Of a stretch of 64,000 bases of DNA, positions 1 to 64,000 are shown piece by piece. Source of the DNA: Streptomyces sp. NBC_01351 (lineage in GTDB: Bacteria; Actinomycetota; Actinomycetes; Streptomycetales; Streptomycetaceae). The translations under genes were made by a program, and so were the position numbers. The notes beneath the pieces were generated by a model. The model had not been told where the DNA came from. It saw only the letters and a program-made list of their open reading frames with translations, and searched no databases. Location: positions 6,577,501 to 6,641,500 of the forward strand of contig NZ_CP108356.1 of NCBI RefSeq assembly GCF_036237315.1. Reading direction: 5' to 3'. Position 1 is the first letter of the stretch. Every line of letters starts with the position of its first letter.

Positions 1-8
1 CCAGCGGG

Positions 9-380
9 GTGGGGATGCTGATGCGCAGGACGGTGGCGCGTCGTGCGAGGGCGCGGACGGAGTTCGCCTCCGGCGGTGACCTAGTGGCCGTCCCCTGCCA
101 GGCGCGATGGCGGCAGGGTGTGAGGCGGCGGTTCTTCGGGTACGGGAAGCTGGCCCCCGACGCGGACGGCACGGGCGCGGTCTTCAAGGCCCCGCTGCGC
201 AGGGCGGTGGCGCTGCCCGTCGGGGGCCGGGCGGTCGTTCGGGAGAGCTGGCGGCCGGGCATGCGGGTGCTGGAGTACTCGGCTCCGGACGGTCAGCGCA
301 TCGACTTCCAGGTGTACGACGCCGAAGCCGACCGGGCGGCACGCTTCCTGCGCATCCCGGACCCGGCGGACTTCGCCTGA
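9..380 (+). CDS. hypothetical protein, possibly 5'-truncated by the window edge
   Basis: This frame is open from the window edge to a TGA at 378-380 and has the G/C-rich third positions of a real Streptomyces gene. The GTG at 9 is only the first start inside the window, so the true start may lie upstream. The 123 visible residues are Arg-rich at the N-terminus and then globular, with no membrane segment. I do not recognise a family. It is on the opposite strand to the convergent TetR gene at 458-1087. Confidence 0.5.
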   Translation: MGMLMRRTVARRARARTEFASGGDLVAVPCQARWRQGVRRRFFGYGKLAPDADGTGAVFKAPLRRAVALPVGGRAVVRESWRPGMRVLEYSAPDGQRIDFQVYDAEADRAARFLRIPDPADFA

Positions 381-457
381 GCCACCGTCCCGGGGGACCG
401 GTCTGGTGAGGGTGATGGTGGCTGCCGGCCGTCAGCGACGCTCTTCTGCGGTGGCCG

Positions 458-1087
458 TCACGAAGCGCCCTCGTAGTGGTCGATGAGGGACACGCCGGAT
501 GCCAAAGCGCAGGCAGCGGCGGCGAAGTACTGCTCGTCGGCCCCTTGTGCGAGGCCGAGGGTGACGCCCTGGCTGAGGCCGACGAAGAGCGCCCTCAGTG
601 CGACGGCAAGGCGTTGGGCCTGATGCGCCGTCACGACGTTCCCGTTGTGGGACCTTCCCGTGAACAGCGCGACCAGGTGTTCCTCCTGCGACCGGATGGA
701 CGTGGCGAGCTGGGACCCCAGGTCCGGGTCGTGCAGGGCCATGTCCAGCAAGGTGATCTGGAGCGACAGGCGCGACAGCGCGTCGGGGGCGTCACAACTG
801 CGCCGGTAGTGGCGGGCGAAGGCATCGACCGCTTCGAGCAGGTCCAACCCGGAGGGGACCGCCTGCTCGATCTCTCCGTAGTGCGGCTGCAGGTAGTCGG
901 CGACCATGGCGATCACCAGGCCGTTCTTGCTTCCGAACAGTGAGTAGACGGCACCGGTGGTCAGGCCGGCCCGTTCGGCGATCTCCTCGAGCTTGGCCCG
1001 ATGCCCGTCTCGGGAGACGACCTGGAACGCGGCATCCAGCAAGGCCTTGCGGTTGCGCTCCTTGGCCTCTGCTCTCGTCATTCTCAT
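458..1087 (-). CDS. TetR/AcrR family transcriptional regulator
   Basis: A 209-residue protein of standard TetR length. The N-terminal DNA-binding domain is clear at about residues 10-57: an LLDAAFQVV helix, then the recognition segment LTTGAVYSLFGSKNGL typical of the family. The rest is an all-helical ligand and dimer domain. It is divergent from the small membrane protein at 1148, with only 60 bp between the two starts and a dyad (1093-1108) in the gap. It probably represses itself and that neighbour. The ligand is unknown. Confidence 0.9.
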   Translation of the reverse strand: MRMTRAEAKERNRKALLDAAFQVVSRDGHRAKLEEIAERAGLTTGAVYSLFGSKNGLVIAMVADYLQPHYGEIEQAVPSGLDLLEAVDAFARHYRRSCDAPDALSRLSLQITLLDMALHDPDLGSQLATSIRSQEEHLVALFTGRSHNGNVVTAHQAQRLAVALRALFVGLSQGVTLGLAQGADEQYFAAAACALASGVSLIDHYEGAS

Positions 1088-1092
1088 AGATC

Positions 1093-1108
1093 GATTATTG
1101 CCGTAATC
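1093..1108. promoter_or_regulatory. candidate TetR operator (GATTA-N6-TAATC)
   Basis: A perfect 5+6+5 inverted repeat lies in the 60-bp gap between the divergent TetR gene and the membrane-protein gene, in an unusually AT-rich stretch. Position and symmetry suggest an operator that controls both promoters. This is inference from layout only. Confidence 0.4.
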
Positions 1109-1147
1109 TCATTATGAAACCAGTGAGGGCTTCAGGGAGGAACGCTC

Positions 1148-1570
1148 ATGAACCGGGTCGAGGCGCCGTTAGTGACACGCCGGACGGTGGGGGCCATCGC
1201 CGATGGCGTCTTCAAGGTGCTGCTCGCCGTTGTCTACATCGCCGGGGCTGCCCCGCTCGGCCGTCTGCTCGGCGTGCCCGCCTGGCTGATGGTCGCCTCT
1301 GGCGCGGCCCTGCTGGCCGGCGGCGGGATCGAGATCGGATATGTGCGCAGCCGATCGATGCGCACCTACGTGCGGCTCATGGTCGCTTACGACATCGGCT
1401 GGGCACTGGCGGCCCTTGTCGGCCTTCTGATGGCGTGGCGGGGCAGCGGCGTCGGGGGTGAAGTGTGGATCGGGTACCAGGCCGTCGCCCCAGTCGTGTT
1501 CGCCGTCCTGCTGGCCGCTGCCACCCCCATGCACGCACATCCCGTACCGGTGCGGTGCGCGTCTCAGTAG
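1148..1570 (+). CDS. small four-helix membrane protein
   Basis: A 140-residue protein with about four hydrophobic segments (roughly residues 18-38, 42-60, 72-92 and 103-122), so probably an integral membrane protein. It starts at ATG 1148 behind GGGAGG. I cannot assign a family with certainty; its size and topology resemble small actinobacterial membrane proteins placed next to TetR regulators. It is divergent from the TetR gene at 458-1087 and probably under its control. The SMI1/KNR4 gene begins 9 bp downstream. Confidence 0.75.
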   Translation: MNRVEAPLVTRRTVGAIADGVFKVLLAVVYIAGAAPLGRLLGVPAWLMVASGAALLAGGGIEIGYVRSRSMRTYVRLMVAYDIGWALAALVGLLMAWRGSGVGGEVWIGYQAVAPVVFAVLLAAATPMHAHPVPVRCASQ

Positions 1571-1579
1571 CGTGGGTCC

Positions 1580-2239
1580 ATGGGTGAGGACACGTGGGCG
1601 GGAGTGCGGGAGCGGGTGCTCCGGCTCGCCGAACAGCCCGGGGCGGACGAGGTCTTCGGGGCGAACCGGCACGGTTTTCGCCTCGGCCCGGTCATGGGTG
1701 AGGAACAGCTCGTGGCGCTGGAGGCGGATCTGGGCGTTGGCCTGCCCGTGCAGTACCGGAGCTTTCTGCTCCGTGTTGGAGGCGGGGGAGCGGGCCCCTA
1801 CTACGGTCTGACGACACCGGTCTTCGGCAACGGTGGGTGGAAGTGGCTCGGCATCGGGGATTGCCCCGGGCGGACGACCACCGCCGAGTTCGCCGGACGG
1901 CCCTTCGTGGCCGAGGCGCTGCAGCGGGAGCTCGACGAGATGGAGGCGCAGGAACCCGAGAAGGACGCCTTCGCGGCCGATGGCGAGTTCCGTCGCGCCT
2001 ACGAGGCCTGGGACGCCCGCTACGAGGAGCTGTATGACGCTCAGGAGGCGGGCGCGGTGTTCCTCAGCGAGCAGGGATGCGGCTATGCGTCGCTGTTGGT
2101 GATGACGGGTCCGCACCGGGGTGCCATTTGGGACGACCTGAGACCAATGGACCGAGGGATCGCCCCCACCGGGCATGACTTCGCCCACTGGTACCGGAGT
2201 TGGCTCGAGCGGACCGAGCAAGAGCTCGGCGTGATCTGA
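1580..2239 (+). CDS. SMI1/KNR4 family protein
   Basis: A 219-residue soluble protein. The N-terminal third carries the SMI1/KNR4 signature: a first helix, then a segment around residues 40-70 reading EEQLVALEADLGVGLPVQY followed by an RSFLLRVGGGG loop. The family is common in Streptomyces, where members serve as immunity proteins for contact toxins or as single-copy cytosolic proteins. No toxin gene is next to it, so a specific immunity role cannot be claimed. It lies 9 bp after the membrane-protein gene, so the two may be co-transcribed. It converges on the AAA ATPase at 2244. Confidence 0.8.
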   Translation: MGEDTWAGVRERVLRLAEQPGADEVFGANRHGFRLGPVMGEEQLVALEADLGVGLPVQYRSFLLRVGGGGAGPYYGLTTPVFGNGGWKWLGIGDCPGRTTTAEFAGRPFVAEALQRELDEMEAQEPEKDAFAADGEFRRAYEAWDARYEELYDAQEAGAVFLSEQGCGYASLLVMTGPHRGAIWDDLRPMDRGIAPTGHDFAHWYRSWLERTEQELGVI

Positions 2240-2243
2240 CGGG

Positions 2244-3428
2244 CTACCGCTGGGGCCAGTGCCAGAGGGGCTCGTCCAGGGGGCCCTCGCGGTCCGCTAC
2301 CTCGGTGCGGCCGAAGTCCTTGATCAGTTCCACCGTCTGGAGGTCCACCCGGTGGCGGCGGGTGCCCGAGGCGAGGGCCTCGGCCAGGGCGGAGGCGTGG
2401 GTGACCACCACCGTCTGGGTGTCCCGGGCGGCCGTGAGGATCAGGTCCGCGAGCGGGGCCAGGAGGTCCGGGTGGAGGCTGGTCTCCGGCTCGTTGAGGA
2501 CCATCAGGGCCGGCGGCCGCGGGGTCAGGAGGGCGGCCGTCCAGAGCAGGTAGCGCAGGGTGCCGTCGGAGAGTTCGGGCGCGCCCAGCGGGCGCAGCAG
2601 GCCGTGCTGGTGGAGTTCGAGGGAGAAGCGGCCGTCGTGGTCGGTGACGGTGACCCGGGTTCCGGGGAAGGCGGCGGAGACCGCCTCGTCGAGCGCGGCG
2701 GCGTCGCCGATCTCGCGGATCGTCTGGAGCGCGGCCGGCAGGTCGGAGCCGTCGGCGCTGAGCACCGGCGTACGGGTGCCGACGCGCGGGGTGCGGGCCG
2801 GGGCGTCGGCGTCGGTGCGGACGTGGTCGTAGAACCGCCAGGAGCGGATCCGTTCGCGCAGGGCGAGGAGGTCCGGGGCCAGCTGGGGGTCCGCGAGCTC
2901 GCTGAGCATGGAGTCGTACGGGCGCAGCGCGTTCTGGGTGCGGTGCCAGCCGCCGTCCGCGGTGCGGGTGCGTACGGCGGGGCCCGCGCGGTCGGAGAGG
3001 AGGGCCGCCGGGCGCAGGACCGGGCCCGCCCAGGTGCACTCGCGCTTGATCTCCGGGTCCAGGGAGAAGAGGGACTCCCGGTCGGGCACGGGGTGCCCGA
3101 AGTCCACCGCGTAGCCGAACTCGTCGCCCGCGAAGCCCAGTCGCAGGCTGACCGGTTCGGTGCGGACCGTGCCCTGGAGCGGGTGGCGCCCCTCGCGCAC
3201 GTCGCGGGAGAGCTTGTCCGGGCCCGCCCACAGGGTGGACGGCAGCCCGCCCTCCCGGGCCAGCGCGGCGACGGCCCCGCCGCGCGCGGACTCGGCGAGC
3301 AGGCGCAGGGAGCGGTAGAGGCTGGACTTGCCGGTGCCGTTGGCGCCCGTGACGACGGTGAGGCGGCCGAGGGGGACGATCAGTCTGCGCAGGGAGCGGT
3401 AGTTCTCTACGGCGAGGGTCTTGATCAT
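2244..3428 (-). CDS. AAA family ATPase (OLD/RecF-like, DUF2813-type)
   Basis: The start is ATG at 3428, giving MIKTLAVENYRSLRR and 394 residues. The Walker A motif GANGTGKS is at residues 28-35, right after the first strand as in RecF/OLD/SMC-like ATPases. Near the C-terminus come a signature-like LSDGTLRYL, a Walker B ending in LNEPETSLHP, and a VVTHASALAE switch segment. The start overlaps the stop of the acetate-transporter gene by four bases (ATGA), so the two are translationally coupled. The biological role is unknown; relatives act in DNA repair or as stand-alone defence ATPases. No nuclease (TOPRIM) partner is seen. Confidence 0.85.
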   Translation of the reverse strand: MIKTLAVENYRSLRRLIVPLGRLTVVTGANGTGKSSLYRSLRLLAESARGGAVAALAREGGLPSTLWAGPDKLSRDVREGRHPLQGTVRTEPVSLRLGFAGDEFGYAVDFGHPVPDRESLFSLDPEIKRECTWAGPVLRPAALLSDRAGPAVRTRTADGGWHRTQNALRPYDSMLSELADPQLAPDLLALRERIRSWRFYDHVRTDADAPARTPRVGTRTPVLSADGSDLPAALQTIREIGDAAALDEAVSAAFPGTRVTVTDHDGRFSLELHQHGLLRPLGAPELSDGTLRYLLWTAALLTPRPPALMVLNEPETSLHPDLLAPLADLILTAARDTQTVVVTHASALAEALASGTRRHRVDLQTVELIKDFGRTEVADREGPLDEPLWHWPQR

Positions 3429-4096
3429 GTTTCGGGGTGTTCCTCCGGGGCGAGGAAGCGGCCCATCGGGAGGACCTGGCGGCCCCAGGTGCTCGCCATG
3501 ATCTGGCCGGCGAGCAGGTACGTCGCCCCGAGGGCGGCGAGGAGGCCGCTCCAGCCGGTGATCCGGTTCCAGATCACCGAGCCGGTGAAGCCGCTGATCG
3601 TCATCGCGACGAAGACGACCAGGACGCAGGTGAAGGTGGAGAGCAGGACCAGATGGATCCGGAAGCTGCCGATCCACAGGACGAACACCACGAACACCCA
3701 GGGCAGGGTGAACAGCCCGCTGACGTCCCCGCGCAGCGCGGGATCGGTGGCCGGCAGCACCCACTGGATCAAGCAGGCCTTGGCCATCCAGAACAGTCCG
3801 AAGCCGCCGAAGACGGTGGCGTGCCAGGTGTCGCCGCGCTGCGCCTGGAACAGCCCGGCCAGCAGCTGGGCGAGCCCGCCGATGAAGAAGCCGACCAGCG
3901 GCAGCACCGAGTGGCCGAGCTTCTCGGGGAAGATGCCCGCGTCGATGCCGGTGGCGATGACCGTGACCACGATGAAGCCGGTGAGGCCGAGGGCGCCCAG
4001 CTGCGCCTGCGCGCTCGGCTCCATCCGCTTGACGGAGACGGCCTGTTCGGCCGGTCCCTGCCGGTTGCGGAAGCCGGGCAGGCTCGGGGTGTTCAC
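3425..4096 (-). CDS. GPR1/FUN34/YaaH family acetate/succinate transporter
   Basis: A 223-residue protein with six predicted transmembrane helices and the family pattern of an N-terminal tail leading into helix 1, followed by FFIGGLAQLLAGLFQ and a WHATVFGGFGLFWM block. These match SatP/YaaH-type acetate uptake proteins of the cytoplasmic membrane. The usual NPAPLGL motif is degraded here to GALGL, so substrate preference may differ. It sits between the DUF3533 exporter (4-bp overlap at 4093-4096) and the AAA ATPase (4-bp overlap) in one operon. Confidence 0.85.
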   Translation of the reverse strand: MNTPSLPGFRNRQGPAEQAVSVKRMEPSAQAQLGALGLTGFIVVTVIATGIDAGIFPEKLGHSVLPLVGFFIGGLAQLLAGLFQAQRGDTWHATVFGGFGLFWMAKACLIQWVLPATDPALRGDVSGLFTLPWVFVVFVLWIGSFRIHLVLLSTFTCVLVVFVAMTISGFTGSVIWNRITGWSGLLAALGATYLLAGQIMASTWGRQVLPMGRFLAPEEHPET

Positions 4097-5211
4097 CGGG
4101 CGTCCGTCCCCTCGCCCACGAAGCGCGGGACGGAGGGCGCGTCATCGGGCAGCCCGCTGCCCACCGCGGCCCCCGGCCGGCCCTTGCGGAAGACCGCGCA
4201 GGCCAGGGTGACCGCCGAGCCGAGCACCGCCCAGCCGGCCAGCACCAGCAGCGCGCCGCCCACGTCGTGGCCCTTGAAGTACGAGATGGAGCGCGCGGCG
4301 TACGTACCGGCCCCCGGCGGCAGGACCGGGCCGATGGTCTTCCAGAACGGCGGCAGCAGCGGGTACGCGTAGGCGCCGCCCGCGCTCGGGTTGCCGAACA
4401 CCACGACCAGCAGGATCGCGAGGCCGATGCCGACGACGCCCGCCAGCCCCTGGAAGGCGAGGGTGATCGCGCCGACCGCGAAGACGACCAGGGTGCCCAG
4501 CCCCCACAGGCCCATGATGCTGCCGGGCAGTGCGCCCAGGACCGGGCCCGCGATGACCGCGCCGAGCAGGCCCGCGGCGAGCGAGTACAGGAGCAGCGCA
4601 CCGAGCCGGATGACGGCGCGGGCGGAGTTCGCGGGCCGGGCGCCGGCGCTGATCGCGAGGATCGCGGCGCACAGGTAGCCGCCCACGCACCAGCCGACGA
4701 CCAGGTAGAAGGAGCTCAGGCCGCGGCTGTCGCCCGCGGCGGCCGGGGCCACGTCGGTGACCTTGAGGGTGCGCCCCTGGGCCTTCTCGACGAGGCCCAC
4801 GACCTCTTCCAGGGCCTGGGAGAGCGAGGCGCCGGCGCCGGAGGCGACCAGCAGCTCGTCGGTGGTGCCGGCCGGGTTGACGATCAGCGCGCCGTCCACG
4901 TCCCGGTTCTCGATCTGCTCGATCGCGGCGGCCCGGTCCGGGACCGTGCGGGCGTCGAGCGGCGTGCCGGGCAGGGCGTCGAGCTGCTGCACGGTCCGCT
5001 CGGTGAGCTGCTCGACGGGGGCGGCCACGGCGATCGGGATCTCGCTGGGTTTCGGGTGGTGGAAGGCCCCGATGTAGGAGGTGATGAAGGCGAGCTGGAG
5101 GGCCAGCACCCCCAGGACCAGCAGGGCTGCCCGGGTGGTCACGGCGTCCTTGATCTCGGAGAGGAAACCGCCGGACGCGCCTGCGTCGGTGCTCTCGGTG
5201 CGCTGGGTCAT
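4093..5211 (-). CDS. DUF3533 / YhgE-Pip-like ABC-2 type membrane protein
   Basis: A 372-residue protein from ATG 5211, chosen because GTGAGGT precedes it and the longer upstream frame only reads through the 13-bp repeats. It has one N-terminal transmembrane helix (about residues 28-48), a large extracytoplasmic domain (about 50-185) with the AAAIEQIENRDVDGALIVNP pattern of DUF3533/YhgE proteins, and then five or six transmembrane segments. This layout is shared with ABC-2 type permeases and phage-infection-protein homologues. It is the first gene of a three-gene operon. The substrate is unknown. Confidence 0.8.
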   Translation of the reverse strand: MTQRTESTDAGASGGFLSEIKDAVTTRAALLVLGVLALQLAFITSYIGAFHHPKPSEIPIAVAAPVEQLTERTVQQLDALPGTPLDARTVPDRAAAIEQIENRDVDGALIVNPAGTTDELLVASGAGASLSQALEEVVGLVEKAQGRTLKVTDVAPAAAGDSRGLSSFYLVVGWCVGGYLCAAILAISAGARPANSARAVIRLGALLLYSLAAGLLGAVIAGPVLGALPGSIMGLWGLGTLVVFAVGAITLAFQGLAGVVGIGLAILLVVVFGNPSAGGAYAYPLLPPFWKTIGPVLPPGAGTYAARSISYFKGHDVGGALLVLAGWAVLGSAVTLACAVFRKGRPGAAVGSGLPDDAPSVPRFVGEGTDAR

Positions 5212-5275
5212 GACCTCACGCTCTGCGGGGTGGGGGCCGGTCGCAGCAGGGGTGGGCCGAATGGGTGACCCTCGG

Positions 5276-5338
5276 GTGAGTGGTCGGGGTGAGTGATCGG
5301 GGTGAGTGGTCGGGGTGAGTGGTCGGGGTGAGTGATCG
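5276..5338. repeat. 13-bp tandem repeat, 4.8 copies
   Basis: The unit GTGAGTGGTCGGG, with a GTGAGTGATCGGG variant, repeats at 5276, 5289, 5302, 5315 and 5328. The array fills the space upstream of both the DUF3533 gene (reverse) and dnaE2 (forward) and runs directly into the LexA-like box. It may be a variable-number repeat; any regulatory effect is unproven. Confidence 0.9.
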
Positions 5339-5351
5339 AACAAGTGTTTCG
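5336..5351. promoter_or_regulatory. putative LexA/SOS box upstream of dnaE2
   Basis: TCGAACAAGTGTTTCG matches the actinobacterial SOS-box form TCGAAC-N4-GTTYGA except at the last two bases. It lies 70 bp before the GTG start of dnaE2, the expected place for a gene known to be SOS-induced in actinobacteria. It also argues against starting dnaE2 translation at upstream in-frame ATGs, which would fall inside or right beside the promoter. Confidence 0.6.
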
Positions 5352-5420
5352 CACGGATATTCGAATTGCTCTATGGTGGAGACGGGGGAGGTGTTCTACG
5401 AGCGAAGCTGGAGGCCGCGG

Positions 5421-8400
5421 GTGCCTGGTTTTACGCATCTGCACACCGTTTCGGGGTTCTCCATGCGTTACGGAGGCTCGCACCCGGAACGGCTGGCGGC
5501 ACGTGCCGCCGAGCGGGGCATGGACGCCCTCGCCCTGACCGACCGCGACACCCTGGCGGGTGCGGTGCGGTTCGCGAAGGCGTGCGCGAAGGAGGGGATC
5601 CGGCCGCTGTTCGGGGCCGATCTGGCCGTGTCCCCTGCGGGGGGCCCGGTGTCCGCCGGGGCTGCGGGGTTCGCGGGGTTCGCGGGGTTCGCGGGGTTCG
5701 TGGGGTCGGCCGGGTCGGGGGGCTCGGCCGGCTCCGGTTCAGGTTCCGGCGAGGCCTCGTACCGGCGGCGTACCCCCGTCAAGGGCGGGGCCTTCGTCGA
5801 CGAGTCCGCCGCGCGGGCCGTGTTCCTGGCCCGGGACGGGGCCGCGGGGTGGGCCGAGCTCTGCCGGATGATCACCGCCGCGCACGCCGGTCCCTTCGGG
5901 GATGCGGCGGGTGGCGGTGCCGGTGCTGCGGGTGTGGGCGCGGGCGTGGGCGACGCCGTGGGAGCGGCCGGGGCGGCCGGGCCGGGTGGCGGCCGGGATG
6001 GGTCCGGGCATGCCGACGGCTCGGGCCGGGGCCTCTTCGTGGCCGGGGTCGACGGGTCCGGGGGCGCGCCCGTCGGGGTCGCCGCTTCCGCGCGAGACGC
6101 GGGGCGGCAGCCCGTGGTGCCCTGGGAGGCATTGCGCGGGGAGGGGCTCTTCGTGCTGCTCGGGCCCGGTTCCGACGTGGGGCGGGCGCTCGCCGCCGGA
6201 CGGCCCGACCGGGCCGCGCGGCTGCTCGCCCCCTGGCGGGAGGTGTTCGGGGACGCCGTCCGCCTGGAGGCCGTCCACCACGGCCGCACCGGTACCGGCT
6301 CCGGCTCGCTGCGGCTGGCCGCCCGTACCGTCGGCTTCGCCGCCGAGCAGGGCGTACCGGCCGTGCTGACCAACGCCGTCCGCTACGCCGACCCCGGCCA
6401 GGGCCCGGTCGCCGACATCCTCGACGCGGCCCGCCGGCTCGTCCCCATCGACCCCCGGAGCCCCAGGTACCCCCTCGACACCGGCGAGCGCTGGCTCAAG
6501 GGCCCCGCCGCCATGGCCGAGGCCGCCGACCGGATCGCCCAGGCCGCCGGCTTGCGCCCCGCCGACGCGCGCCGCCTGCTCGCGGAGACCCGGCGCACCG
6601 CCGAGGCCTGCTCCGTGGACCCCGAGGACGACCTCGGCATGGGCTCCGTGCACTTTCCCGAGGCCCGGCTCGTCGGCGCGGCCCACCGCACCGCCCAGCG
6701 GGTCCTCGCCTCCCGCGCCTCGGCCGGCATGGTGCTGCGCGGCTACGCGGACGACCCCGCGTACTGGGAGCGGATGCACCACGAGCTCGACATCATCGCC
6801 TTCCACGGCTACGCCTCGTACTTCCTGACGGTCGCCCAAGTCGTGGACGACGTACGGGCGATGGGCATTCGAGTGGCTGCCCGCGGCTCCGGCGCGGGCT
6901 CCCTCGTCAACCACCTCCTCGGCATCGCGCACGCGGACCCCGTCGAGAACGGCCTGCTGATGGAGCGGTTCCTGTCCAAGCGCCGCCGCGTCCTGCCCGA
7001 CATCGACATCGACGTGGAGTCGGCCCGCCGGCTGGAGGTCTACCGGCGGATCATCGGCCGGTTCGGCGCCGAACGCGTCGCCACCGTCTCCATGCCCGAG
7101 ACCTACCGGGTGCGGCACGCCATCCGCGACGTCGGCGCCGCCCTGTCCATGGACCCGGCCGCCGTCGACCGGCTCGCCAAGGCCTTCCCGCACATCCGGG
7201 CCCGCGACGCCCGCGCCGCACTTGCCGAACTGCCCGAACTGCGCGACGTACGGGGGGAGTCGTACGGCCGGCTGTGGGAGCTCGTCGAATCGCTGGACGC
7301 GCTGCCGCGCGGCATCGCCATGCACCCGTGCGGGGTGCTGCTCTCCGACGCCTCCCTGCTCGCCCGTACGCCCGTCGTGCCCACCAGCGGCGAGGGCTTC
7401 CCCATGTCCCAGTTCGACAAGGACGACGTGGAGGCGCTCGGGCTGCTCAAACTCGACGTACTGGGCGTGCGGATGCAGTCCGCGATGGCGCACGCGGTCG
7501 CCGAGATCCGGCGCGGTACGGGGGAGGAGCTCGACCTGGACGACCCGGCGCAGGTACGGCCGGGCGACGTGGCCACGTACGAACTGATCCGCTCCGCCGA
7601 GACGCTGGGCTGCTTCCAGATCGAGTCCCCGGGCCAGCGGGACCTGGTGGGGCGGCTCCAGCCCTCGACCTTCCACGACCTGGTCGTCGACATCTCGCTC
7701 TTCCGGCCGGGGCCGGTGGCCGCCGACATGGTGCGGCCGTTCATCGAGGCCCGGCACGGGCGGGCGCCGGTGCGCTTCCCGCACCCGGACCTCGCGGACG
7801 CGCTGCGCGAGACGTACGGGGTGGTGGTCTTCCACGAGCAGATCATCGAGATCGTGCACGTCATGACCGACTGCGGGCGGGACGAGGCGGACCGCGTGCG
7901 GCGCGGACTGTCCGACCCCGGTTCGCAGGGGCGGATCAAGGCCTGGTTCACGGCGACGGCGCGGGAGCGCGGCTATCCGGTCGAGGTGATCGACCGGACC
8001 TGGGAGATCGTCGAGGCCTTCGGCTCGTACGGCTTCTGCAAGGCGCACGCGGTGGCCTTCGCGGTGCCCACCTACCAGTCGGCGTGGCTCAAGGCGCACC
8101 ACCCGGCGGCCTTCTACGCCGGGCTGCTCACGCACGATCCGGGGATGTACCCGAAGCGGCTGCTGCTGGCGGACGCGCGGCGGCGGGGCGTGCCGGTGCT
8201 GCCGCTGGACGTGAACCGGTCCGCGGTCGCCCACCGCATCGAACTGGTGTCCGATAATGCTCGGGAGGTGTGGGGGCTGCGCCTCGGCCTGTCCGACGTC
8301 CACGGCATCAGTGGCGCCGAGGCGGGCCGGATCGAGGCCGGGCAGCCGTACGCCTCCCTGCGCGACTTCTGGGACCGGGCGCACCCGGGGCGGCCGGTAG

Positions 8401-9212
8401 CCGAACGGCTCGCGCAGGTAGGTGCGTTGGACGCCTTTGGCGCCAACCGCCGTGACTTGCTGCTGCACTTGACGGAACTGCACGGCGCACAGCGGGCCGC
8501 GGGGGTACGTGGGGGCGGTGGCCGGGGCGGCGGCCGGGGCGGCGCCCAACTCCCGCTGGAGGGCGGCCGGTCCACGGCCCGTGTCGGGCTGCCGGATCTC
8601 TCCGACGCGGAACGGCTCAGCGCCGAGCTGGGCGTCCTCGGCATGGACGCCTCCCGGCACCTGATGGCGGACCACCACGCCTTCCTGGCCGAGCTGGGAG
8701 CGATCCCGGCGCGGCGGCTGCGGGACACCCGGCACGGGCAGACCGTCCTGGTCGCGGGCGCCAAGGCAGCCACCCAGACCCCGCCGATCCGGTCCGGGAA
8801 GCGGGTCATCTTCACGACCCTGGACGACGGGACGGGCCTGGTCGACCTCGCCTTCTTCGACGACAGCCACGAGCGCTGCGCGCACACCGTTTTCCACTCC
8901 TTCCTGCTGCTGGTGCGGGGCGTCGTGCAACGGCGCGGCCCGCAGAGCCTGAGCGTGGTCGGGGCGGCGGCGTGGAACCTGGCGGAACTGGTGGAACTGC
9001 GGGCCACGGGCGGCCTGGACGCGGTGGCGGCCCGCCTGGCCGCCTCCGGCGGGGACGCCGTCACGGAGGGCGAGCAGGGCCCCGCGACCGGCCGCCGGAT
9101 CCGGATGTCCACGGGGTACGAGATGAACCCCTGGGCCGACCTCCAGCCGCCGGGCGAGGGCCCCGCGACCGGCCGCAAGCTGTGGCACTCCAGCCCGGGG
9201 AGCGCGGGATGA
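5421..9212 (+). CDS. dnaE2: error-prone DNA polymerase DnaE2
   Basis: A C-family replicative-type polymerase of 1263 residues used in SOS mutagenesis and damage tolerance. The PHP domain begins with FTHLHTVSGFSMRYG. The palm carries the metal-binding PDIDID motif and an RGSGAGSLVNHLLG block. A C-terminal OB-fold region has IFTTLDDGTGLVDLAFF. The GTG at 5421 is preferred because GGAGG (5410-5414) sits six bases ahead. The PHP region is inflated by low-complexity inserts: four AGF repeats from a 9-bp tandem repeat near 5665-5705, Gly/Ser runs, and a Gly/Ala stretch near 5900-6010. Its stop overlaps the next start by ATGA. No imuA gene is adjacent. Confidence 0.95.
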   Translation: MPGFTHLHTVSGFSMRYGGSHPERLAARAAERGMDALALTDRDTLAGAVRFAKACAKEGIRPLFGADLAVSPAGGPVSAGAAGFAGFAGFAGFVGSAGSGGSAGSGSGSGEASYRRRTPVKGGAFVDESAARAVFLARDGAAGWAELCRMITAAHAGPFGDAAGGGAGAAGVGAGVGDAVGAAGAAGPGGGRDGSGHADGSGRGLFVAGVDGSGGAPVGVAASARDAGRQPVVPWEALRGEGLFVLLGPGSDVGRALAAGRPDRAARLLAPWREVFGDAVRLEAVHHGRTGTGSGSLRLAARTVGFAAEQGVPAVLTNAVRYADPGQGPVADILDAARRLVPIDPRSPRYPLDTGERWLKGPAAMAEAADRIAQAAGLRPADARRLLAETRRTAEACSVDPEDDLGMGSVHFPEARLVGAAHRTAQRVLASRASAGMVLRGYADDPAYWERMHHELDIIAFHGYASYFLTVAQVVDDVRAMGIRVAARGSGAGSLVNHLLGIAHADPVENGLLMERFLSKRRRVLPDIDIDVESARRLEVYRRIIGRFGAERVATVSMPETYRVRHAIRDVGAALSMDPAAVDRLAKAFPHIRARDARAALAELPELRDVRGESYGRLWELVESLDALPRGIAMHPCGVLLSDASLLARTPVVPTSGEGFPMSQFDKDDVEALGLLKLDVLGVRMQSAMAHAVAEIRRGTGEELDLDDPAQVRPGDVATYELIRSAETLGCFQIESPGQRDLVGRLQPSTFHDLVVDISLFRPGPVAADMVRPFIEARHGRAPVRFPHPDLADALRETYGVVVFHEQIIEIVHVMTDCGRDEADRVRRGLSDPGSQGRIKAWFTATARERGYPVEVIDRTWEIVEAFGSYGFCKAHAVAFAVPTYQSAWLKAHHPAAFYAGLLTHDPGMYPKRLLLADARRRGVPVLPLDVNRSAVAHRIELVSDNAREVWGLRLGLSDVHGISGAEAGRIEAGQPYASLRDFWDRAHPGRPVAERLAQVGALDAFGANRRDLLLHLTELHGAQRAAGVRGGGGRGGGRGGAQLPLEGGRSTARVGLPDLSDAERLSAELGVLGMDASRHLMADHHAFLAELGAIPARRLRDTRHGQTVLVAGAKAATQTPPIRSGKRVIFTTLDDGTGLVDLAFFDDSHERCAHTVFHSFLLLVRGVVQRRGPQSLSVVGAAAWNLAELVELRATGGLDAVAARLAASGGDAVTEGEQGPATGRRIRMSTGYEMNPWADLQPPGEGPATGRKLWHSSPGSAG

Positions 9213-10786
9213 CCTCCGGTCGGGGCCAGGACGAGCGGGGCCGATCCGGCACGGCCGCGGGGGCGCCGGCAGCCGTGCCGGCAGTCGCAGCCGGAGTCGC
9301 GCCGGTTCCCGCAGCCGCTGCTGCCCCGGCTCCCGCGGCCGCGCCCGCTCGCGTTGCTACCTCGGTTCCCGCAGTCGTGCCGGCTCCTGCTCCTGCTCCT
9401 GCGGTTGCTTCCGCTCCCGCAGCCGCTGCTGCCTCGGCTCCTGCGGCGCCCGCGCCCACCCCCGCGCCGGTCGGAGCCGCAGACGAGTCGGCAGCCGTGC
9501 CGGCAGTCGCGCCCGTGCCGGCAGCCGGAGCCGCGCCCGCTCCCGCAGCCGCTGCTGCCCCGGCTCGCGCAGCCGCGCCCGGTCGCGTTGCTGCCTCGGC
9601 TCCCACTCCCACTCCCACTCCCGCTTCCGCTTCCGCGGCCGTGCAGGTTCCCGCTCCCGTGTTGGCAGCCGCGCCCGGTCCCGCCCCCGCCGGAGGCGGG
9701 CTGCGGGGGGCGGGCTTTGGGCCTGCGCGGTCCGGTCCGGCCGCATCCGGGGGTTTCCCGGATTCCCCGCGGGCGGCGGCAGCGGCAGGGCGGGTCGTGA
9801 TGTGTCTGCGGTTGCACCCCGCCGAAGGGGGGTCGCTCGGGGCCGAGGCGTACGCCGGGGTGCTCGCGCTGCTCGGCGGGCTGACCCCGGCCGTGCAGGC
9901 GCTGCCGCCCGACGCCGCCCTCGCCGATGTGCGGGGCGCGCTGCGGTACTTCGGCTGTGACGCCGTCCGGCTGGCCGCCGTGGTCCGGGTGCGGGCACTC
10001 GCCCTCTACGGGGTGGACGCCGCCGTCGGCGTGGCCGGCAACCCCATGCTGGCCCGGGCGGCGGCCCGCGAGGCCCGGCCCGGGGAGACCCTGGTGGTCC
10101 CCGACGAGCCCGCCGCGGTGCGGGAGTTCCTCGCCGGCAAACCCGTCGGCGCCCTTGACGGGGTCGGTCCCAAGGCCGCCCGCACGCTGTGCTCCTACGG
10201 TCTCGACTCCGTCGGCAGGGTCGCCGCCGCACCGCCCGCGGCGCTGCGGCGGATCCTCGGGGCCCGGCTCGGCCGTGAGGTGCACGAACGGGCCCTGGGC
10301 ATCGACCGGACCCCCGTCCGGCCGGGATCCGCCGCCCGGACCATCGCCGCCGAGCGCGCCTTCGACCTGGACGAGCTGGATCCGGCACGGCACCGGCGGG
10401 CGCTGCTCTCGCTGACCGAGGAACTCGGCGCCCGGCTTCGTACACGAGAACAGGGCCGCGGCCAGGTCTGCCGCAGCCTCTCGCTCACCGTGCGCTGCGC
10501 CGACCGCACCACCCTCACGCGCACCCGCACGCTCGGCGAACCCACCGCGCACACCCCCACCCTGACCGCCACGGCCTACTCCCTCTACGAGGGCCTCGGC
10601 CTCCAGCGGGCCAGGGTCCGCGCGCTGTCCCTGCGGGTCGAGGACCTGGGCCCGGCCGAAGGGGCCGCGCGGCAGCTCAGCCTCGACCCCGAGGACGAGA
10701 AGGCCCGCCGGCTGGAGGCCGTCACGGACCGGGTCCGGGCGCGGTTCGGGCCGCACGTCATCGCGCGCGGCACGCTCGCGGCGTGA
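9209..10786 (+). CDS. DNA polymerase Y-family protein, ImuB-like, with long Ala/Pro-rich leader
   Basis: Starts at ATG 9209, overlapping the dnaE2 stop, and encodes 525 residues. Residues 1 to about 195 are almost only Ala, Pro, Val and Gly. The Y-family body follows: palm remnants, a VAGNPMLARAAAREARPG fingers segment, the HhH motif VGALDGVGPKAARTLCSYGL, and a little-finger domain ending near GPHVIARGTLAA. The usual catalytic HxDxDxFF is replaced by MCLRLHP, and SxDE by PPDA, so the metal-binding acids are not visible. This resembles ImuB, a non-catalytic hub of the DnaE2 mutasome. An alternative start at 9797 or 9800 would remove the leader but has no convincing ribosome-binding site. Confidence 0.85.
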   Translation: MTSGRGQDERGRSGTAAGAPAAVPAVAAGVAPVPAAAAAPAPAAAPARVATSVPAVVPAPAPAPAVASAPAAAAASAPAAPAPTPAPVGAADESAAVPAVAPVPAAGAAPAPAAAAAPARAAAPGRVAASAPTPTPTPASASAAVQVPAPVLAAAPGPAPAGGGLRGAGFGPARSGPAASGGFPDSPRAAAAAGRVVMCLRLHPAEGGSLGAEAYAGVLALLGGLTPAVQALPPDAALADVRGALRYFGCDAVRLAAVVRVRALALYGVDAAVGVAGNPMLARAAAREARPGETLVVPDEPAAVREFLAGKPVGALDGVGPKAARTLCSYGLDSVGRVAAAPPAALRRILGARLGREVHERALGIDRTPVRPGSAARTIAAERAFDLDELDPARHRRALLSLTEELGARLRTREQGRGQVCRSLSLTVRCADRTTLTRTRTLGEPTAHTPTLTATAYSLYEGLGLQRARVRALSLRVEDLGPAEGAARQLSLDPEDEKARRLEAVTDRVRARFGPHVIARGTLAA

Positions 10787-10899
10787 CGGGGTTCCGGGGG
10801 CGTGTCGCCGGTGCGCCGCTCGACACGCGATTTTTTACCGACGCGTAACTTCCAACTCTTGCTACTCGCCCGTAATTTGTGGGCAGCAGCTCCCCCCTT

Positions 10900-10913
10900 G
10901 TGATCCGGATCAC
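10900..10913. promoter_or_regulatory. perfect Crp-like palindrome upstream of the lipase gene
   Basis: GTGATCCGGATCAC is a perfect 14-bp palindrome fitting the Crp-type half sites GTGA-N6-TCAC. It lies 55 bp before the lipase start, downstream of an AT-rich stretch (10830-10885) that could hold the promoter. Binding is inference. Confidence 0.45.
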
Positions 10914-10967
10914 GGGACGAACCCCCACGCCCCATCCCCTTGAGTCGACCCGCAAGGAGATCACACG

Positions 10968-11828
10968 ATGCTGCCCTGGAGACGACTGCTCCGCCAGCTG
11001 GCCGTCCTCACCCTCACCGCCGCCGCGCTCGTCGCCCCCACCGGCGCCGCACAGGCATCCACCGCCCCCAGCAGCGGCTGGAACAACTGGTCCTGCAAGC
11101 CGTCCGCCGCGCACCCGCGCCCCGTCGTGCTCGTGCACGGCACCTTCGGCAACTCGTGGGACAACTGGCTGGGCTTCGCGCCGTACCTCGTGCACCGCGG
11201 CTACTGCGTCTACTCGCTCGACTACGGCCAACTGCCCGGCGTGCCCCTCTTCAACGGACTCGGCCCCATCGACAAGTCCGCCGAACAGCTCGACGTCTTC
11301 GTCGACAAGGTCCTCGCCGCCACCGGCGCCGCGAAGACCGACATCGTCGGCCACTCGCAGGGCGGAATGATGCCCCGCTACTACCTGAAGTTCCTCGGCG
11401 GAGCCGAGAAGGTCAACGCCCTGGTGGGGCTCGCCCCCGACAACCACGGCACCGACCTGCTCGGCTTCACCAAGCTCCTCCCGTACTTCCCCGGCGCCGA
11501 GCACCTGATCAGCACCGCGACGCCGGGCCTCGCCGACCAGATCGCCGGATCCGCCTTCCAGCAGAAGCTGAACGCGGGCGGGGACACCGTCCCCGGCGTG
11601 AAGTACACGGTGATCGCGACCAAGTACGACGAGGTGGTGACCCCGTGGCGGAGCGCCTTCCTCGACGGGCCGAACGTACGCAACGTCGTGCTCCAGGACC
11701 TCTGCTTCCTGGACCTCTCGGAGCACGTCGCCATCGGACTCACCGACCGGATCGCCTGGCACGAGGCGCTCAACGCCCTCGACCCGGCACACGCCGAACG
11801 GACCACCTGCGCCTCGGTCTTCGACTGA
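10968..11828 (+). CDS. secreted triacylglycerol lipase (alpha/beta hydrolase, Lipase_2 type)
   Basis: 286 residues with a Sec-type signal peptide (MLPWRRLLRQ, hydrophobic core to about residue 25, probable cleavage after AQA at residue 30). The mature enzyme has the oxyanion VHGT motif (residues 56-59) and the nucleophile elbow GHSQGG with Ser130. The acid is probably in TKYDEVVTP and the His in LSEHVAIG, as in Streptomyces secreted lipases and esterases. Four Cys (C43, C80 and two near the C-terminus) may form disulfides outside the cell. AAGGAGA precedes the ATG. It converges on the LPMO gene, 10 bp away. Confidence 0.9.
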   Translation: MLPWRRLLRQLAVLTLTAAALVAPTGAAQASTAPSSGWNNWSCKPSAAHPRPVVLVHGTFGNSWDNWLGFAPYLVHRGYCVYSLDYGQLPGVPLFNGLGPIDKSAEQLDVFVDKVLAATGAAKTDIVGHSQGGMMPRYYLKFLGGAEKVNALVGLAPDNHGTDLLGFTKLLPYFPGAEHLISTATPGLADQIAGSAFQQKLNAGGDTVPGVKYTVIATKYDEVVTPWRSAFLDGPNVRNVVLQDLCFLDLSEHVAIGLTDRIAWHEALNALDPAHAERTTCASVFD

Positions 11829-11838
11829 CGGCCAGGGG

Positions 11839-12852
11839 CTAGCGCCCGTGGCGGCCCGTCGTCGTCGACGTACGGCGGCGGGCCAGCCCGAACAGCACGG
11901 CCGCACCCACGGCGAGGACACCGGCCCCGGCGATCGCGATCGTCGGGGTGGTGCTGTTCCCGCCGGTCTCCGCGAGGTTCTGCGCGCTGCGCGTCGCGGC
12001 CGGGGCGGCGGTGGGCGTCGCAGCCGAATTCCCGTTCGTTTTCGGGTCGTTGTCGCCGTGGCCGTTGTGCTCCACCGTGGACTTGTCCGCCCCGGCGGCG
12101 ATCTGCTGGTCCGTCGGCGCCGAAGGGGCCGCGCTCGTGCCGGCGCCGGCGGTGGCACTCGCCTTGGCGGTGGGCTTGGCGGTCGGCTCGGGGCCGGCCG
12201 TGGTGCCGCCGTCCTTGCCGAAGACCACGTCCGAGCAGGTGTAGAAGGCCTCCGGGCTGTCCGAGCGCTGCCAGATGCTGTAGATCAGGTGGCGGCCGGA
12301 CTTCTGCGGGACGGTGCCGGAGAACACGTACTCGCCGTTCTGCATGCCGGGGTCGGTGGCCTTCGCGAACGGGGCCGGCTCCAGGTCGGACCACTTCAGC
12401 GGCTGCGAGGGGTCGTACCCGTCCTTCGTCACGTACAGCTCGAAGGAACCCCTGTGCGGGGCGGTCCCCTTGTAGCGGAAGGTGTGCGCGCCCGCCGTCA
12501 TCGGGCTCGCCGGCCAGTCGGCGCGGGCCAGGTCCAGGCCCTGGTACTTGTCGTTGCCCGCGGAGCACAGCTGGCCGTTCGGGATCAACGCCTTGTGGTT
12601 CCCGGCCGCGTTGGCGATGTTCACCGCGTTCCAGTCGTAGAAGGCCTGCGCCCCGCTCGCCGCGACGGCCGCCTTGCACGCCGCCGACCTCGGGGACTCC
12701 GGCCCCTCCGCGTAGCACGCCGCCACCCGGCTGACCGGGTCCGTCATCGAGCCGTGCGCGGCCGCCGGAGCGGCGGCGTACGCGGCCACGGCGAGCGGGG
12801 CGAGGGCGACGGCGGCGATACGGGTCACGGTGCGGCGGCTGGGTGCGGGCAT
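11839..12852 (-). CDS. AA10 lytic polysaccharide monooxygenase, sortase-anchored
   Basis: 337 residues. A signal peptide ends at AAA, so the mature chain begins with His33 (HGSMTDPVSR), the N-terminal copper-binding His of AA10 (former CBM33) LPMOs. The catalytic domain runs to about residue 210, with Cys pairs and conserved YKGTAPH and FYTCSDVVF blocks. It oxidatively cleaves chitin or cellulose. A long Thr/Ala/Pro/Gly-rich linker follows, then LAETG (residues 293-297), a hydrophobic helix and an ARRR tail. That is a class E-type sortase signal, so the enzyme should be fixed to the cell wall rather than released. Confidence 0.92.
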   Translation of the reverse strand: MPAPSRRTVTRIAAVALAPLAVAAYAAAPAAAHGSMTDPVSRVAACYAEGPESPRSAACKAAVAASGAQAFYDWNAVNIANAAGNHKALIPNGQLCSAGNDKYQGLDLARADWPASPMTAGAHTFRYKGTAPHRGSFELYVTKDGYDPSQPLKWSDLEPAPFAKATDPGMQNGEYVFSGTVPQKSGRHLIYSIWQRSDSPEAFYTCSDVVFGKDGGTTAGPEPTAKPTAKASATAGAGTSAAPSAPTDQQIAAGADKSTVEHNGHGDNDPKTNGNSAATPTAAPAATRSAQNLAETGGNSTTPTIAIAGAGVLAVGAAVLFGLARRRTSTTTGRHGR

Positions 12853-13015
12853 GGCGGATCTCCTTAGGGCACAAGGCAGGGGTGCGCCGAGGGAAGGGAC
12901 CGTGGGCTGAGCGGCGTCGCCCCCCGACGACGCCGCTTCCGGCCCTCCCTGGCCCGGCCAAACTAACCGCCCGCACCCCGGCTTTCGCCGCCTGAGGCCC
13001 GCCGGAGAGGATCCT

Positions 13016-13064
13016 TAGGGTCCGCTTAAGGCAGGGGTAAGAAGGCGCTCAGGAACGGGGCTTT
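13016..13064. repeat. attL, 49-bp direct repeat
   Basis: Identical over 49 bp to 30795-30843, starting TAGGGTCCGCTTAAGG and ending GGAACGGGGCTTT. It lies upstream of the LPMO gene on the chromosome side and before the first element gene. It does not look like a tRNA 3' end: there is no T-arm sequence or CCA-proximal stem. AICEs usually insert into tRNA genes, so this target is unusual. Confidence 0.92.
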
Positions 13065-13144
13065 GCGGAGCCCCTGCGCCCCAAGGGTTCCGGCTCCCCC
13101 GCGTCCATGACAGTCCAGGCAGATCCGGCTTGTGCCGCCTCCGG

Positions 13145-13164
13145 TGGCTCCCCGATTGGCTCCC
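13145..13164. repeat. candidate integrase arm sites at attL (TGGCTCCC x2)
   Basis: TGGCTCCC occurs at 13145-13152 and 13157-13164, a 12-bp period. The same octamer with the same 12-bp period occurs inside attR (30705-30712, 30717-30724). Paired direct repeats at matching places inside both ends are what arm-type integrase-binding sites look like. This is inference from symmetry. Confidence 0.5.
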
Positions 13165-13183
13165 CGAGGGCTGCCGCTGACGT

Positions 13184-13411
13184 TCAGGCTTTGGGGCGCC
13201 TCCACACATCGGGGCCTCCGCCCTCCCACGTGATCGGCCCGTCCTCGCTGACGTCTACGTCCTCCAGACCGGCGCGGCGCAGAAACTCGGCAACATCCCT
13301 GGGGGAGTGCGCGCGCCCTAGGTCCGCGTCCACGCCCAGCGCATGCACGGTGACCTTGCGGCCACCCTGCGGTGACACCGGATGCACGATGATCTCCGTC
13401 TGATCCGACAT
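13184..13411 (-). CDS. small hypothetical protein
   Basis: 75 residues beginning MSDQTEIIVHPV. It is acidic in its second half, with a helix-like SPRDVAEFLRRAG segment and no membrane helix or Cys. It lies 23 bp downstream of the DUF6233 gene on the same strand, so the two are probably one transcript. I recognise no function. It is the first gene inside attL and may be cargo. Confidence 0.65.
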   Translation of the reverse strand: MSDQTEIIVHPVSPQGGRKVTVHALGVDADLGRAHSPRDVAEFLRRAGLEDVDVSEDGPITWEGGGPDVWRRPKA

Positions 13412-13434
13412 GCCCCCAGCCTGCCGCCGCGCCG

Positions 13435-13770
13435 TCAGTCCAGCACGCCGAGCGCGTTGTCCGGTCGGCAGTGGGTGCAGGCCTCCACGCCTTCGGCTAG
13501 GGCACGACGGGCGGCGTCACGCTCGACTGGCAGGCAACGAGACCGGGTGTCCCAGCAGCTTCCTACATGGACGCGGACCGGCGCCCGGCCGACGCCGATT
13601 CCGTGTTCGAGTAGCCAGTCCGGCGGAGGGGCAGGCGGTACCCGCTTGGCCTCAGAGGCCAGACGCTGCTCCTCAGCCTGGATCCACCCGCGCGTGCGCT
13701 CAAGGTCACCGATCTGCACCCGCTCCAGGAAACGCAGAAGGTCGAGTCGGGAGGGCTGAATATCGGACAT
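13435..13770 (-). CDS. DUF6233 family protein
   Basis: 111 residues from ATG 13770. The pattern fits DUF6233 as I know it from Streptomyces accessory regions: an N-terminal helical RLDLLRFLERVQIGDLERT segment, a central PPDWLLEHGIGVGRAPVRVHVG strand region, and a C-terminal RALAEGVEACTHCRPDNALG with a CxxC-type pair. Function is unknown; these short proteins are abundant in mobile elements. The frame is open further upstream, but the start above fits the family. Confidence 0.75.
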   Translation of the reverse strand: MSDIQPSRLDLLRFLERVQIGDLERTRGWIQAEEQRLASEAKRVPPAPPPDWLLEHGIGVGRAPVRVHVGSCWDTRSRCLPVERDAARRALAEGVEACTHCRPDNALGVLD

Positions 13771-13838
13771 GTGTTCGATTCTACGCCCGGTGTCCTCATG
13801 GGTGGCCCCGAGACCTGTCCTCGGGGCAAGGGCCCTTA

Positions 13839-13887
13839 ATGGGTCAGAAGCGGTCACGGAAGGTTGGATCATCTACTTCTGACCCAT
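13839..13887. repeat. 12-bp inverted repeat with 25-bp spacer
   Basis: ATGGGTCAGAAG at 13839-13850 is exactly mirrored by CTTCTGACCCAT at 13876-13887. It lies 70 bp upstream of the DUF6233 start and may be its operator or a processed-RNA hairpin. Function unknown. Confidence 0.5.
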
Positions 13888-13936
13888 CCGCGCGGGCCAG
13901 ACCCTGCCGATGGGCTCCTGGCGCGGCCGGATGTGG

Positions 13937-13966
13937 CGGGCCCGGCACCTCCTGGTGCCGGGCCCG
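13937..13966. terminator. 13-bp GC-rich hairpin
   Basis: CGGGCCCGGCACC and GGTGCCGGGCCCG form a perfect stem with a TCCT loop. It follows the stop of the small membrane-protein gene (14045, reverse strand) and precedes the DUF6233 promoter region, so it fits an actinobacterial terminator without a strict U-tract. Confidence 0.65.
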
Positions 13967-14044
13967 TCGTGGTCGTTAGTGGTGGCCGCCGGCTGTCGTG
14001 GGCTCTCGACTCCGCACGATAGGGCGGCGGGGCCTCGCGCTGAG

Positions 14045-14350
14045 CTACATCGATGCGGCGTCAGCCACGTTCGGCTCTGCGCGCGTCTCGGTCTCCAGGT
14101 TCACCACCCACTTCTCGGGCCCTGCCGATAGCTTGGCGTGGTTACGGCGCATAGGACTGCTCCCACCCGAATTGCTGAAAGAGACCCAAATCCGCCCGCA
14201 GACACCCACGAGAGCCGCGATGGACGCAATGGACGCCGCACCTACACCCTGCAACGCCAGGGAAAGCACAAGTCCGAGAATGCCAAAAAACGCCAACAGA
14301 TCCAACAGGCGCACGATGGAGGATCTATTTGATGAGCCACGGGAAGTCAT
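14045..14350 (-). CDS. small two-helix membrane protein, divergent from the HTH/coiled-coil regulator
   Basis: 101 residues from ATG 14350, with AAGGG about eight bases ahead. Residues 12-32 and 37-57 form two hydrophobic helices. The C-terminal 40 residues are polar and probably cytoplasmic or cell-wall facing. No family recognised. It shares a 245-bp intergenic region packed with GTTGC/GCAAC dyads with the HTH/coiled-coil gene at 14596. The two are therefore probably co-regulated and may work as a pair. Confidence 0.65.
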   Translation of the reverse strand: MTSRGSSNRSSIVRLLDLLAFFGILGLVLSLALQGVGAASIASIAALVGVCGRIWVSFSNSGGSSPMRRNHAKLSAGPEKWVVNLETETRAEPNVADAASM

Positions 14351-14410
14351 GCTCTGCCCTTCAGGGTCGCAACGGGTTCGACTGACCCAACTCTGCGACA
14401 CGGATGCCTC

Positions 14411-14580
14411 GTTGCCGAAACTGCAACAGGGCGTTGCGCCAGAATGGCAACGGCGCCACCAGGGTAATGAGGACACGTTGCGAAAGCGGCAACACCCGCC
14501 ACATGACGTCACAGGGTGCACTAAAACCGACCAAACGTTGCGTTGCAAGTCCCGCAACGCAACGTTGCGCGACTTGCAAC
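14411..14580. promoter_or_regulatory. operator array: repeated GTTGC-N7-GCAAC dyads
   Basis: Four 17-bp dyads with exactly seven spacer bases lie at 14411-14427, 14477-14493, 14542-14558 and 14564-14580; a fifth copy with N9 spacing is at 14431-14451. The last two interlock with larger perfect inverted repeats (an 11-bp arm pair at 14536-14546 and 14554-14564; a 10-bp arm pair at 14542-14551 and 14571-14580). The array fills the gap between the divergent genes at 14350 and 14596. Cooperative binding by the HTH protein is the obvious hypothesis. Confidence 0.7.
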
Positions 14581-14595
14581 GAGGGGGGACCCGCC

Positions 14596-15657
14596 ATGAG
14601 CAGCCTGGAGCCGATCGACTCAGGAGTGCCTGAGGAAGGGCAGGCGCTGGCGCAAGCGCTACGAACCCTGTTCGATGCATTGGGAATCTCGATGCGGCGG
14701 TATTCTGCTCGCTGCCATACAGACTTTGGCACCGTCTCTCGCTATTTGAGTGGGAAACGCGTCCCACCCTGGGGATTCGTGAGAGATCTACTCGCAAATG
14801 TAGCCGAGCATCGAGGGCAGCCCGCAAGCGACGAAACCGTTGCGGCCCTTCGACAGATGCACGCACGGGCTCTTGGTGTCGGGAATGGCACGCGAAGAGT
14901 CGTCGAGCTACAGCAGGCACTCGAAGAGGCAGATCAGCAAGTTCGCGAGTCCATCTCACTGGAACGATTACTCCGCCAGGCGCTACAAGAGCAAGAGCGT
15001 CAAGTTTCGCAACTGAGAGTTGAACTGCAGTCCCTCCGAGCTGCGAGGGCAGCCGACCGTCAAGCCGAGAGCAAGGAGGTAGAGCTTCTAATCTCGGGAT
15101 ATCAAGACCTCAAGGATGAGCGAGACGAACTAGAGCGCGAGCTCAATCTCATTCGGAAGCAACTCGCCGAGACAACTACCGCCCGAATTGCCGCCGAAGA
15201 AAAATGCGCACAACTGGAGCGCCAACTAGAAGAAGCGGAGGAGCAGGAAGTCCTCGATTTCAGAAACGCGTCCGAACAAGAGCGGGAACGCGCAGACGCG
15301 GCGGCGGAAAAGCTCCTACGTGAGCGCGAGGAGGCCACGCGGCGGCTGCAATCCCTAGAGAAAGAAATGTCCCTCCTGCTGAAAGAGTCCGCAAGCTCAG
15401 AAACTCTCGCCGAGAAGATTGGCTATGGACCCCGCCAGGTACTCCGGCGGGTTGATTCCGCAAACAAGAAAAACCCTGGAAGCGTGGAAGAGATACTCGC
15501 AAGAGCAATCGACATCCAAACTCCGACCGAAATCACACTTACAGCCAAATTGTTGAAGTCGATGCCCGGATATATGGCCTACATGTTTCAGGATCTGCAA
15601 AAACGTACGACCCGGCCCGACATTAACTCATCAATAGGAAGGCCTGACGTGTCCTGA
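14596..15657 (+). CDS. helix-turn-helix protein with long coiled coil
   Basis: 353 residues from ATG 14596, preceded by a strong GAGGGGGG. Residues about 12-60 form an XRE-like HTH (LGISMRRYSARCHTDFGTVSRYLSG, then a PWGFVRDLLA helix). Residues about 100-290 are a nearly continuous Glu/Arg/Leu/Gln coiled coil. The C-terminus is helical. The gene uses codons rare for the host (TTA in ERLL, CTA, ATA) and is visibly AT-richer than its neighbours, which suggests recent acquisition. It faces an operator array and a divergent membrane-protein gene. It may sense or tether something through its long coiled coil; function unknown. Confidence 0.75.
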   Translation: MSSLEPIDSGVPEEGQALAQALRTLFDALGISMRRYSARCHTDFGTVSRYLSGKRVPPWGFVRDLLANVAEHRGQPASDETVAALRQMHARALGVGNGTRRVVELQQALEEADQQVRESISLERLLRQALQEQERQVSQLRVELQSLRAARAADRQAESKEVELLISGYQDLKDERDELERELNLIRKQLAETTTARIAAEEKCAQLERQLEEAEEQEVLDFRNASEQERERADAAAEKLLREREEATRRLQSLEKEMSLLLKESASSETLAEKIGYGPRQVLRRVDSANKKNPGSVEEILARAIDIQTPTEITLTAKLLKSMPGYMAYMFQDLQKRTTRPDINSSIGRPDVS

Positions 15658-15896
15658 GCATCGACGGCTTCCGGCGCTATCGGTGGTCACAGCGGAGCGA
15701 TGTCACGCCTGTAGATGCTCTGGTGACCGAGGTCCACCCTGCAGGCTTCGATCCGGTCACGGTCATCTGCGATGGGCGTCCTTTGGCGCATCTTGTCGGC
15801 ATGGCCCTCTACCCCTTCTCCTCAGAAGCGGACATGCGAAGCTGGACCGGCACGGGGCTCAGACAGGCACCCGTGCGAGCAGACAAAGGAGGATAC

Positions 15897-16334
15897 GTGC
15901 CGAACCCCAGCCCGCGCGGGACGTACTTGACGATCTCAGAGGCCCTGCGGGCAAGGATCGCCGAGGGGGCCTACCCCGACGGCCTTCCGTCCGAAGCGGA
16001 GATCGGCCGGGAGTTCGGCGTGGCGCGCACCACCGTCCGCCGCGCACTTCGCGCGCTGGAGGAAGCCGGCGACGTAACCACCGTCGCCGGGGTCGGCCGC
16101 CAGGTCGGCGGCGACGCACAGATGGCGCCATACAAGCGGATCATGACGGACCTGCTGGAGCGCATGAGGGCCGGCGAGCTGCCCGCCGGCGCTCGGCTCC
16201 CCAGCGAGGCAGAACTCTCCGAGGCCTACGGAGTCGCACGGGGCACCGTCCGCCGCGCCGTGCACGAACTGGAAGTCGCAGGGCACGTTCAAGCTCAGCA
16301 CGGTGTCGGGCGGTTCGTGAGCCCGGCGTCCTGA
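15897..16334 (+). CDS. tandem GntR-type winged-helix regulator
   Basis: Starts at GTG 15897 because AAGGAGG lies five bases ahead; 145 residues. It contains two GntR winged helices in a row. The first (about residues 5-67) has LPSEAEIGREFGVARTTVRRAL. The second (about 77-143) has LPSEAELSEAYGVARGTVRRAV. No effector-binding domain follows, so it is a minimal double DNA-binding module. In AICEs such as pSAM2 a GntR protein (KorSA) represses transfer and replication, so this is a candidate element repressor. The frame stays open upstream to 15648 with plausible codon use but no start signal, possibly a fused or decayed remnant. Confidence 0.8.
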   Translation: MPNPSPRGTYLTISEALRARIAEGAYPDGLPSEAEIGREFGVARTTVRRALRALEEAGDVTTVAGVGRQVGGDAQMAPYKRIMTDLLERMRAGELPAGARLPSEAELSEAYGVARGTVRRAVHELEVAGHVQAQHGVGRFVSPAS

Positions 16335-16359
16335 ACTTCGACAGCTGGGAGGTACTTGC

Positions 16360-16923
16360 ATGCAGTTGGCCAGGTGGGCTCACGACCTCGCGGAGTCCTT
16401 GCTCGCCGAAAGCCTGCCGAACCGGTGGGCTCATTCCCAGCGCGTCTACTCCCAGGCCCTGACGCTGGCCCCCGCCCTGGGGGAGGATGCGGAACTACTG
16501 GCCGCAGCAGCTATTGCCCACGACGTTGGGTATGCGAGGGCTGCAGTGGACACCGGGCAACACATGATCGATGGGGCGCGCTATCTGCGTGATGTCGTGG
16601 GTGCCAACCCGCGGCTGTGCAGCCTCGTGGCCTTTCACACCTCTTCCCCGTGGGAGGCATCCGAGCTGGGGCTGAACGAGATGTTGGCGGAGTTCGGCCC
16701 CGCAGAGCCCGCGCTGGTGGACGCAATCACGTACTGCGACCTGACCAGCAGCCCCGTGGGCGCGCTCGTGGATCCAGCGGAGCGGCTGACCGAGGTACTC
16801 GACCGGTACGGCCCGGATCACGTCGTGTTCCGGGCCGTGTCCGCGGCTCGACCGGAGCTGTTGGCCCGGGTCGACCGGGTACGTCAGCGCAGCTTTGAGG
16901 CAGAGCGGTCCAAGCTCAGCTGA
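16360..16923 (+). CDS. HD domain protein
   Basis: 187 residues with the metal phosphohydrolase pattern: H25 in WAHSQRVY, then HD at residues 54-55 (AIAHDVGYA), a further His in QHMIDGARYL and another in VAFHTS, and an Asp in ITYCDLTSS. HD proteins hydrolyse phosphate esters, often nucleotides. It starts 25 bp after the GntR gene on the same strand, so the two may be co-transcribed. Its stop overlaps the convergent NUDIX gene by eight bases. Related genes are common in Streptomyces AICEs next to NUDIX genes; the substrate is unknown. Confidence 0.85.
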   Translation: MQLARWAHDLAESLLAESLPNRWAHSQRVYSQALTLAPALGEDAELLAAAAIAHDVGYARAAVDTGQHMIDGARYLRDVVGANPRLCSLVAFHTSSPWEASELGLNEMLAEFGPAEPALVDAITYCDLTSSPVGALVDPAERLTEVLDRYGPDHVVFRAVSAARPELLARVDRVRQRSFEAERSKLS

Positions 16924-17389
16924 TTCGGGGAACCGGTGAGCCGCGAAACCCTTCCTCAAGCCGCCGGCGGGTAGTCGGCGAGACGTCGAGGGACTCGATT
17001 TCCGCCCTGGGAATCCACCGCACGTCCAGGGATTCCGAGCTCACCTTGATCTCCCCGCTGACCGGTTGGGCCCGGAAGCAGAGCGAGAACTCTTGCCGCA
17101 CCTCACCGTCCGCGAACGCGATGACGTGCCCCGGGTCGGTGAAAATGCCCACCAGGCCGACGACGTCGACCAGGATCCCGGTTTCCTCCAGGACCTCTCG
17201 GACCACCGTGCCCGCGATGTTCTCGCCTACCTCCTGAACGCCCCCGGGCATGCCCCAGCGGCCGTTGTCCGATCGTCGCTCCAGCAGTACATCGCCCGCA
17301 TCGTTCACGACGAACGCCGTGACCGCGGGAACGATGCTGTTTGCTTTCGGCGCGTTGGGATCGTTGAAGTAGTCAGTGCGGCGGCTCAT
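16916..17389 (-). CDS. NUDIX hydrolase (Pif-like candidate)
   Basis: 157 residues from ATG 17389, chosen over the GTG six bases earlier because GAAAGG is then well spaced. The NUDIX box is complete: GVQEVGENIAGTVVREVLEE then TGI, matching GX5EX7REUXEEXGU. The family hydrolyses nucleoside diphosphates linked to other groups. In pSAM2 the Pif protein, which blocks redundant transfer between donor cells, carries a NUDIX motif. An analogous immunity role is therefore plausible but unproven. It is translationally coupled to the upstream HTH-DUF5919 gene. Confidence 0.88.
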   Translation of the reverse strand: MSRRTDYFNDPNAPKANSIVPAVTAFVVNDAGDVLLERRSDNGRWGMPGGVQEVGENIAGTVVREVLEETGILVDVVGLVGIFTDPGHVIAFADGEVRQEFSLCFRAQPVSGEIKVSSESLDVRWIPRAEIESLDVSPTTRRRLEEGFRGSPVPRIS

Positions 17390-17391
17390 TC

Positions 17392-18132
17392 TCACCTTTC
17401 GATGGGGACAGCTTCGGACCAGACCTTCTCGAAGCTCTGCTGATACGTGGAGACCAGCTCAGCACCAGCGACTTTACGCAGGTGAAGTACCGGCGTCAGG
17501 GGTGCGCTCACCCCGTACACCTGCGTGTTCACCAGCCACTCGTCATCCGACTGGTAGAGCGAGTTGTGCAGGGTTGACCGGTGGAGGCGGAACTCGATCC
17601 CCGGAACCGAATAGAGGGGGCGATAGAGCTTCATCACCTCGCGAACCTTGTAGGCCACCCCCTCGCCGATTTCCTCTTCCTCACCTCGGCGCCGGATCTC
17701 CGGGCTTTCCGGGTCGCCGAGCAGGATGCGGGACCGAACGCCACCAGCCGCTTTCGACCTGAGCAACTGGGCCCAGCGAGGGTTCTCGGCGAGGAAGACG
17801 CCCGCGTGGACCAGCACGCCAATCTCGCGTTCCGCCCGCCCGAAGAGCTGGAGCCATAGGTCCGCCGGCACGTACGAGCGATGCGGGTAGACCTTCAGGA
17901 CCTCGGCGTCGGCAGCGTCCTTACGCTGCCCGTCCGGCAGGCCGTCCGGCCAGAGGTATCCCTCGTCCTCACGCAGGAAGGCCGAGATGGCAAGGCGGTG
18001 TCTCCGGTATGGCGCTCGCCCCTTGGTAATCCAGCGCTCCACCGTCTTGGGGTCGACCCCAAGGTGCTCCGCCAGGGACTCCGCCGTGACGCCTTGCGTC
18101 AGCATCGCGGACCTTAACCGCTCGTTCGCCAT
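17392..18132 (-). CDS. HTH regulator with DUF5919-like C-terminal domain
   Basis: 246 residues. Residues about 8-50 are an HTH (GVTAESLAEHLGVDPKTVERWITKGRAPY). The C-terminal two thirds (about 80-246) match what I know as DUF5919: LQLFGRAEREIGVLVHAGVFLAENP and SRILLGDPESPE, a fold reminiscent of phospholipase-D or restriction-like domains. It is common in Streptomyces AICEs just upstream of a NUDIX gene, as here, with the two overlapping (stop 17392-17394). Five GGGACG-type boxes lie directly upstream and may be its autoregulatory operators. Confidence 0.82.
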   Translation of the reverse strand: MANERLRSAMLTQGVTAESLAEHLGVDPKTVERWITKGRAPYRRHRLAISAFLREDEGYLWPDGLPDGQRKDAADAEVLKVYPHRSYVPADLWLQLFGRAEREIGVLVHAGVFLAENPRWAQLLRSKAAGGVRSRILLGDPESPEIRRRGEEEEIGEGVAYKVREVMKLYRPLYSVPGIEFRLHRSTLHNSLYQSDDEWLVNTQVYGVSAPLTPVLHLRKVAGAELVSTYQQSFEKVWSEAVPIER

Positions 18133-18143
18133 CCGACCCCCCG

Positions 18144-18224
18144 GGGACGTCTAGGGACGCGTTCGCCTGCCAGAACGCTACCGAGGACGTCCCAAGTCGT
18201 CCAGGGACGTGGTGACTTCGTCCC
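18144..18224. promoter_or_regulatory. cluster of GGGACG/CGTCCC boxes
   Basis: GGGACG occurs at 18144, 18154 and 18204; CGTCCC at 18188 and 18219. All lie within 90 bp upstream of the HTH-DUF5919 gene; another GGGACG is at 18531. The arrangement of repeated half-sites suggests an operator region for that regulator. No experiment supports this yet. Confidence 0.55.
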
Positions 18225-18281
18225 ACCCTTCGGCGGCACTCTGATGACACATCGCAGGACGGGTCGGCTGAGGCGCAGAGC

Positions 18282-18336
18282 TTGACAGCCTCAACCAGAA
18301 CCGCCACTGTGAGATACACGTTCAAGCATGTATCTC
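18282..18336 (+). promoter_or_regulatory. candidate transfer-operon promoter with overlapping dyad
   Basis: TTGACA at 18282-18287 is followed after 17 bp by CACTGT (18305-18310), a fair sigma-70-type promoter. Immediately downstream lies GAGATACA-N10-TGTATCTC (18311-18336), a perfect 8-bp dyad at the expected transcription start. It is the best promoter-plus-operator candidate for the rightward transfer genes beginning at 18837; the element's GntR repressor could act here. Confidence 0.5.
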
Positions 18337-18588
18337 ATGCTTCGAGTGCGGCTACTTCGCGCTGACCTGCATGGATGCCGCAACGAGCTGTGTGAGCAAG
18401 GCAAGGGCCCGGAACCGCGTGGGCCTACAGCTGAGGGCGGGGACGCTGCAATCCCGCTAAAGGCCAGGGGACAGGGCTTCGGCCCGACTGGCGAGGTGGC
18501 CCGGTGACCGCGAGCAACGGCCGGCGTGTGGGGACGTGGTCCCCCTTGCAGTGAGAGGCCCGTGCTCATCAGTTTCTGGAGGTTCGAA

Positions 18589-18660
18589 GTGATCCGCTTA
18601 AGACCCTTGGCCGCCGCCGCGCTGGACCCGCGTGGTGGCGTTGCCCGTCGCGTCGCCTGA
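18589..18660 (+). CDS. possible 23-residue leader peptide with a TTA codon
   Basis: GGAGG at 18578-18582 sits six bases before GTG 18589, an excellent ribosome-binding site. The frame reads MIRLRPLAAAALDPRGGVAR and ends RVA at a TGA (18658-18660). Codon 4 is TTA, the rare Leu codon read by the bldA tRNA in Streptomyces. It lies between the putative promoter and the hairpin ahead of the DUF6284 gene, a layout seen for regulatory leader peptides. Too short to prove by composition. Confidence 0.35.
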   Translation: MIRLRPLAAAALDPRGGVARRVA

Positions 18661-18767
18661 TCTGCCGCGCTTGCCGCGGTCGGTTGCCTCCCCCGCCCGT
18701 CCTGCCCGCCCGGGCTGAACGGGCGGGGTCGCAGGGAGCCGGAGCTCTTCCTGTTCCACAACGACGT

Positions 18768-18797
18768 GCAGCCCCGGCGCTGGAACGCCGGGGCTGC
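18768..18797 (+). terminator. 12-bp hairpin ahead of the transfer operon (attenuator or processing site)
   Basis: GCAGCCCCGGCG and CGCCGGGGCTGC form a perfect stem with a 6-nt loop, 39 bp before the ATG at 18837. It may attenuate read-through or protect the transfer mRNA. Confidence 0.55.
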
Positions 18798-18836
18798 TGT
18801 TCGGGCCCCGTTCCTGTCTGAGAGGAGCAAGACCCA

Positions 18837-19094
18837 ATGAAGTTCATCGTTGCACGTCAAAAGCCCGTTACTGTCCGGCCTGCCGATCTGGAGCCGACCG
18901 ACGCCGAACTGGCGGCGATCGAGCTGGAGATGCCGGTCGTCACCGCCGAGGTGGAGCTGCTGGACGCGCTGATCGCGCTGCTGGACCGGCCGGCCTCCGA
19001 GTTCGACGCACGACGGATCCGCCGAGCCCACAACCGGGTGCTGGCCGCCCGCCGGGACCTGGCCAACCGCCAGGACCCGAAGGAGGCAGCGTGA
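18837..19094 (+). CDS. DUF6284 family protein
   Basis: 85 residues, acidic and helical, with the pattern TDAELAAIELEMPVVTAEVELLDALI and a closing RRIRRAHNRVLAARRDLANR that I associate with DUF6284. These proteins recur in Streptomyces AICEs and plasmids as the first gene of the transfer cluster. GAGAGGAG precedes the ATG. The stop overlaps the next start as GTGA, so translation is coupled to the DUF2637 gene. Molecular role unknown. Confidence 0.8.
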   Translation: MKFIVARQKPVTVRPADLEPTDAELAAIELEMPVVTAEVELLDALIALLDRPASEFDARRIRRAHNRVLAARRDLANRQDPKEAA

Positions 19095-20158
19095 GCACCG
19101 GCCGGGAGCTGACCCGGCCGCAGAAGCTCGTACTCGGCGCGGCGTTCGTCCCAATGCTCGCCACCGGCGCCGCCGGCGGAGCGGGCACCTTCTCCAACAT
19201 CAAGGGCGCCTACGGTTCCGGGACCGCGCTCGGCGCGGTCGCCGCGGGCGAGGGCGCCACTGCCGTCCTGGCTCTGGTCCTGCTCGGACTGACGATGCTC
19301 GGACAGGCCTCCCCTGCCGTGGTCCGGATCGGGTTGTGGGTGCTGCCCACAGCCGCCGCGGTCATGGCCGCGATGGCGGCCGAGGGCGCCGGCCGCACAG
19401 TGATCTACGCGGTCACGCCGATGGGCATGTGCGTGGCGGCGGAGGGCATGGCCTTCCTGGCCCGGCGGATCGTGGTCCACACCGACGGCAGGGACGCCGA
19501 GGCCGAACACCGGGCCGCCACCGTCGTGAGGGCACTGGCCTACCACCGGGCCCGGGCCGCGAACCACCCCGACGAGAAGATCCGCGCCCGCTCCGAGCGC
19601 ACCTCATGGAGGCTCGCCCGGAGGATCGGGACCGGGGATGCCTCCCTCGGTACACGCCTGCTGGAGGTCCAGCGGGAGCGCGTCGCCGACGGCGCCGACG
19701 CAGCCCTGGCGGACATGTTCGGGACGACCGTCACACCGGAGCGTCACGCCGTCACGGCCCCCGTGACCCCCGCCCTCGCCCTGGCTCCCGCACCACAGAT
19801 CGACCCCGCTGAGGAGCCCGCCGAGGCCGAGGTCGTCACGGCGTCCCGTGACGGGGAAGACACGCAGGTCAACCCGACAATGCCGGAGGTCGAAGAGGAG
19901 TCAGTCACGGTGGTCGTCACGCCCGTGACGCTGGACGAGGTCGCGGCCGTGACGGGCGTGCCCACGCCTCACCCGGCGGAAGCGCTCTCGGACGAGCAGC
20001 TCGTGGTCGTGCTGCGGCATCTGCGGTACTCGGAGGATCCGCCTCTGTCCTACCGGCAAGCCGTCACGGCGTTCCGTGACGCCGGGTTCGTCGGGGGCGA
20101 GCAGCGCGTCCGTACGGCCTGGGGCGCGGTGATGTCTCAGGAAGAGAGCGCCCCATGA
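19091..20158 (+). CDS. DUF2637 domain membrane protein of the transfer operon
   Basis: 355 residues starting at GTG 19091. The N-terminal domain has about four transmembrane helices (roughly residues 12-33, 48-70, 74-95 and 103-122), as in DUF2637 proteins of Streptomyces conjugative elements. The C-terminal half is a Pro/Val/Glu/Thr-rich linker and a small helical domain (AEALSDEQLVVVLRHLRYSE onward) with a helix-turn-helix look. It is probably membrane-bound and helps plasmid spread between mycelial compartments. It overlaps both neighbours by four bases. Confidence 0.82.
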   Translation: MSTGRELTRPQKLVLGAAFVPMLATGAAGGAGTFSNIKGAYGSGTALGAVAAGEGATAVLALVLLGLTMLGQASPAVVRIGLWVLPTAAAVMAAMAAEGAGRTVIYAVTPMGMCVAAEGMAFLARRIVVHTDGRDAEAEHRAATVVRALAYHRARAANHPDEKIRARSERTSWRLARRIGTGDASLGTRLLEVQRERVADGADAALADMFGTTVTPERHAVTAPVTPALALAPAPQIDPAEEPAEAEVVTASRDGEDTQVNPTMPEVEEESVTVVVTPVTLDEVAAVTGVPTPHPAEALSDEQLVVVLRHLRYSEDPPLSYRQAVTAFRDAGFVGGEQRVRTAWGAVMSQEESAP

Positions 20159-20493
20159 CCGCCCTGCCGGTCTACTCATGGCGCCTCGCCCCGGACGGTC
20201 TGGCCACCCGCCGACAGCTCCGCTCCGCCGGCCTGCGGCCGGGCGGTCAGGACGTCGTCGCCCAGGTGGAGCGGCCGCGCTACCGGCGCGGCCCGTTGGT
20301 TGCGTTCCTCTACCGGATAGAGCTGGCGCTGCCGGTCCGCCCCATGACCCCGGCCAAGGCCGCGGCCCTGGCGAAGGCGAACACCGCCCGCAGGACCTGC
20401 CCCGCGTGCCGCACGGATGCCGGGTACGTCATCCCGGCCTCGCTCGGCATGTGCGTGCCCTGCGCCTACCCCGAAGAACAGTGCGTCGCCTGA
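20155..20493 (+). CDS. RRQRL-motif zinc-binding protein
   Basis: 112 residues. The N-terminal half carries LATRRQLRSAGLRPGG, the Arg-rich signature of this small Streptomyces family. The C-terminus has two Cys pairs (RTCPACRTDAGY and GMCVPCAY) that can bind one zinc. It is ATGA-coupled to the DUF2637 gene. Such proteins occur just before the FtsK-like transfer gene in many AICEs; role unknown. Confidence 0.75.
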   Translation: MTALPVYSWRLAPDGLATRRQLRSAGLRPGGQDVVAQVERPRYRRGPLVAFLYRIELALPVRPMTPAKAAALAKANTARRTCPACRTDAGYVIPASLGMCVPCAYPEEQCVA

Positions 20494-20572
20494 ACCACCT
20501 CAGCAGGGCCCGGCCATCCACCTCCTACAGCGTCGGCCGGGCCCCCTTCTCCCGTGAAGGAGCACGTTCAGC

Positions 20573-22171
20573 ATGACCGAGACCATCACCGAACCGCAGG
20601 CTCCCCCCGAAGAATCCACCCCCGCCCCGGCCTCGCCGACCACTGCCGAGACGAGCACCAAGCAGGTCGGCCACACCCCGGGTGGCTTCCCAGTCGTCCC
20701 GCTGTCTCTGACCGGGGCGAACGCCACGGCGAGCCTCCTCGCTTCGGCCGCTCTGGCCGGCGGGCCGGTCGCCGCCGCTGTGGTGATGACCGGCGCCGTC
20801 GCCCTGGGCGCCGTCGCCACCCGCAAGCGCGGCAAGGCCGCGAAGGCCAAGACGACGACCACGTCGAAGTCTCCCTCGGCTGGTGCCGGGAGCAGCGGGG
20901 GTCGTGGCCTCTTGGGACGAGTCCCCCCACAGCCCCGGACCTCAACCCGTACCGGTGGCGGAGCAGGTTCCCGTAAATCCTCCGGGCAGTCCCGACACCG
21001 TGCGAGCGGCTCTGCAGGAGTCGGCAGCTCGGGTTCGCACCGGGCCAAGGGCGGTACGTCGTCGGCGCGGCAGCGTGCCGTGCAGGCGGCCGGCCGTCTG
21101 GCCGGGGGGCGTGCGGGGCAGGTGCGTGAACTGCGGGCCTCCACCCGCGCCCAGTCCCCGACCCGGGCCGCATCCCGTACGGGGGCGGTGCAGGCGCGGC
21201 GGCAGGTCGCCGACAACCGGCGGACCGCGAAGGCCGCCGAGCGGGCCGCGTCCGCGCAGGCCAAGCCCCGTGGTCTTGCGGCTCGGACGCTGGCCAAGGG
21301 CATGGGCAAGGCCGCGACTGTCCGCGACAAGGCCGTTGCCGGGGCCCGCTCGATACGGGACCGCAGCGCGGGCCGTGTGGTCGCTTCCGGCCGGGATGGG
21401 ATCCGCCAGGCCGCACACCGCAAGCGGGTGGAGCAGCTCAAAGCGCCCGCCCGCAAGGTGGCCCGGAAGGCACTGCGCCGGTCCGCCGCCCGCTTCCACG
21501 CCCGCCGGGCCCTCGCCGGACTCCTCGGCGGAGCGGCTGGGGTGCTCGGGATGGTGACGACCCCGCTGGGGCGGAAGCTGCGGATGCCGTCGCTGATGCA
21601 CCCCGGCCGGCGCCTCTACCGGGCTCTCGTGAACCGGGCCCGCACCGCCCGCGAAGCCCGGGACGCCGAGATCCGGGCCCAGTTGGAGCAGGACGAGCAG
21701 GCCGCCGAGGCGGAAGCCGCGGCGGAGCAGAACGAGGACGAGCAGCACGTCGGGGACCGCGTGGAGCGGCCCGTGAGTCATGTACCGGCACCTCCCATCC
21801 ATGAAGGAGCACCCCAGGTGAGTACCGCTTCTGGTTTCCGGTTCGAGGAGTACGCGGCCGAGATGGAGGCCGCCGCCCAGGGCTACGAGCCCGACAACGC
21901 GATGGAGATCCTCGCCATGGTCGAGGGCCTGCCCCACGCCCTGGGGTCGGTCGCGAACGTGATGAAGATCCTCGGTGAGCGCTCGGATGCCGAGTTCCCG
22001 CTCGACAAGGCCGTCGCGGAGACGTTCCGGGACTGCTTCGGCGCCGTCATGGCGTCGGTGTCGGTCGCGGAGGAGATGGGCCCGATCTTCCGCCGGGTCC
22101 ACGAGCAGGACATCGCCCGCCACGAGGACCCCCGCAACGGCTACGACGCCGAGAAGGGCTGGAACGTCTGA
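20573..22171 (+). CDS. basic transfer-associated protein (unknown function)
   Basis: 532 residues. Residues about 45-80 are hydrophobic (two short helices). Residues about 85-345 are extremely rich in Ala, Arg, Lys and Ser and may bind DNA. The C-terminal 130 residues are an acidic globular domain (FRFEEYAAEMEAAAQGYEP, MVEGLPHALGSVANVMKILG). This order of short membrane region, basic region and acidic domain is shared by proteins placed immediately before tra in Streptomyces AICEs. It ends one base before the TraB start (TGA G ATG), so it is almost certainly a partner of the translocase, perhaps DNA-coating or membrane-tethering. Confidence 0.72.
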   Translation: MTETITEPQAPPEESTPAPASPTTAETSTKQVGHTPGGFPVVPLSLTGANATASLLASAALAGGPVAAAVVMTGAVALGAVATRKRGKAAKAKTTTTSKSPSAGAGSSGGRGLLGRVPPQPRTSTRTGGGAGSRKSSGQSRHRASGSAGVGSSGSHRAKGGTSSARQRAVQAAGRLAGGRAGQVRELRASTRAQSPTRAASRTGAVQARRQVADNRRTAKAAERAASAQAKPRGLAARTLAKGMGKAATVRDKAVAGARSIRDRSAGRVVASGRDGIRQAAHRKRVEQLKAPARKVARKALRRSAARFHARRALAGLLGGAAGVLGMVTTPLGRKLRMPSLMHPGRRLYRALVNRARTAREARDAEIRAQLEQDEQAAEAEAAAEQNEDEQHVGDRVERPVSHVPAPPIHEGAPQVSTASGFRFEEYAAEMEAAAQGYEPDNAMEILAMVEGLPHALGSVANVMKILGERSDAEFPLDKAVAETFRDCFGAVMASVSVAEEMGPIFRRVHEQDIARHEDPRNGYDAEKGWNV

Positions 22172-22172
22172 G

Positions 22173-24257
22173 ATGAGCGCCCACACCGTCAACAACCAGG
22201 GCGGGGTGGCGTTGGACTGGGCGGCCGGTCACGGACCCGTGACCGGCGCCCTGTCCGCGACCACCGGAGCCTTCGCCGTCGCCACCGTCGGCACCCTCGC
22301 CCACATGCCCCCGTCCTGGGCCCTCGCCATCGGCACCGCCGGCGCGATCGGCCACACCGCGACCGGCCTGCGCCAGAAACTGGCAGGCCGCACCATCGGC
22401 GCCCGCGCCGCTTCCTGGCTCCTCGGTGGCGGCTGGACCACGTGGGCCCTCGCCACCGGGCCCCTCACGTGGACGGCCCTCGGCTCACTGGCCACGATCG
22501 GCGTGGCCATCGGCGCTTCCGCCCGTGCCACCGGCCTCTACGAGGAAGCCCGCGAGGAGGAAGCCCTCGCCGTCGCCGAGCAGCAGCTCGCCCGCGAGCT
22601 GGCCGCGGAGCGGCGGGGCATCGCCGCCGAGTGGGCCGACCGCGTCCAGCGCGTCTGCGGCATCTCCATCCGCATCCTCGCGGTGGAAGTCTGGCCCACC
22701 GGTACCGGGTTCACCATCGACGCCGAACTCCCCGCCGGGGGCGTCACCTACGACCGGATCGCCAGGGAGAACGCCAAGCTGTCGGCCGACGCCCGGCTCC
22801 CGCACGGCTGCTCGGCCGCCGCGACCCCCGGGATCGACCAGGGGCGGGTTCTGATCGACGTGACCACCACGAACGTACTGGCCGCGGAGGTCCCCTACCC
22901 GTCCGACTACAGCGCCCTCTCCGTCCACACCGGCGTCCCCTGGGGGTACCGGACCAACGCGGACGAGATCCTCGCCTACCTCCGCGAGCAGTGCGCGCTC
23001 GTCGTCGGCCCGACCGGATCCGGCAAGACCAACATGGTCCACGTCATCCTCGCCGGATTCGCCCGCGCCACCGACATCCTCACCTGGGTCATCGACCTCA
23101 ACGCCGGATCCGCCGGCCTCCCCTGGGTACGCCCCGCACTCGAAGGCACGGGAGACGGGCGGCCGGTCCGGCCCGGGGTGGACTGGCTCGCCTCCACCCA
23201 CCAGGAAGCCATGCTGATGCTAGAGGCAGCGCTGCGGATCGGCCTCTACCGCAAGCGCGCCTACCAAGACCTCATGGCCAAGGCCAACACCGACCTGCTC
23301 CCGGTCAGCGCGCAAATCCCGCAGATCATGATCGTGATCGACGAGGGCGCCGAGATCCTCACCAGCGGCGACCAGGAGATGCGCAAGCTCGCGAAGAAGA
23401 TCCTTGAAGTCATCCGCATGCTCCGCGCCATGGGCATCCGCACCGTGCTCACCGCGCTCGGCGCCACCGGCTCCGTCCTCGGCGATCTGATGATCCGCCG
23501 GGAGGCCAAGGTCCGGGTCGCGTTGACCGGCGGGGAGAAGGAGGGCATGGACCTGTCCAAGCTCTTCACCGGTGGCAACGGGCTTCGCCCGGAGCAGGCA
23601 CCGCACAAGGGCACCGGCTTCATGGGCACCCCCGAATCCCCGGTTGCGCTGTTCGGGACGTGGCGGATCAAGCCCGTCCAGATCCGCGACATCGTCGTGG
23701 CGACGTCCGAGCGGCACCCCCGCCTGGACGAGGTGTCGGCGAAAGCGGCGGGCGCCGACTATGCCCGCCGCTGGGATGCCGCCCGCACCGCGTGGATCAC
23801 CGACCACCAGCAGACCGACCCCGCCCCGGCCACCGGCATCACGCCGGCCGGAGCAGGCGGTGGCGGGCTGACCCTGTCCGCGCTCCGCGAGACCCCGCCC
23901 GCCCCGGCCGCGGCCGCGTCGGACGAGGACAGCCTTGCCGAGGAGTTCATGCGGCAGATCGACGCGGAGTTCGGCACGACCCAGGAACCCCGCCCGGCCG
24001 CTCCGGCGTCCGGCACGGGGCTGAATCTCTCCGCGCTCGGGGATGAGAAGGAGACCGGGCCCGGATGGCTGGCGGACGCGGTCACCGCGATCTACGCGGC
24101 CGGGCCGGACGGCATGAAGCCGGCCGCCGTCGCCGATCTCGTCGGCCGCAGCCGCGAGGCGGTCCGCAAGACCCTCAAAGCCGCCGCCGAACGCGGCGAA
24201 CTCGTCTACCGCGACCGCGGCCCGCACTCCGTCTACGTCCACCCCGACCACGCCTGA
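22173..24257 (+). CDS. TraB/TraSA-type FtsK/SpoIIIE DNA translocase
   Basis: 694 residues from ATG 22173, one base after the previous stop. Residues 25-115 carry three or four membrane helices. The motor domain has Walker A GPTGSGKT (279-286) and Walker B IMIVIDE (385-391). Residues 629-694 form a winged helix like the FtsK gamma domain (PAAVADLVGRSREAVRKTLK). In Streptomyces conjugation this single hexameric ATPase moves double-stranded DNA, and its winged helix recognises short repeats in the clt locus. A fitting heptamer array lies 17 bp downstream of the stop. Confidence 0.93.
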   Translation: MSAHTVNNQGGVALDWAAGHGPVTGALSATTGAFAVATVGTLAHMPPSWALAIGTAGAIGHTATGLRQKLAGRTIGARAASWLLGGGWTTWALATGPLTWTALGSLATIGVAIGASARATGLYEEAREEEALAVAEQQLARELAAERRGIAAEWADRVQRVCGISIRILAVEVWPTGTGFTIDAELPAGGVTYDRIARENAKLSADARLPHGCSAAATPGIDQGRVLIDVTTTNVLAAEVPYPSDYSALSVHTGVPWGYRTNADEILAYLREQCALVVGPTGSGKTNMVHVILAGFARATDILTWVIDLNAGSAGLPWVRPALEGTGDGRPVRPGVDWLASTHQEAMLMLEAALRIGLYRKRAYQDLMAKANTDLLPVSAQIPQIMIVIDEGAEILTSGDQEMRKLAKKILEVIRMLRAMGIRTVLTALGATGSVLGDLMIRREAKVRVALTGGEKEGMDLSKLFTGGNGLRPEQAPHKGTGFMGTPESPVALFGTWRIKPVQIRDIVVATSERHPRLDEVSAKAAGADYARRWDAARTAWITDHQQTDPAPATGITPAGAGGGGLTLSALRETPPAPAAAASDEDSLAEEFMRQIDAEFGTTQEPRPAAPASGTGLNLSALGDEKETGPGWLADAVTAIYAAGPDGMKPAAVADLVGRSREAVRKTLKAAAERGELVYRDRGPHSVYVHPDHA

Positions 24258-24274
24258 CAGGGGCCACAGACGGC

Positions 24275-24400
24275 TACTGCCTACTGCCTACTGCCAACTT
24301 GGCAGTAGGCAGTAGAACGGCCCGCTACTGCCCACCAGAGGCCTTCATCAGGGCTTTTGGCAGTAGGCAGTACTGGGTTGGCAGTAGGCAGTAGGCAGTA
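24275..24400. repeat. heptamer array GGCAGTA/TACTGCC, candidate clt locus
   Basis: Eleven copies of one heptamer in 126 bp. TACTGCC is at 24275, 24282, 24289 and 24326. GGCAGTA is at 24301, 24308, 24359, 24366, 24380, 24387 and 24394. The first block and the following GGCAGTA pair form a nearly perfect 16-bp stem (24282-24297 against 24299-24314). Streptomyces TraB proteins bind 8-bp repeats in a non-coding clt locus close to traB. Position, length and repeat style here match that design, so this is probably the transfer-initiation site. Confidence 0.65.
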
Positions 24401-24481
24401 ACCGCGCACACGCAGAGCGACCACCCACAGCGGGCGGCTCCACCACCAAGGGGCCGCCCGTACCGCGTCCAGGAGCCTGCA

Positions 24482-24970
24482 ATGCCCTATGAGCACACGA
24501 CCGCGAGCACCACCCCCGCCACCCGGTACGGCGACCCGGTCCTCTACCCCACCGCCGTTCAGCAGCCGCTGATGCTGCCCGCCGAACTCCCCCCGGGAGT
24601 CGAGATGGTCATCCTCCCCGGTGGGATCCGCACCCTCGCCTACACCCAGCCCCCCGCCGCCCCGGCCGCGACGGTCGCGGCGCAGCCGATACCGGCGTGG
24701 GCCAAGACGACAGCGCTCCTCGCCCCGACGATCGGCGGGGGCGTGGCCGCGGCCGGTTTCGGGATCTCCTACGCCGCCCCGGGACTGATCGCCATGACCG
24801 AAGCACTCTGGGCCGCCATCGCCCTCATCGCCGCCGGCGTCATCGCCCCCGCCCTCCTGCGGACCACCCGCAAGGCCGGGAACCGCTCGGCGCCGGTCCA
24901 GCACATCACCCAGAACATCAGCGCGTCCGGGATGTTCGGCCGCGCCTCCGGCACCGTCAACAACCGCTGA
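24482..24970 (+). CDS. Spd-like small membrane protein
   Basis: 162 residues. The first 75 are Pro/Thr-rich and polar. Two transmembrane helices follow (about residues 80-100 and 105-126), then a short basic tail with QHITQNISASGMFGRASG. The position after tra, the size and the topology are those of spread (Spd) proteins, which help plasmid DNA move across septa within a recipient mycelium. I cannot assign a specific Spd family. The small gene at 24981 follows 10 bp later. Confidence 0.65.
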   Translation: MPYEHTTASTTPATRYGDPVLYPTAVQQPLMLPAELPPGVEMVILPGGIRTLAYTQPPAAPAATVAAQPIPAWAKTTALLAPTIGGGVAAAGFGISYAAPGLIAMTEALWAAIALIAAGVIAPALLRTTRKAGNRSAPVQHITQNISASGMFGRASGTVNNR

Positions 24971-24980
24971 AAGGGCCCCG

Positions 24981-25160
24981 GTGAACCAGCCCCGACCGCC
25001 CATTGCCGACCGCGTCTCCGACGCGGTCGCCCTCCTCACCGGCAAGCACACCGTCCGCTGCCCCCACCCCGGGTGCACCGTCAGCGTCCGCTACCGCCAC
25101 GTCATCCCCGACGAGGCCAAGCGCCTCACCGACCTCGCCACCGACCACACCCGCCACTGA
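24981..25160 (+). CDS. 59-residue Cys/His-containing protein
   Basis: Starts at GTG 24981 behind AAAGGG and ends at TGA 25158-25160. After a helical N-terminus (ADRVSDAVALLTGKH) comes VRCPHPGCTVSVRYRHV, a C-x4-C zinc-finger-like element with flanking His, then a helical tail with ATDHTRH. Such tiny zinc-finger-like proteins are normal members of AICE transfer regions and are often missed. No function assigned. Confidence 0.6.
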   Translation: MNQPRPPIADRVSDAVALLTGKHTVRCPHPGCTVSVRYRHVIPDEAKRLTDLATDHTRH

Positions 25161-25168
25161 GGAGCGAC

Positions 25169-25342
25169 ATGTTCGGTGTTCTCGCCTTTGAAGGCGACGA
25201 CCAGCCCGCCGTCGAGACAGCCCACTGCCTCCACTGCCGCGGAGCCATCGACTGGATCAGCTGTCCGACCGGTGGCTGGTGGGCCCACGACAGCCACCCA
25301 GCCGACCACCACGACGCCGAGCCCGAGCCCAACCCCCACTGA
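25169..25342 (+). CDS. 57-residue Cys/His/Trp-rich protein
   Basis: ATG 25169 lies five bases after GGAG. The peptide has HCLHCRGAIDWISCPTGGWW (CxxC plus a third Cys) followed by a His/Asp-rich tail (HDSHPADHHDAEP). It probably binds a metal. It begins 8 bp after the stop of the 59-residue gene, so the two are co-transcribed. Unknown function. Confidence 0.6.
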   Translation: MFGVLAFEGDDQPAVETAHCLHCRGAIDWISCPTGGWWAHDSHPADHHDAEPEPNPH

Positions 25343-25419
25343 CACGACGAGGGCGGCCCGCTCTCGCCAAAGTCCGGGCCGCCCTCTTCCAGAACCCTCA
25401 AGAACTGGAGACATTCAGC

Positions 25420-26145
25420 ATGACCCACACCATCCACATCCGGCGAGGGCCCCGGCCTCGCCTGCTGGACCTGTACTGCTGCGCCGGCGGCGCCGGTAAG
25501 GGATACGAGCGGGCCGGGTTCGCCGTGACCGGCGTCGACATCTGCCCGCGCCCCAACTACCCCTTCACCTTCCGGCAGGGCAACGCCCTCACTGTCCTCG
25601 CCGAGTTGATCGCCTCCGGGGAGATCAGCGCTTACTCGGCGATCCATGCCTCCCCGCCGTGCCAGGGCAAGTGCGCCCTGACGGTCGGCACCAACCTGGC
25701 CATGGGCTGGGGCGGCACCCACGAGGACCTGATCGCCCCCACCCGGGAACTCCTCGACGCGTCCGGCCTGCCGTACGTGATCGAGCAGCCCGACGGGAAA
25801 GCCGACGTCCGAAAGGACGTCAGCCTCTGCGGCGAGATGTTCGGACTCGGCGTGCTCCGCCACCGCAACTTCGAACTCGGCGGCTGGACCGCCCAGAAGC
25901 CCCGGCACATCCCGCACCGCGGCTATGTGCGCGGATGGCGCCACGGCGTCTACCGGGACGGTCCGTACGTCGCCGCCTACGGCGACGGTGGCGGCAAGGC
26001 CAGCGTCCCCGAGATGCAGCAGGCCATGGGCATCACCTGGACCGACATCCGCGAAGAGCTCACCGAGGCCATCCCGCCCGCCTACAGCGAATGGCTCGGC
26101 CGCGCCCTCCTCGCCCACACCCTCACCGGGGCAGTGGCCGCATGA
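25420..26145 (+). CDS. DNA cytosine C5-methyltransferase-like protein
   Basis: 241 residues from ATG 25420. The SAM-binding motif I is LLDLYCCAGGAGKGYERAGF, followed by VTGVDI. Motif IV has the catalytic Cys in ASPPCQ (C81). YVIEQP resembles the ENV/EQP motif. The protein is short for a full 5mC methylase, and I see no clear target-recognition domain or restriction partner. It may protect the element from host restriction or modify a single short site. It sits between the Spd-like genes and the replication genes, with an ATGA overlap to prim-pol at 26142. Confidence 0.78.
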   Translation: MTHTIHIRRGPRPRLLDLYCCAGGAGKGYERAGFAVTGVDICPRPNYPFTFRQGNALTVLAELIASGEISAYSAIHASPPCQGKCALTVGTNLAMGWGGTHEDLIAPTRELLDASGLPYVIEQPDGKADVRKDVSLCGEMFGLGVLRHRNFELGGWTAQKPRHIPHRGYVRGWRHGVYRDGPYVAAYGDGGGKASVPEMQQAMGITWTDIREELTEAIPPAYSEWLGRALLAHTLTGAVAA

Positions 26146-27059
26146 GCGGGGAACTGTTGGCGGCTGCTCTTATGGCCTCCGCTCGGGGCTGGCCTGTGTT
26201 CCCGCTCCGCCCCGGGGACAAGCGGCCGGCCGGGCATTCCGAGGAGCACTGCCCGGCCGCCGGGCGCTGCGCGGGCGGTCACGTGACCCCCGAGCAACGG
26301 GCCACGACCAACCGCGCGCGGATCGCGGCTTGCTGGTCGCAGAAGCCGTACAACGTCGGCCTGGCCACCGGCCCGGCCGGGTTGGTCGTGGTCGATCTGG
26401 ACCTGCCCAAGCCCACCGACAAGGCGCCGCCGGCCGAGTGGGCGGGGTTCCGCGACGGGATCGAGGTGTTCATGGCTGTCTGCGAGCGTGCCGGGCATCC
26501 CGTACCTGCCGACACGTTCACGGTGCGGACCGGGCGCGGCGGACTGCACCTGTACTTCACCTCCCCTGAGGGAAAGCGGCTACGTGGGAGCGCAGGGCGT
26601 CTGGGCTGGAAGGTCGATACGCGAGCCTGGGGCGGGTACGTGGTGGCCCCTGGCAGCGTGGTGCACCGCCGGCCGTACAAGGTCATCAACGCGGTGGACC
26701 CGATCCCCCTCCCCACGTGGCTCTCTGACCGTCTCACCCCGCCGCCCGCACCCGCCCCGCTCTCCGTGTCCACGGTCCGGGCCCGAATCGGCCGGGCGGA
26801 CCGGTACGCCACTGCCGCCCTCGACGGCGAGCTGGCCAAGCTCGCCGCTGCTCCCGATGGCGAGCACAACTTGACCCTGTACCGGGCCGCGTACGCCCTC
26901 GGCCGCTTGGTCGCCGCGGGGACGCTGTCTGAGCAGGAGGTCACCGACCGGCTCACCGAAGCCGCCCTCGCCAAGGGCCTGACCGAATCCCGGACCGCGT
27001 CCAGCATCCGCGACGGCATCCGCCGCAGCACCCGCAACGCCCTGGCAGGCACCCGATGA
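26142..27059 (+). CDS. bifunctional DNA primase/polymerase (prim-pol), RepPP-type
   Basis: 305 residues. The AEP-type prim-pol core includes a GWPVFPLRPGDKRP entry motif, the metal-binding DLD (residues 85-87) in GLVVVDLDLP, and TVRTGRGGLHLYF with His136. The C-terminal part is helical (ALDGELAKLAAAPDGEHNLT onward), as in the primase C-terminal domain. Prim-pol proteins serve as initiators in one class of AICEs. It overlaps both neighbours by four bases and is in one operon with the DUF3987 protein; the putative origin follows. Confidence 0.9.
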   Translation: MSGELLAAALMASARGWPVFPLRPGDKRPAGHSEEHCPAAGRCAGGHVTPEQRATTNRARIAACWSQKPYNVGLATGPAGLVVVDLDLPKPTDKAPPAEWAGFRDGIEVFMAVCERAGHPVPADTFTVRTGRGGLHLYFTSPEGKRLRGSAGRLGWKVDTRAWGGYVVAPGSVVHRRPYKVINAVDPIPLPTWLSDRLTPPPAPAPLSVSTVRARIGRADRYATAALDGELAKLAAAPDGEHNLTLYRAAYALGRLVAAGTLSEQEVTDRLTEAALAKGLTESRTASSIRDGIRRSTRNALAGTR

Positions 27060-27379
27060 CCCCACACCAGACCAGCCCCGCCAAACCGGCCCTCGCCGCC
27101 GGCGGCAGTAGCGCGCCGAAAGTCGTCGCCGAAGGCGTCCTTTCATCCCTTCGCCCTGCACCGCGCGTGGACGACGGACGCCGCCCCGTGGCCTGGCTCC
27201 ACATCGTTGCCCCGCCCTCATACGGCGACCCGGTCCGGGCGCGGTCCTGGTGCCAGTGCGGGTACGAGCGGACCGCGATCGGCCGCCCCGGAGTGCTCCA
27301 GGTCGTCGGAGCCCACAACGAGCACCGCAGCGTTTGCCCGCTGCTCAACACGAATCAGGAAGGGAGGAAGGCCGCATGA
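27056..27379 (+). CDS. small protein between prim-pol and DUF3987 genes
   Basis: 107 residues, coupled on both sides (ATGA at 27056 and at 27376). It contains a CQCGYERTAIG segment, a later VVGAHNEHRSVCPL with Cys and His, and no membrane helix, which suggests a small zinc-binding domain. Its fixed place inside the replication operon points to a replication accessory role. Family not recognised. Confidence 0.62.
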   Translation: MTPHQTSPAKPALAAGGSSAPKVVAEGVLSSLRPAPRVDDGRRPVAWLHIVAPPSYGDPVRARSWCQCGYERTAIGRPGVLQVVGAHNEHRSVCPLLNTNQEGRKAA

Positions 27380-28914
27380 GCGCCGAGACCGATCTGTGGG
27401 AGGGCTTCGAGGCCCTCGACCCGCAGGACATCACCGGGCCCGCATGGGACGAACCCGTTCCCGTCAGGGCCCGCCCCGTCCTGCCGATCTTCCCCGTCCA
27501 CGCCCTGCCCGTCTGGCTGAGGGACATGGCGATGGGAGTTGCGGAGGAGACGCAGACGCCCGTCGACCTCGCCGGATGCCTGGCCCTGGCGGTCATGTCC
27601 ACGGCGGCCGGTGGTCGGGTGCAGGTCTGTGTGCGCGGGAACTGGAGCGAGCCGGTCAACATCTTCACCGCGATCGCTCTGGACCCCGGCAACCGCAAGT
27701 CCGCCGTCTTCGGCCTCATGGTCCGCCCCCTGCTGGCTGCGGAGACCGCGCTCGTGGAGCTGGCCGGTCCGGTGATGGCGGAGGCTGAGACCAGGATGGC
27801 TCTCGCCAAGTCCGCGGCCGAGCGGGCCACGCAGAAGGCCGCGGCCGCCGAGCCTGGCATGAAGGACGCGCTCACTGCCCAGGCCGTGGCCCTCGCGCAA
27901 GAGGCGGCCAAGATGCGCGTCCCGGCCGTCCCGCAGCTCGTCGCTGACGACGCGACCCCCGAGACGATCGGGACGCTCCTGGACGAGCAGAACGGCCGCA
28001 TCGCCTGCCTGTCCGCCGAGGGCGAGCTGTTCGACATCATCGCCGGCCGCTACAGCGGCAAGCCCAACATGGGCATGTTCCTCAAGGGCCACGCCGGAGA
28101 CATGCTCCGCGTCAACCGGCAGAGTCGCGGCGCCCAGCACGTCGATGACCCCGCCGTCACCGTAGGCCTCGCCATCCAGCCCGAAGCCCTCGACTCCCTC
28201 GCCCAGATCGACGGAGCCGACGGCCGCGGACTCCTCGCCCGATTCCTGTACTCCAAGCCTCTCTCCCTGGTCGGCAGTCGGAACCTGAAGCCCGCCCTCC
28301 TGGACGAGCAGACAGCCGCGGAGTACGCGCGCAGGCTCGGCGGGATCACGCTCGCTCTCGCCGGATGGCTTGAACCCGCGATCCTCACCCTCACCCCGGA
28401 AGCCGACGGGGTGATGCTTGCCTACCAGACGGTGACCGAGTCCCGACTCGGCAAGGGCGGCACACTCGCGTCCATCGTGAAGTGGGCGTCCAAGCGCGAC
28501 GGGGCTGTTGCCCGCATTGCCGCCCTCCTGCACCTGGCCAACTACCCCGAAGACGGATGGCACCGGCCGATCGAGGCCGCGACCCTGGCCGCTGCCACTG
28601 AGATCGGCGACTACTTCACCGCCCACGCACTCGACGTCTTCGACGCCATGAGCGCGGACCCCGCCCACCACGCCGCCCACACCGTCCTGACCCACCTCCA
28701 GACCACCGCACCCGGCACGTTCTCCAAGCGCGACCTCTTCCGGGCTCTGCCCCGCTCGGACTTCCCCGCCATCGCCGACCTCGACCCCGCTCTGACCCTC
28801 CTCGAAGAGCACGGCTGGATCCGCCAGCAGCCCCCGCCCCCGCGCACCGGTCGCGGCGGCCGGCCGCCCTCCCCCCGCTTCGAGACCCACCCCCGCATCA
28901 GCCGGGGCATCTGA
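27376..28914 (+). CDS. DUF3987 protein, replicative helicase/primase-like
   Basis: 512 residues from ATG 27376. It has the DUF3987 architecture: a FPVHALPVWLRDMAMGVAEE entry segment, a P-loop-like DPGNRKS (modified Walker A), an Ala/Glu-rich coiled region (about residues 130-180), CLSAEGELFDIIAGRYSG, and a VGLAIQPEALD strand. The C-terminal 80 residues look like a winged helix (TFSKRDLFRALPRSDFPAIA). Such proteins pair with prim-pol in plasmids and AICEs and probably unwind or load at the origin, which lies directly downstream. Confidence 0.82.
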   Translation: MSAETDLWEGFEALDPQDITGPAWDEPVPVRARPVLPIFPVHALPVWLRDMAMGVAEETQTPVDLAGCLALAVMSTAAGGRVQVCVRGNWSEPVNIFTAIALDPGNRKSAVFGLMVRPLLAAETALVELAGPVMAEAETRMALAKSAAERATQKAAAAEPGMKDALTAQAVALAQEAAKMRVPAVPQLVADDATPETIGTLLDEQNGRIACLSAEGELFDIIAGRYSGKPNMGMFLKGHAGDMLRVNRQSRGAQHVDDPAVTVGLAIQPEALDSLAQIDGADGRGLLARFLYSKPLSLVGSRNLKPALLDEQTAAEYARRLGGITLALAGWLEPAILTLTPEADGVMLAYQTVTESRLGKGGTLASIVKWASKRDGAVARIAALLHLANYPEDGWHRPIEAATLAAATEIGDYFTAHALDVFDAMSADPAHHAAHTVLTHLQTTAPGTFSKRDLFRALPRSDFPAIADLDPALTLLEEHGWIRQQPPPPRTGRGGRPPSPRFETHPRISRGI

Positions 28915-28931
28915 CACAACCCCCAACCCGC

Positions 28932-29166
28932 TGACAGAACTGACAGAACTCCTCAACTAACACCCTGACCTGCGCAAACAGTCGTGATCGCGATCGTGAC
29001 AGAACCTAGTTTTAACTCGACAGAACTCCCCGCCCAGCCGAGGGGGCTGTGACAGAACCCCCGACCGGGAGGTTCTGTCGAGTTTTAATTCAGTTCTGTC
29101 AGAGATCGCGAGAGCGGCGAACTGGCAGGTCAGGGGCCATGCGGGGAGGTTCTGTCAGTTCTGTCA
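28932..29166. repeat. symmetric iteron array (TGACAGAAC), candidate replication origin
   Basis: Nine copies of TGACAGAAC. The forward copies are at 28932, 28941, 28997, 29018 (first base C) and 29050. The reverse-complement copies are at 29072 (last base G), 29093, 29149 and 29158. Eight of the nine are placed in exact mirror symmetry about position 29049, with flanking AT-rich tracts (TTTTAACTC and GAGTTTTAA) also mirrored. The stretch is non-coding, lies between the replication genes and xis, and is the only iteron-rich region here. It probably binds the replication protein; it could also include Xis sites. Confidence 0.7.
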
Positions 29167-29238
29167 GCGATTCCAGCCCATCCGGCATGGGCTGCTACCC
29201 GTAGCTGGTGATCCACGGAACGGAAGGAACGTCCTCAC

Positions 29239-29445
29239 GTGGCACTGATGGTCGTACCCGAGAGGCGGCTGCACAGCGTGGAGGAAGCAGCAGAACTCCT
29301 CAACGTGGGCAGATCCACGGCCTTCGAGGAGATTCGACTCGGCCGCCTGCGCACCGTGCGCGTCGGCAGGCGACGGCTCGTACCCACTGAGTACGTCGAC
29401 GAGTACGTCGAACTCCTCAAGTGTGAGGCCCAGAAGGCCGCGTAG
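29239..29445 (+). CDS. xis: excisionase (Xis), MerR-like HTH
   Basis: 68 residues from GTG 29239 (GGAAGGA lies 12 bases upstream; ATG 29248 is an alternative). The fold is the typical small winged HTH of AICE excisionases: HSVEEAAELLNVGRSTAFEEIR followed by GRLRTVRVGRRRLVPTEYVDEYV. Xis directs the integrase to excise the element. It lies 71 bp before int, but a strong hairpin separates the two, so their expression may be uncoupled. Confidence 0.9.
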   Translation: MALMVVPERRLHSVEEAAELLNVGRSTAFEEIRLGRLRTVRVGRRRLVPTEYVDEYVELLKCEAQKAA

Positions 29446-29461
29446 TAGTGCCTGACCTAGC

Positions 29462-29495
29462 AGCGGGGCCGCACCCACGTCGGTGCGGCCCCGCT
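29462..29495. terminator. 14-bp perfect hairpin between xis and int
   Basis: AGCGGGGCCGCACC pairs with GGTGCGGCCCCGCT across a 6-nt loop, 16 bp after the xis stop and 21 bp before the int start. It probably limits read-through from the replication/xis transcript into int or shields the int ribosome-binding site. Confidence 0.75.
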
Positions 29496-29516
29496 CGCAT
29501 GCATGAAAGGTGCCAG

Positions 29517-30698
29517 ATGGAAGAGGAGCGGGCACCAGCCCGTAAGGCAGCGAACGGTGAAGACTCCATTTACTGGGACAAGTCCAAGAACCGCTACGTC
29601 GGCGCCGTGTCCTTGGGCTTCACCGCGGCAGGCAAGAGGAACAGAGCCAAGGTCTCGGGGGCCACGAAGACGGAGGTTCGGCGGAAGCTGCGGGATCTCA
29701 AGAAGGAGTTGGAGCAGGGCTCCAAGACCCTCGCTCACTACACAGTTGGTCAGGCAGTGGATGACTGGCTTGCGCAAGGGCTGAGAGGCAAGGCGGAAGG
29801 CAGTGTCGACACCTACCGCAGTCTGGCCCGTACCCATATCACTCCCAGGCTGGGGAAAGCGAAGCTGCGGTCGTTGGAGGCGGACGAGGTCGACGCGTGG
29901 CTGGAGGGGCGAGCGGAGCTCCTGGCCACGACGTCACTTCAACTGCTGCTTTCGGTCCTCCGACGGTCGATCAGCCATGCCCAGCGACGCGGGCGGGCTG
30001 TACGCAACGTTGCTGACTTTGTGGTGGCACCGGAGGGGAGGCCTGGGAGGCCCAGCAAGTCGCTCTCGCTTGGCCAGGCCGAGAGTGTCCTCCGTGCACA
30101 GGCAGGTTCGTGGATCCATGCCTATGTGGTGTTGGCACTGCTGGTCGGCACCCGACCGGAAGAGACACGGCCGTTGACCTGGCAGCACGTGAGGCTGGAT
30201 GTCCGTGGCGACGAGAAGCCGCACGTGCAGGTCTGGCGGTCCGTCCGACGCCATGGGGACATGAAGACGCACAAGAGCCGGCGCTCCTTGGCAATGCCGA
30301 AGTACGTGGCCGTGGTCATGAAGGCACACCGCGACCAGCAGCAAGCGGCGCTCAAAGCCGCCGGCCGGCCGTGGAACGCCGAAGGCCTTGTCTTTCCGAA
30401 TGCGAGCGGGGACCTGCGTACCGCACTGGATGTCCGTCGGAACTTCCGAGGTCTCCTCAAGGAGGCCGGGCTACCTCACCCAGAGAGCTGGACCACTCGG
30501 GAACTGCGCACCAGCTTCGTGTCTCTGCTGTCTGACCACGGCCTCCGCATCGAAGACATCGCGCGGTTGGTTGGGCACAGCGGCAGCAACACCACCGAGA
30601 GGGTCTACCGGAAGCAGCTGCGCCCGGTCATTGAGGCCGGGGCTGAAGCCATGGACGAGATCTTCAGTGACGGGGGCGCGGCCGACGACCCAACGTAG
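29517..30698 (+). CDS. int: tyrosine site-specific integrase
   Basis: 393 residues from ATG 29517 (AAAGG six bases ahead). The N-terminal part is an Arm-type/SAM-like DNA-binding region (YWDKSKNRYVGAVSLGF, then VGQAVDDWL). The catalytic domain has R213 in GTRPEETRPL, K253 in THKSRRS, R331 in TTRELRTSF, H354 in LVGHSG and Y364 in TTERVY. The first box reads RELR instead of the more usual HDLR. It integrates and, with Xis, excises the element at the 49-bp att repeat, which starts 96 bp downstream of the stop. Confidence 0.95.
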   Translation: MEEERAPARKAANGEDSIYWDKSKNRYVGAVSLGFTAAGKRNRAKVSGATKTEVRRKLRDLKKELEQGSKTLAHYTVGQAVDDWLAQGLRGKAEGSVDTYRSLARTHITPRLGKAKLRSLEADEVDAWLEGRAELLATTSLQLLLSVLRRSISHAQRRGRAVRNVADFVVAPEGRPGRPSKSLSLGQAESVLRAQAGSWIHAYVVLALLVGTRPEETRPLTWQHVRLDVRGDEKPHVQVWRSVRRHGDMKTHKSRRSLAMPKYVAVVMKAHRDQQQAALKAAGRPWNAEGLVFPNASGDLRTALDVRRNFRGLLKEAGLPHPESWTTRELRTSFVSLLSDHGLRIEDIARLVGHSGSNTTERVYRKQLRPVIEAGAEAMDEIFSDGGAADDPT

Positions 30699-30704
30699 GC
30701 CCCG

Positions 30705-30739
30705 TGGCTCCCGGTTTGGCTCCCTAGAGCCAAACCGGG
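30705..30739. terminator. int terminator hairpin, overlapping candidate integrase arm sites
   Basis: CCCGGTTTGGCTC (30710-30722) and GAGCCAAACCGGG (30727-30739) form a perfect 13-bp stem with a CCTA loop just after int. The left arm overlaps two TGGCTCCC octamers (30705, 30717) spaced 12 bp apart exactly as at attL, so the stretch may both terminate int and bind integrase arms. Confidence 0.75.
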
Positions 30740-30794
30740 CCGCCGTGGGCCCTCTTGACCTGCATGGATGCCGGTGGCGTGGCCCGTTGAGTCC

Positions 30795-30843
30795 TAGGGT
30801 CCGCTTAAGGCAGGGGTAAGAAGGCGCTCAGGAACGGGGCTTT
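30795..30843. repeat. attR, 49-bp direct repeat
   Basis: Perfect copy of attL (13016-13064). The chromosomal DUF402 gene ends 21 bp beyond it, so attB lay between that gene's 3' end and the LPMO promoter. Confidence 0.92.
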
Positions 30844-30863
30844 CAGCCGCCCGGGCGCCGCCG

Positions 30864-31349
30864 CTAGGCCAGGAGCGCGGGCAGGCCGGCCGGGGTGCGG
30901 GCCTGGTGGTCCAGGGCGTCCAGGGCTCGGAGCGCCTCGGCCGCCGCCTCCGGGTCGGTGGTGGCCAAGCCGCTCTCGGCGAACTCGTCCTCGTCCAGGC
31001 GCAGTACGGAGCTCCCGTCCGCCGAGACCCACAGGTCCAGGTCCAGGTCCTCCACCGTGATCTCCCCGTCGCGCACCACCGCCGGGCGCGTGACGTCGCA
31101 GTACCAGCCCTTGAGGACGCCGTCGCCGGTCCACACCTCCTTGACCGCGTACCAGCGGGTGCGCCAGAAGTGCTCGACGAACACGTCGCCCGGCTCGAAG
31201 CGCACGAAGCCGAAGTCGCGTACGCCCTCGGCCGCCCAGGGGGCGCGTACGGAGATCCGGTCGCCGTCGTCTGCCACCTGCGCGGCCGGGTAGCGGATCT
31301 TCAGGCGCCCGGCCTTGACCAGGGCAACGGTCAGCTCCTGCACGTTCAC
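30864..31349 (-). CDS. DUF402 domain protein (FomD-like)
   Basis: 161 residues with the DUF402 pattern: RFEPGDVFVEHFWRTRWYAVKEV, then GVLKGWYCDVTRPAVVRDGEI and ITVEDLDLDLWVSADG. Characterised relatives (FomD, Ntdp) are metal-dependent nucleoside di- or triphosphate phosphatases using these acidic and aromatic residues. The start overlaps the GNAT stop by ATGA, so it is the second gene of a two-gene operon. It is the first chromosomal gene after attR. Confidence 0.85.
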   Translation of the reverse strand: MNVQELTVALVKAGRLKIRYPAAQVADDGDRISVRAPWAAEGVRDFGFVRFEPGDVFVEHFWRTRWYAVKEVWTGDGVLKGWYCDVTRPAVVRDGEITVEDLDLDLWVSADGSSVLRLDEDEFAESGLATTDPEAAAEALRALDALDHQARTPAGLPALLA

Positions 31350-32287
31350 ACTGTCTCCAATTTCTTCGCGTAGCGCGTCTCGGTCGCGCGGATCTCGTAG
31401 CCGAGCCGCCTGTTGACGGCGAGCATCGGGGAGTTGCCGGCGTCGTTGCCGGTGATCGCCTCCGTGTACCCGGCCGCGCGGGCCCGGTGCAGCGAGATGA
31501 TCTTGGCGAGCCTAGCCAGCCCGCGGCCGCGGAAGGCCCGGAGGGTGCCGGTCATGCCGGAGGAGTAGCGGGTGGCGCCGTCGGTGTGGGCGGCGGTGAA
31601 GGCGGCCACCGCACCGTCGACCAGGAGGACGGTGGTCAGCTCCTTGTCGAGCGCCGGGTTGTTCCAGGTGTGCCCGAGCCACTCCTCGTAGTCGTCGAAC
31701 TCGACGCCCACGTCGCTCGGCTCGTCGGACGTGGTCTCCGCGTCGGCGAGGAAGAGCGGACGCGGGTCCGCGGCGAAAGCGGATGCCGGGCGGACCTCGA
31801 CCCCGGGCGGGAGGACGTCCGGGACCGGCGGCAGGGCGGCCGTCGCCAGGTCCAGGCCCAGGAAGTGTGCGGAGCGGCTGGGACGGTAGCCGCGGCGCTC
31901 GGCGAAGGCGCGGGAGGCGGGCTCCTCCAGCACCCAGGAGTACGTCTCCACCGCGCCCTGGGCGGCGAGGTACTCCTCGGCCGTGCGCAGCAGCAGGCTG
32001 CCTGCGCCGATACCGCGGTGGGCGGGGTCGACGTAGAGGTTGACCTTCGACTGGCCGGGCTCGGGGCTGTCGTGGGCGATGCCGACCTGGGCGGCGCCGA
32101 CGACGTGGCCGCCGGCGGTCTCGGCGACCAGGATGCGGTACCGCTGGGCGGGGTGGGCGGAGGCGAGCTCGAAGGCCACGCCCTCGGCGGTGTGCAGCAG
32201 GAAGGGCAGCGCGCGCCGGCGTACCCGTACGACGGACTCCCCGTCCTCGGGGTCACCGGGGCGGAGGTCACGGATCACAACGGTCAT
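31346..32287 (-). CDS. GNAT family N-acetyltransferase (two GNAT domains)
   Basis: 313 residues from ATG 32287. The first GNAT domain (about residues 3-150) has the acetyl-CoA-binding VDPAHRGIGAGSLLLR. The second (about 160-313) has a degenerate FRGRGLARLAKIISLHRA followed by NSPMLAVNRRLGYE. Duplicated GNATs of this kind are common in Streptomyces; the substrate is unknown. It is divergent from the YtrA-type GntR gene at 32359 with a 71-bp gap, so that regulator may control it. Confidence 0.85.
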   Translation of the reverse strand: MTVVIRDLRPGDPEDGESVVRVRRRALPFLLHTAEGVAFELASAHPAQRYRILVAETAGGHVVGAAQVGIAHDSPEPGQSKVNLYVDPAHRGIGAGSLLLRTAEEYLAAQGAVETYSWVLEEPASRAFAERRGYRPSRSAHFLGLDLATAALPPVPDVLPPGVEVRPASAFAADPRPLFLADAETTSDEPSDVGVEFDDYEEWLGHTWNNPALDKELTTVLLVDGAVAAFTAAHTDGATRYSSGMTGTLRAFRGRGLARLAKIISLHRARAAGYTEAITGNDAGNSPMLAVNRRLGYEIRATETRYAKKLETV

Positions 32288-32358
32288 GCGGCCGACGCTA
32301 CGCGCGGGCCGGGGCCGGGCGCCCCCCAATTAACCGGCGATGGGAGACAATCACCCCC

Positions 32359-32748
32359 GTGACCTCGACGAACCTGAAGATCACCATCGACGGCCGGACC
32401 GGCTCGGCCGCCCCGTACGAACAGCTGCGCGCGCAGATCGCCGACCGGGCCCGGTCCGGGAAACTGCCGGCGGGCTTCAAACTGCCGACCGTGCGGGGGC
32501 TGGCGGAGGAGCTGGGGCTGGCCGCGAACACCGTCGCGAAGGCGTACCGGGCGCTGGAGGCGGACGGGGTGATCGAGACGCGGGGGCGGAACGGGACGTT
32601 CGTCGCGGCGGCGGGGGAGGGCGCCTCCCGCGAGGCCGCGTCCGCGGCGCAGGCCTTTGCGGAACGGGTGCACCGGCTGGGGCTGACCGAAGCCGAGGCC
32701 GTGTCGGCCGCCGCCGAAGCCCTCCGGGCCCGGTACGCCGCGCGGTAG
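32359..32748 (+). CDS. GntR family regulator, YtrA type
   Basis: 129 residues from GTG 32359. The winged helix (about residues 18-80) reads PYEQLRAQIADRARSG then LPTVRGLAEELGLAANTVAKAY. Only about 45 helical residues follow, as in YtrA-like GntR proteins, which lack a large effector domain and often sit next to transport genes. No ABC genes adjoin; the divergent neighbour is the GNAT/DUF402 operon. Confidence 0.88.
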   Translation: MTSTNLKITIDGRTGSAAPYEQLRAQIADRARSGKLPAGFKLPTVRGLAEELGLAANTVAKAYRALEADGVIETRGRNGTFVAAAGEGASREAASAAQAFAERVHRLGLTEAEAVSAAAEALRARYAAR

Positions 32749-32855
32749 CCCCGGCGGGCCGGGAGCGGTCTGCCTGCGGGCCGCCTGCTGGGGCTCCGCC
32801 CCAGACCCCGCGCCTCAAACGCCGGCGAGGCTGGGGGGTCCCGCACCGCCGGAGG

Positions 32856-33950
32856 CTAGAGGTACAGGCCTGCCTCCGAGCGGGTCTGTGGCGGCAGGAT
32901 CGAGGCGGGGCCCGTCCCGCGCCGCAGGGCGAAGAGTTCCGCCAGGCTCGCCCCCTCGCGGGACACGCCCTCGTCGGTGCCCAGCCAGTCCACCGCCTCG
33001 TGGTGGGTCAGCCGGCCGACCTCGATGCGGGCCAGGCAGCGGCCCGGGCGGACCACCGCCGGGTGGAGGCGTTCGAGGTCCTCGTTGGTGGTGACGCCGA
33101 CCAGGACGTTGCGGCCCTGCCCCAGCAGCCCGTCCGTCAGGTTCAGCAGCCGGGACAGGGCCTGCCCGGCCGTGTGCCGGGCCTCGCCGCGGATCAGCTC
33201 GTCGCAGTCCTCCAGCAGCAGCAGCCGCCAACGGCCCTTCGCGGTGCCCTCGTCCTCCCCGATCGCGATGTCCATCAGGTAGCCGACGTCGTTGAACAGC
33301 CGCTCCGGGTCCAGTACGCAGTCCACCTGGCACCAGTCCCGCCAGGACCGGGCGAGGGTGCGCAGCGCCGAGGTCTTGCCCGTCCCCGGCGGCCCGTGGA
33401 GCAGCAGCAGCCGGCCCGCGATGTCGTCCGGGGTCACCTTCATCAGCCGGTCCAGGGCACCCGCCACCGGCGCCGTGTAGTTCGGCCGCACCTCCGCCCA
33501 GGTCCCGGCGGCGATCTGGCGGGTCGTCCGGTACGGGCCCCGGCGCGGGGACACGTACCAGAAGCCCATCGTCACGTTCTCCGGCTGCGGTTCGGGCTCG
33601 TCCTGGGCGCCCTCCGTGGCCTCGACCAGCACGCTCTGCGCGAGTTCGTCGCTGACCGCCGTCACGGTGACGTCCGCGCCCCGGCTCCAGCGGGAGACGA
33701 GCAGGGTCCAGCCCTCGCCCTCCGCGAGCGTGGCGCTGCGGTCGCTGTCGCGTGCCGAGCGCAGGACGGCGGCGCCGGGCGGCATCAGGGTGGCCTCCGC
33801 CTTCACCCGCTCGATCGACAGGCTGTGCGAGTACGGCTGTTCGCCGGACGCGAACCGGCCGAGGAACAACGCGTCCACGACATCCGACGGCGAATCGCTG
33901 TCGTCGACATTGAGCCGGATCGGCAGCGCGTCATGCGGGTTGGCTGGCAT
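32856..33950 (-). CDS. AAA family ATPase with DUF5925 N-terminal domain
   Basis: 364 residues from ATG 33950 (ATG 33959 is a possible start three codons earlier; neither has a strong ribosome-binding site). The first 190 residues match the actinobacterial DUF5925 region (DVVDALFLGRFASGEQPYSH). The AAA core follows with Walker A GPPGTGKTSA, Walker B LLLLEDCDEL, sensor VLVGVTTNEDLERLHPAVVRPGRC (arginine finger region) and a C-terminal lid. Function unknown; a chaperone or remodelling role is likely from the AAA type. Confidence 0.85.
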   Translation of the reverse strand: MPANPHDALPIRLNVDDSDSPSDVVDALFLGRFASGEQPYSHSLSIERVKAEATLMPPGAAVLRSARDSDRSATLAEGEGWTLLVSRWSRGADVTVTAVSDELAQSVLVEATEGAQDEPEPQPENVTMGFWYVSPRRGPYRTTRQIAAGTWAEVRPNYTAPVAGALDRLMKVTPDDIAGRLLLLHGPPGTGKTSALRTLARSWRDWCQVDCVLDPERLFNDVGYLMDIAIGEDEGTAKGRWRLLLLEDCDELIRGEARHTAGQALSRLLNLTDGLLGQGRNVLVGVTTNEDLERLHPAVVRPGRCLARIEVGRLTHHEAVDWLGTDEGVSREGASLAELFALRRGTGPASILPPQTRSEAGLYL

Positions 33951-34124
33951 GGCGCCCATGATCCGGCACGCCGTGCCCTCGTGCACCCGTGTTTCCCCGG
34001 TTCGGGTGCCCAAGTTCCCTCTTCAAACGCATCGGAGGTGAAGATTCGGCCCGTAACTCTGCCCGGAAAATTCTTGGCATGAACACTTCCAGCAGGCCCC
34101 GGCTCCTTGTACCACGGACTCAGC

Positions 34125-34156
34125 AGTAACTCCGGAGTAACCCCGGGGTAACCCCC
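34125..34156. repeat. 11-bp direct repeats upstream of the SGNH lipase gene
   Basis: AGTAACTCCGG, AGTAACCCCGG and GGTAACCCCC follow each other without gaps, ending 18 bp before the ATG at 34175. They could be an activator or operator site for the lipase promoter, or a leader element because they lie so close to the start. Confidence 0.55.
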
Positions 34157-34174
34157 ACAAGGAGCCGCACCCCC

Positions 34175-34987
34175 ATGAGCAAGAGAATGACGCGTTTCGC
34201 CGCCTTGACGTCCTCGCTGTTACTCGCGGCGGGCGCCGCCCTGTTCGGCGCGGGCCAGGCGGCCGCCGCCGCCCAGGCCGACTTCGGCTACGTCGCCCTC
34301 GGCGACTCGTACTCCTCCGGTCTCGGCGCCGGCAACTACGACAGCGCGAGCGGCAACTGCAAGCGCACCACCCGCGCCTACCCGGCTCTCTGGGCCGCTG
34401 CCCACGCCCCGCAGACCTTCTCCTTCGCCGCCTGCTCCGGCGCCCGCACGGGCGACGTCCTGTCCGGCCAGCTCGCCCCGCTCAACTCCGGCACCGACCT
34501 GGTCAGCATCACCATCGGCGGCAACGACGCCGGATTCTCCGACGTCATGACGACCTGTGTGCTGCAGTCCGAGGCCACCTGCGTCGCCCGCGTCAACCAG
34601 GCCAAGGCGTACGTGGACTCCACCCTCCCCGGCCAGCTCGACCAGGTCTACAACGCCATCAACGGACGGGCGCCCTCCGCGCACGTCGTCGTCCTCGGCT
34701 ACCCCCGGTTCTACAAGCTGAACGGCACCTGCACCACCGGCCTGAGCGAGGGCGAACGCTCCGCCATCAACGGCGCGGCCGACTACCTCAACGCCGCCAT
34801 CGCCAAACGCGCCGCCGACCACGGCTTCACCTTCGCCTCGGTCGCCGGAGCCTTCACGGGCCACGAGATCTGCTCGGGCAGCGCGTGGCTGCACAGCGTC
34901 AACTGGCTGAACATCGCCGAGTCGTACCACCCGACCGCCGCCGGACAGTCCAGCGGCTACCTGCCCGTCTTCACCAACGCGGCCTGA
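34175..34987 (+). CDS. secreted SGNH/GDSL-family lipase
   Basis: 270 residues with a clear signal peptide (MSKRMTRFAALTSSLLLAAG, cleavage after a run of Ala near residue 32). The mature enzyme has block I GDSYSSG with the nucleophilic Ser, block III IGGNDAGF, and the C-terminal SYHPTAAG catalytic His. Six Cys are spaced for three disulfides as in Streptomyces extracellular GDSL lipases. Codon 16 is TTA (34220-34222), so translation should depend on the bldA tRNA. The last 31 bases overlap the convergent kinase gene. Confidence 0.92.
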   Translation: MSKRMTRFAALTSSLLLAAGAALFGAGQAAAAAQADFGYVALGDSYSSGLGAGNYDSASGNCKRTTRAYPALWAAAHAPQTFSFAACSGARTGDVLSGQLAPLNSGTDLVSITIGGNDAGFSDVMTTCVLQSEATCVARVNQAKAYVDSTLPGQLDQVYNAINGRAPSAHVVVLGYPRFYKLNGTCTTGLSEGERSAINGAADYLNAAIAKRAADHGFTFASVAGAFTGHEICSGSAWLHSVNWLNIAESYHPTAAGQSSGYLPVFTNAA

Positions 34988-36663
34988 TCCGCGGCCCGAG
35001 GGCTCGCCGTCGGCGTCGGCTTCGGAGTCGGTGACGCAGGCGACGGGCTCGCACTGGGGGAGGGGGCCCCGCTCGTCGGGGTCTTCTCCTCCTCGCAGGT
35101 CACGGAGATGTCCACCCACTGCGTGGCCACCTCCGCCGGCCCCCGCACCTCCAGTCGCACCGCGTCCTCCCGCTCCGTGTCCGGAACGTGAGTGAGCTCG
35201 GTGTGCTCCAGCCGCCGGCTCCTCGGCCCGCCCTCCTCGTACGTGACGGACTGCCAGCCGGGGCCGGAGCTCTGCCCGCTCCGCGTCGCCCACCGGTACT
35301 CCAGCGTCACCGGGGTGCGCTCCACCTCGACCGTCGCGGTGAAGGCGGGCGCCCGCTCCCCGGGCGGCGGGCAGGGGCCGGTGTAGGCGGAGCGCACGGT
35401 GTCCACGTACGCGACCACGTGCCGGCCGCCCGCGCCCGACGGCGACGCCGGCCCGGACCCCGATGCGGACGGCCCCGTCGAGGGCGTCGCCGTGACGGCC
35501 TGCGCGGTGGTCGCCGAACCCGTCGGGCTCATGCCCCCGCCGCCACCGCCCGAACCCCCGCGCTCCTTCAGCAGCAGCGACCCCAGCAGGGCCAGCGCCG
35601 CCAGCAGCACGAGGATGCCGACGGTCAGCACCGCCCCGGCCCCGCCCCGCCGATCGGGCTCCGCATCCGGCGGCGGCTCCGGCAACGGCTGGTGCGGCAA
35701 CGGCTGGTGCGGCTGCCGCGGCCGGTCTTCGGGGCCGTGGTGGTGGTGCACGACGGCCGTCGGCGAGTCCGGCCCCGACACCGGCCCGCCCGGGGCCCGT
35801 ACGGTCCCGCCCGCGCCCACCACCCGCAGCATCCGGGCCGCCTCCGCCGCGGACAGCCTGGCGGCCGGGTCCTTGCGCAGCAGCCCCTCCAGTACGGGCT
35901 CCAGCGGCCCGGCCCGGCGCGGCGGCGGCAACTCCCCGTCCACCACCGCCCGCAGGGTGTCCAGCGGGGTCTCGCCGCGGAAGGGGGAGGAGCCCTCGAC
36001 GACCGCGTACAGCATGACTCCGAGCGACCACAGGTCCGACTCGGGGCCCGCATCGCGCCCGAGCGCCCGCTCCGGGGCCAGGAACTCGGGGGAGCCGACC
36101 ACCTCGCCCGTCATCGTGATCGCCGAGGAACCCTCCAGGCCGGCGATCCCGAAGTCGCTCAGCACCACCCGCCCGTCATTGGCGATCAGCACGTTGCCCG
36201 GCTTGACGTCCCGGTGGAGCACCCCCGCCTCGTGTGCGGATCGCAGCGCGGCCAGCACCTGCTCCCCGATGTGCGCGGCGCGCTGCGGGGGCACCGTCCC
36301 CTCGGCCTCCAGTACGTCGGCCAGCGAGAGGCCCCGCACCAGCTCCATCACGATCCAGGGCCGGCCGTCCTCGGTGGCCACGTCGTATACGGTCACGACC
36401 CCGCGGTGCGAGACGCGGGCGGCGGCCCAGGCCTCCCGCTCCAGGCGCCGGTACATCCGGGCGAGTTCGGCGGCCTCCATCCAGGCGGGGGCCCGTACCT
36501 CCTTGACGGCGACGTCGCGTGCCAGCACCTCGTCCCGGGCCCGCCAGACGATGCCCATCCCGCCGCGGCCGATGGGTTCCAGGAGGCGGTACCGGCCGGA
36601 GATGACACGATCGGAGTTCGATTCGCCACTCACGTCACCCAATTCACCCACGTTCCCACTCAC
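34957..36663 (-). CDS. membrane Ser/Thr protein kinase (PknB type)
   Basis: 568 residues. The kinase domain (about residues 24-285) shows the glycine loop IGRGGMGIVW, Lys54 in VAVKEV, HRDVKPGN and DFG, with a TMTGEVVGSPEFLAPE activation loop. A His/Pro-rich juxtamembrane stretch precedes one transmembrane helix (about 345-368). Outside the membrane are a Gly/Ser/Thr/Pro linker and a small globular sensor-like domain with two Cys (GPCPPPGERAPAF, DISVTCEEEK), ending in a Pro/Thr/Ser-rich tail. It has no PASTA repeats. The extracellular ligand is unknown. Confidence 0.93.
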   Translation of the reverse strand: MSGNVGELGDVSGESNSDRVISGRYRLLEPIGRGGMGIVWRARDEVLARDVAVKEVRAPAWMEAAELARMYRRLEREAWAAARVSHRGVVTVYDVATEDGRPWIVMELVRGLSLADVLEAEGTVPPQRAAHIGEQVLAALRSAHEAGVLHRDVKPGNVLIANDGRVVLSDFGIAGLEGSSAITMTGEVVGSPEFLAPERALGRDAGPESDLWSLGVMLYAVVEGSSPFRGETPLDTLRAVVDGELPPPRRAGPLEPVLEGLLRKDPAARLSAAEAARMLRVVGAGGTVRAPGGPVSGPDSPTAVVHHHHGPEDRPRQPHQPLPHQPLPEPPPDAEPDRRGGAGAVLTVGILVLLAALALLGSLLLKERGGSGGGGGGMSPTGSATTAQAVTATPSTGPSASGSGPASPSGAGGRHVVAYVDTVRSAYTGPCPPPGERAPAFTATVEVERTPVTLEYRWATRSGQSSGPGWQSVTYEEGGPRSRRLEHTELTHVPDTEREDAVRLEVRGPAEVATQWVDISVTCEEEKTPTSGAPSPSASPSPASPTPKPTPTASPRAADQAALVKTGR

Positions 36664-36924
36664 GCGAGCCTCCCATGCGTCATCGGGCGATCACTCCAAG
36701 TTAGCGCAGAGCGTGCGAAGTGGCCCCTGTCGTGACGTGACTCGCGGTGGACCGCCCCCAACCCCGCCCGCCGGTGCGGAGAGTGACGGTCGACTCCGCT
36801 GAGTAATCGTCAACTCCCTGTCGCCACAGGGGTAATTCACACCACCGGGATACCCGGGGGCGACGCGGGGGCGATAGGGTTAACCTGCCCGGGCCGGGTG
36901 CCCTCGTACGGGTGGGGAGAGATC

Positions 36925-37194
36925 ATGGAACAGATAGCAATGCGCAGCAGGCCGCCACGCGTGCCTGCCATCACCTGCGGCAGCAGCGCGACCAGCTCGC
37001 GCCTCGACCGCCATCTCGCCGTGCTGGGCGGTCCCGCCGTCCCGCACCGGGAGACCGCCGAGGCGACGATGCTGATGCGCGAGCTCACCTCCCGCGACCA
37101 CACGCACCGCCTGCGGAGCCGGAGCGCGCGCGTCTCGCTCTTCGCGCCGCTGCGCCGCCTGCGTCGCACGCTCTTCGGCAGCCGCCGCTCGTAA
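36925..37194 (+). CDS. small basic hypothetical protein
   Basis: 89 residues from ATG 36925, preceded by GGGGAGAG and by a TAGGGT that may be a -10 element (about 36875). It is Arg/Ser/Thr-rich with a helical middle (ETAEATMLMRELTSRD) and a very basic C-terminus (PLRRLRRTLFGSRRS), and has no membrane helix. It is divergent from the kinase gene across 261 bp. I recognise no family; it could bind nucleic acid. Confidence 0.6.
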   Translation: MEQIAMRSRPPRVPAITCGSSATSSRLDRHLAVLGGPAVPHRETAEATMLMRELTSRDHTHRLRSRSARVSLFAPLRRLRRTLFGSRRS

Positions 37195-37307
37195 CTGCCC
37201 CCACCGTCCCCGCACCGCAGCCGTTCGTCGTCCCGGCCTCCGGCTTCCCGGCCCTACGCGAGCACGCCCCACCCGGGCCTGCTCGACGCGAGCACCTTCA
37301 CGAGCTC

Positions 37308-38513
37308 CTACGCGATCCCGCCGACCACGCCGTCCCGGCGCAGTTCCGTGATCTGAGCGTCCGCCATCCCCAGGGCGCGCAGCAGGGCCTCGGTGTGTTC
37401 GCCCAGCGCGGGCACCGCACCCATGTGCGGTGCCGCGCCGCCCGGCAGCCCGATCGGCGGCAGCAGGGCCCGCAGCGGACCGGCCGGTGACCCCACCTCC
37501 CGCCAGCGGTCCCGGGCCGCGAGCTGCGGATGCCCGGCGAGCTGGGCCACCGAGTTCAGCCGCGCGCAGGCGATGCCCGCCGCTTCCAGTCGCCCGATCG
37601 CCTCGTCCGCGCCCAGCCGGCCCAGCGCCTCGGCCACCACCGCGTCGGTCTTCTCCCGGTTCCCGGTGCGCGCCGCGTTCGTCGCGTACGCCGGGTCCTC
37701 GGCCAACTCGGGCCGCTCCAGCACCTGCCCGGCCAGCCGCCGCCACTCGCGGTCGTTCTGCACCGACAGCAGCACCCGGTCCCCGTCGGCCGTCGCGTAG
37801 GCGTCGTAGGGCGCGATCACCGCGTGCGCGAGTCCGGTCCGTACGGGCTGCTCCCCGCCGTGCATCGTGTGGTGCAGCGGATGCCCCATCCACTCGGCGA
37901 GCGAGTCCAGCATGGACACCTCCACCCTGCCCCCGCGCCCGGTGACCCCGCGGCGCAGCAGGGCCGCGAGCACTCCCGAGAAGGCGTACATGGCCGCCGC
38001 GATGTCCGCCGCCGGGATGCCCGCCTTGACGGGCCGTTCCGGGGTGCCGGTCACCGAGACCAGCCCCGCCTCGCACTGCACGAGCATGTCGTAGGCGCGC
38101 TTGTGGGCGTACGGGCCCTGCGCGCCGTAGCCGGAGACGTCCACGGCAACCAGCCGCGGGTAACGCGCGCACAGCGCGGCCGAGTCGATCCCGAGCCGGG
38201 CGGCGGCTCCCTGCGCGAGGTTCTGCACGAAGACGTCCGCGTCGGCGAGCAGCCCGTGCAGGACCTCCAGCCCGCGCGGATCCTTCAGGTCGAGCGCGAT
38301 CGACTCCTTGCCGCGGTTGGCCCACACGAAGTGCGAGGCGAGACCGTGCGCGGTGGTGTCGTAGCCGCGCGCGAAGTCGCCGCCGTCGGGGCGCTCGACC
38401 TTGACCACCCGCGCGCCGAGATCGGCGAGCTGACGGGTGGCGAAGGGGGCCGAGACGGCCTGTTCGACGGCGACGACGGTGATGCCGTCCAGCGGGAGCG
38501 GTTCGGTGGTCAT
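37308..38513 (-). CDS. CaiB/BaiF family CoA-transferase (class III)
   Basis: 401 residues. It has the class III hallmarks: LPLDGITVVAVEQAVSAPFATR at the N-terminus, LGARVVKVERPDGGDFARG, WANRGKESIALDLKDP, and the catalytic Asp in GIPAADIAAAMYAF (about residue 170). These enzymes transfer CoA between carboxylic acids through an Asp-bound intermediate. The substrate cannot be read from sequence. It stands alone, with the convergent small gene upstream in coordinates and the ABC permease beyond it. Confidence 0.9.
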   Translation of the reverse strand: MTTEPLPLDGITVVAVEQAVSAPFATRQLADLGARVVKVERPDGGDFARGYDTTAHGLASHFVWANRGKESIALDLKDPRGLEVLHGLLADADVFVQNLAQGAAARLGIDSAALCARYPRLVAVDVSGYGAQGPYAHKRAYDMLVQCEAGLVSVTGTPERPVKAGIPAADIAAAMYAFSGVLAALLRRGVTGRGGRVEVSMLDSLAEWMGHPLHHTMHGGEQPVRTGLAHAVIAPYDAYATADGDRVLLSVQNDREWRRLAGQVLERPELAEDPAYATNAARTGNREKTDAVVAEALGRLGADEAIGRLEAAGIACARLNSVAQLAGHPQLAARDRWREVGSPAGPLRALLPPIGLPGGAAPHMGAVPALGEHTEALLRALGMADAQITELRRDGVVGGIA

Positions 38514-38592
38514 GGGCCCTGCCTACCCGGTCGGACCGGGATCTGTCACCCTCCCGGGTGGAGCCGCTCGCCCCGGGGCCGGGAGCGGCCCC

Positions 38593-39381
38593 TCAGCCCT
38601 GGCCGCGTGCGAACCTGCGCGTGGCCGCCGGCACGAACAGCGCCAGCAGGACCACCGACCAGAGGACGGCCCCCGCCACCGGGTGCGCGACCGGCCAGGC
38701 GGCGCCCGCCACGGCCTCGCCCCCCGCGTTCCCGCACAGGTGACGCACGGCGGTGGCGACGGCGCTGATCGGGTTCCACTCGGCGACCGTGCGCAGCCAC
38801 CCGGGCAGCCCGGCCGTCGGCAGGTACGCGCTCGACAGCAGCGGCAGCACGAAGGTGGCGCTGCCGAGCTGGCCCGCCGCCTCCTCGCTCTTGCTCAGCA
38901 GGCCGAGGTACGTGCCGGCCCACGCGGTCGCGAAGCGGAACAGCAGCAGCACCCCGAAGGCCCCCAGCGCGCCCGGCAGGCCGTTCTCGATCCGCCAGCC
39001 CATCGCCAGCCCCACCAGCATCAGCGGCACCATCGAGGCCGCGGTGGTGAGGAGGTCCGCGGCGGTCTGTCCGAGCGGGACGGCGGCGCGGCTCATCGGC
39101 AGGGTCCGGAAGCGGTCGGTCACCCCGCGGTGGGCGTCCTGCGCGGCCGTGAACATGCCGGTCATCAGGCCGCTCGCGGCGGTGGCGGCGAGCAGCCCGG
39201 GGACCAGGAACTCGCGGTACTCGGCGCCGGGCATGGCCATCGCGCTGCCGAAGACGTAGCCGAAGAACAGCAGCATCGTGATCGGCATGGTCTGCGTGAG
39301 GATCAGCAGCGCCGGGGCGTGCCGGGCCTTCTGGAGTTGCCGGGTCAGGACGGCTCCGCCGTCGGACAGCAGGGTGCTCAT
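38593..39381 (-). CDS. ABC-2 type exporter permease (DrrB-like)
   Basis: 262 residues with six predicted transmembrane helices and the ABC-2 signature around FLVPGLLAATAASGLMTGMFTAAQDAHRGVTDRFRTLP. It resembles the permease half of daunorubicin-type resistance exporters. The start overlaps the stop of the ATPase gene by ATGA, so the two subunits are made together. The divergent TetR gene at 40442 probably controls both. Likely function: efflux of a hydrophobic drug or lipid; substrate unknown. Confidence 0.9.
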   Translation of the reverse strand: MSTLLSDGGAVLTRQLQKARHAPALLILTQTMPITMLLFFGYVFGSAMAMPGAEYREFLVPGLLAATAASGLMTGMFTAAQDAHRGVTDRFRTLPMSRAAVPLGQTAADLLTTAASMVPLMLVGLAMGWRIENGLPGALGAFGVLLLFRFATAWAGTYLGLLSKSEEAAGQLGSATFVLPLLSSAYLPTAGLPGWLRTVAEWNPISAVATAVRHLCGNAGGEAVAGAAWPVAHPVAGAVLWSVVLLALFVPAATRRFARGQG

Positions 39382-40367
39382 GCCGCGTTCTCCTTCTGGG
39401 TGCTCTGGGTGCTCTGGGCGCTCTGGGTCGCGGGGATGCGGGTGAGGCGCAGGAACACCTCGTCGAGGGTGGGCGGGCGCAGGCTCGCGTCGGTGACGGG
39501 CACCGCGGCGGAGTCGAGCTCGCGGATGATCCGCGGCAGGGTCAGCCCGGCGTCGAGGACGGTCACCCCGACGGTGAGCCGCTCCTCGTCGAGCGCGGGC
39601 CGGCCGCCGGTGAGCCGGTCCAGTACGGCGGCCGCGCCCGAGAGGGCGGGCGGCCCGGCGACGGTGACCTCGGCGTAGGAGCCGATGAGGGCCTTGAGTT
39701 CGGCGGGGGCGCCGTTCGCGACGGCGCGGCCGCGGTCGACGACCACGATGTCGTCGGCGAGCCGGTCGGCCTCCTCCAGGTACTGGGTGGTGAGCAGCAC
39801 CGTGGTGCCCTCGTCGGCGAGTTCTCGTACCGCCGTCCAGATCCGCTCCCGGGCCGACGGGTCCAGGCCGGTGGTGGGCTCGTCGAGGAACAGCACGCGG
39901 GGGCGGGTGATCAGCCCGGCGGCCAGGTCGAGGCGCCTGCGCATCCCGCCGGACCAGGTGGATGCCACCCGGTCCGCGGCCTCGTCGAGGCCGAAGCGCT
40001 CCAGCAGCTCGTCGGCGCGGGACCGGCCGGCGGAGCCGCGCAGACCGGTGAGGCGGGCGAAGAGCCGGAGGTTCTCGCGGCCGGTCAGGTCCCCGTCGAC
40101 GGAGGCGTACTGGCCGGTGACGCCGATGGCCCGGCGGACGGCGGCGGGCTCGCGGGCGACGTCGTGGCCGGCGACGAGGGCGCGGCCGCCGGTGGAGGCG
40201 GTGAGGGTGGTCAGGATCCGCACGGCGGTGGTCTTGCCCGCGCCGTTGGGGCCGAGGAGGCCGCAGACCGCGCCCTCGGGCACGGCGAGGTCGAGGCCGC
40301 GCAGGGCGTGGACCTCCCCGTAGTTCTTCTCCAGACCCTCACTAAGTACAGCGTACGTAGTAGTCAT
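39378..40367 (-). CDS. ABC exporter ATP-binding protein (DrrA-like)
   Basis: 329 residues from ATG 40367 (a GTG 9 bases upstream is possible). Walker A is GPNGAGKTT, signature WSGGMRRRLDLAAGL, Walker B RVLFLDEPTTGLDP and switch His-equivalent TTQYLEEAD, the QYLEEA form typical of DrrA. The C-terminal 110 residues form the usual regulatory extension ending in VFLRLT. A run of Gln/Ser/Thr repeats (TQSAQSTQSTQKENAA) closes the protein. It pairs with the permease at 38593. Confidence 0.93.
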   Translation of the reverse strand: MTTTYAVLSEGLEKNYGEVHALRGLDLAVPEGAVCGLLGPNGAGKTTAVRILTTLTASTGGRALVAGHDVAREPAAVRRAIGVTGQYASVDGDLTGRENLRLFARLTGLRGSAGRSRADELLERFGLDEAADRVASTWSGGMRRRLDLAAGLITRPRVLFLDEPTTGLDPSARERIWTAVRELADEGTTVLLTTQYLEEADRLADDIVVVDRGRAVANGAPAELKALIGSYAEVTVAGPPALSGAAAVLDRLTGGRPALDEERLTVGVTVLDAGLTLPRIIRELDSAAVPVTDASLRPPTLDEVFLRLTRIPATQSAQSTQSTQKENAA

Positions 40368-40403
40368 GTGCGACACCCTACCCCACTACGTACGGTGTAC
40401 GTA
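40343..40403. promoter_or_regulatory. two TetR operators between the ABC operon and its regulator
   Basis: A perfect 7+3+7 palindrome, TACGTAC-GGT-GTACGTA, lies at 40387-40403. A second copy with one mismatch, TAAGTAC-AGC-GTACGTA, lies at 40343-40359 just inside the ATPase coding start. Both are close to the two divergent starts, so one regulator can silence both promoters. Confidence 0.75.
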
Positions 40404-40441
40404 ACTAAGATGGTGTGCGAGACGACGAGGTGATCCGAGAG

Positions 40442-41170
40442 ATGACAACCGGCGGGCGACCCGCTGAACCCGAAGTGATCTGGTCCCGCCCGCAGCGGGC
40501 CGGCCGAGGCCCCCGGCCCGCGCACAGCCGCGAGTCGATCGCCGCCGAAGCGGTGCGCGTCGCGGACGCGGAGGGGATCGAGGCCGTCTCCATGCGGCGC
40601 GTCGCCGCCGGGATCGGCGCCGGGACGATGTCCCTGTACAACTACGTGCCGCGCAAGGACGACCTGTACGAGCTGATGGTCGATGCGGTCAGCGGCGAGT
40701 ACGCGTTCACGGAGCCGACCGGCGACTGGCGGGCCGACCTGCTCGCGCTGGCCCGCCAGACGCGGGCGGTGATGCACCGCCACCCGTGGCTGCCGAGGCT
40801 GCTCAGCCCCGTCCACGGATTCAGCCCGAACGCCCTGGCGTACCTGGAGCACAGCCTGGACTGCCTGGCTCCGCTGGACGCGCCGGACGGCGAGAAGCTG
40901 GAGCTCATCGCCGCCGTCAACGGCATGGTGTCCACGTACGTGGCGGGCGAGCTGGCGCTGGCCGAGCGCGCCCGCTCGCTGCCCTGGAGCGAGGCCGCGG
41001 AGGCGGACGCACGCGCCGCCTGGATCGGCTCGCGGCTGGCCACCGGGCAGTACCCGCGGCTGGCGGCGGCCCTCACGGGCGGCGCCCCGCCCGTACCGGA
41101 CGCGGGGCTGGACATGGCGGCCGTCTTCGACCGGTCGGTGTCCCGGCTGCTGGGGGCGTGGGGTACGTAA
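40442..41170 (+). CDS. TetR family regulator of the ABC exporter
   Basis: 242 residues from ATG 40442 (GTG 40415 would add nine residues). After a Pro/Arg-rich start comes the TetR HTH (SRESIAAEAVRVADAEGIEAVSMRRVAAGIGAGTMSLYNYVPRKDDL), with a LYNYV recognition helix as in TetR class C-domain proteins. The C-terminal domain (TetR_C_1-like, PHWLPRLL equivalent HPWLPRLLS) is typical of drug-exporter repressors. It is divergent from the DrrAB-like operon with paired palindromes between. Confidence 0.9.
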   Translation: MTTGGRPAEPEVIWSRPQRAGRGPRPAHSRESIAAEAVRVADAEGIEAVSMRRVAAGIGAGTMSLYNYVPRKDDLYELMVDAVSGEYAFTEPTGDWRADLLALARQTRAVMHRHPWLPRLLSPVHGFSPNALAYLEHSLDCLAPLDAPDGEKLELIAAVNGMVSTYVAGELALAERARSLPWSEAAEADARAAWIGSRLATGQYPRLAAALTGGAPPVPDAGLDMAAVFDRSVSRLLGAWGT

Positions 41171-41176
41171 CCCCTG

Positions 41177-42376
41177 CTAGAGCAGCGCGAACTGCCCGCC
41201 CGGCCCCTCCTCCTGGTGGTCCAGTACCGAGGCGGGGCGCCGGGCCCAGCGCGGCGGAGGCAGCACCCCGGCCGCCCGCAGCTCGGCCGCGGACAGGTCG
41301 GGGCCAGGGCCCTGGCCGGGGCCGGGGCCGGGGCCCGGGCCGGGCCCCGGCTCGAAGGCCGCCCGCTCCGGGGTCAGACCGGCCAGCAGCGCCAGGGTCG
41401 TCACCAGCGCCAACAGCTCCGAGGTCCAGGCCTGCGGCCACTCGGCCGGACCCAGCGCCGCCAGCCCGTCCGCATCCGGAGCGCGGTGCGCGACCCGGGC
41501 CGCGAACCAGGCCTCCAGCACCCGGACGCCCTGCGCCTCGTACTCCCAGGCCCCGGCGGGCACGGGGGAGACGGTGCCCGTACCGAGGCTCAGGGTCTCG
41601 CTCTCCGCGTCGTACGCGAGCTCGTGCGGCCACGCCCCGACCGCCGAGCGGACGTACGGCCGGCGCCCGCCCGGCAGCCGGGGCGGCTCGCCGCCGCGCG
41701 CCCCGCGCAGCTGGACGGTGAGCAGCCGGTGCCCCAGCTCCAGCCCGGCCCGCCAGCGGTCGGGGTCGGCCGCCAGCGGGACCTCGTACCCCCGCGGCCC
41801 GGGGCGGCCCGCCGCGAGGATCCAGCACAGCAGGTCCTCGGGGGTGACCCAGCCGCCGTAGCGCTCGCCGAGCAGGGGCAGCAGGCCCGGGGCGACATTG
41901 GGCTCCGCACCGCCGGGGCGCCGGTGCAGGGGGCGGATCCGCCCGAGCCGGCCGGCCGGGAGGTGTGCGCTGACCAGCAGCTCGGGGGTCTCGACGGCGA
42001 ACAGCTGGTGCTCGTCCAGGACCCGCCACAGCTCGGGGCGGGCCGAGTCGATGAGCCGCTGGTCGGGCAGGAGCCACTGCTCGTCGAAGGGCTCGCGGAG
42101 CACCCGTACGGGTTCCGGGCACGGGCCGGGCTCGTCCGCGAAACGGGCCGTCGCCGCCGACCGCTGACCCGGCAGCGCGGCCGCCCCGGCGGCGGGCGTA
42201 CGCAGCCGGCTCGGCCGGAACAGCCGCTCCCGCTCGGCGGCTTCGGCGCCGGTCAGGGCCGCCCAGCGGGTGCGCAGGGCGGCGGGATCGGGCGCGGCCA
42301 CCCAGTCCCGGCCCAGGCGCAGGCCGCCCACGGACCAGGGCATCAGATCGTCCAGCAGCGCTACGTCTTCGCTCAC
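41177..42376 (-). CDS. type ISP restriction/modification-like protein (C-terminal specificity type), orphan
   Basis: 399 residues. The sequence follows the Streptomyces proteins annotated as type ISP restriction/modification enzyme: MPWSVGGLRLGRDWVAAPD, LFRPSRLRTPAAGAAALPGQ, EPFDEQWLLPDQRLIDSARPELW, RPLHRRPGGAEPNVAPGLL and GARGGEPPRLPGGRRPYVR. It corresponds to the C-terminal target-recognition part of LlaGI/LlaBIII-type enzymes without methylase or helicase-nuclease domains. No partner gene adjoins, so restriction activity is doubtful. A (GP)n stretch near residue 345 is a low-complexity insert. Confidence 0.75.
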   Translation of the reverse strand: MSEDVALLDDLMPWSVGGLRLGRDWVAAPDPAALRTRWAALTGAEAAERERLFRPSRLRTPAAGAAALPGQRSAATARFADEPGPCPEPVRVLREPFDEQWLLPDQRLIDSARPELWRVLDEHQLFAVETPELLVSAHLPAGRLGRIRPLHRRPGGAEPNVAPGLLPLLGERYGGWVTPEDLLCWILAAGRPGPRGYEVPLAADPDRWRAGLELGHRLLTVQLRGARGGEPPRLPGGRRPYVRSAVGAWPHELAYDAESETLSLGTGTVSPVPAGAWEYEAQGVRVLEAWFAARVAHRAPDADGLAALGPAEWPQAWTSELLALVTTLALLAGLTPERAAFEPGPGPGPGPGPGQGPGPDLSAAELRAAGVLPPPRWARRPASVLDHQEEGPGGQFALL

Positions 42377-42496
42377 GCCGCCGATGGTAGCGACGGGGCC
42401 CGGCGGCCGGGCTGCGCCCAGGCCGAAGAGCTACGCTCCTTGTGTAGGCGTATGCGGTGTATGACGTGCATGCGTCGAACCGACCGAGGAGACGTC

Positions 42497-42664
42497 ATGA
42501 GTCAGTACGACGAATACTCGACTCCGTCGCAGGCCGAGGGGGAACGGCTCGACGAGGACATGGACGAGACCCAGATGAAGCAGACGCACCACCCCAAGAC
42601 GACGCGCACCACGCCCTCTCAGGCCGAGGGCGAGCGGGGCGCGGAGGACGACGAGAAGCGGTAG
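42497..42664 (+). CDS. small acidic protein with repeated PSQAEGER motif
   Basis: 55 residues from ATG 42497 (GAGGAG ahead). The motif TPSQAEGER occurs twice (about residues 9-17 and 39-47) around an acidic DEDMDETQMKQTHH centre. Tiny proteins with this motif are conserved in Streptomyces; function unknown. It is probably intrinsically disordered. Confidence 0.72.
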   Translation: MSQYDEYSTPSQAEGERLDEDMDETQMKQTHHPKTTRTTPSQAEGERGAEDDEKR

Positions 42665-42712
42665 CGGCCACCGGCGCCGGCGCCCCGGCTCCCCGCCGCC
42701 CCGGCGCCGTTC

Positions 42713-43462
42713 TCAGTGCGCGTCGACCGTGACCGTGAAGGAGAACCGGTCGCCGCGGTAGCGGATCCGGGCCACGTCCACCGCCCGGCCGTCCTCGTCG
42801 TACGTCACGCCCGTGTAGTGCAGGATCGGGCTGAGCAGCGGGACCTGGAGCAGCTCGGCCGTCTCCGGGTCGGCGAGCCGGGCCTCGACCGTGTCCGTGA
42901 TCCGGCTGATGCGCACCCCGACCACGTCCCGCAGCACCTTCGTCATCGGCCACCGTTCGAGATCGGCGAGGTCCACGGACTCGGCGAACTCCGGAAGGAC
43001 CGCGTTCTCCGCCCAGTTGCTCGGCTCGCCGCTCTCCCGGTCGTGGCGCAGCCGGCGGTACGTGACCACCTCCGCCGTGTCCGGGAAGTGCTCCAGCAGC
43101 TCCCCGGACACCGCCGTCCGACCGTGCCCGAGGATCGTCGTGCGCTCGCCCGACTGCTGGGCCACGATCGCGTCGACCGAGCCCAGCAGCCGCACCGGGG
43201 CGGCCCGAAGGGCCCCCGGCTCGATGAAGGTGCCGCGCCGCCGGTGCCGGCTGATCAGGCCCTCGCCCTCCAGCTCCTTGAGCGCCTGCCGCATGGTCAG
43301 CACGCTCACCCCGTAGTGCTCGGCGAGCTGCTCCTCGGTGGGCAGCCGCAGCGAGGCGTCCGGGGTGCGCCCGAGTATCGAGGCGCGCAGCGACTGTGAG
43401 ACCTGGTACCAGAGCGGCAGTTTCCGGTTCAGGACCAGCGAGTCGGGGGCGAAGGCGGTCAC
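42713..43462 (-). CDS. GntR/HutC family regulator
   Basis: 249 residues. The N-terminal winged helix has LPTEEQLAEHYGVSVLTMRQALKEL; the C-terminal domain (about residues 90-249) is the UTRA ligand-binding fold of HutC-type regulators (SPILHYTGVTYDEDGRAVDV). It lies 45 bp after hmgA on the same strand, so it is probably co-transcribed and may regulate tyrosine or homogentisate catabolism. The ligand is not known. Confidence 0.9.
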   Translation of the reverse strand: MTAFAPDSLVLNRKLPLWYQVSQSLRASILGRTPDASLRLPTEEQLAEHYGVSVLTMRQALKELEGEGLISRHRRRGTFIEPGALRAAPVRLLGSVDAIVAQQSGERTTILGHGRTAVSGELLEHFPDTAEVVTYRRLRHDRESGEPSNWAENAVLPEFAESVDLADLERWPMTKVLRDVVGVRISRITDTVEARLADPETAELLQVPLLSPILHYTGVTYDEDGRAVDVARIRYRGDRFSFTVTVDAH

Positions 43463-43507
43463 GGGTGGGGTCTCCGTAGGGCTGACAGGGGCGGTGTCCT
43501 GCGCATA

Positions 43508-44821
43508 TTAGGCGCGGAAGTGGCGCTGGAGCCCCTGCCAGACGTCGTCGTATGCGCGCTGGAGGTGGTCCGCGCCGGCCGCCTGGGCGGTGGCGGTGAT
43601 CGGCCAGCGGGTCTCGAACATGAAGGCCAGGCCGTCGTCGATCTTCTGCGGCTTCAGCTCGGCGGCGCTCGCCCGGTCGAAGGTCTCACGGTCCGGACCG
43701 TGCGCGGACATCATGTTGTGGAGCGAGCCGCCGCCGGGGACGAAGCCCTCGGCCTTGGCGTCGTAGGCGCCCTCGATCAGGCCCATGTACTCGCTCATCA
43801 CGTTGCGGTGGAAGTAGGGCGGGCGGAAGGTGTCCTCGCCGACCAGCCAGCGCGGGGCGAAGACCACGAAGTCCACGCCCGCGAGCCCGGGGGTGTCGGT
43901 GGGCGCGGTCAGCACGGTGAAGATCGACGGGTCCGGGTGGTCGTAGCTGATGGACCCGATCACATTGAAACGGCGCAGGTCGTAGACGTACGGGACGTGC
44001 GTGCCGTGCCAGGCGACGACGTCCAGCGGGGAGTGGTCGTAGGTGGCCGACCAGAGGTTGCCGCAGAACTTGTTGACCACCTCGGTCGGCCGCTCCACGT
44101 CCTCGTACGAAGCGACGGGCGCCCGGAAGTCCCGCGAGGCCGCGAGACCGTTGGCGCCGATCGGGCCGAGGTTCGGCAGCTCGAAGGGCTGGCCGTAGTT
44201 CTCGCAGACGTAGCCGCGGGCGTCGTCCCCGAGGAGCTCAACGCGGAAGCGCACGCCGCGGGGGATCAGGGCCATCTCGCCGGGGCCGGCGCTGAGCAGG
44301 CCGAGCTCGGTGCGCAGGAGCAGCCCGCCGCGCTCCGGGACGATCAGCAGCTCGCCGTCGGAGTCGCTGAACACCCGGTCGGTCATGTCGGCGTTCGCGG
44401 CGTAGAGGTGGATGGCCATGCCCGTGCGCTGCGCCGCGTCGCCGTTGCCGCCCAGGGTCCACAAACCGGCCAGGAAGTCGGTGCCGGGGGCCGGGTCGGG
44501 CAGCGGGTTCCAGCGCAGCCGGTTGGGGTCCGCGGCGGCCTCGGTGAAGGGCGCGGTGCGCAGGGCCCCGTTGTCCACGCGGGTGAAGGGCGGGTGCGCG
44601 GCCGAGGGGCGGATCCGGTAGAGCCAGGAGCGGCGGTTGTGGGTGCGGGGCTCGGTGAAGGCGCTGCCGCTGAGCTGCTCTGCGTAGAGGCCGAGCGGGG
44701 CCCGCTGGGGCGAGTTCCGGCCGAGCGGCAGTGCACCGGGCACGGCCTCCGAGCTGTGCTCGTTCCCGAAGCCGGTGAGGTACTCCAGCCCCTCCGCCGT
44801 CTTCCTGGCCTGCTCGCTCAT
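43508..44821 (-). CDS. hmgA: homogentisate 1,2-dioxygenase
   Basis: 437 residues from ATG 44821. It opens homogentisate to maleylacetoacetate with O2 and Fe(II) in tyrosine/phenylalanine catabolism. Iron ligands are visible: H338 and E344 in [11 protein letters not shown] and H374 in MMSAHGPD, with a further His at 368. The N-terminus has the family [13 protein letters not shown]. Length is normal. Upstream is a 9-bp inverted repeat operator. The next steps (maleylacetoacetate isomerase, fumarylacetoacetase) are not in the window. Confidence 0.97.
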
Positions 44822-44843
44822 CTGCTGCTCCCGCTCCGTAGAA

Positions 44844-44871
44844 GGAATCCTATGGTTGACAGTAGGATTCC
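44844..44871. promoter_or_regulatory. operator/promoter dyad of hmgA
   Basis: GGAATCCTA at 44844-44852 and TAGGATTCC at 44863-44871 form a perfect 9-bp dyad with a 10-bp spacer, 23 bp before the hmgA start. On the hmgA strand the proximal arm contains TAGGAT, a plausible -10. The co-transcribed GntR protein is one candidate binder. Confidence 0.65.
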
Positions 44872-45003
44872 GCGGCCCGCGCGTCAACGGTGGACGGAAG
44901 CGGATCGGCTCCGCGCGGGACGCCGAGCGGCTCCGCATGGACGTTGATCGGATTCGTGCGGAGGGGGATCCCAAAAGATGAACAATGCTCTACTCTCACG
45001 CGC

Positions 45004-47142
45004 ATGTCGTGGACCCGCAGGTTTCCTGCCGTGCCGGCGGCGTTCCTCGCCGCCCTCCTCGCTCTCCTGTCCCTCCTCGTCGCCGCGCCCCCCGCGAGCG
45101 CGCACGAGGAGCGCCCCGTCACCTTCCCCGACGGCACCGGATCCGTCCCCGAATACCGCAAGGCGGAGCCGGACCTGGTGGTCTGCAAGACGGACCGGCC
45201 CGACTTCGAACGCCGGATATCCGGCTTCCCGCAGGAGCTCAAGGACCGCAACCTCGCCCTGTTCGAGCAGTGCGGGAAGAGCGGCTACCGCCACCTCCAG
45301 CAGGCCGTCGACGCCGTCGACCGGCCCGGGATGAACATCGCGATCCTCCCCGGCCTGTACGAGGAGGAGCCCTCGCTCGGCACCCCGACGGGGGAGTGCG
45401 CCTCGCTCAAGGCTCCGAACTCCTCGCTCGGCTACCAGATCCTCAGCTACGAGCAGCAGGTGGCCTGCCGCCACAACCAGAACCTCGTCGCCATCCTCGG
45501 CAAGACGAACCTGCAGATCGAGGGCACCGGCGCCTCCCGCATGGACGTCGTCATCGACGCCAAGTACCAGAAGCTCAACGGCATCCGCGCCGACAAGTCC
45601 AACGGCGTCTACTTCCGGAACTTCACCGCCCAGCGCACCACCTTCAACTCGCTGTACGTGCTCGCGGCCGACGGCTTCGTCATCGACGACGTGCTCACCC
45701 GCTGGAACGACGAGTACGGCTTCCTGACCTTCGCCAGCGACCACGGGCTCTACAAGAACTGCGAGTCGTACGGGAACGGCGACTCCGGCATCTACCCCGG
45801 CAGCGCCTCCAACATCAACGACGGACGCGGCTACGACGTCCCCCGCTACTCCATCGAGATCACCGGCTGCCGCAGCCACCACAACATGGTCGGCTACTCG
45901 GGCACCGCGGGCGACTCCGTGTGGGTGCACGACAACGAGTTCGACCAGAACATGGGCGGCGCCTCCATGGACAGCGCCTTCCCCGGCCACCCCGGACTCC
46001 CGCAGAACCACGCCAAGTTCGAGCGGAACCTGATCCACGACAACAACCAGGACTACTACGGGTACGTGGCCGACGGCACCTGCGCCAAGCCGCCCATCGA
46101 GCGCGGCTACGAGCGGGGCGTGGTCTGCCCGCAGATCTCCATGCCCCCGGGCACCGGCATCATCACCGCCGGCGGCAACTGGAACCTCTACGAGAACAAC
46201 TGGGTGTACGGGCATCAGCGCGCCGGCTTCTTCCTCAGCGCCGTCCCCGCCTTCATCCGCGGCGAGGAGGCGTGGTCCAAGCAGACGGACACCTCCCACC
46301 ACAACCGGTACGCCGCGAACGTCATGGGCAAGGACAAGTCCGGCGCCGCCCGCCCCAACGGCATGGACGTGTGGTGGGACGGCCAGGGCCGCGGCAACTG
46401 CTGGCAGGACGGCCCCGACGGCTCCACCCCGGGCACGGTCCCGCAGTGCGGCGCAGCGCGCGGCGAGGTCTCGGGGGCCTCGGCCCGCCTCGTCGGCGAA
46501 CCGGTCAAGCTGGTCCAGCTCCTCGTCTGCGCCGACTACAGCGTCCAGGCCCGCAAACTCCCGGCCGGCTGCGACTGGTACGGCGCACGCGGCCTGGAGC
46601 GGGTCGAGACCCAGCTCGCGCTGGCCGTGGCGGCGGTCCTCCTCCTGGTCGGCGGGGTCCTGTGGTGGCGCCGCCTGCGCACCTCCCGCCTCGGCACGGT
46701 GGCCTCCCTCCTCGGCCTGGCGGGCCTGGCCCTGGACGTGGCCGGCTCCACCATGTCCCTCACCGCGACCTTCGTCCCCGCGCTGGCCCTCCTCCTGCTC
46801 GGCCTGTGGTGGACGGGAGCGGGCCTCGCCCTGCGCCCCACCCGCCCCTGGCTGGCCCGCCTGACCCTGCTGCTGGCCGGACTGACCCTGCTGGACGCCT
46901 TCGACAAGGCGGTCCTGATGATCCCCTGGACCCCCCTGAGCCCCGCCTGGCTAAGGGCCCTGGTGGCCGTGGTCTGGGTCCTGTGGGCGGTCGTCGCCTC
47001 GGCCCGCCCCGGCAACCCGGCCCGCCCCTCCGGCCCCGGCGGCGACCCGGCCGGAGACCGCACCCCCGTCCCGGCGGGCCCCTCCCCGTCCCTGCGCGCG
47101 ACAGCCCCCGAACCCCCGTCCACCCCGGAGGCCACCGCATGA
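45004..47142 (+). CDS. secreted/membrane right-handed beta-helix protein (NosD-like)
   Basis: 712 residues from ATG 45004. A signal peptide ends near ASA (residue 34). Residues about 60-530 are a right-handed parallel beta-helix of short N/D/G-rich turns (NGVYFRNFTAQRTTFNSLYV, DHGLYKNCESYGNGDSG, ERNLIHDNNQDYYGYV). The C-terminus has five hydrophobic helices (about residues 540-670) and a Pro-rich tail. NosD-type beta-helix proteins work in periplasmic copper handling, and a cupredoxin lipoprotein follows in the same operon. The combination of beta-helix and a five-helix anchor is unusual. Confidence 0.85.
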   Translation: MSWTRRFPAVPAAFLAALLALLSLLVAAPPASAHEERPVTFPDGTGSVPEYRKAEPDLVVCKTDRPDFERRISGFPQELKDRNLALFEQCGKSGYRHLQQAVDAVDRPGMNIAILPGLYEEEPSLGTPTGECASLKAPNSSLGYQILSYEQQVACRHNQNLVAILGKTNLQIEGTGASRMDVVIDAKYQKLNGIRADKSNGVYFRNFTAQRTTFNSLYVLAADGFVIDDVLTRWNDEYGFLTFASDHGLYKNCESYGNGDSGIYPGSASNINDGRGYDVPRYSIEITGCRSHHNMVGYSGTAGDSVWVHDNEFDQNMGGASMDSAFPGHPGLPQNHAKFERNLIHDNNQDYYGYVADGTCAKPPIERGYERGVVCPQISMPPGTGIITAGGNWNLYENNWVYGHQRAGFFLSAVPAFIRGEEAWSKQTDTSHHNRYAANVMGKDKSGAARPNGMDVWWDGQGRGNCWQDGPDGSTPGTVPQCGAARGEVSGASARLVGEPVKLVQLLVCADYSVQARKLPAGCDWYGARGLERVETQLALAVAAVLLLVGGVLWWRRLRTSRLGTVASLLGLAGLALDVAGSTMSLTATFVPALALLLLGLWWTGAGLALRPTRPWLARLTLLLAGLTLLDAFDKAVLMIPWTPLSPAWLRALVAVVWVLWAVVASARPGNPARPSGPGGDPAGDRTPVPAGPSPSLRATAPEPPSTPEATA

Positions 47143-47372
47143 GCACCCACCCCACCGGGTCGGCACCCGCCCGGCCCCACACCGCCGAACCGACCGGGAG
47201 CCCCCACCCGGCAGCCCCGGCCAGGCCCGCCCCGGCGGCCTCCGCCGCCCGTCGTCCCACCCGTCGCCCCGCCCGGGCGCGGGGCGGGGCCCGCCCGGGG
47301 CCCCGGCACCACCGGCACCAGCGGCTCGACCGGCATCGCCCGGCCGGCCGCACCGGGGGAGGGACGCGGTGA
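47139..47372 (+). CDS. 77-residue Pro/Ala/Arg/His-rich protein
   Basis: ATG 47139 overlaps the previous stop (ATGA), and its own stop overlaps the cupredoxin start (GTGA). Third codon positions are almost all G or C. The peptide is disordered, with Pro/Ala runs and a basic His-rich end (GPRHHRHQRLDRHRPAG). The tight coupling on both sides argues that it is translated. It may be a metal-binding tail or only a coupling element. Confidence 0.5.
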   Translation: MSTHPTGSAPARPHTAEPTGSPHPAAPARPAPAASAARRPTRRPARARGGARPGPRHHRHQRLDRHRPAGRTGGGTR

Positions 47373-48271
47373 GTGACGACCCTTCCGTCGAGCGCATCCG
47401 GTGCGACGTCTGCGCGGCCCCGCCCCGGATACCGCGCGGGCGCGGCCGGACCGCCCGGACCGCGGCCCTGCTCGCCCTCGTCCTGATCCTGGCAGGCGGC
47501 GCGGTGACGGGCTGCGGCGGGCGGGCCACCACCCACCACAAGCCCGGCACCACCCACGAGCAGGCCTCCGGCAACGTGGGCACCCTGCTCACCACCGAAG
47601 ACGGCGCGGGCCACCGCCTCCGAGAGGTCCCGGCCGAGGGCGCGCCGGAGGTCCAGCTCGCCGCCCGTCCGGACTCCGAGGACGGCTGGAACCTCCAACT
47701 GACGGTGAAGAACTACCGCTTCACCCCCGACAGCACCGGCGGAGCGGCCCTGCCGGGCGCTGGCCACGCGCACCTGGAGCTCGACGGACGCAAACTCGCC
47801 CGGCTGTACGGCCCCTGGTTCCACCTGCCCGCCGCGCAGGTCCCCGAGGGCGCGCACACCCTGACCGTCCGCCTCTACGCGGACGACCACACCGCCTGGG
47901 CGGTCTCCGGCAAGCCGGTCGAGGGCACGCTCCAGCTCACCGCCGCCGCCCCGGGCGGGACCGGCGGCCACGGCCACACCCCACCGCCGTCCCCGGCGAC
48001 GCCGGAGGCCGACCGCACGGTCAGCGTCACCGTCCGGGACGGCAAGGTCAGCCCCGCCCCCGCCCGCACCGAGCTGCGGCGCGGCGAGCGGGTCACCCTG
48101 CGCGTCACGAGCGACCGCGCGGACACCCTGCACGTCCACGGCTACGACAAGGAACTCACCCTGCCCGCAGGCCAGGAGGCCACCCTGACCCTGACGGTCG
48201 ACCGTACGGGCCTCTTCGAGGTCGAGACCCACGAGTCCGGCCTCGTCCTGACCCAACTCCTCGTCCGATGA
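47369..48271 (+). CDS. cupredoxin-domain lipoprotein
   Basis: 300 residues from GTG 47369. After a basic start with a CDVCAAP pair comes a membrane helix ending in GGAVTGCGG, a likely lipobox (Cys about residue 49). A middle domain (about residues 85-195) has GHAHLELDGRKLARLYGPWFHLP. A His-containing linker leads to a C-terminal cupredoxin fold (RVTLRVTSDRADTLHVHGYDKELTLPAG and a closing FEVETHESG). HVHGYD and THESG are the usual copper-contacting segments of such domains. It is probably an extracytoplasmic copper-binding lipoprotein. Confidence 0.85.
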   Translation: MSDDPSVERIRCDVCAAPPRIPRGRGRTARTAALLALVLILAGGAVTGCGGRATTHHKPGTTHEQASGNVGTLLTTEDGAGHRLREVPAEGAPEVQLAARPDSEDGWNLQLTVKNYRFTPDSTGGAALPGAGHAHLELDGRKLARLYGPWFHLPAAQVPEGAHTLTVRLYADDHTAWAVSGKPVEGTLQLTAAAPGGTGGHGHTPPPSPATPEADRTVSVTVRDGKVSPAPARTELRRGERVTLRVTSDRADTLHVHGYDKELTLPAGQEATLTLTVDRTGLFEVETHESGLVLTQLLVR

Positions 48272-48570
48272 CCCGCCCACAGCCGCATCCACCGCACCGG
48301 CCCACGCACTCACCGCACCGGCACCCGCGCCAACACGGGCGCCCGCGCCCGCGCCGACACCCACACCCGGGTCCGCGCCTGCACCCGCACCCGCGCCGAC
48401 ACCCACACGTGTTGCCGCACCCGCACCCGCACCCGCACCCGCACCCGCACCCGCACCCGCACCCGCACCCGCGGTCCGTCGCCGCGGTCCGGCTCCCCGG
48501 ACTCGGGCCCGAGTCCGGGAAGTCAGGCCGAGCCTGCGGCGGGACGCCGACCCCGGCCGGCCGGTGGTGA
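48268..48570 (+). CDS. 100-residue His-Pro repeat protein
   Basis: ATG 48268 overlaps the cupredoxin stop, and TGA 48568-48570 overlaps the next start. The peptide has 21 His, including nine consecutive Pro-His pairs from a CCGCAC hexamer array at 48415-48468, flanked by further HPHP and RRHPH segments. Of the three frames here, this one has the highest G/C at third positions, supporting translation. A His-Pro ladder can chelate Cu, Ni or Zn, in keeping with the neighbouring cupredoxin. No signal peptide is visible. The alternative is that the following membrane protein is extended by an (AP)n leader in its own frame, but no start codon supports that. Confidence 0.5.
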   Translation: MTRPQPHPPHRPTHSPHRHPRQHGRPRPRRHPHPGPRLHPHPRRHPHVLPHPHPHPHPHPHPHPHPHPRSVAAVRLPGLGPESGKSGRACGGTPTPAGRW

Positions 48571-49928
48571 GCCCCGTCGGGCCGGGGCCCGCCCCGGGCG
48601 CGGGCGTTGGCGGCGCCGGCCAGGACGTGGTCCTCCACCCGACCGATCCGCTCACCGCGCTCGCGCACGGGATCGGCTCCCAGCACGACCTGCCGATCTC
48701 TCCCTTCTACGCATTCGCGGGCGCCTTCGCCGCGCTCTTCGTCTCCTTCCTCGCACTCGGCCTGCTCTGGTCGACCTCCCGCTTCCGTGGAGACCGCTCG
48801 GGGCTCGCCCTCCCCGCCGCCCTCCAGCGGGCGGTCGACGCACCGGCCACCCGTACCGCCCTGCGCGCACTCGGCCTCGCCGCCGCACTCGCCGTCCTGC
48901 TCCACCTCCTTCTCGGCCCCGACGACCCCGAGCGCAACCCCGCTCCCGGCGCCGTCTACGTACTCCTCTGGGTCGGACTCGTCCCCGCCTCCCTCCTCCT
49001 CGGGCCCGTCTGGCGCCCCCTCAACCCGCTCCGCACCCTGCACCGCCTGCTCTCCCGGGCCCTGCCCCGCCGCACCCCCGGCCGCCCCCTCCCCGCCCGG
49101 CTGGGCCAATGGCCGGCCGCCGCCGGGCTGTTCGCCTTCACCTGGCTCGAACTCGTCGCTCCCGATCCCGCATCCACCACCACCCTCCTGATCGCCCTCA
49201 CCCTGTACGCCACCGCCCAGCTGCTGCTCGCCGCCCGCTTCGGCGAGCGCTGGTTCGACGACGGAGACGCCTTCGAGGCGTACTCCGCCCTCCTTGCCCG
49301 ACTCTCCCCCCTCGGCCGCCGCAATGACGGCCGCCTCGTCCTCCGCAACCCATTCCACGGACTCGACGCGACACCCGAGCGGCCCGGACTCGTCGCCACC
49401 GTCTGCGTCCTCCTCGGCTCCACCGCCTACGACGGCTTCTCCGACAACCCCTCGTGGATCGACACCCTGCAGACCTCCCCCCTCGGCCGCACCCCCACAG
49501 CCACCCTCGGACTACTCGCTTCCATTGCCCTCGTCGCCACCCTGTACTGCCTGTGCGCGGCGGCCACCCGTCTCGTCAGCGGCCCGCACCCCGGCCCGCT
49601 GACCGCCTTCGCGCACTCACTCGTGCCGATCGCGCTCGGCTATCTCATCGCCCACTACTTCTCCCTCCTGGTAGTCGAAGGACCACGCACGGTAAGCATG
49701 ACACTGGGCACTGACAACGCCCCCGAACCCTTGCCGCCACTGGGTCCCGGCGGTCTCGCCGCCCTCCAGGTCATCGCCGTCGTCACCGGCCACGTGCTCG
49801 GAGTCGTCGCGGCCCACGACCGCTCCGTACGGCTCTTCCCGCCCGCGAAGGCGGTGGCCGGACAACTCCCGCTGCTCGCGCTGATGATCACGTACACCAT
49901 CGGAGGGCTGAGCCTCCTGCTGAACTAG
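48564..49928 (+). CDS. polytopic membrane protein of the cupredoxin operon
   Basis: 454 residues from GTG 48564 (GTG 48567 gives a GTGA overlap). About ten transmembrane helices span from residue 45 to the end, with a His-containing first loop (VVLHPTDPLTALAHGIGSQHD) and a second His cluster near the last helices (YLIAHYFSLLV, VAAHDRSVRL). No known transporter family is recognised; the topology is that of a permease or electron-transfer membrane protein. As the last gene of the operon with beta-helix and cupredoxin proteins, it is a candidate metal transporter. Confidence 0.75.
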   Translation: MVSPVGPGPAPGAGVGGAGQDVVLHPTDPLTALAHGIGSQHDLPISPFYAFAGAFAALFVSFLALGLLWSTSRFRGDRSGLALPAALQRAVDAPATRTALRALGLAAALAVLLHLLLGPDDPERNPAPGAVYVLLWVGLVPASLLLGPVWRPLNPLRTLHRLLSRALPRRTPGRPLPARLGQWPAAAGLFAFTWLELVAPDPASTTTLLIALTLYATAQLLLAARFGERWFDDGDAFEAYSALLARLSPLGRRNDGRLVLRNPFHGLDATPERPGLVATVCVLLGSTAYDGFSDNPSWIDTLQTSPLGRTPTATLGLLASIALVATLYCLCAAATRLVSGPHPGPLTAFAHSLVPIALGYLIAHYFSLLVVEGPRTVSMTLGTDNAPEPLPPLGPGGLAALQVIAVVTGHVLGVVAAHDRSVRLFPPAKAVAGQLPLLALMITYTIGGLSLLLN

Positions 49929-49977
49929 ACGGACGAGCGCGTCCAGGCCCCCGCCGAACCGAGAACCGAGGAGCGGC

Positions 49978-50610
49978 ATGATGGACCCCGTGCCTCCAGC
50001 CCAGCCCGCCCACCCCATGCGCCGTACGCCGATCCAGCAGCGCAGCGCCGACCGGCTCGCCCGGATCCTCGACGCCTGCGCGGAACTCCTCGACGAGACC
50101 GGGTACGAGAACCTCAGCACCCGGGCCGTCGCCCTGCGCGCCGGCGTGCCCATCGGCTCGGTCTACCGTTTCTTCGGCAACAAGCGGGCCATGGCCACCG
50201 CCCTCGCCCACCGCAACCTCGACACCTACGCCGACGGCATCGCGGACCGCCTCGCGGGCCTCCCGGCCACCCACTGGCGGCCCGTCGTCGACGCCGTGCT
50301 GGACGAGTACCTCGCCATGAAGCGCACCGTCCCCGGTTTCGCGCTCGTCGACTTCGGCGTGCCCGCGCCGGCGGCCGAGGGCCCGGCCTCCGATCCCAAC
50401 CACCTGGTCGCCGCCCGCCTCACCGAACTGCTCTGCGCACACCTCGGCCTGTCCCCCGGCGCCACCTTGGAGCGGGCGGTCCTCGTCGCCGTCGAGGCCA
50501 CGGACGCGCTGATCCAACTGGCCTTCCGCACCGACCCGGCGGGGGACCCCGCCATCGTCGACGAGACCCGCGCCATGATGCACGCCTACCTGGCTCGCGT
50601 ACTGGACTGA
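49978..50610 (+). CDS. TetR family regulator
   Basis: 210 residues from ATG 49978. The HTH (QQRSADRLARILDACAELLDETGYENLSTRAVALRAGVPIGSVYRFFGNKRAM) is standard. The C-terminal half is the actinobacterial TetR_C type (VLVAVEATDALIQLAFR). It follows the cupredoxin operon by 49 bp on the same strand and may be read with it or have its own promoter. Target unknown. Confidence 0.9.
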   Translation: MMDPVPPAQPAHPMRRTPIQQRSADRLARILDACAELLDETGYENLSTRAVALRAGVPIGSVYRFFGNKRAMATALAHRNLDTYADGIADRLAGLPATHWRPVVDAVLDEYLAMKRTVPGFALVDFGVPAPAAEGPASDPNHLVAARLTELLCAHLGLSPGATLERAVLVAVEATDALIQLAFRTDPAGDPAIVDETRAMMHAYLARVLD

Positions 50611-50617
50611 CGCGCCC

Positions 50618-50682
50618 CCGGAATGGCCTCCCGGAATGGCCTCCCGGAATGGCCTCCCGGGCCGGCCTCCCGGACCGGCCCC
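50618..50682. repeat. 13-bp tandem repeat
   Basis: CCGGAATGGCCTC repeats exactly at 50618, 50631 and 50644, followed by two diverged copies (50657, 50670). It lies after the TetR stop, 110 bp before the oxidoreductase start. Same unit length as the array at 5276 but a different sequence. Confidence 0.85.
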
Positions 50683-50793
50683 CTCCACCCCGGTGCGGGC
50701 TCGATCCCGCACGCCCCTCCCCACCGTCCCTACCGGTCGGTATGCTCGGTGTGCCCGCGTGTCCGTGCCGCAGCCTGCCGCCCTGGAGGGCCC

Positions 50794-53028
50794 ATGCCCC
50801 GCACCGCCCTGCGCATCTGCCCCCTCTGTGAAGCCACCTGCGGGCTCACCCTCACCATCGAGGGCACCGCCGTCACCGGCGCCCGCGGCGACCGCGAGGA
50901 CGTCTTCAGCCGCGGTTTCATCTGCCCCAAGGGCGCCGCCTTCGGACAGCTCGACGCCGACCCCGACCGGCTGCGCGGCCCCCTCGTCCGCCGCGACGGC
51001 CGGCTCCGGGAGGCCACCTGGGAGGAGGCCTTCGACGCCATCGCCGCGGCCGTCCCCGCACTCGTCCAGCAGTACGGGGCCCAGTCCGTCGGAGTCGTGC
51101 TCGGCAACCCGAACGTCCACACCATGGCGGGCGCCCTCTACCCGCCGCTGCTCCTCAAGGCCCTCGGCACCCGCAACCTCTTCACCGCCAGCACGCTCGA
51201 CCAGATGCCCAAGCACGTCTCCAGCGGCCTGCTCTTCGGAGACCCCTTCGCCATCCCGGTCCCCGATCTCGACCGGACCGACTTCCTGCTCCTCCTCGGC
51301 GCCAACCCGGTCGAGTCCAACGGCTCTCTGTGTACCGCCCCCGACTTCCCCGGCCGGCTCAAAGCCCTGCGTGCCCGCGGCGGCACTCTGGTCGTCGTCG
51401 ACCCGCGCCGCACCCGCACCGCCGCCCTCGCCGACCGGCACCTCGCGCCGCGCCCCGGCAGCGACGCCCTGCTCCTCGCCGCACTCGCGCACACCCTGGT
51501 CGCGGAGAAGCTCGCCGCCCCCGGCGAGCTGGAGGAACGGACCGAAGGACTCGGGGAACTCGAGGCCGCGCTCGGGAGTTTCACTCCTGAGGCCGTAGCA
51601 CCCGCCTGCGACCTCCCGGCCGACGAGATCCGCGCCCTCGCCCGCGCGCTCGCGGCAGCGCCCACCGCGGCCGTCTACGGGCGGATCGGCAGCTGCACCG
51701 TCGAGCATGGCACCCTCGCCAGCTGGCTGGTCGACGTACTGAACATCCTCACCGGCAACCTGGACCGGCCGGGGGGAGCCCTCTTCCCGCTCCCGGCCGC
51801 CGGCCCGCGGCCACGCCCCGAGGGGCCGGGCAAGGGCTTCGCGCTGGGCCGCTGGCACAGCCGGGTCAGCGGTCACCCCGAGGTCAAGAGCGAACTGCCC
51901 ACCGCCGCCCTGGCCGAGGAGATGGAGACCCCGGGGGAGGGGCGGATCCGCGCCCTGATCGCCATCGCCGCCAACCCGGTCCTGTCCGCACCCGACGGCG
52001 ACCGGCTCGACCGGGCGCTGGCCGGCCTCGACTTCATGGTCTCGATCGACCCGTACCTGAACGAGACCTCACGCCACGCACACGTCGTGCTGCCCCCGCC
52101 GCCGCCCTCGCAGAGCGCGCACCACGACTTCGCCTTCAACGGCTTCGCCATCCGCAACCAGGCGCGCTACACCCGCGCCGCCGTCCCCCTCGAAACGGAC
52201 CGCATCGACGAGTGCGAGATCCACGCGCGCCTCGTCCTCGCCGTCTCCGGCATGCACGGCGCCGCCGGCCCGGACGCCGTCGACGAACTCGCCATCCAGA
52301 GCACCCTCGCGAAGGAAACCGCCGACCCGCACTCCCCGCTGCACGGACAGGACCCGGCCCGCCTCGCCGGGCTGCTCACCGGAGAGAGCGGCCCCGAGCG
52401 CCGCCTCGACCTGATGCTCCGACTCGGCCCGTACGGAGAGCGGTTCGGCGCCGAGACCAAGGGGGAGCGGCTCAGCCTGGACCGGCTGCTCGCGTACCCG
52501 CACGGCATCGACCTGGGCCCCCTGCGCCCCCGGCTCCCGGGCGTACTGAAGACCCGCAGCGGCAGGATCGAGCTGCTCCCGGACCCGATCGCGGCCGAAC
52601 TCCCCAGGCTGCGCGCGGCGCTCGCCGACCGCCCCGACGCCCTGGTCCTCGTGGGCCGCCGCCATCTGCGGTCCAACAACAGCTGGTTGCACAACGTCCC
52701 GGCCCTCACCGGAGGTTCCAACCGCTGCACCCTCCAGGTCCACCCGGAGGACGCGGCCCGGCTGGGCCTCACCGACGGGGGCCGGGCCCGGATCACCGCC
52801 GACGGCGGGAGCCTGGAGGTTCCCGTCGAGGTCACCGACGCCGTCCGTACGGGCGTGGTGAGCCTCCCGCACGGCTGGGGACACGACCGGGCCGGTGCCC
52901 GGCTCTCGGTGGCCTCCGTCGTGCCCGGCGCGAACGTCAACCAGCTGCTCGACGGAACCCGACTCGACCCGCTGTCCGGCACGGCGGTGCTCAACGGATT
53001 CCCCGTCGAGCTCACGCCCCTGCCCTGA
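50794..53028 (+). CDS. molybdopterin-dependent oxidoreductase (bis-MGD family)
   Basis: 744 residues from ATG 50794 (GGAGGG three bases ahead). The N-terminal [4Fe-4S] motif has C9, C12, C16 and C44 (CPLCEATC then FICPKG). The catalytic body has VVVDPRRTRTA, GNLDRPGGALFP, MVSIDPYLNETSRHAHVVLP and the C-terminal molybdopterin dinucleotide-binding barrel (SNNSWLHN, NRCTLQVHPEDAARLGL). It resembles formate dehydrogenase or nitrate-reductase-like catalytic subunits that work alone in Streptomyces. No accessory subunit is adjacent, so the electron partner and substrate are unknown. Confidence 0.92.
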   Translation: MPRTALRICPLCEATCGLTLTIEGTAVTGARGDREDVFSRGFICPKGAAFGQLDADPDRLRGPLVRRDGRLREATWEEAFDAIAAAVPALVQQYGAQSVGVVLGNPNVHTMAGALYPPLLLKALGTRNLFTASTLDQMPKHVSSGLLFGDPFAIPVPDLDRTDFLLLLGANPVESNGSLCTAPDFPGRLKALRARGGTLVVVDPRRTRTAALADRHLAPRPGSDALLLAALAHTLVAEKLAAPGELEERTEGLGELEAALGSFTPEAVAPACDLPADEIRALARALAAAPTAAVYGRIGSCTVEHGTLASWLVDVLNILTGNLDRPGGALFPLPAAGPRPRPEGPGKGFALGRWHSRVSGHPEVKSELPTAALAEEMETPGEGRIRALIAIAANPVLSAPDGDRLDRALAGLDFMVSIDPYLNETSRHAHVVLPPPPPSQSAHHDFAFNGFAIRNQARYTRAAVPLETDRIDECEIHARLVLAVSGMHGAAGPDAVDELAIQSTLAKETADPHSPLHGQDPARLAGLLTGESGPERRLDLMLRLGPYGERFGAETKGERLSLDRLLAYPHGIDLGPLRPRLPGVLKTRSGRIELLPDPIAAELPRLRAALADRPDALVLVGRRHLRSNNSWLHNVPALTGGSNRCTLQVHPEDAARLGLTDGGRARITADGGSLEVPVEVTDAVRTGVVSLPHGWGHDRAGARLSVASVVPGANVNQLLDGTRLDPLSGTAVLNGFPVELTPLP

Positions 53029-53101
53029 GCTGGGGTTTTGCTCGTATTGCTCACGGCTGGACGTCTTGTTGGCATAAGGAGGCGGCACCTACCTTCCCCC
53101 C

Positions 53102-54547
53102 ATGCTGACCTTCCTCGGCTTCGCCATGATCGCGACCTTCCTGGTCCTGATCATGATGAAGAAAATGTCGCCCATCGCGGCGCTCGTCCTCATTCCCGCG
53201 CTGTTCTGCGTCTTCGCCGGACAGGGCGCGCACCTCGGCGACTACGTCATCGAAGGCGTCGGAAAGCTCGCCCCGACCGCCGCCATGCTGATGTTCGCCA
53301 TCGTCTACTTCGGCGTGATGATCGACGTCGGCCTCTTCGACCCGATCGTCCGAGGCATCCTGCGCTTCTGCAAGGCCGACCCCATGCGGGTGGTGGTCGG
53401 CACCGCCGTCCTCGCGGCGATCGTCTCGCTCGACGGCGACGGCTCGACCACCTTCATGATCACCGTCTCGGCCATGTACCCGCTCTACAAGCGGCTGGGC
53501 CTGAGCCTGGTGGTCATGACGGGCGTCGCGGCCACGGCGAACGGAGTCATGAACACCCTGCCCTGGGGCGGCCCCACGGCTCGCGCAGCGACGGCCCTGA
53601 AGCTCGACGCCGGCGACATCTTCGTCCCGATGATCCCGGCCCTCGCGGTCGGACTGCTCTTCGTCTTCGTCCTCGCGTACGTGCTCGGTCTGAAGGAACG
53701 CCGCCGGGTCGGCCTCCTCTCGATGCCGGGCGCGGAGCGGGAGGAAGAGCAGGAGCAGGAACTGGTCATGGCCGCCCCCGGGGCGGGGGCGGAGGACGTG
53801 CAGGCCACCGCTGCCGACGCCGCCGGGCCTGCCGGAAGCGGCCCCGGTTCCGCCGTGTCCGCCGGTTCCGGGGCCGCTTCGGGCTCCGCCGCCCCCGAGG
53901 ACGGTTTCCAAGGCCTCGACCCCCACCGCCCCACCCTGCGGCCGCGTCTGTACTGGTTCAACGCCGGCCTCACCATCGCCCTCCTCACCGCGATGATCAT
54001 GGAGCTGTTGCCCATCCCGGTGCTGTTCCTGCTCGGAGCCGCCCTCGCGCTCACCGTGAACTTCCCGCACATGCCCGACCAGAAGGCCCGGATCGCCGCC
54101 CACGCCGACAACGTCCTGAACGTCGCCGGCATGGTCTTCGCCGCTGCGGTGTTCACCGGTGTCCTCACCGGCACCGGCATGGTCAAGCACATGGCCGACT
54201 GGCTCGTCGGCGCCATCCCCGAGGGCATGGGCCCGCACATGGCGCTGGTCACCGGCCTGCTGAGCCTGCCGCTCACCTACTTCATGTCCAACGACGGCTT
54301 CTACTTCGGCGTCCTGCCCGTCCTCGCCGAAGCCGGCGCCGCTCACGGGGTCTCCCCGCTCGAAATCGCCCGCGCCTCCCTCGTCGGCCAGGCCCTGCAC
54401 ATGTCCAGTCCGCTGGTTCCGGCCGTCTACGTCCTCGTCGGCATGGCGAAGGTCGAGTTCGGCGACCACACCCGCTTCACCGTGAAATGGGCCGCCCTGA
54501 CCTCCCTGGTCGTCCTCGCGGCAGGGATGCTTTTCGGCATCATCTGA
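53102..54547 (+). CDS. CitMHS family metal-citrate:proton symporter
   Basis: 481 residues, about 12 transmembrane helices in two halves joined by a long cytoplasmic linker rich in Glu/Gly/Ala/Ser (about residues 212-275). Family motifs include VSLDGDGSTTFMITVSAMYPLY, NTLPWGGPTARAA and a second-half MSNDGFYFGVLPVLAE. The family takes up citrate complexed to a divalent metal; the S. coelicolor member is known for calcium- or iron-citrate uptake. The long linker differs in length from compact homologues. It stands alone between the oxidoreductase and the ALDH operon. Confidence 0.93.
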   Translation: MLTFLGFAMIATFLVLIMMKKMSPIAALVLIPALFCVFAGQGAHLGDYVIEGVGKLAPTAAMLMFAIVYFGVMIDVGLFDPIVRGILRFCKADPMRVVVGTAVLAAIVSLDGDGSTTFMITVSAMYPLYKRLGLSLVVMTGVAATANGVMNTLPWGGPTARAATALKLDAGDIFVPMIPALAVGLLFVFVLAYVLGLKERRRVGLLSMPGAEREEEQEQELVMAAPGAGAEDVQATAADAAGPAGSGPGSAVSAGSGAASGSAAPEDGFQGLDPHRPTLRPRLYWFNAGLTIALLTAMIMELLPIPVLFLLGAALALTVNFPHMPDQKARIAAHADNVLNVAGMVFAAAVFTGVLTGTGMVKHMADWLVGAIPEGMGPHMALVTGLLSLPLTYFMSNDGFYFGVLPVLAEAGAAHGVSPLEIARASLVGQALHMSSPLVPAVYVLVGMAKVEFGDHTRFTVKWAALTSLVVLAAGMLFGII

Positions 54548-54571
54548 TCCTCTCCGCCCCTGGCGCCCAGA

Positions 54572-54590
54572 AAACTACCGGCGCTAGTTT
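54572..54590. promoter_or_regulatory. TetR operator upstream of the ALDH-ADH operon
   Basis: AAACTACCGGCGCTAGTTT, a dyad of AAACTA and TAGTTT, lies 55 bp before the aldehyde dehydrogenase start. The same site, with two base changes, lies between the TetR gene (58140-58796) and the acyl-CoA dehydrogenase gene (58825-58843). So the two loci are probably one regulon. Confidence 0.75.
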
Positions 54591-54645
54591 GTAGGGTGTC
54601 CGCGAGGTCTGGCTACGCGCTCGTGCGTGCTCGGGAGGGAATGAC

Positions 54646-56058
54646 ATGAAGGCCCACGACGGGATGTACATCGGCGGCGCCTGGCGGCCCGCCGTCGGAA
54701 GCGACCGCATCGAGGTCGTCAACCCGGCCGACGAGCAGGTCATCGCCTCGGTGCCGGCCGGCACCGAGGAGGACGTGGACGCGGCCGTACGCGCGGCCCG
54801 TGCGGCCCTCCCCGGCTGGGCGGCCACGCCCGCGGCCGAGCGGGCCGCCCTGATCGGCGCGCTGCGTGACGTACTGATCGCCCGCAAGAGCGAGATCGCC
54901 GAGACCATCACCGCCGAACTGGGCTCCCCGCTCGGTTTCGCGGAGATGGTGCACGTCGGCTCGCCGATCGCCGTGGCGTCTTCGTACGCCGAACTCGCGG
55001 CCTCGTACGCCTTCGAGGAGCGGATCGGGAACTCCACCGTGCTCTTGGAACCGGTCGGGGTGGTCGGCGCCATCACGCCCTGGAACTATCCGCTGCACCA
55101 AGTCGTTGCAAAGGTGGCACCCGCTCTCGCCGCCGGCTGCACCCTCGTCCTCAAGCCGGCCGAGGACACCCCGCTGACCGCACAGCTCTTCGCCGAAGCC
55201 GTGCACGAGGCGGGCATCCCGGCCGGAGTCTTCAACCTGGTGACCGGGACCGGCCCGGTCGCCGGGCAGGCCCTGGCCGCCCATGAGGGAGTCGACCTCG
55301 TCTCCTTCACCGGCTCCACCGCCGTCGGCAAGAAGATCGGCGCCACGGCCGGCGCCGCCGTCAAGCGGGTCGCCCTCGAACTGGGCGGCAAATCGGCCAA
55401 TGTCATCCTGCCCGGGGCCGATCTGGCCAAGGCCGTCGCGGCGGGCGTGGGCCACGTCATGAACAACGCCGGCCAGAGCTGCAACGCGCTCACCCGGATG
55501 CTCGTACACCGGGACCAGTACGAGGAGGCCGTCTCGCTCGCGGCCGCCGCCGTCGCCAAGTACCCCACAGGCGACCCCCGCACGCCGGACACCCGCCTCG
55601 GCCCGGTGGTCAACGCCAAGCAGCACGAACGCGTCCGCGGCTACATCGCCAAGGGCATCGAGGAAGGCGCCCGCCTCGTCGCCGGCGGCCCCGACGCCCC
55701 GCACGAGCAGGGGTACTTCGTCGCCCCGACCGTCTTCGCCGACGTCACGCCCGACATGACCATCGCCCAGGAGGAGATCTTCGGCCCCGTGCTCTCGATC
55801 CTCCCCTACGCGGACGAGGAGGAGGCCCTGAGCATCGCCAACGGCACCGTCTACGGCCTCGGCGGCGCCGTCTGGGCGCAGGACGACGAGACGGCCGTGG
55901 CGTTCGCCCGCCGCATGGACACCGGACAGGTGGACATCAACGGCGGCCGCTTCAACGTGCTCGCGCCCTTCGGTGGCTACAAGCAGTCGGGCGTGGGCCG
56001 CGAGCTGGGCCCGCACGGCCTGGCGGAGTACCTCCAGACCAAGTCCCTGCAGTTCTGA
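54646..56058 (+). CDS. aldehyde dehydrogenase family protein
   Basis: 470 residues, a standard NAD(P)-dependent ALDH. Visible motifs: PWNYPLHQ, FTGST (residues 221-225), general base E245 in LELGGKSAN, and nucleophile C279 in NNAGQSCNALTR. Closing motifs are EEIFGPVLSI and FNVLAPFGGYKQSGVGRELG. The adjacent alcohol dehydrogenase starts 17 bp later, so an alcohol is probably oxidised through an aldehyde to an acid. The shared operator ties both to an acyl-CoA dehydrogenase, suggesting that the acid enters CoA-ester degradation. Confidence 0.93.
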   Translation: MKAHDGMYIGGAWRPAVGSDRIEVVNPADEQVIASVPAGTEEDVDAAVRAARAALPGWAATPAAERAALIGALRDVLIARKSEIAETITAELGSPLGFAEMVHVGSPIAVASSYAELAASYAFEERIGNSTVLLEPVGVVGAITPWNYPLHQVVAKVAPALAAGCTLVLKPAEDTPLTAQLFAEAVHEAGIPAGVFNLVTGTGPVAGQALAAHEGVDLVSFTGSTAVGKKIGATAGAAVKRVALELGGKSANVILPGADLAKAVAAGVGHVMNNAGQSCNALTRMLVHRDQYEEAVSLAAAAVAKYPTGDPRTPDTRLGPVVNAKQHERVRGYIAKGIEEGARLVAGGPDAPHEQGYFVAPTVFADVTPDMTIAQEEIFGPVLSILPYADEEEALSIANGTVYGLGGAVWAQDDETAVAFARRMDTGQVDINGGRFNVLAPFGGYKQSGVGRELGPHGLAEYLQTKSLQF

Positions 56059-56075
56059 AGACGGAGACGACGATC

Positions 56076-57155
56076 ATGGTCCGCGCCGCCATCCTGCCCG
56101 CCGTCGGAGCCCCGCTGGAGGTACGGGAGATCGTGCTGCCCGATCCCGGCCCCGGGCAGGTCCATGTACGGCTCACCGCAGCCGGGGTCTGCCACTCCGA
56201 CCTCTCCCTCACCAACGGCACCATGCGGGTCCCCGTCCCCGCCGTCCTCGGTCACGAGGGCGCGGGAACGGTCCTCGCGGTGGGCGAGGGCGTCACCCAC
56301 GTCGCGCCCGGCGACGGGGTCGTCCTCAACTGGGCGCCCTCCTGCGGGGAGTGCCACCACTGCGCCATCGGCGAGGTGTGGCTCTGCGTCAACGCGCTCA
56401 CCGGAGTCGGGGCGGTCTACGCACACGACGCGCAGGGCGCCCCGCTGCACCCCGGGCTGAACGTGGCCGCGTTCGCCGAGGAGACCGTCGTCGCGGCCAA
56501 CTGCGTGCTGCCCGCGCCCGCCGGGATCCCGCTCGCCGAGGCCGCCCTGCTCGGCTGCGCCGTCCTCACCGGCTACGGGGCCGTCCACCACAGCGCCCAG
56601 GTCCGCCCGGGCGAGTCCGTCGCCGTCTTCGGCGTCGGCGGGGTCGGTCTGGCCGCCCTCCAGGCCGCGCGCATCGCCCAGGCGGGCCCGATCGTGGCCG
56701 TGGACGTCTCCCCGGCGAAGGAGGAGTTGGCGCGGGCGGCAGGGGCCACCGAGTTCGTACTCGCCTCCGACACCACCGCCAAGGAGATCCGGGCGCTCAC
56801 CGGAGGGCGGGGCGCGGACGTCGCCGTGGAGTGCGTCGGCCGGGCCGAGACCATCCGCGGAGCCTGGGAGTCCACTCGGCGCGGCGGCCGCACCACGGTC
56901 GTCGGCATCGGCGGCAAGGAGCAGCAGGTCACCTTCCACGCCCTGGAGATCTTCCACTTCGCCCGCACCCTCACCGGCTGCGTCTACGGCAACAGCGACC
57001 CCGCCCGCGACCTCCCGGTGATCGCCGAACACGTCCGCGCGGGCCGCCTCGACCTCGGCGCCCTCGTCACCGACCGCATCACCCTCGACGACATCCCGGC
57101 GGCCTTCGACGCGATGCTGGCGGGCAAGGGCGGCCGCTCGCTGGTCGTCTTCTAG
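56076..57155 (+). CDS. zinc-dependent alcohol dehydrogenase (MDR family)
   Basis: 359 residues. Catalytic zinc ligands are C39 (GVCHSD) and H60-E61 (LGHEGAG). The structural zinc site is complete at C90, C93, C96 and C104. The NAD-binding loop is GVGGVG. It matches the class III-like or benzyl-alcohol type MDR enzymes. It is co-transcribed with the ALDH gene and, by the operator evidence, controlled by the TetR protein at 58140. The substrate is not predictable beyond an alcohol linked to acyl-CoA metabolism. Confidence 0.93.
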   Translation: MVRAAILPAVGAPLEVREIVLPDPGPGQVHVRLTAAGVCHSDLSLTNGTMRVPVPAVLGHEGAGTVLAVGEGVTHVAPGDGVVLNWAPSCGECHHCAIGEVWLCVNALTGVGAVYAHDAQGAPLHPGLNVAAFAEETVVAANCVLPAPAGIPLAEAALLGCAVLTGYGAVHHSAQVRPGESVAVFGVGGVGLAALQAARIAQAGPIVAVDVSPAKEELARAAGATEFVLASDTTAKEIRALTGGRGADVAVECVGRAETIRGAWESTRRGGRTTVVGIGGKEQQVTFHALEIFHFARTLTGCVYGNSDPARDLPVIAEHVRAGRLDLGALVTDRITLDDIPAAFDAMLAGKGGRSLVVF

Positions 57156-57242
57156 CCGTCCCGGACTCGGCCGCCGGGCCTATTGCACGGCGGCGGGCGG
57201 CGACGGACAATTCCCCCGACTTGCCGAATTTCGGGGGGACTT

Positions 57243-58046
57243 GTGTGGAGCTTCATCCGACGTAAGGCCGGGACCGGGCGGCGGCCGGTTCCGCCTGCCG
57301 CCGAGCCGCCGATCACCGATCCGCCCACCACCGATCCGCCCACCACCGATCCGCCCGGGCGGCCCGAGGTTCGTGACATCGACGTCTACGAAGCCTCGTA
57401 CCTGCGCGGTGGGCGCACCGCCGTGGCCGAGACGGCCATGGCGGCGCTGTATCTGGCGGGGCGACTCACTGTGGTGTCCGGCTCGAACTGGGTGACGGTG
57501 AGGCGAGACGGTCACGATCTCGGCGACGAGTTCCAGGCGGCCGTGGTCGCGCGCATGGCCGAGGCGGAGAGTTGTGTCGCCCTGGGGCTGCGGGACGACA
57601 CGGCGTACCACCCCGCCGTGGAACGGCTGGTCGAGCGGCTGATCGAGGACGGCCTGATCGTCGCCGTCGGAGGACGGCACCTGATGAACCGCCGCTACCC
57701 CACCGAGTCGGGCGTGGCCGCGCTGCGCCGGTTCACCAAGCGGCCGCCGTTCGCCGCCGCGGCCGAGCCCAAGCTCGTCGAGGTGGCCCTGTACGGACTG
57801 AGCCGCCTCCCGCCGGGCGCGGTGCTGCCGGTGGGACGGCCGTCACCCGCCGCGCCCCGGTCGGGCAACGGGTGGGCGTCCGGGAGGCACTGGGCGGGAA
57901 CCGGCACCCTCGGTGGCTTCGTGCCCGCGGCCGGAGACGGCGGAAGCGGCCGCTCCGGGTCCAACGGCGGCTGCGGCGGTGGCACCAGCAGCACCTGTGG
58001 GGGCGGCGGTGACGGGGGCGGCTGCGGTGGCTGCGGCTGCGGCTGA
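57243..58046 (+). CDS. TIGR04222 domain protein with Gly/Cys-rich tail
   Basis: 267 residues from GTG 57243 (GGGGGG six bases ahead). The N-terminus has a 15-bp DNA repeat giving three TDPPT units. Residues about 40-180 match the actinobacterial TIGR04222 region (DIDVYEASYLRGGRTAVAETAMAALYLAGRL). The C-terminal 40 residues are extremely Gly/Ser/Cys-rich, with six Cys in CG-type clusters, and end CGGCGCG. Function unknown; the tail suggests metal binding or a surface role. It lies alone between ADH and the convergent TetR gene. Confidence 0.72.
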   Translation: MWSFIRRKAGTGRRPVPPAAEPPITDPPTTDPPTTDPPGRPEVRDIDVYEASYLRGGRTAVAETAMAALYLAGRLTVVSGSNWVTVRRDGHDLGDEFQAAVVARMAEAESCVALGLRDDTAYHPAVERLVERLIEDGLIVAVGGRHLMNRRYPTESGVAALRRFTKRPPFAAAAEPKLVEVALYGLSRLPPGAVLPVGRPSPAAPRSGNGWASGRHWAGTGTLGGFVPAAGDGGSGRSGSNGGCGGGTSSTCGGGGDGGGCGGCGCG

Positions 58047-58139
58047 TCCACCCTGATCCGCCTTGATCCGCCCTGGTCCACGGGACACCCCCCTCCCCGG
58101 CCGGTGTCCCAAGTCGCTTCGCTCCGAGTCGCCCGCTCC

Positions 58140-58796
58140 CTACGCCACAGGGTTCGCGTGCGCCAGCGCCTTGTACTGCAGCGCCAGCCCGTCCAGCAGC
58201 GCCGTCAGGCCCGTTTCGAAGGCGCCCTCGTCGACCTCGCGGCGGCGCTCCGCCAGGAGGTGCGCCTGGCCCAGGTGCGGGTAGTCCGACGGGTCGTACG
58301 CCGTCTCGTCGTCCACGAAACCCCCGGCGAAGGAGGCCACCGCCGAGCCGAGGATGAAGTACCGCATCAGCGCGCCGATCCGCGTCGCCTGCCCAGGGGG
58401 CCAGCCCGCCGCCGTCATCGCCCCGAACACCGCGTCCGCCAGCCGCAGGCCCGCCGGACGGCGGCCCGGGCCGCGTGCCAGCACCGGGACGATGTTCGGA
58501 TGGTCGGACAGGGCGTCCCGGTACGAGTGCGCCCACGCGTGCAGCGCTCCCCGCCACTCCAAGCCCGCCTCCGGCTCGAACATCGACAAGTCGACCCGCG
58601 CGCTGACCGCGTCCGCCACCGCTTCCAGGATCTCGTCCTTGGTGCGGAAGTGGTTGTAGAGGGAGGGGCCGCTGACCCCCAGCGCCGCCGCCAACCGCCG
58701 CGTCGACACCGCCTCCAGACCCTCCGCGTCCACCAGCGCACCCGCCGCCTCGACGATGCGGGCTCTGCTGAGGAGGGGCTTGCGCGGTCTGGCCAT
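58140..58796 (-). CDS. TetR family regulator of the ALDH/ADH/acyl-CoA dehydrogenase regulon
   Basis: 218 residues from ATG 58796. The HTH (LSRARIVEAAGALVDAEGLEAVSTRRLAAALGVSGPSLYNHFRTKDEI) is followed by a TetR_C_1-like ligand domain. It is divergent from the acyl-CoA dehydrogenase gene with an AAACTA/TAGTT dyad between, and the same dyad precedes the ALDH-ADH operon 4 kb away. It is probably a repressor that responds to an acyl-CoA or related metabolite. Confidence 0.9.
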   Translation of the reverse strand: MARPRKPLLSRARIVEAAGALVDAEGLEAVSTRRLAAALGVSGPSLYNHFRTKDEILEAVADAVSARVDLSMFEPEAGLEWRGALHAWAHSYRDALSDHPNIVPVLARGPGRRPAGLRLADAVFGAMTAAGWPPGQATRIGALMRYFILGSAVASFAGGFVDDETAYDPSDYPHLGQAHLLAERRREVDEGAFETGLTALLDGLALQYKALAHANPVA

Positions 58797-58824
58797 GCGC
58801 CACATAGTAGGGCCTGCCCGCCAT

Positions 58825-58843
58825 AAACTACCGGTGCTAGTTA
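58825..58843. promoter_or_regulatory. TetR operator between the regulator and acyl-CoA dehydrogenase genes
   Basis: AAACTACCGGTGCTAGTTA differs from the ALDH operator (54572-54590) at two of 19 positions. It is 28 bp from the TetR start and 32 bp from the dehydrogenase start. Confidence 0.78.
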
Positions 58844-58875
58844 ACGGCCCCGGACGAGCCGCCCGGAGGTGCCCG

Positions 58876-60027
58876 GTGGACATGGAGCTGAGCGAGGAGC
58901 AGGCCGCCGTACGCAGGCTCGCCCGGGAGTTCGCCGAGCGCGAGGTCATCCCGTACGCCGCCGACTGGGACCGCGCCGAGAGCGTGGACCGGGCCATCGT
59001 GAAGAAGCTCGGCGCCCTCGGCTTCCTCGGCCTGACCGTCCCCGAGGAGTACGGCGGCTCCGGCGGCGACCACCTCGCCTACGTCCTGGTCACCGAGGAA
59101 CTCGGCCGAGGCGACTCCGCCGTGCGCGGCATCGTCTCCGTATCCCTCGGCCTGGTCGCCAAGACCATCGCCGCATGGGGGAGCGAAGAGCAGAAGAACG
59201 ACTGGCTGCCCCGGCTCTGCTCCGGTGACGCGCTCGGCTGCTTCGGCCTGACCGAGCCCGGGACCGGCTCCGACGCCGGCAACCTCACCACCCGCGCCGT
59301 GCGCGAGGGCGACGCGTACCTGATCAGCGGCAGCAAGATGTTCATCACCAACGGCACCTGGGCCGACGTGGTGCTGCTCTTCGCCCGCACCAACGACCAG
59401 CCCGGCCATCGCGGGGTCTCCGCCTTCCTCGTGCCCACCGACACGCCCGGCCTCACCCGCCGCGAGATCCACGGCAAACTCGGGCTGCGCGGCCAGGCCA
59501 CCGCCGAACTCGCCCTCGACGGCGTCCGCGTGCCCGCCTCCGCGATGCTCGGCCCCGAGGGCAAGGGCTTCTCCGTCGCCATGTCCGCCCTCGCCAAGGG
59601 CCGGATGTCGGTCGCCGCCGGCTGCGTCGGCATCGCCCAGGCGGCCCTCGACGCCGCCGTCTCCTACGCCGCCCAGCGCGAGCAGTTCGGCAGGCCGATC
59701 GCCCACCACCAGCTGGTCCAGGAGCTGATCGCCGACATCTCGGTCGACGTGGACGCGGCCCGGCTGCTGACCTGGCGGGTCGCCGACCTCATCGACCGCG
59801 GCCGGCCCTTCGCCACCGAGTCCTCCACCGCCAAGCTCTTCGCCTCCGAGGCCGCCGTCCGCGCCGCGAGCAACGCCCTCCAGGTCCACGGCGGTTACGG
59901 CTACATCGACGAATACCCGGCCGGCAAACTGCTGCGCGACGCCCGCGTGATGACCCTGTACGAGGGCACGAGCCAGATCCAGAAGCTCCTCATCGGCCGA
60001 GCCCGCACGGGAGTTTCCGCCTTCTGA
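58876..60027 (+). CDS. acyl-CoA dehydrogenase
   Basis: 383 residues from GTG 58876 (GGAGG six bases ahead; ATG 58882 is less well spaced). It has the flavin signatures CFGLTEPGTGSDAG and SGSKMFITNG, the QREQFGRPIAHHQLVQ helix, and the catalytic Glu363 in TLYEGTSQIQ. Full-length family member that introduces an alpha-beta double bond into an acyl-CoA. It sits next to a TetR gene and shares its operator with the ALDH-ADH operon. A MaoC hydratase gene lies 1 kb downstream under another regulator. Confidence 0.95.
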   Translation: MDMELSEEQAAVRRLAREFAEREVIPYAADWDRAESVDRAIVKKLGALGFLGLTVPEEYGGSGGDHLAYVLVTEELGRGDSAVRGIVSVSLGLVAKTIAAWGSEEQKNDWLPRLCSGDALGCFGLTEPGTGSDAGNLTTRAVREGDAYLISGSKMFITNGTWADVVLLFARTNDQPGHRGVSAFLVPTDTPGLTRREIHGKLGLRGQATAELALDGVRVPASAMLGPEGKGFSVAMSALAKGRMSVAAGCVGIAQAALDAAVSYAAQREQFGRPIAHHQLVQELIADISVDVDAARLLTWRVADLIDRGRPFATESSTAKLFASEAAVRAASNALQVHGGYGYIDEYPAGKLLRDARVMTLYEGTSQIQKLLIGRARTGVSAF

Positions 60028-60100
60028 CCTACGGAGTTTGAGTACGTACGTGAGTACGCGCGCCCATGTGCCCGCGGCCGCCGCGCCCGATGCTGGACCC

Positions 60101-60409
60101 ATGAACGAGACACCGGTCAAGCAGCAGAACACGGGGGCCTACTACGGTCAGGCCGTCGCCTCCTTCGGCATCGCCATCGCCGCAGTGGGCCTGGGCATCT
60201 ACAACCTGGACACCGACGGCTGGGTCCGCGCCTTCCTCGGCATCGCGGTGCTGTACCTGACCACCTCGGCCTTCACCCTCGCCAAGGTGATCCGCGACCG
60301 CCAGGAGGTCACCCAGATCGTCAGCCGGGTCGACCAGGCCCGGATGGAGCAGATCATGACGAGCTACGACCCCTTCGCTCCGAAGCAGCCCACCGCCCAG
60401 GATCGCTAA
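60101..60409 (+). CDS. YiaA/YiaB family small membrane protein
   Basis: 102 residues from ATG 60101. Two transmembrane helices (about residues 17-37 and 44-64) are separated by YNLDTDGWVRAF, the family pattern, and followed by a helical cytoplasmic tail (IRDRQEVTQIVSRVDQARMEQI). Function unknown. A frame open upstream to 60038 would add 21 residues without improving the match. Confidence 0.8.
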   Translation: MNETPVKQQNTGAYYGQAVASFGIAIAAVGLGIYNLDTDGWVRAFLGIAVLYLTTSAFTLAKVIRDRQEVTQIVSRVDQARMEQIMTSYDPFAPKQPTAQDR

Positions 60410-60420
60410 GCGCTTGCTCA
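60407..60420. promoter_or_regulatory. TetR box upstream of the regulator at 60470
   Basis: TAAGCGCTTGCTCA has the partial dyad TNAGC-N4-GCTNA. An identical box except for one base lies at 61606-61619, upstream of maoC. It starts at the YiaA stop, 50 bp before the TetR start. Confidence 0.65.
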
Positions 60421-60469
60421 CCCTCCGGTAGGGTGTTCACTCCTACCAGGCGAAGAGGGTGAGCGAGCG

Positions 60470-61108
60470 ATGGACACCACGGAAACCGGAGGCTACCGGC
60501 CGTGGTCGGAGGTCACCCCCGACGCGGCCAGGCGGCTGCTCGTGGCCGCCGTCGACGCCTTCGCCGAGCGCGGCTACCACGCCACCACCACACGTGACAT
60601 CGCGGGGCGCGCCGGCATGAGCCCGGCCGCGCTCTACATCCACTACAAGACCAAGGAAGAGCTGCTCCACCGGATCAGCCGGATCGGCCACGACAAGGCC
60701 CTGGAGATCCTCACCTCCGCCGCCGAAGGCCCCGGCTCCGCCGCGGAGCGCCTCGACGCCGCCGTGCGGTCCTTCGTGGGATGGCACGCCGCACACCACA
60801 CCACCGCCCGCGTGGTCCAGTACGAGCTCGACGCTCTCGCTCCGGAGCACCGCTCCGAAATCGTGACACTGCGCCGGCAGAGCGACGCCGCCGTACGCCG
60901 GATCCTGGCCGACGGGGTCGCGGCGGGGGAGTTCGACGTCCCCGACGTGCCGGGCACCACCCTCGCCGTCCTGTCCCTCTGCATCGACGTGGCCCGCTGG
61001 TTCAGCGCGGCCGGGCGGCGCACGCCCGACGAGGTCGGCGCGCTCTACGCCGACCTCGTGCTCCGCATGGTGGGCGCGCGCCCCCCGGCCGCCGCCGCTC
61101 AGAAGTAG
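60470..61108 (+). CDS. TetR family regulator
   Basis: 212 residues. The HTH (AVDAFAERGYHATTTRDIAGRAGMSPAALYIHYKTKEELL) is followed by a C-terminal domain like that of fatty-acid-responsive TetR proteins (VQYELDALAPEHRSEIVTLRRQ). It ends 10 bases inside the convergent maoC gene. The box upstream of its own promoter recurs upstream of maoC, so it probably represses both. Confidence 0.9.
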   Translation: MDTTETGGYRPWSEVTPDAARRLLVAAVDAFAERGYHATTTRDIAGRAGMSPAALYIHYKTKEELLHRISRIGHDKALEILTSAAEGPGSAAERLDAAVRSFVGWHAAHHTTARVVQYELDALAPEHRSEIVTLRRQSDAAVRRILADGVAAGEFDVPDVPGTTLAVLSLCIDVARWFSAAGRRTPDEVGALYADLVLRMVGARPPAAAAQK

Positions 61109-61560
61109 TAGCGGGACACCGACTCCGCCACGCACACCGGCTTGTCGCCGCCCTCCCGCTCGACCGTGACGGTCGCCGTGACCTGCACGCCGCCACCCGC
61201 CTCCGTGACCTCCGTGATCACGGCGGTGGAGCGCAGCCGCGATCCGACGGGCACCGGAGCCGGGAAGCGCACCTTGTCAGTCCCGTAGTTGATGCCCATC
61301 TTCATGCCCTCGACCCGCATGATCTGCGGCACCAGACTGGGCAGCAGCGACAGGGTCAGGTACCCGTGCGCGATGGTGGAACCGAAGGGCCCGTCCGCCG
61401 CGCGCACCGGGTCCACATGGATCCACTGGTGGTCGCCGGTGGCGTCCGCGAAGAGGTCGATCCGCTTCTGGTCCACCTCCAGCCACCCGCTGGGGCCGAG
61501 CGGTTCGCCGATCCCGGCGCGCAGCTCCTCGGTGGACGTGAAGACCCTCGGCTCGACCAT
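61099..61560 (-). CDS. MaoC family dehydratase
   Basis: 153 residues, a single hot-dog domain. The hydratase 2 motif is visible as [20 protein letters not shown] with the catalytic Asp and His, followed by [16 protein letters not shown]. It probably hydrates enoyl-CoA or a related thioester. Length is normal for stand-alone MaoC proteins. It is convergent with the TetR gene at 60470 (10-bp overlap) and divergent from soxR. Confidence 0.92.
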
Positions 61561-61605
61561 GCCCTGCTCCTACCTAGCGGTGAATCGTGCACACGAACAG
61601 ACGAA

Positions 61606-61619
61606 TAAGCGTTTGCTCA
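61606..61619. promoter_or_regulatory. TetR box upstream of maoC
   Basis: TAAGCGTTTGCTCA, one mismatch from the box at 60407-60420. It lies 45 bp upstream of the maoC start and 53 bp from the soxR start, so it could also touch soxR expression. Confidence 0.65.
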
Positions 61620-61672
61620 GCATGCTGGGACCGTATGTGTATGTCAACGGACCTCCGGCTACCCTCGGCCGG

Positions 61673-62116
61673 GTGCCGCAGATTCCCGAGAACGTCCACG
61701 AACTCACCGTCGGCCAGCTGTCCGCCCGTAGCGGCGCGGCCGTCTCCGCGCTCCACTTCTACGAGGCCAAGGGCCTGATCACCAGCCGCCGCACCAGCGG
61801 AAACCAGCGCCGCTACACCCGTGACGCCCTGCGCCGGGTCGCCTTCGTGCGTGCCGCCCAGCGGGTGGGCATCCCCCTCGCAAGCATCCGCGAGGCACTG
61901 ACCCGGCTTCCCGAGGAACGCACCCCCAACCGCGATGACTGGGCCCGGCTTTCCGAAGCCTGGCGCAAGGAACTCGACGAGCGGATCAGCAAGCTCGGCC
62001 GCCTGCGCGACCACCTGACGGACTGCATCGGCTGCGGCTGCCTCTCGCTGGAGACCTGCGCGCTGTCCAACCCGGACGATGTCATCGGCGAACGGGTCAC
62101 CGGCTCCCGGCTGTAG
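61673..62116 (+). CDS. soxR: redox-sensitive MerR-type activator SoxR
   Basis: 147 residues from GTG 61673, giving [20 protein letters not shown], which matches Streptomyces SoxR as I recall it. The MerR HTH is followed by the dimer helix and the [2Fe-2S] cluster motif C118, C121, C123, C129 ([12 protein letters not shown]). In Streptomyces, SoxR senses redox-active secondary metabolites rather than superoxide. It ends soon after the cluster (GERVTGSRL), shorter than the S. coelicolor protein as I remember it. Its last 20 bases overlap the convergent BKACE gene. Confidence 0.95.
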
Positions 62117-62855
62117 CCGCAGCCGCCGCCTCCCGCACCACCACCCGGGCCACCGCCACCAGTTCGGCGTTCGACCGCGCCGGCCGCCCGTCCGGCAGGT
62201 GCAGTACGTCGCCCACGCCGATCCGCAGGCCCGTACCGCACCGTACGGCCAGCCGGAGCACCGGCCAGGCGGCGGCCTCCCGCCCGAACAGCACCACCGC
62301 CACCGGGGGCAGCCCGCGCAACCCGGCCACCAGGGCCGGATCGGCCGAAGCGAGCTCGGCCACGAGCCGGACCCGGCCCGGTTCGCGCACCGGCCAGGCC
62401 AGGAACCGCGCCATCGGATCCGGCCCGGCCGGGCCCCCCAGCGGCACCACCGCGTCCACCGCCACACCCCGGCCCAGCAGCACCCGCGCCAGCTCCTCCG
62501 CCCCCGGCTCCGCGAAGTCCACCACGGCCCGGTCGGGCAGCACCGTCCACGAGCGCACCCGCTCCAGCCGCCCCGCCGGATCGGGCTCGGCCGCGATGCT
62601 CGCCGACACCGCGAGGGGTACGCCCACCCCCGCGCCCCGCAGCTCCTCCAGCACCGGCCCGACCACCCGGGGCGAGAGGCTCTCCCGCCCGCACGGGGTC
62701 CGCGGGTGCACCAGTACCTCCCCGGCCCCCGCGGCGACGGCCGTCAGCGCCGACCCGGCCAGATCCGCCGGGGACACGGGCACGGCCGGGCCGTCGGCAG
62801 CGCTCCGGGCGCCGTTCACCGAAGCCAGCAGGGGCACCACCACCGGCGGCCTCAC
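62097..62855 (-). CDS. BKACE-type 3-keto-5-aminohexanoate cleavage family protein
   Basis: 252 residues from GTG 62855. The pattern [40 protein letters not shown], then [17 protein letters not shown], fits the BKACE (former DUF849) TIM barrel. The usual zinc-binding H-x-H reads L-V-H here, so one ligand may be missing and activity is uncertain. A start further upstream in this frame would include a run of SAGESSAGGG repeats but has no start codon. The start overlaps a 34-codon frame by GTGA. Confidence 0.72.
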
Positions 62856-62956
62856 ACGACCCCCGCCCGCGGAGCCCCCGCCCGCAGAACTCTCGCCCGC
62901 AGAACTCTCGCCCGCGGAGCTCCCGCCCGCAGAGCCCCTGCCACCAACAACCTCAC
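62852..62956 (-). CDS. possible 34-residue linking ORF made of 18-bp repeats
   Basis: GTG 62956 overlaps the stop of the upstream gene (GTGA), and its TGA overlaps the BKACE GTG start (GTGA). The peptide is repetitive (LRAGAPRARVLRARVLRAGAPRAG), encoded by 18-bp repeats visible on the forward strand as CGCCCGCAGAACTCT and variants between 62870 and 62942. It may exist only to carry ribosomes between the two genes. Composition alone cannot prove it. Confidence 0.3.
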   Translation of the reverse strand: MRLLVAGALRAGAPRARVLRARVLRAGAPRAGVV

Positions 62957-63627
62957 GCGGCCCCCGCCCGCACCGAAGCCGAGGGAGCCTCCGCCAGCGC
63001 CGGTCTCGGCACCACGATGCCGCAGCCCGCGCACACCGGCCCGTCCCAGGCCCAGGCCCCCTCCCACGCGCCGACCGCGGCGACCGCGCGGCCCGTACTG
63101 CCGCCACCGCCCGCACTACCCGCACCACCCGCCCCGACCGCCCCGACCGCGTCGCCCCGCACCACCGCCGGCCACCGCAGCTCGGCCTCCCCGCAGACCG
63201 GGCACGCCGTCCCCGGCTCCGACTCCAGCGCCTTCACCAGCCGCCGCAGCACCTCGCCCAGCGTCCCCTCGGGCCGCACCCCGGGATCCGCGCACCGCAC
63301 CACCGCGTCCCCGCTGCCGCCCCACGCCCACTCCGGCCGACGCAGCCCGTGGTGCTTCTCCCGGCGCCGGCGCTCCGCGAACTGCCGCTCGTACTCCAGC
63401 CACACCGCCCGCGCGTCCTCCAACTCCTCCAGGGCCGCCACCAGCCGCAGCGGATCCGCCCCCCGGTCCTCGGGCGCGATCCCGTGCCGGTCGCACAGGT
63501 GCCACCACGTGGCCCGGTGCCCGTACGGGGCGAACCGCTCCAGGCAGCGGCGCAGCGAATGGCGCCGCAGGGCCCGGTCGTTGCGCGCGTCGCGCACCTG
63601 GTAGGCCAGACTCCGGAAACCCGCCAT
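62953..63627 (-). CDS. hypothetical protein with Cys-pair C-terminus
   Basis: 224 residues from ATG 63627. It is Arg-rich and helical in the first half (YQVRDARNDRALRRHSLRRCLERFAPYGHRATWWHLCDRHGIAPEDR). The second half has TACPVCGEAELRWP and, after a Gly/Ala spacer, GPVCAGCGIVVPRP, two CxxC pairs able to bind one zinc. It looks like an actinobacterial conserved protein with a zinc ribbon. Function unknown. It is followed by the linking frame and BKACE gene, probably one transcript. Confidence 0.75.
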   Translation of the reverse strand: MAGFRSLAYQVRDARNDRALRRHSLRRCLERFAPYGHRATWWHLCDRHGIAPEDRGADPLRLVAALEELEDARAVWLEYERQFAERRRREKHHGLRRPEWAWGGSGDAVVRCADPGVRPEGTLGEVLRRLVKALESEPGTACPVCGEAELRWPAVVRGDAVGAVGAGGAGSAGGGGSTGRAVAAVGAWEGAWAWDGPVCAGCGIVVPRPALAEAPSASVRAGAA

Positions 63628-63727
63628 CACACCTTCACCTCCACCTGTGCCGATGTGCCCAACATGCCCGGTCCGCAGCGGGCGCATGCGGGGCGGACGA
63701 GGCGTGCGGGTGGCACATGGCCGGAAC

Positions 63728-64000
63728 TCAGCGCCCCATGCGCCCCGCGGAGACCACGAGTTCGGCCAGTTCCGCATGGCAGATGTCGCTGTGCGCCCCC
63801 GAAGGGGCCCCGCCGCGCCGCACCACCGAACCGGCGTCCACACTGACACACCCGGCCGTCGGCAGCCCCTCGCGGAGGGCCGCGCCCAGGCTCAGCCGCG
63901 GCGCGCCGGGCACCGCCTGCACCCCGTCGTGCCCGATCGCGCCCCACCGCTCGTCGAAACCCAGCAGACCGGCCGAATCCCGGGCCATCCGGGAGGCCAG
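63728..64000 (-). CDS. hypothetical protein, 5' end outside the window
   Basis: The reverse-strand frame is open from a stop at 63728 to the window end; an ATG at 63988 is available, but the frame continues upstream. The visible part has GHDGVQAVPGAPRLSLGAALREGLPTAG and HSDICHAELAELVVSAGRMG, a mixed alpha/beta small protein. I recognise no family. Confidence 0.5.
   Translation of the reverse strand: MASRMARDSAGLLGFDERWGAIGHDGVQAVPGAPRLSLGAALREGLPTAGCVSVDAGSVVRRGGAPSGAHSDICHAELAELVVSAGRMGR

Follow-up and report, generated by a model that had tools for sequence, protein, structure and literature searches.

A candidate copper module of the Streptomyces envelope and putative relay reading frames at its gene junctions

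Only three of the five overlapping open reading frames (ORFs) at this locus, g1, g3 and g5, are conserved genes. The explanation we lean towards, as a single joint reading, is that these three encode an envelope module, probably for copper, and that g2 and g4, with similar ORFs at the junctions of relatives, are relay ORFs maintaining termination-reinitiation coupling. The features within the window, the whole 64,000-nt stretch of Streptomyces DNA analysed, are as follows:

44963..45003, + strand: conserved block directly 5' of g1 (alignment of 74 distinct upstream regions)
45004..47142, + strand: g1, 712 aa, exported protein with a right-handed beta-helix and hydrophobic segments at its C-terminus (ORF and Pfam match)
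47139..47372, + strand: g2, putative 77-codon relay ORF between g1 and g3, no conserved protein (tblastn, junctions, codon model)
47369..48271, + strand: g3, 300 aa, lipoprotein (lipobox Cys49) made up of an N-domain and, at the C-terminus, a domain of cupredoxin fold (sequence and predicted structure)
48002..48268, + strand: cupredoxin-fold domain of g3, residues 212-300 (predicted structure, alignment)
48268..48570, + strand: g4, putative 100-codon relay ORF between g3 and g5, no conserved protein (tblastn, junctions, codon model)
48415..48468, + strand: nine perfect CCGCAC hexamers in g4, giving nine Pro-His pairs (sequence)
48567..49928, + strand: g5, polytopic membrane protein of a family without a Pfam entry (ORF, alignment, predicted structure)

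Re-reading of the ORFs in the window confirmed the five frames and four 4-nt overlaps claimed by the sequence-only reading (ATGA at 47139, GTGA at 47369, ATGA at 48268 and GTGA at 48567). The length of g5 is 453 aa from the GTG at 48567, or 454 aa from the GTG at 48564. Both here and in the table of junctions from relatives, NTGA overlaps join consecutive genes, which is the geometry of a coupled operon. The accessible part of the open-access literature yielded no earlier description of the operon.

When 26 regions around g5 homologues were searched by tblastn, g5 was recovered in all 26, g3 in 24 and g1 in 22; at E 1e-3 none of these regions held a homologue of g2 or g4. Co-inheritance was complete among the 121 genomes sampled in the genus, with g1 present in 26 of 26 g5-bearing genomes. 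The order g1-g3-g5, with the genes close together, was found at 80 of the 107 loci examined; at several of the others a contig end interrupts the locus. Linkage is conserved across Streptomyces, and therefore the lack of linkage that the sequence-only reading had named as telling against it does not hold. Outside Streptomyces, 51 of 69 loci had a g3-like cupredoxin immediately upstream of g5.

The membrane protein g5 was predicted to have roughly ten membrane-length helices, as first described, and its residues H34, E195, H363, H409, H417 and M440 are conserved. It occurs in 77 of 396 genomes of the phylum, and also on haloarchaeal and proteobacterial plasmids. In a Pfam search of 38 members at E 1, no family was matched by more than one member, and CopD (PF05425) was absent among the families matched by any. 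Fold searches with the g5 model gave no relative and no PDB fold match. A literature search for fenitrothion hydrolase, a name used for similar membrane proteins, found nothing. In the CopC/CopD copper uptake pair, a cupredoxin-like exported protein stands beside a polytopic membrane protein, an analogy to g3 and g5; g5 differs in lacking a CopD match.

For g3, the earlier description as a cupredoxin lipoprotein was borne out by the lipobox Cys49 and by the predicted structure, in which the C-terminal domain forms a clear cupredoxin beta-barrel, although its score against Cupredoxin_1 (PF13473) was 25.9 bits, just under the cut-off of 27. The question of copper ligands had a divided outcome: among 40 sequences the domain had no conserved Cys or Met, so the type-1 (blue) Cys/His/His/Met set is absent, and a different His/Glu set, HxH...ExExH, is kept instead (HVH encoded at 48131-48139). 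The HxH was lost in one Nocardioides copy. The predicted fold is that of the cupredoxin domains of CuA (cytochrome oxidase subunit II), nitrosocyanin and NirK (PDB 6ptt, 1iby, 2dv6). The g3 profile matched the CuA domain at E 9.9e-5, with the first conserved His of the g3 domain aligned to the His of the CuA 'gfHvEGTN' stretch. However, binuclear CuA needs two Cys and none is conserved in the g3 domain, which differs from these comparators in lacking a Cys pair and Met, in carrying HxH...ExExH and in being paired with g5. With a domain-only g3 profile, two designed Ig proteins scored higher, no stretch passing alone.

The third protein, g1, matched the beta-helix family PF13229 with 38.1 bits (cut-off 25.9), in line with the beta-helix first proposed. 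It has putative C-terminal membrane helices and carries His34 directly after an A-x-A site. It resembles NosD of nos operons as an exported beta-helix in a suspected copper setting, but matched PF13229 only and no NosD model at E up to 1, consistent with the earlier statement that this is not a known nos operon.

Copper, the metal proposed at the outset, is still the likeliest on circumstantial evidence from relatives, namely neighbourhood, fusion and fold. Genes for copper monooxygenase, SCO1, CopC or heavy-metal ATPases adjoin the module in some relatives. In Sulfitobacter a PCu(A)C copper chaperone domain (PF04314) is fused to the g3 N-domain beside g5, whereas g3 in the window lacks such a chaperone domain. 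Fifteen query proteins from the relatives' neighbourhoods gave no match in the window, and the copper genes of that set were found in none of 66 Streptomyces loci. That the module serves another metal (iron, zinc or cobalt), or none, is unlikely, though the alternative to be taken most seriously. Genes annotated 'iron transporter' adjoin haloarchaeal g5, two of the neighbouring ATPases lack a CPC motif, CbtA lies near two mycobacterial copies, and some proteobacterial settings are catabolic; against these stand the PCu(A)C fusion, the copper monooxygenase clusters near relatives and the CopC and SCO1 neighbours.

Some relatives occupy other genomic settings. We counted this against the preferred explanation, along with the lack of copper genes in the window and the Streptomyces loci, the rarity of copper monooxygenase, the missing type-1 ligands and the Nocardioides loss of HxH. 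In Roseibium, Phaeobacter and Loktanella, the genes flanking g3 N-domain proteins showed no copper theme. A copper monooxygenase as general client of g5 was rejected, because AMO (PF02461) was found in only 3 of 396 phylum genomes against 77 for g5, and in the sole genome carrying both (G147) the two lie on separate contigs.

The g1/g3 and g3/g5 junctions of most relatives are direct 4-nt overlaps or in-frame joins, and in others they hold unrelated ORFs. Counting g2 and g4, 31 such ORFs of 4-268 codons begin on the stop codon of the preceding gene and finish on the start codon of the following one, with 4 nt shared at each end; three loci (L102, L111 and L117) violate this rule. Coupled gene pairs of the termination-reinitiation type are described in PMC10666635, and, like them, most relatives examined here have core genes joined by 4-nt NTGA overlaps; the difference is that inserts at this locus are bridged by unconserved, putative relay ORFs. 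Bridging of inserts by relay ORFs was not found described in the accessible open-access literature.

In a competing explanation, which we judge improbable, g2 and g4 are expanded repeats that are not translated, and g5 is initiated independently, with the frame pattern arising from 3n-base units and shared ancestry. Such units preserve frame without selection, and relays inside one clade are not independent; the core of g4 is itself a hexamer repeat. Shine-Dalgarno-like matches precede 9 of 23 relayed g5 starts and all 8 relayed g3 starts, as independent initiation would have it, but the window has none before g4 or g5. The frame of the insert also switched at least 10 times between the two workable states, with the third state seen only twice, and relays occur at each of the two junctions separately, as well as in Kribbella and Nonomuraea; both points count against this competing explanation.

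As protein genes, g2 and g4 are unsupported. A codon model was trained on seven window genes read in frame. Under it, g1 (3' end), g3 and g5 were ahead of other plus-strand frames by 0.8 to 1.0 and of the closest competing frame, which lies on the opposite strand, by 0.3 to 0.4. The g2 frame was ahead of other frames by about 0.15, and the g4 frame scored -3.88 per codon, below the -3.63 of g3's frame over the same stretch. The original proposal of two His-rich metal-buffering peptides is very unlikely. In its favour, g4 has nine Pro-His pairs and 21 His among its 100 residues, and both frames are open and overlap their neighbours. The g2 77-mer has 7 His, 16 Arg and 14 Pro. However, the codon model does not favour g4, and relays elsewhere lack His runs, being rich in Pro/Ala/Ser, in Thr or in Gly/Pro/Arg. 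Neither ORF has a homologue in the 26 regions; both are unconserved junction sequence, replaced or absent in relatives.

Under the preferred explanation of a copper module with relays, the lipid-anchored g3 would probably bind copper through HxH...ExExH. Its membrane partner g5 would probably move copper across the membrane, or hand it over within it, using the conserved His, Met and Glu residues, and g1 would be a surface beta-helix partner of this lineage. Translation of all three may proceed by successive termination-reinitiation steps at the 4-nt overlaps. Within the window's clade, inserts would have entered the junctions, here a His-Pro hexamer repeat between g3 and g5, and would have been kept mainly where the frame either runs on into the following gene or yields a relay that ends exactly on that gene's start, so that ribosomes would still pass from gene to gene. 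The amino-acid content of g2 and g4 would be incidental.

We regard as evenly balanced the broader proposition that selection to keep ribosomes passing without a break between partner genes gives rise to content-free relay ORFs and preserves them. The 31 relays would then be a natural series surrounding a copper module not described before, whose membrane protein represents a new family. If it is true, lineages that persist after an insert splits a coupled pair would have either a fusion or an ORF ending on the next start, and relays would be one place where orphan small operon 'genes' originate. The junctions, at which the same gene pairs are joined by direct overlap, in frame or through relays of 4 to 268 codons, offer a natural experiment on translational coupling, and they suggest a source of some lineage-specific small operon genes. 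The pairing of g5 with a Cys-less cupredoxin, with its copper monooxygenase and PCu(A)C links, makes it a candidate copper transporter or metallation partner.

It is highly improbable that the module is an accessory of the adjacent molybdopterin oxidoreductase: 18 of 26 regions contain the oxidoreductase, and a TetR gene follows g5 in 25 of 26, but in 8 of 9 loci that lack g5 the oxidoreductase still occupies this site, with g1 missing as well, and the plasmid copies of g5 examined have other neighbours.

Allowing up to 3 mismatches, the conserved block upstream of g1 occurs once in the genome, and a regulon sharing it was therefore rejected. A TACTCT within the block ends about 7 nt before the g1 ATG, so the block is possibly a leaderless promoter of g1.

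The sequence-only reading of this locus proposed five genes joined by four 4-nt overlaps, and all five ORFs and overlaps were found as follows:

45004..47142, g1, beta-helix protein with C-terminal membrane helices
47139..47372, g2, small His-rich ORF of 77 codons
47369..48271, g3, cupredoxin-fold lipoprotein
48268..48570, g4, small His-rich ORF of 100 codons
48567..49928, g5, polytopic membrane protein without a Pfam family

Its further claim, that these encode five proteins, did not survive comparison with relatives. When 26 regions around g5 homologues were searched by tblastn, g5 was matched in 26, g3 in 24 and g1 in 22, and g2 and g4 in none; some of these regions stop at a contig edge, and L061 is a second copy, 48% identical. 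A codon model trained on seven in-frame window genes scored the g4 frame below the g3 frame over the same stretch and hardly favoured the g2 frame. Among relatives, a direct NTGA overlap is the majority state at both g1/g3 and g3/g5. The locus is best read as a three-protein envelope copper module plus two relay ORFs, each starting on the stop of the previous gene and ending on the start of the next; the roles in copper, transport and coupling are ones that we infer.

Junctions in 99 distinct loci were classed by which frame the next gene occupies when counted from the start codon on the previous stop. Such a start codon lies on the g3 stop at 83 g3/g5 junctions, of which 56 read directly into g5, 25 have the frame that allows the ORF to end on the g5 NTGA, and two fall in the third frame: L111, and L055, in which a 2-codon ORF precedes a start one nucleotide further along. 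The corresponding numbers for g1/g3 were 64, 8 and 0, the 64 including L117, which stops upstream of the matched part of g3. At eight more g3/g5 junctions the g3 stop carries no start codon (4, 1 and 3 by frame), and the same holds for the g1 stop at one g1/g3 junction, which reads directly in. Exact 4-nt overlaps at both ends were found for 31 ORFs of 4 to 268 codons (23 at g3/g5, 8 at g1/g3); exceptions to the 4-nt rule are L038 (7-nt overlap), L055, L102, L111 and L117. The encoded peptides are mostly low-complexity runs unrelated to each other (PHPH in the window, PAPASAPAP in L059, DPFPD in L042, TLTLTP in L038). A quick tree built from 83 g5 proteins requires at least 10 changes between the two main states, six of them forced by well-supported branches, and the third state occurs twice. 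We read this frame switching as fitting the prediction of selection for continued coupling, though not as proof; on the same footing, 3n repeat units would account for part of the length variation and not for the switches.

Shine-Dalgarno-like matches (counted at 4 or more) occurred at 5/56 direct g5 starts, less than the 20% of random window positions. They were found at 0/23 relay starts on the g3 stop, 9/23 relayed g5 starts and 8/8 relayed g3 starts; in the window, the g2 and g3 starts have a match and those of g4 and g5 have none. Published E. coli and H. volcanii measurements show reinitiation almost lost at gaps of ~20 nt, and short overlaps are described as enriched among subunits of complexes (PMC10666635). 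Any ribosome that arrives at g5 by reinitiation would thus have to traverse g4.

Relatives of g5 were present in 77/396 genomes sampled across the phylum and in 56 plasmid records, haloarchaeal and alpha- and betaproteobacterial ones among them. No Pfam family was matched by more than one of 38 aligned members (best E 0.007), and the confident AF2 model (pLDDT 87.5) matched no solved fold. Invariant or near-invariant residues include AHG near the N-terminus, E195, H363, H409, H417 and M440, with A-x-A preceding HG in at least 8/38 relatives. A g3-like cupredoxin protein lies directly upstream of g5 in 51/69 non-Streptomyces loci; of the other 18, one ends at a contig end and 17 miss the upstream-cupredoxin rule, L196 solely owing to the distance measure used. 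A membrane protein of ~610 aa that matches no Pfam family lies near g5 in 14 of the 69 (L182, L190, L191, L194-L198, L200-L205), mostly two genes upstream and in one-family loci.

The strongest link to copper is in Sulfitobacter, where the divergent neighbour of g5 codes for a PCu(A)C domain (36.5 bits against a cut-off of 29.4) fused to the N-terminal domain of g3 (N-domain; E 6e-15, 34% over 119 residues; hhalign probability 97.8). The N-domain lies within ~1 kb of g5 in 4/4 Sulfitobacter records with g5, which are close relatives, one annotated just hypothetical. Mycobacterial copies of g5 (M. chubuense NBB4, M. dioxanotrophicus) also sit within clusters for hydrocarbon monooxygenase (CuMMO), and in Rhodococcus WAY2 ~8 kb separates g5 from such a cluster. 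Other copies are near CopC, or near CPC-type heavy-metal ATPases in 4/6 haloarchaea viewed. Genes for SCO1, P-type ATPase, CopC or AMO were found in 14/69 non-Streptomyces g5 loci, 0/20 control regions and 0/66 Streptomyces loci, with queries drawn post hoc from g5 loci and hand-picked controls; two of the ATPases lack CPC. Two points speak against copper: none of 15 query proteins (these four and others, NosZ not among them) matched in the window, and some g5 relatives occur in other gene settings.

An N-terminal His is a feature of histidine-brace copper proteins. In g1, H34-E35-E36, kept at ≥98% in 80 sequences (near-duplicates included), directly follows an A-x-A site, so that mature g1 would begin with His; H247, H292, H293, H309, H329, H336 and H432 are equally conserved.

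The window's genome is Streptomyces-like, its closest named loci being from Streptomyces. The usual gene order is homogentisate dioxygenase (divergent), g1, g3, g5, TetR, molybdopterin oxidoreductase and CitMHS-type transporter; in the 26 regions the dioxygenase was found in 20, TetR in 25 and the oxidoreductase in 18. Within the genus, g5 is present in 26/121 genomes, and long g1 matches (>960 bits, residues 1-532) in 27/121, comprising all 26 and G050 (assembly of ~1,770 contigs, 82% complete); six genomes matched g1 only weakly (best E 7e-9 to 7e-4) and were left out of this count. In G012 (L041, L257), g5 lies ~0.9 Mb from g1 and g3 on the opposite strand, indicating an operon break at the g3/g5 junction. 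This junction is repeat-rich, and similar repeats are dispersed in the window's genome. The extra g5-like copy in G004 (L035/L061; 48% identical) has no adjacent g1 or g3 matches. In L060 (6366-6818), the g5 reading frame resembles g5 at residues 28-136 only, with a homogentisate dioxygenase-like stretch (residues 149-215) beside or inside it, perhaps a rearrangement.

g3-like sequence was more widespread (67/121 genomes: the 26 with g5 and 41 others). In the 41, the best matches stop by residue 262 and thus essentially cover the N-domain. In nine of these loci that were examined, some on sequence stretches that end early, the g3-like sequence sits between the dioxygenase (9/9) and TetR (9/9), and the oxidoreductase (8/9) and the transporter (7/9) are also present; where the ORF was resolved (L251, L255), it encodes a 193- or 187-aa lipoprotein. 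Window g3 is therefore an N-domain lipoprotein joined to a cupredoxin domain, which is a separate protein in other actinobacteria. Solo N-domain proteins in alphaproteobacteria (L266 4794-5270, L265 5857-6270, L264 5779-6303), beside YHYH-protein, vanadium haloperoxidase or DUF1636 genes, place the N-domain outside the g5 setting as well.

A ~40-nt block adjoining the g1 start, single copy in the genome, is conserved across 74 distinct upstream regions, as far as Nonomuraea, and TACTCT just 5' of the g1 ATG suggests that the transcript may be leaderless. Between the dioxygenase gene and g1 lies an inverted repeat, GGAATCCTA...TAGGATTCC (window 44844-44871), possibly a dioxygenase operator.
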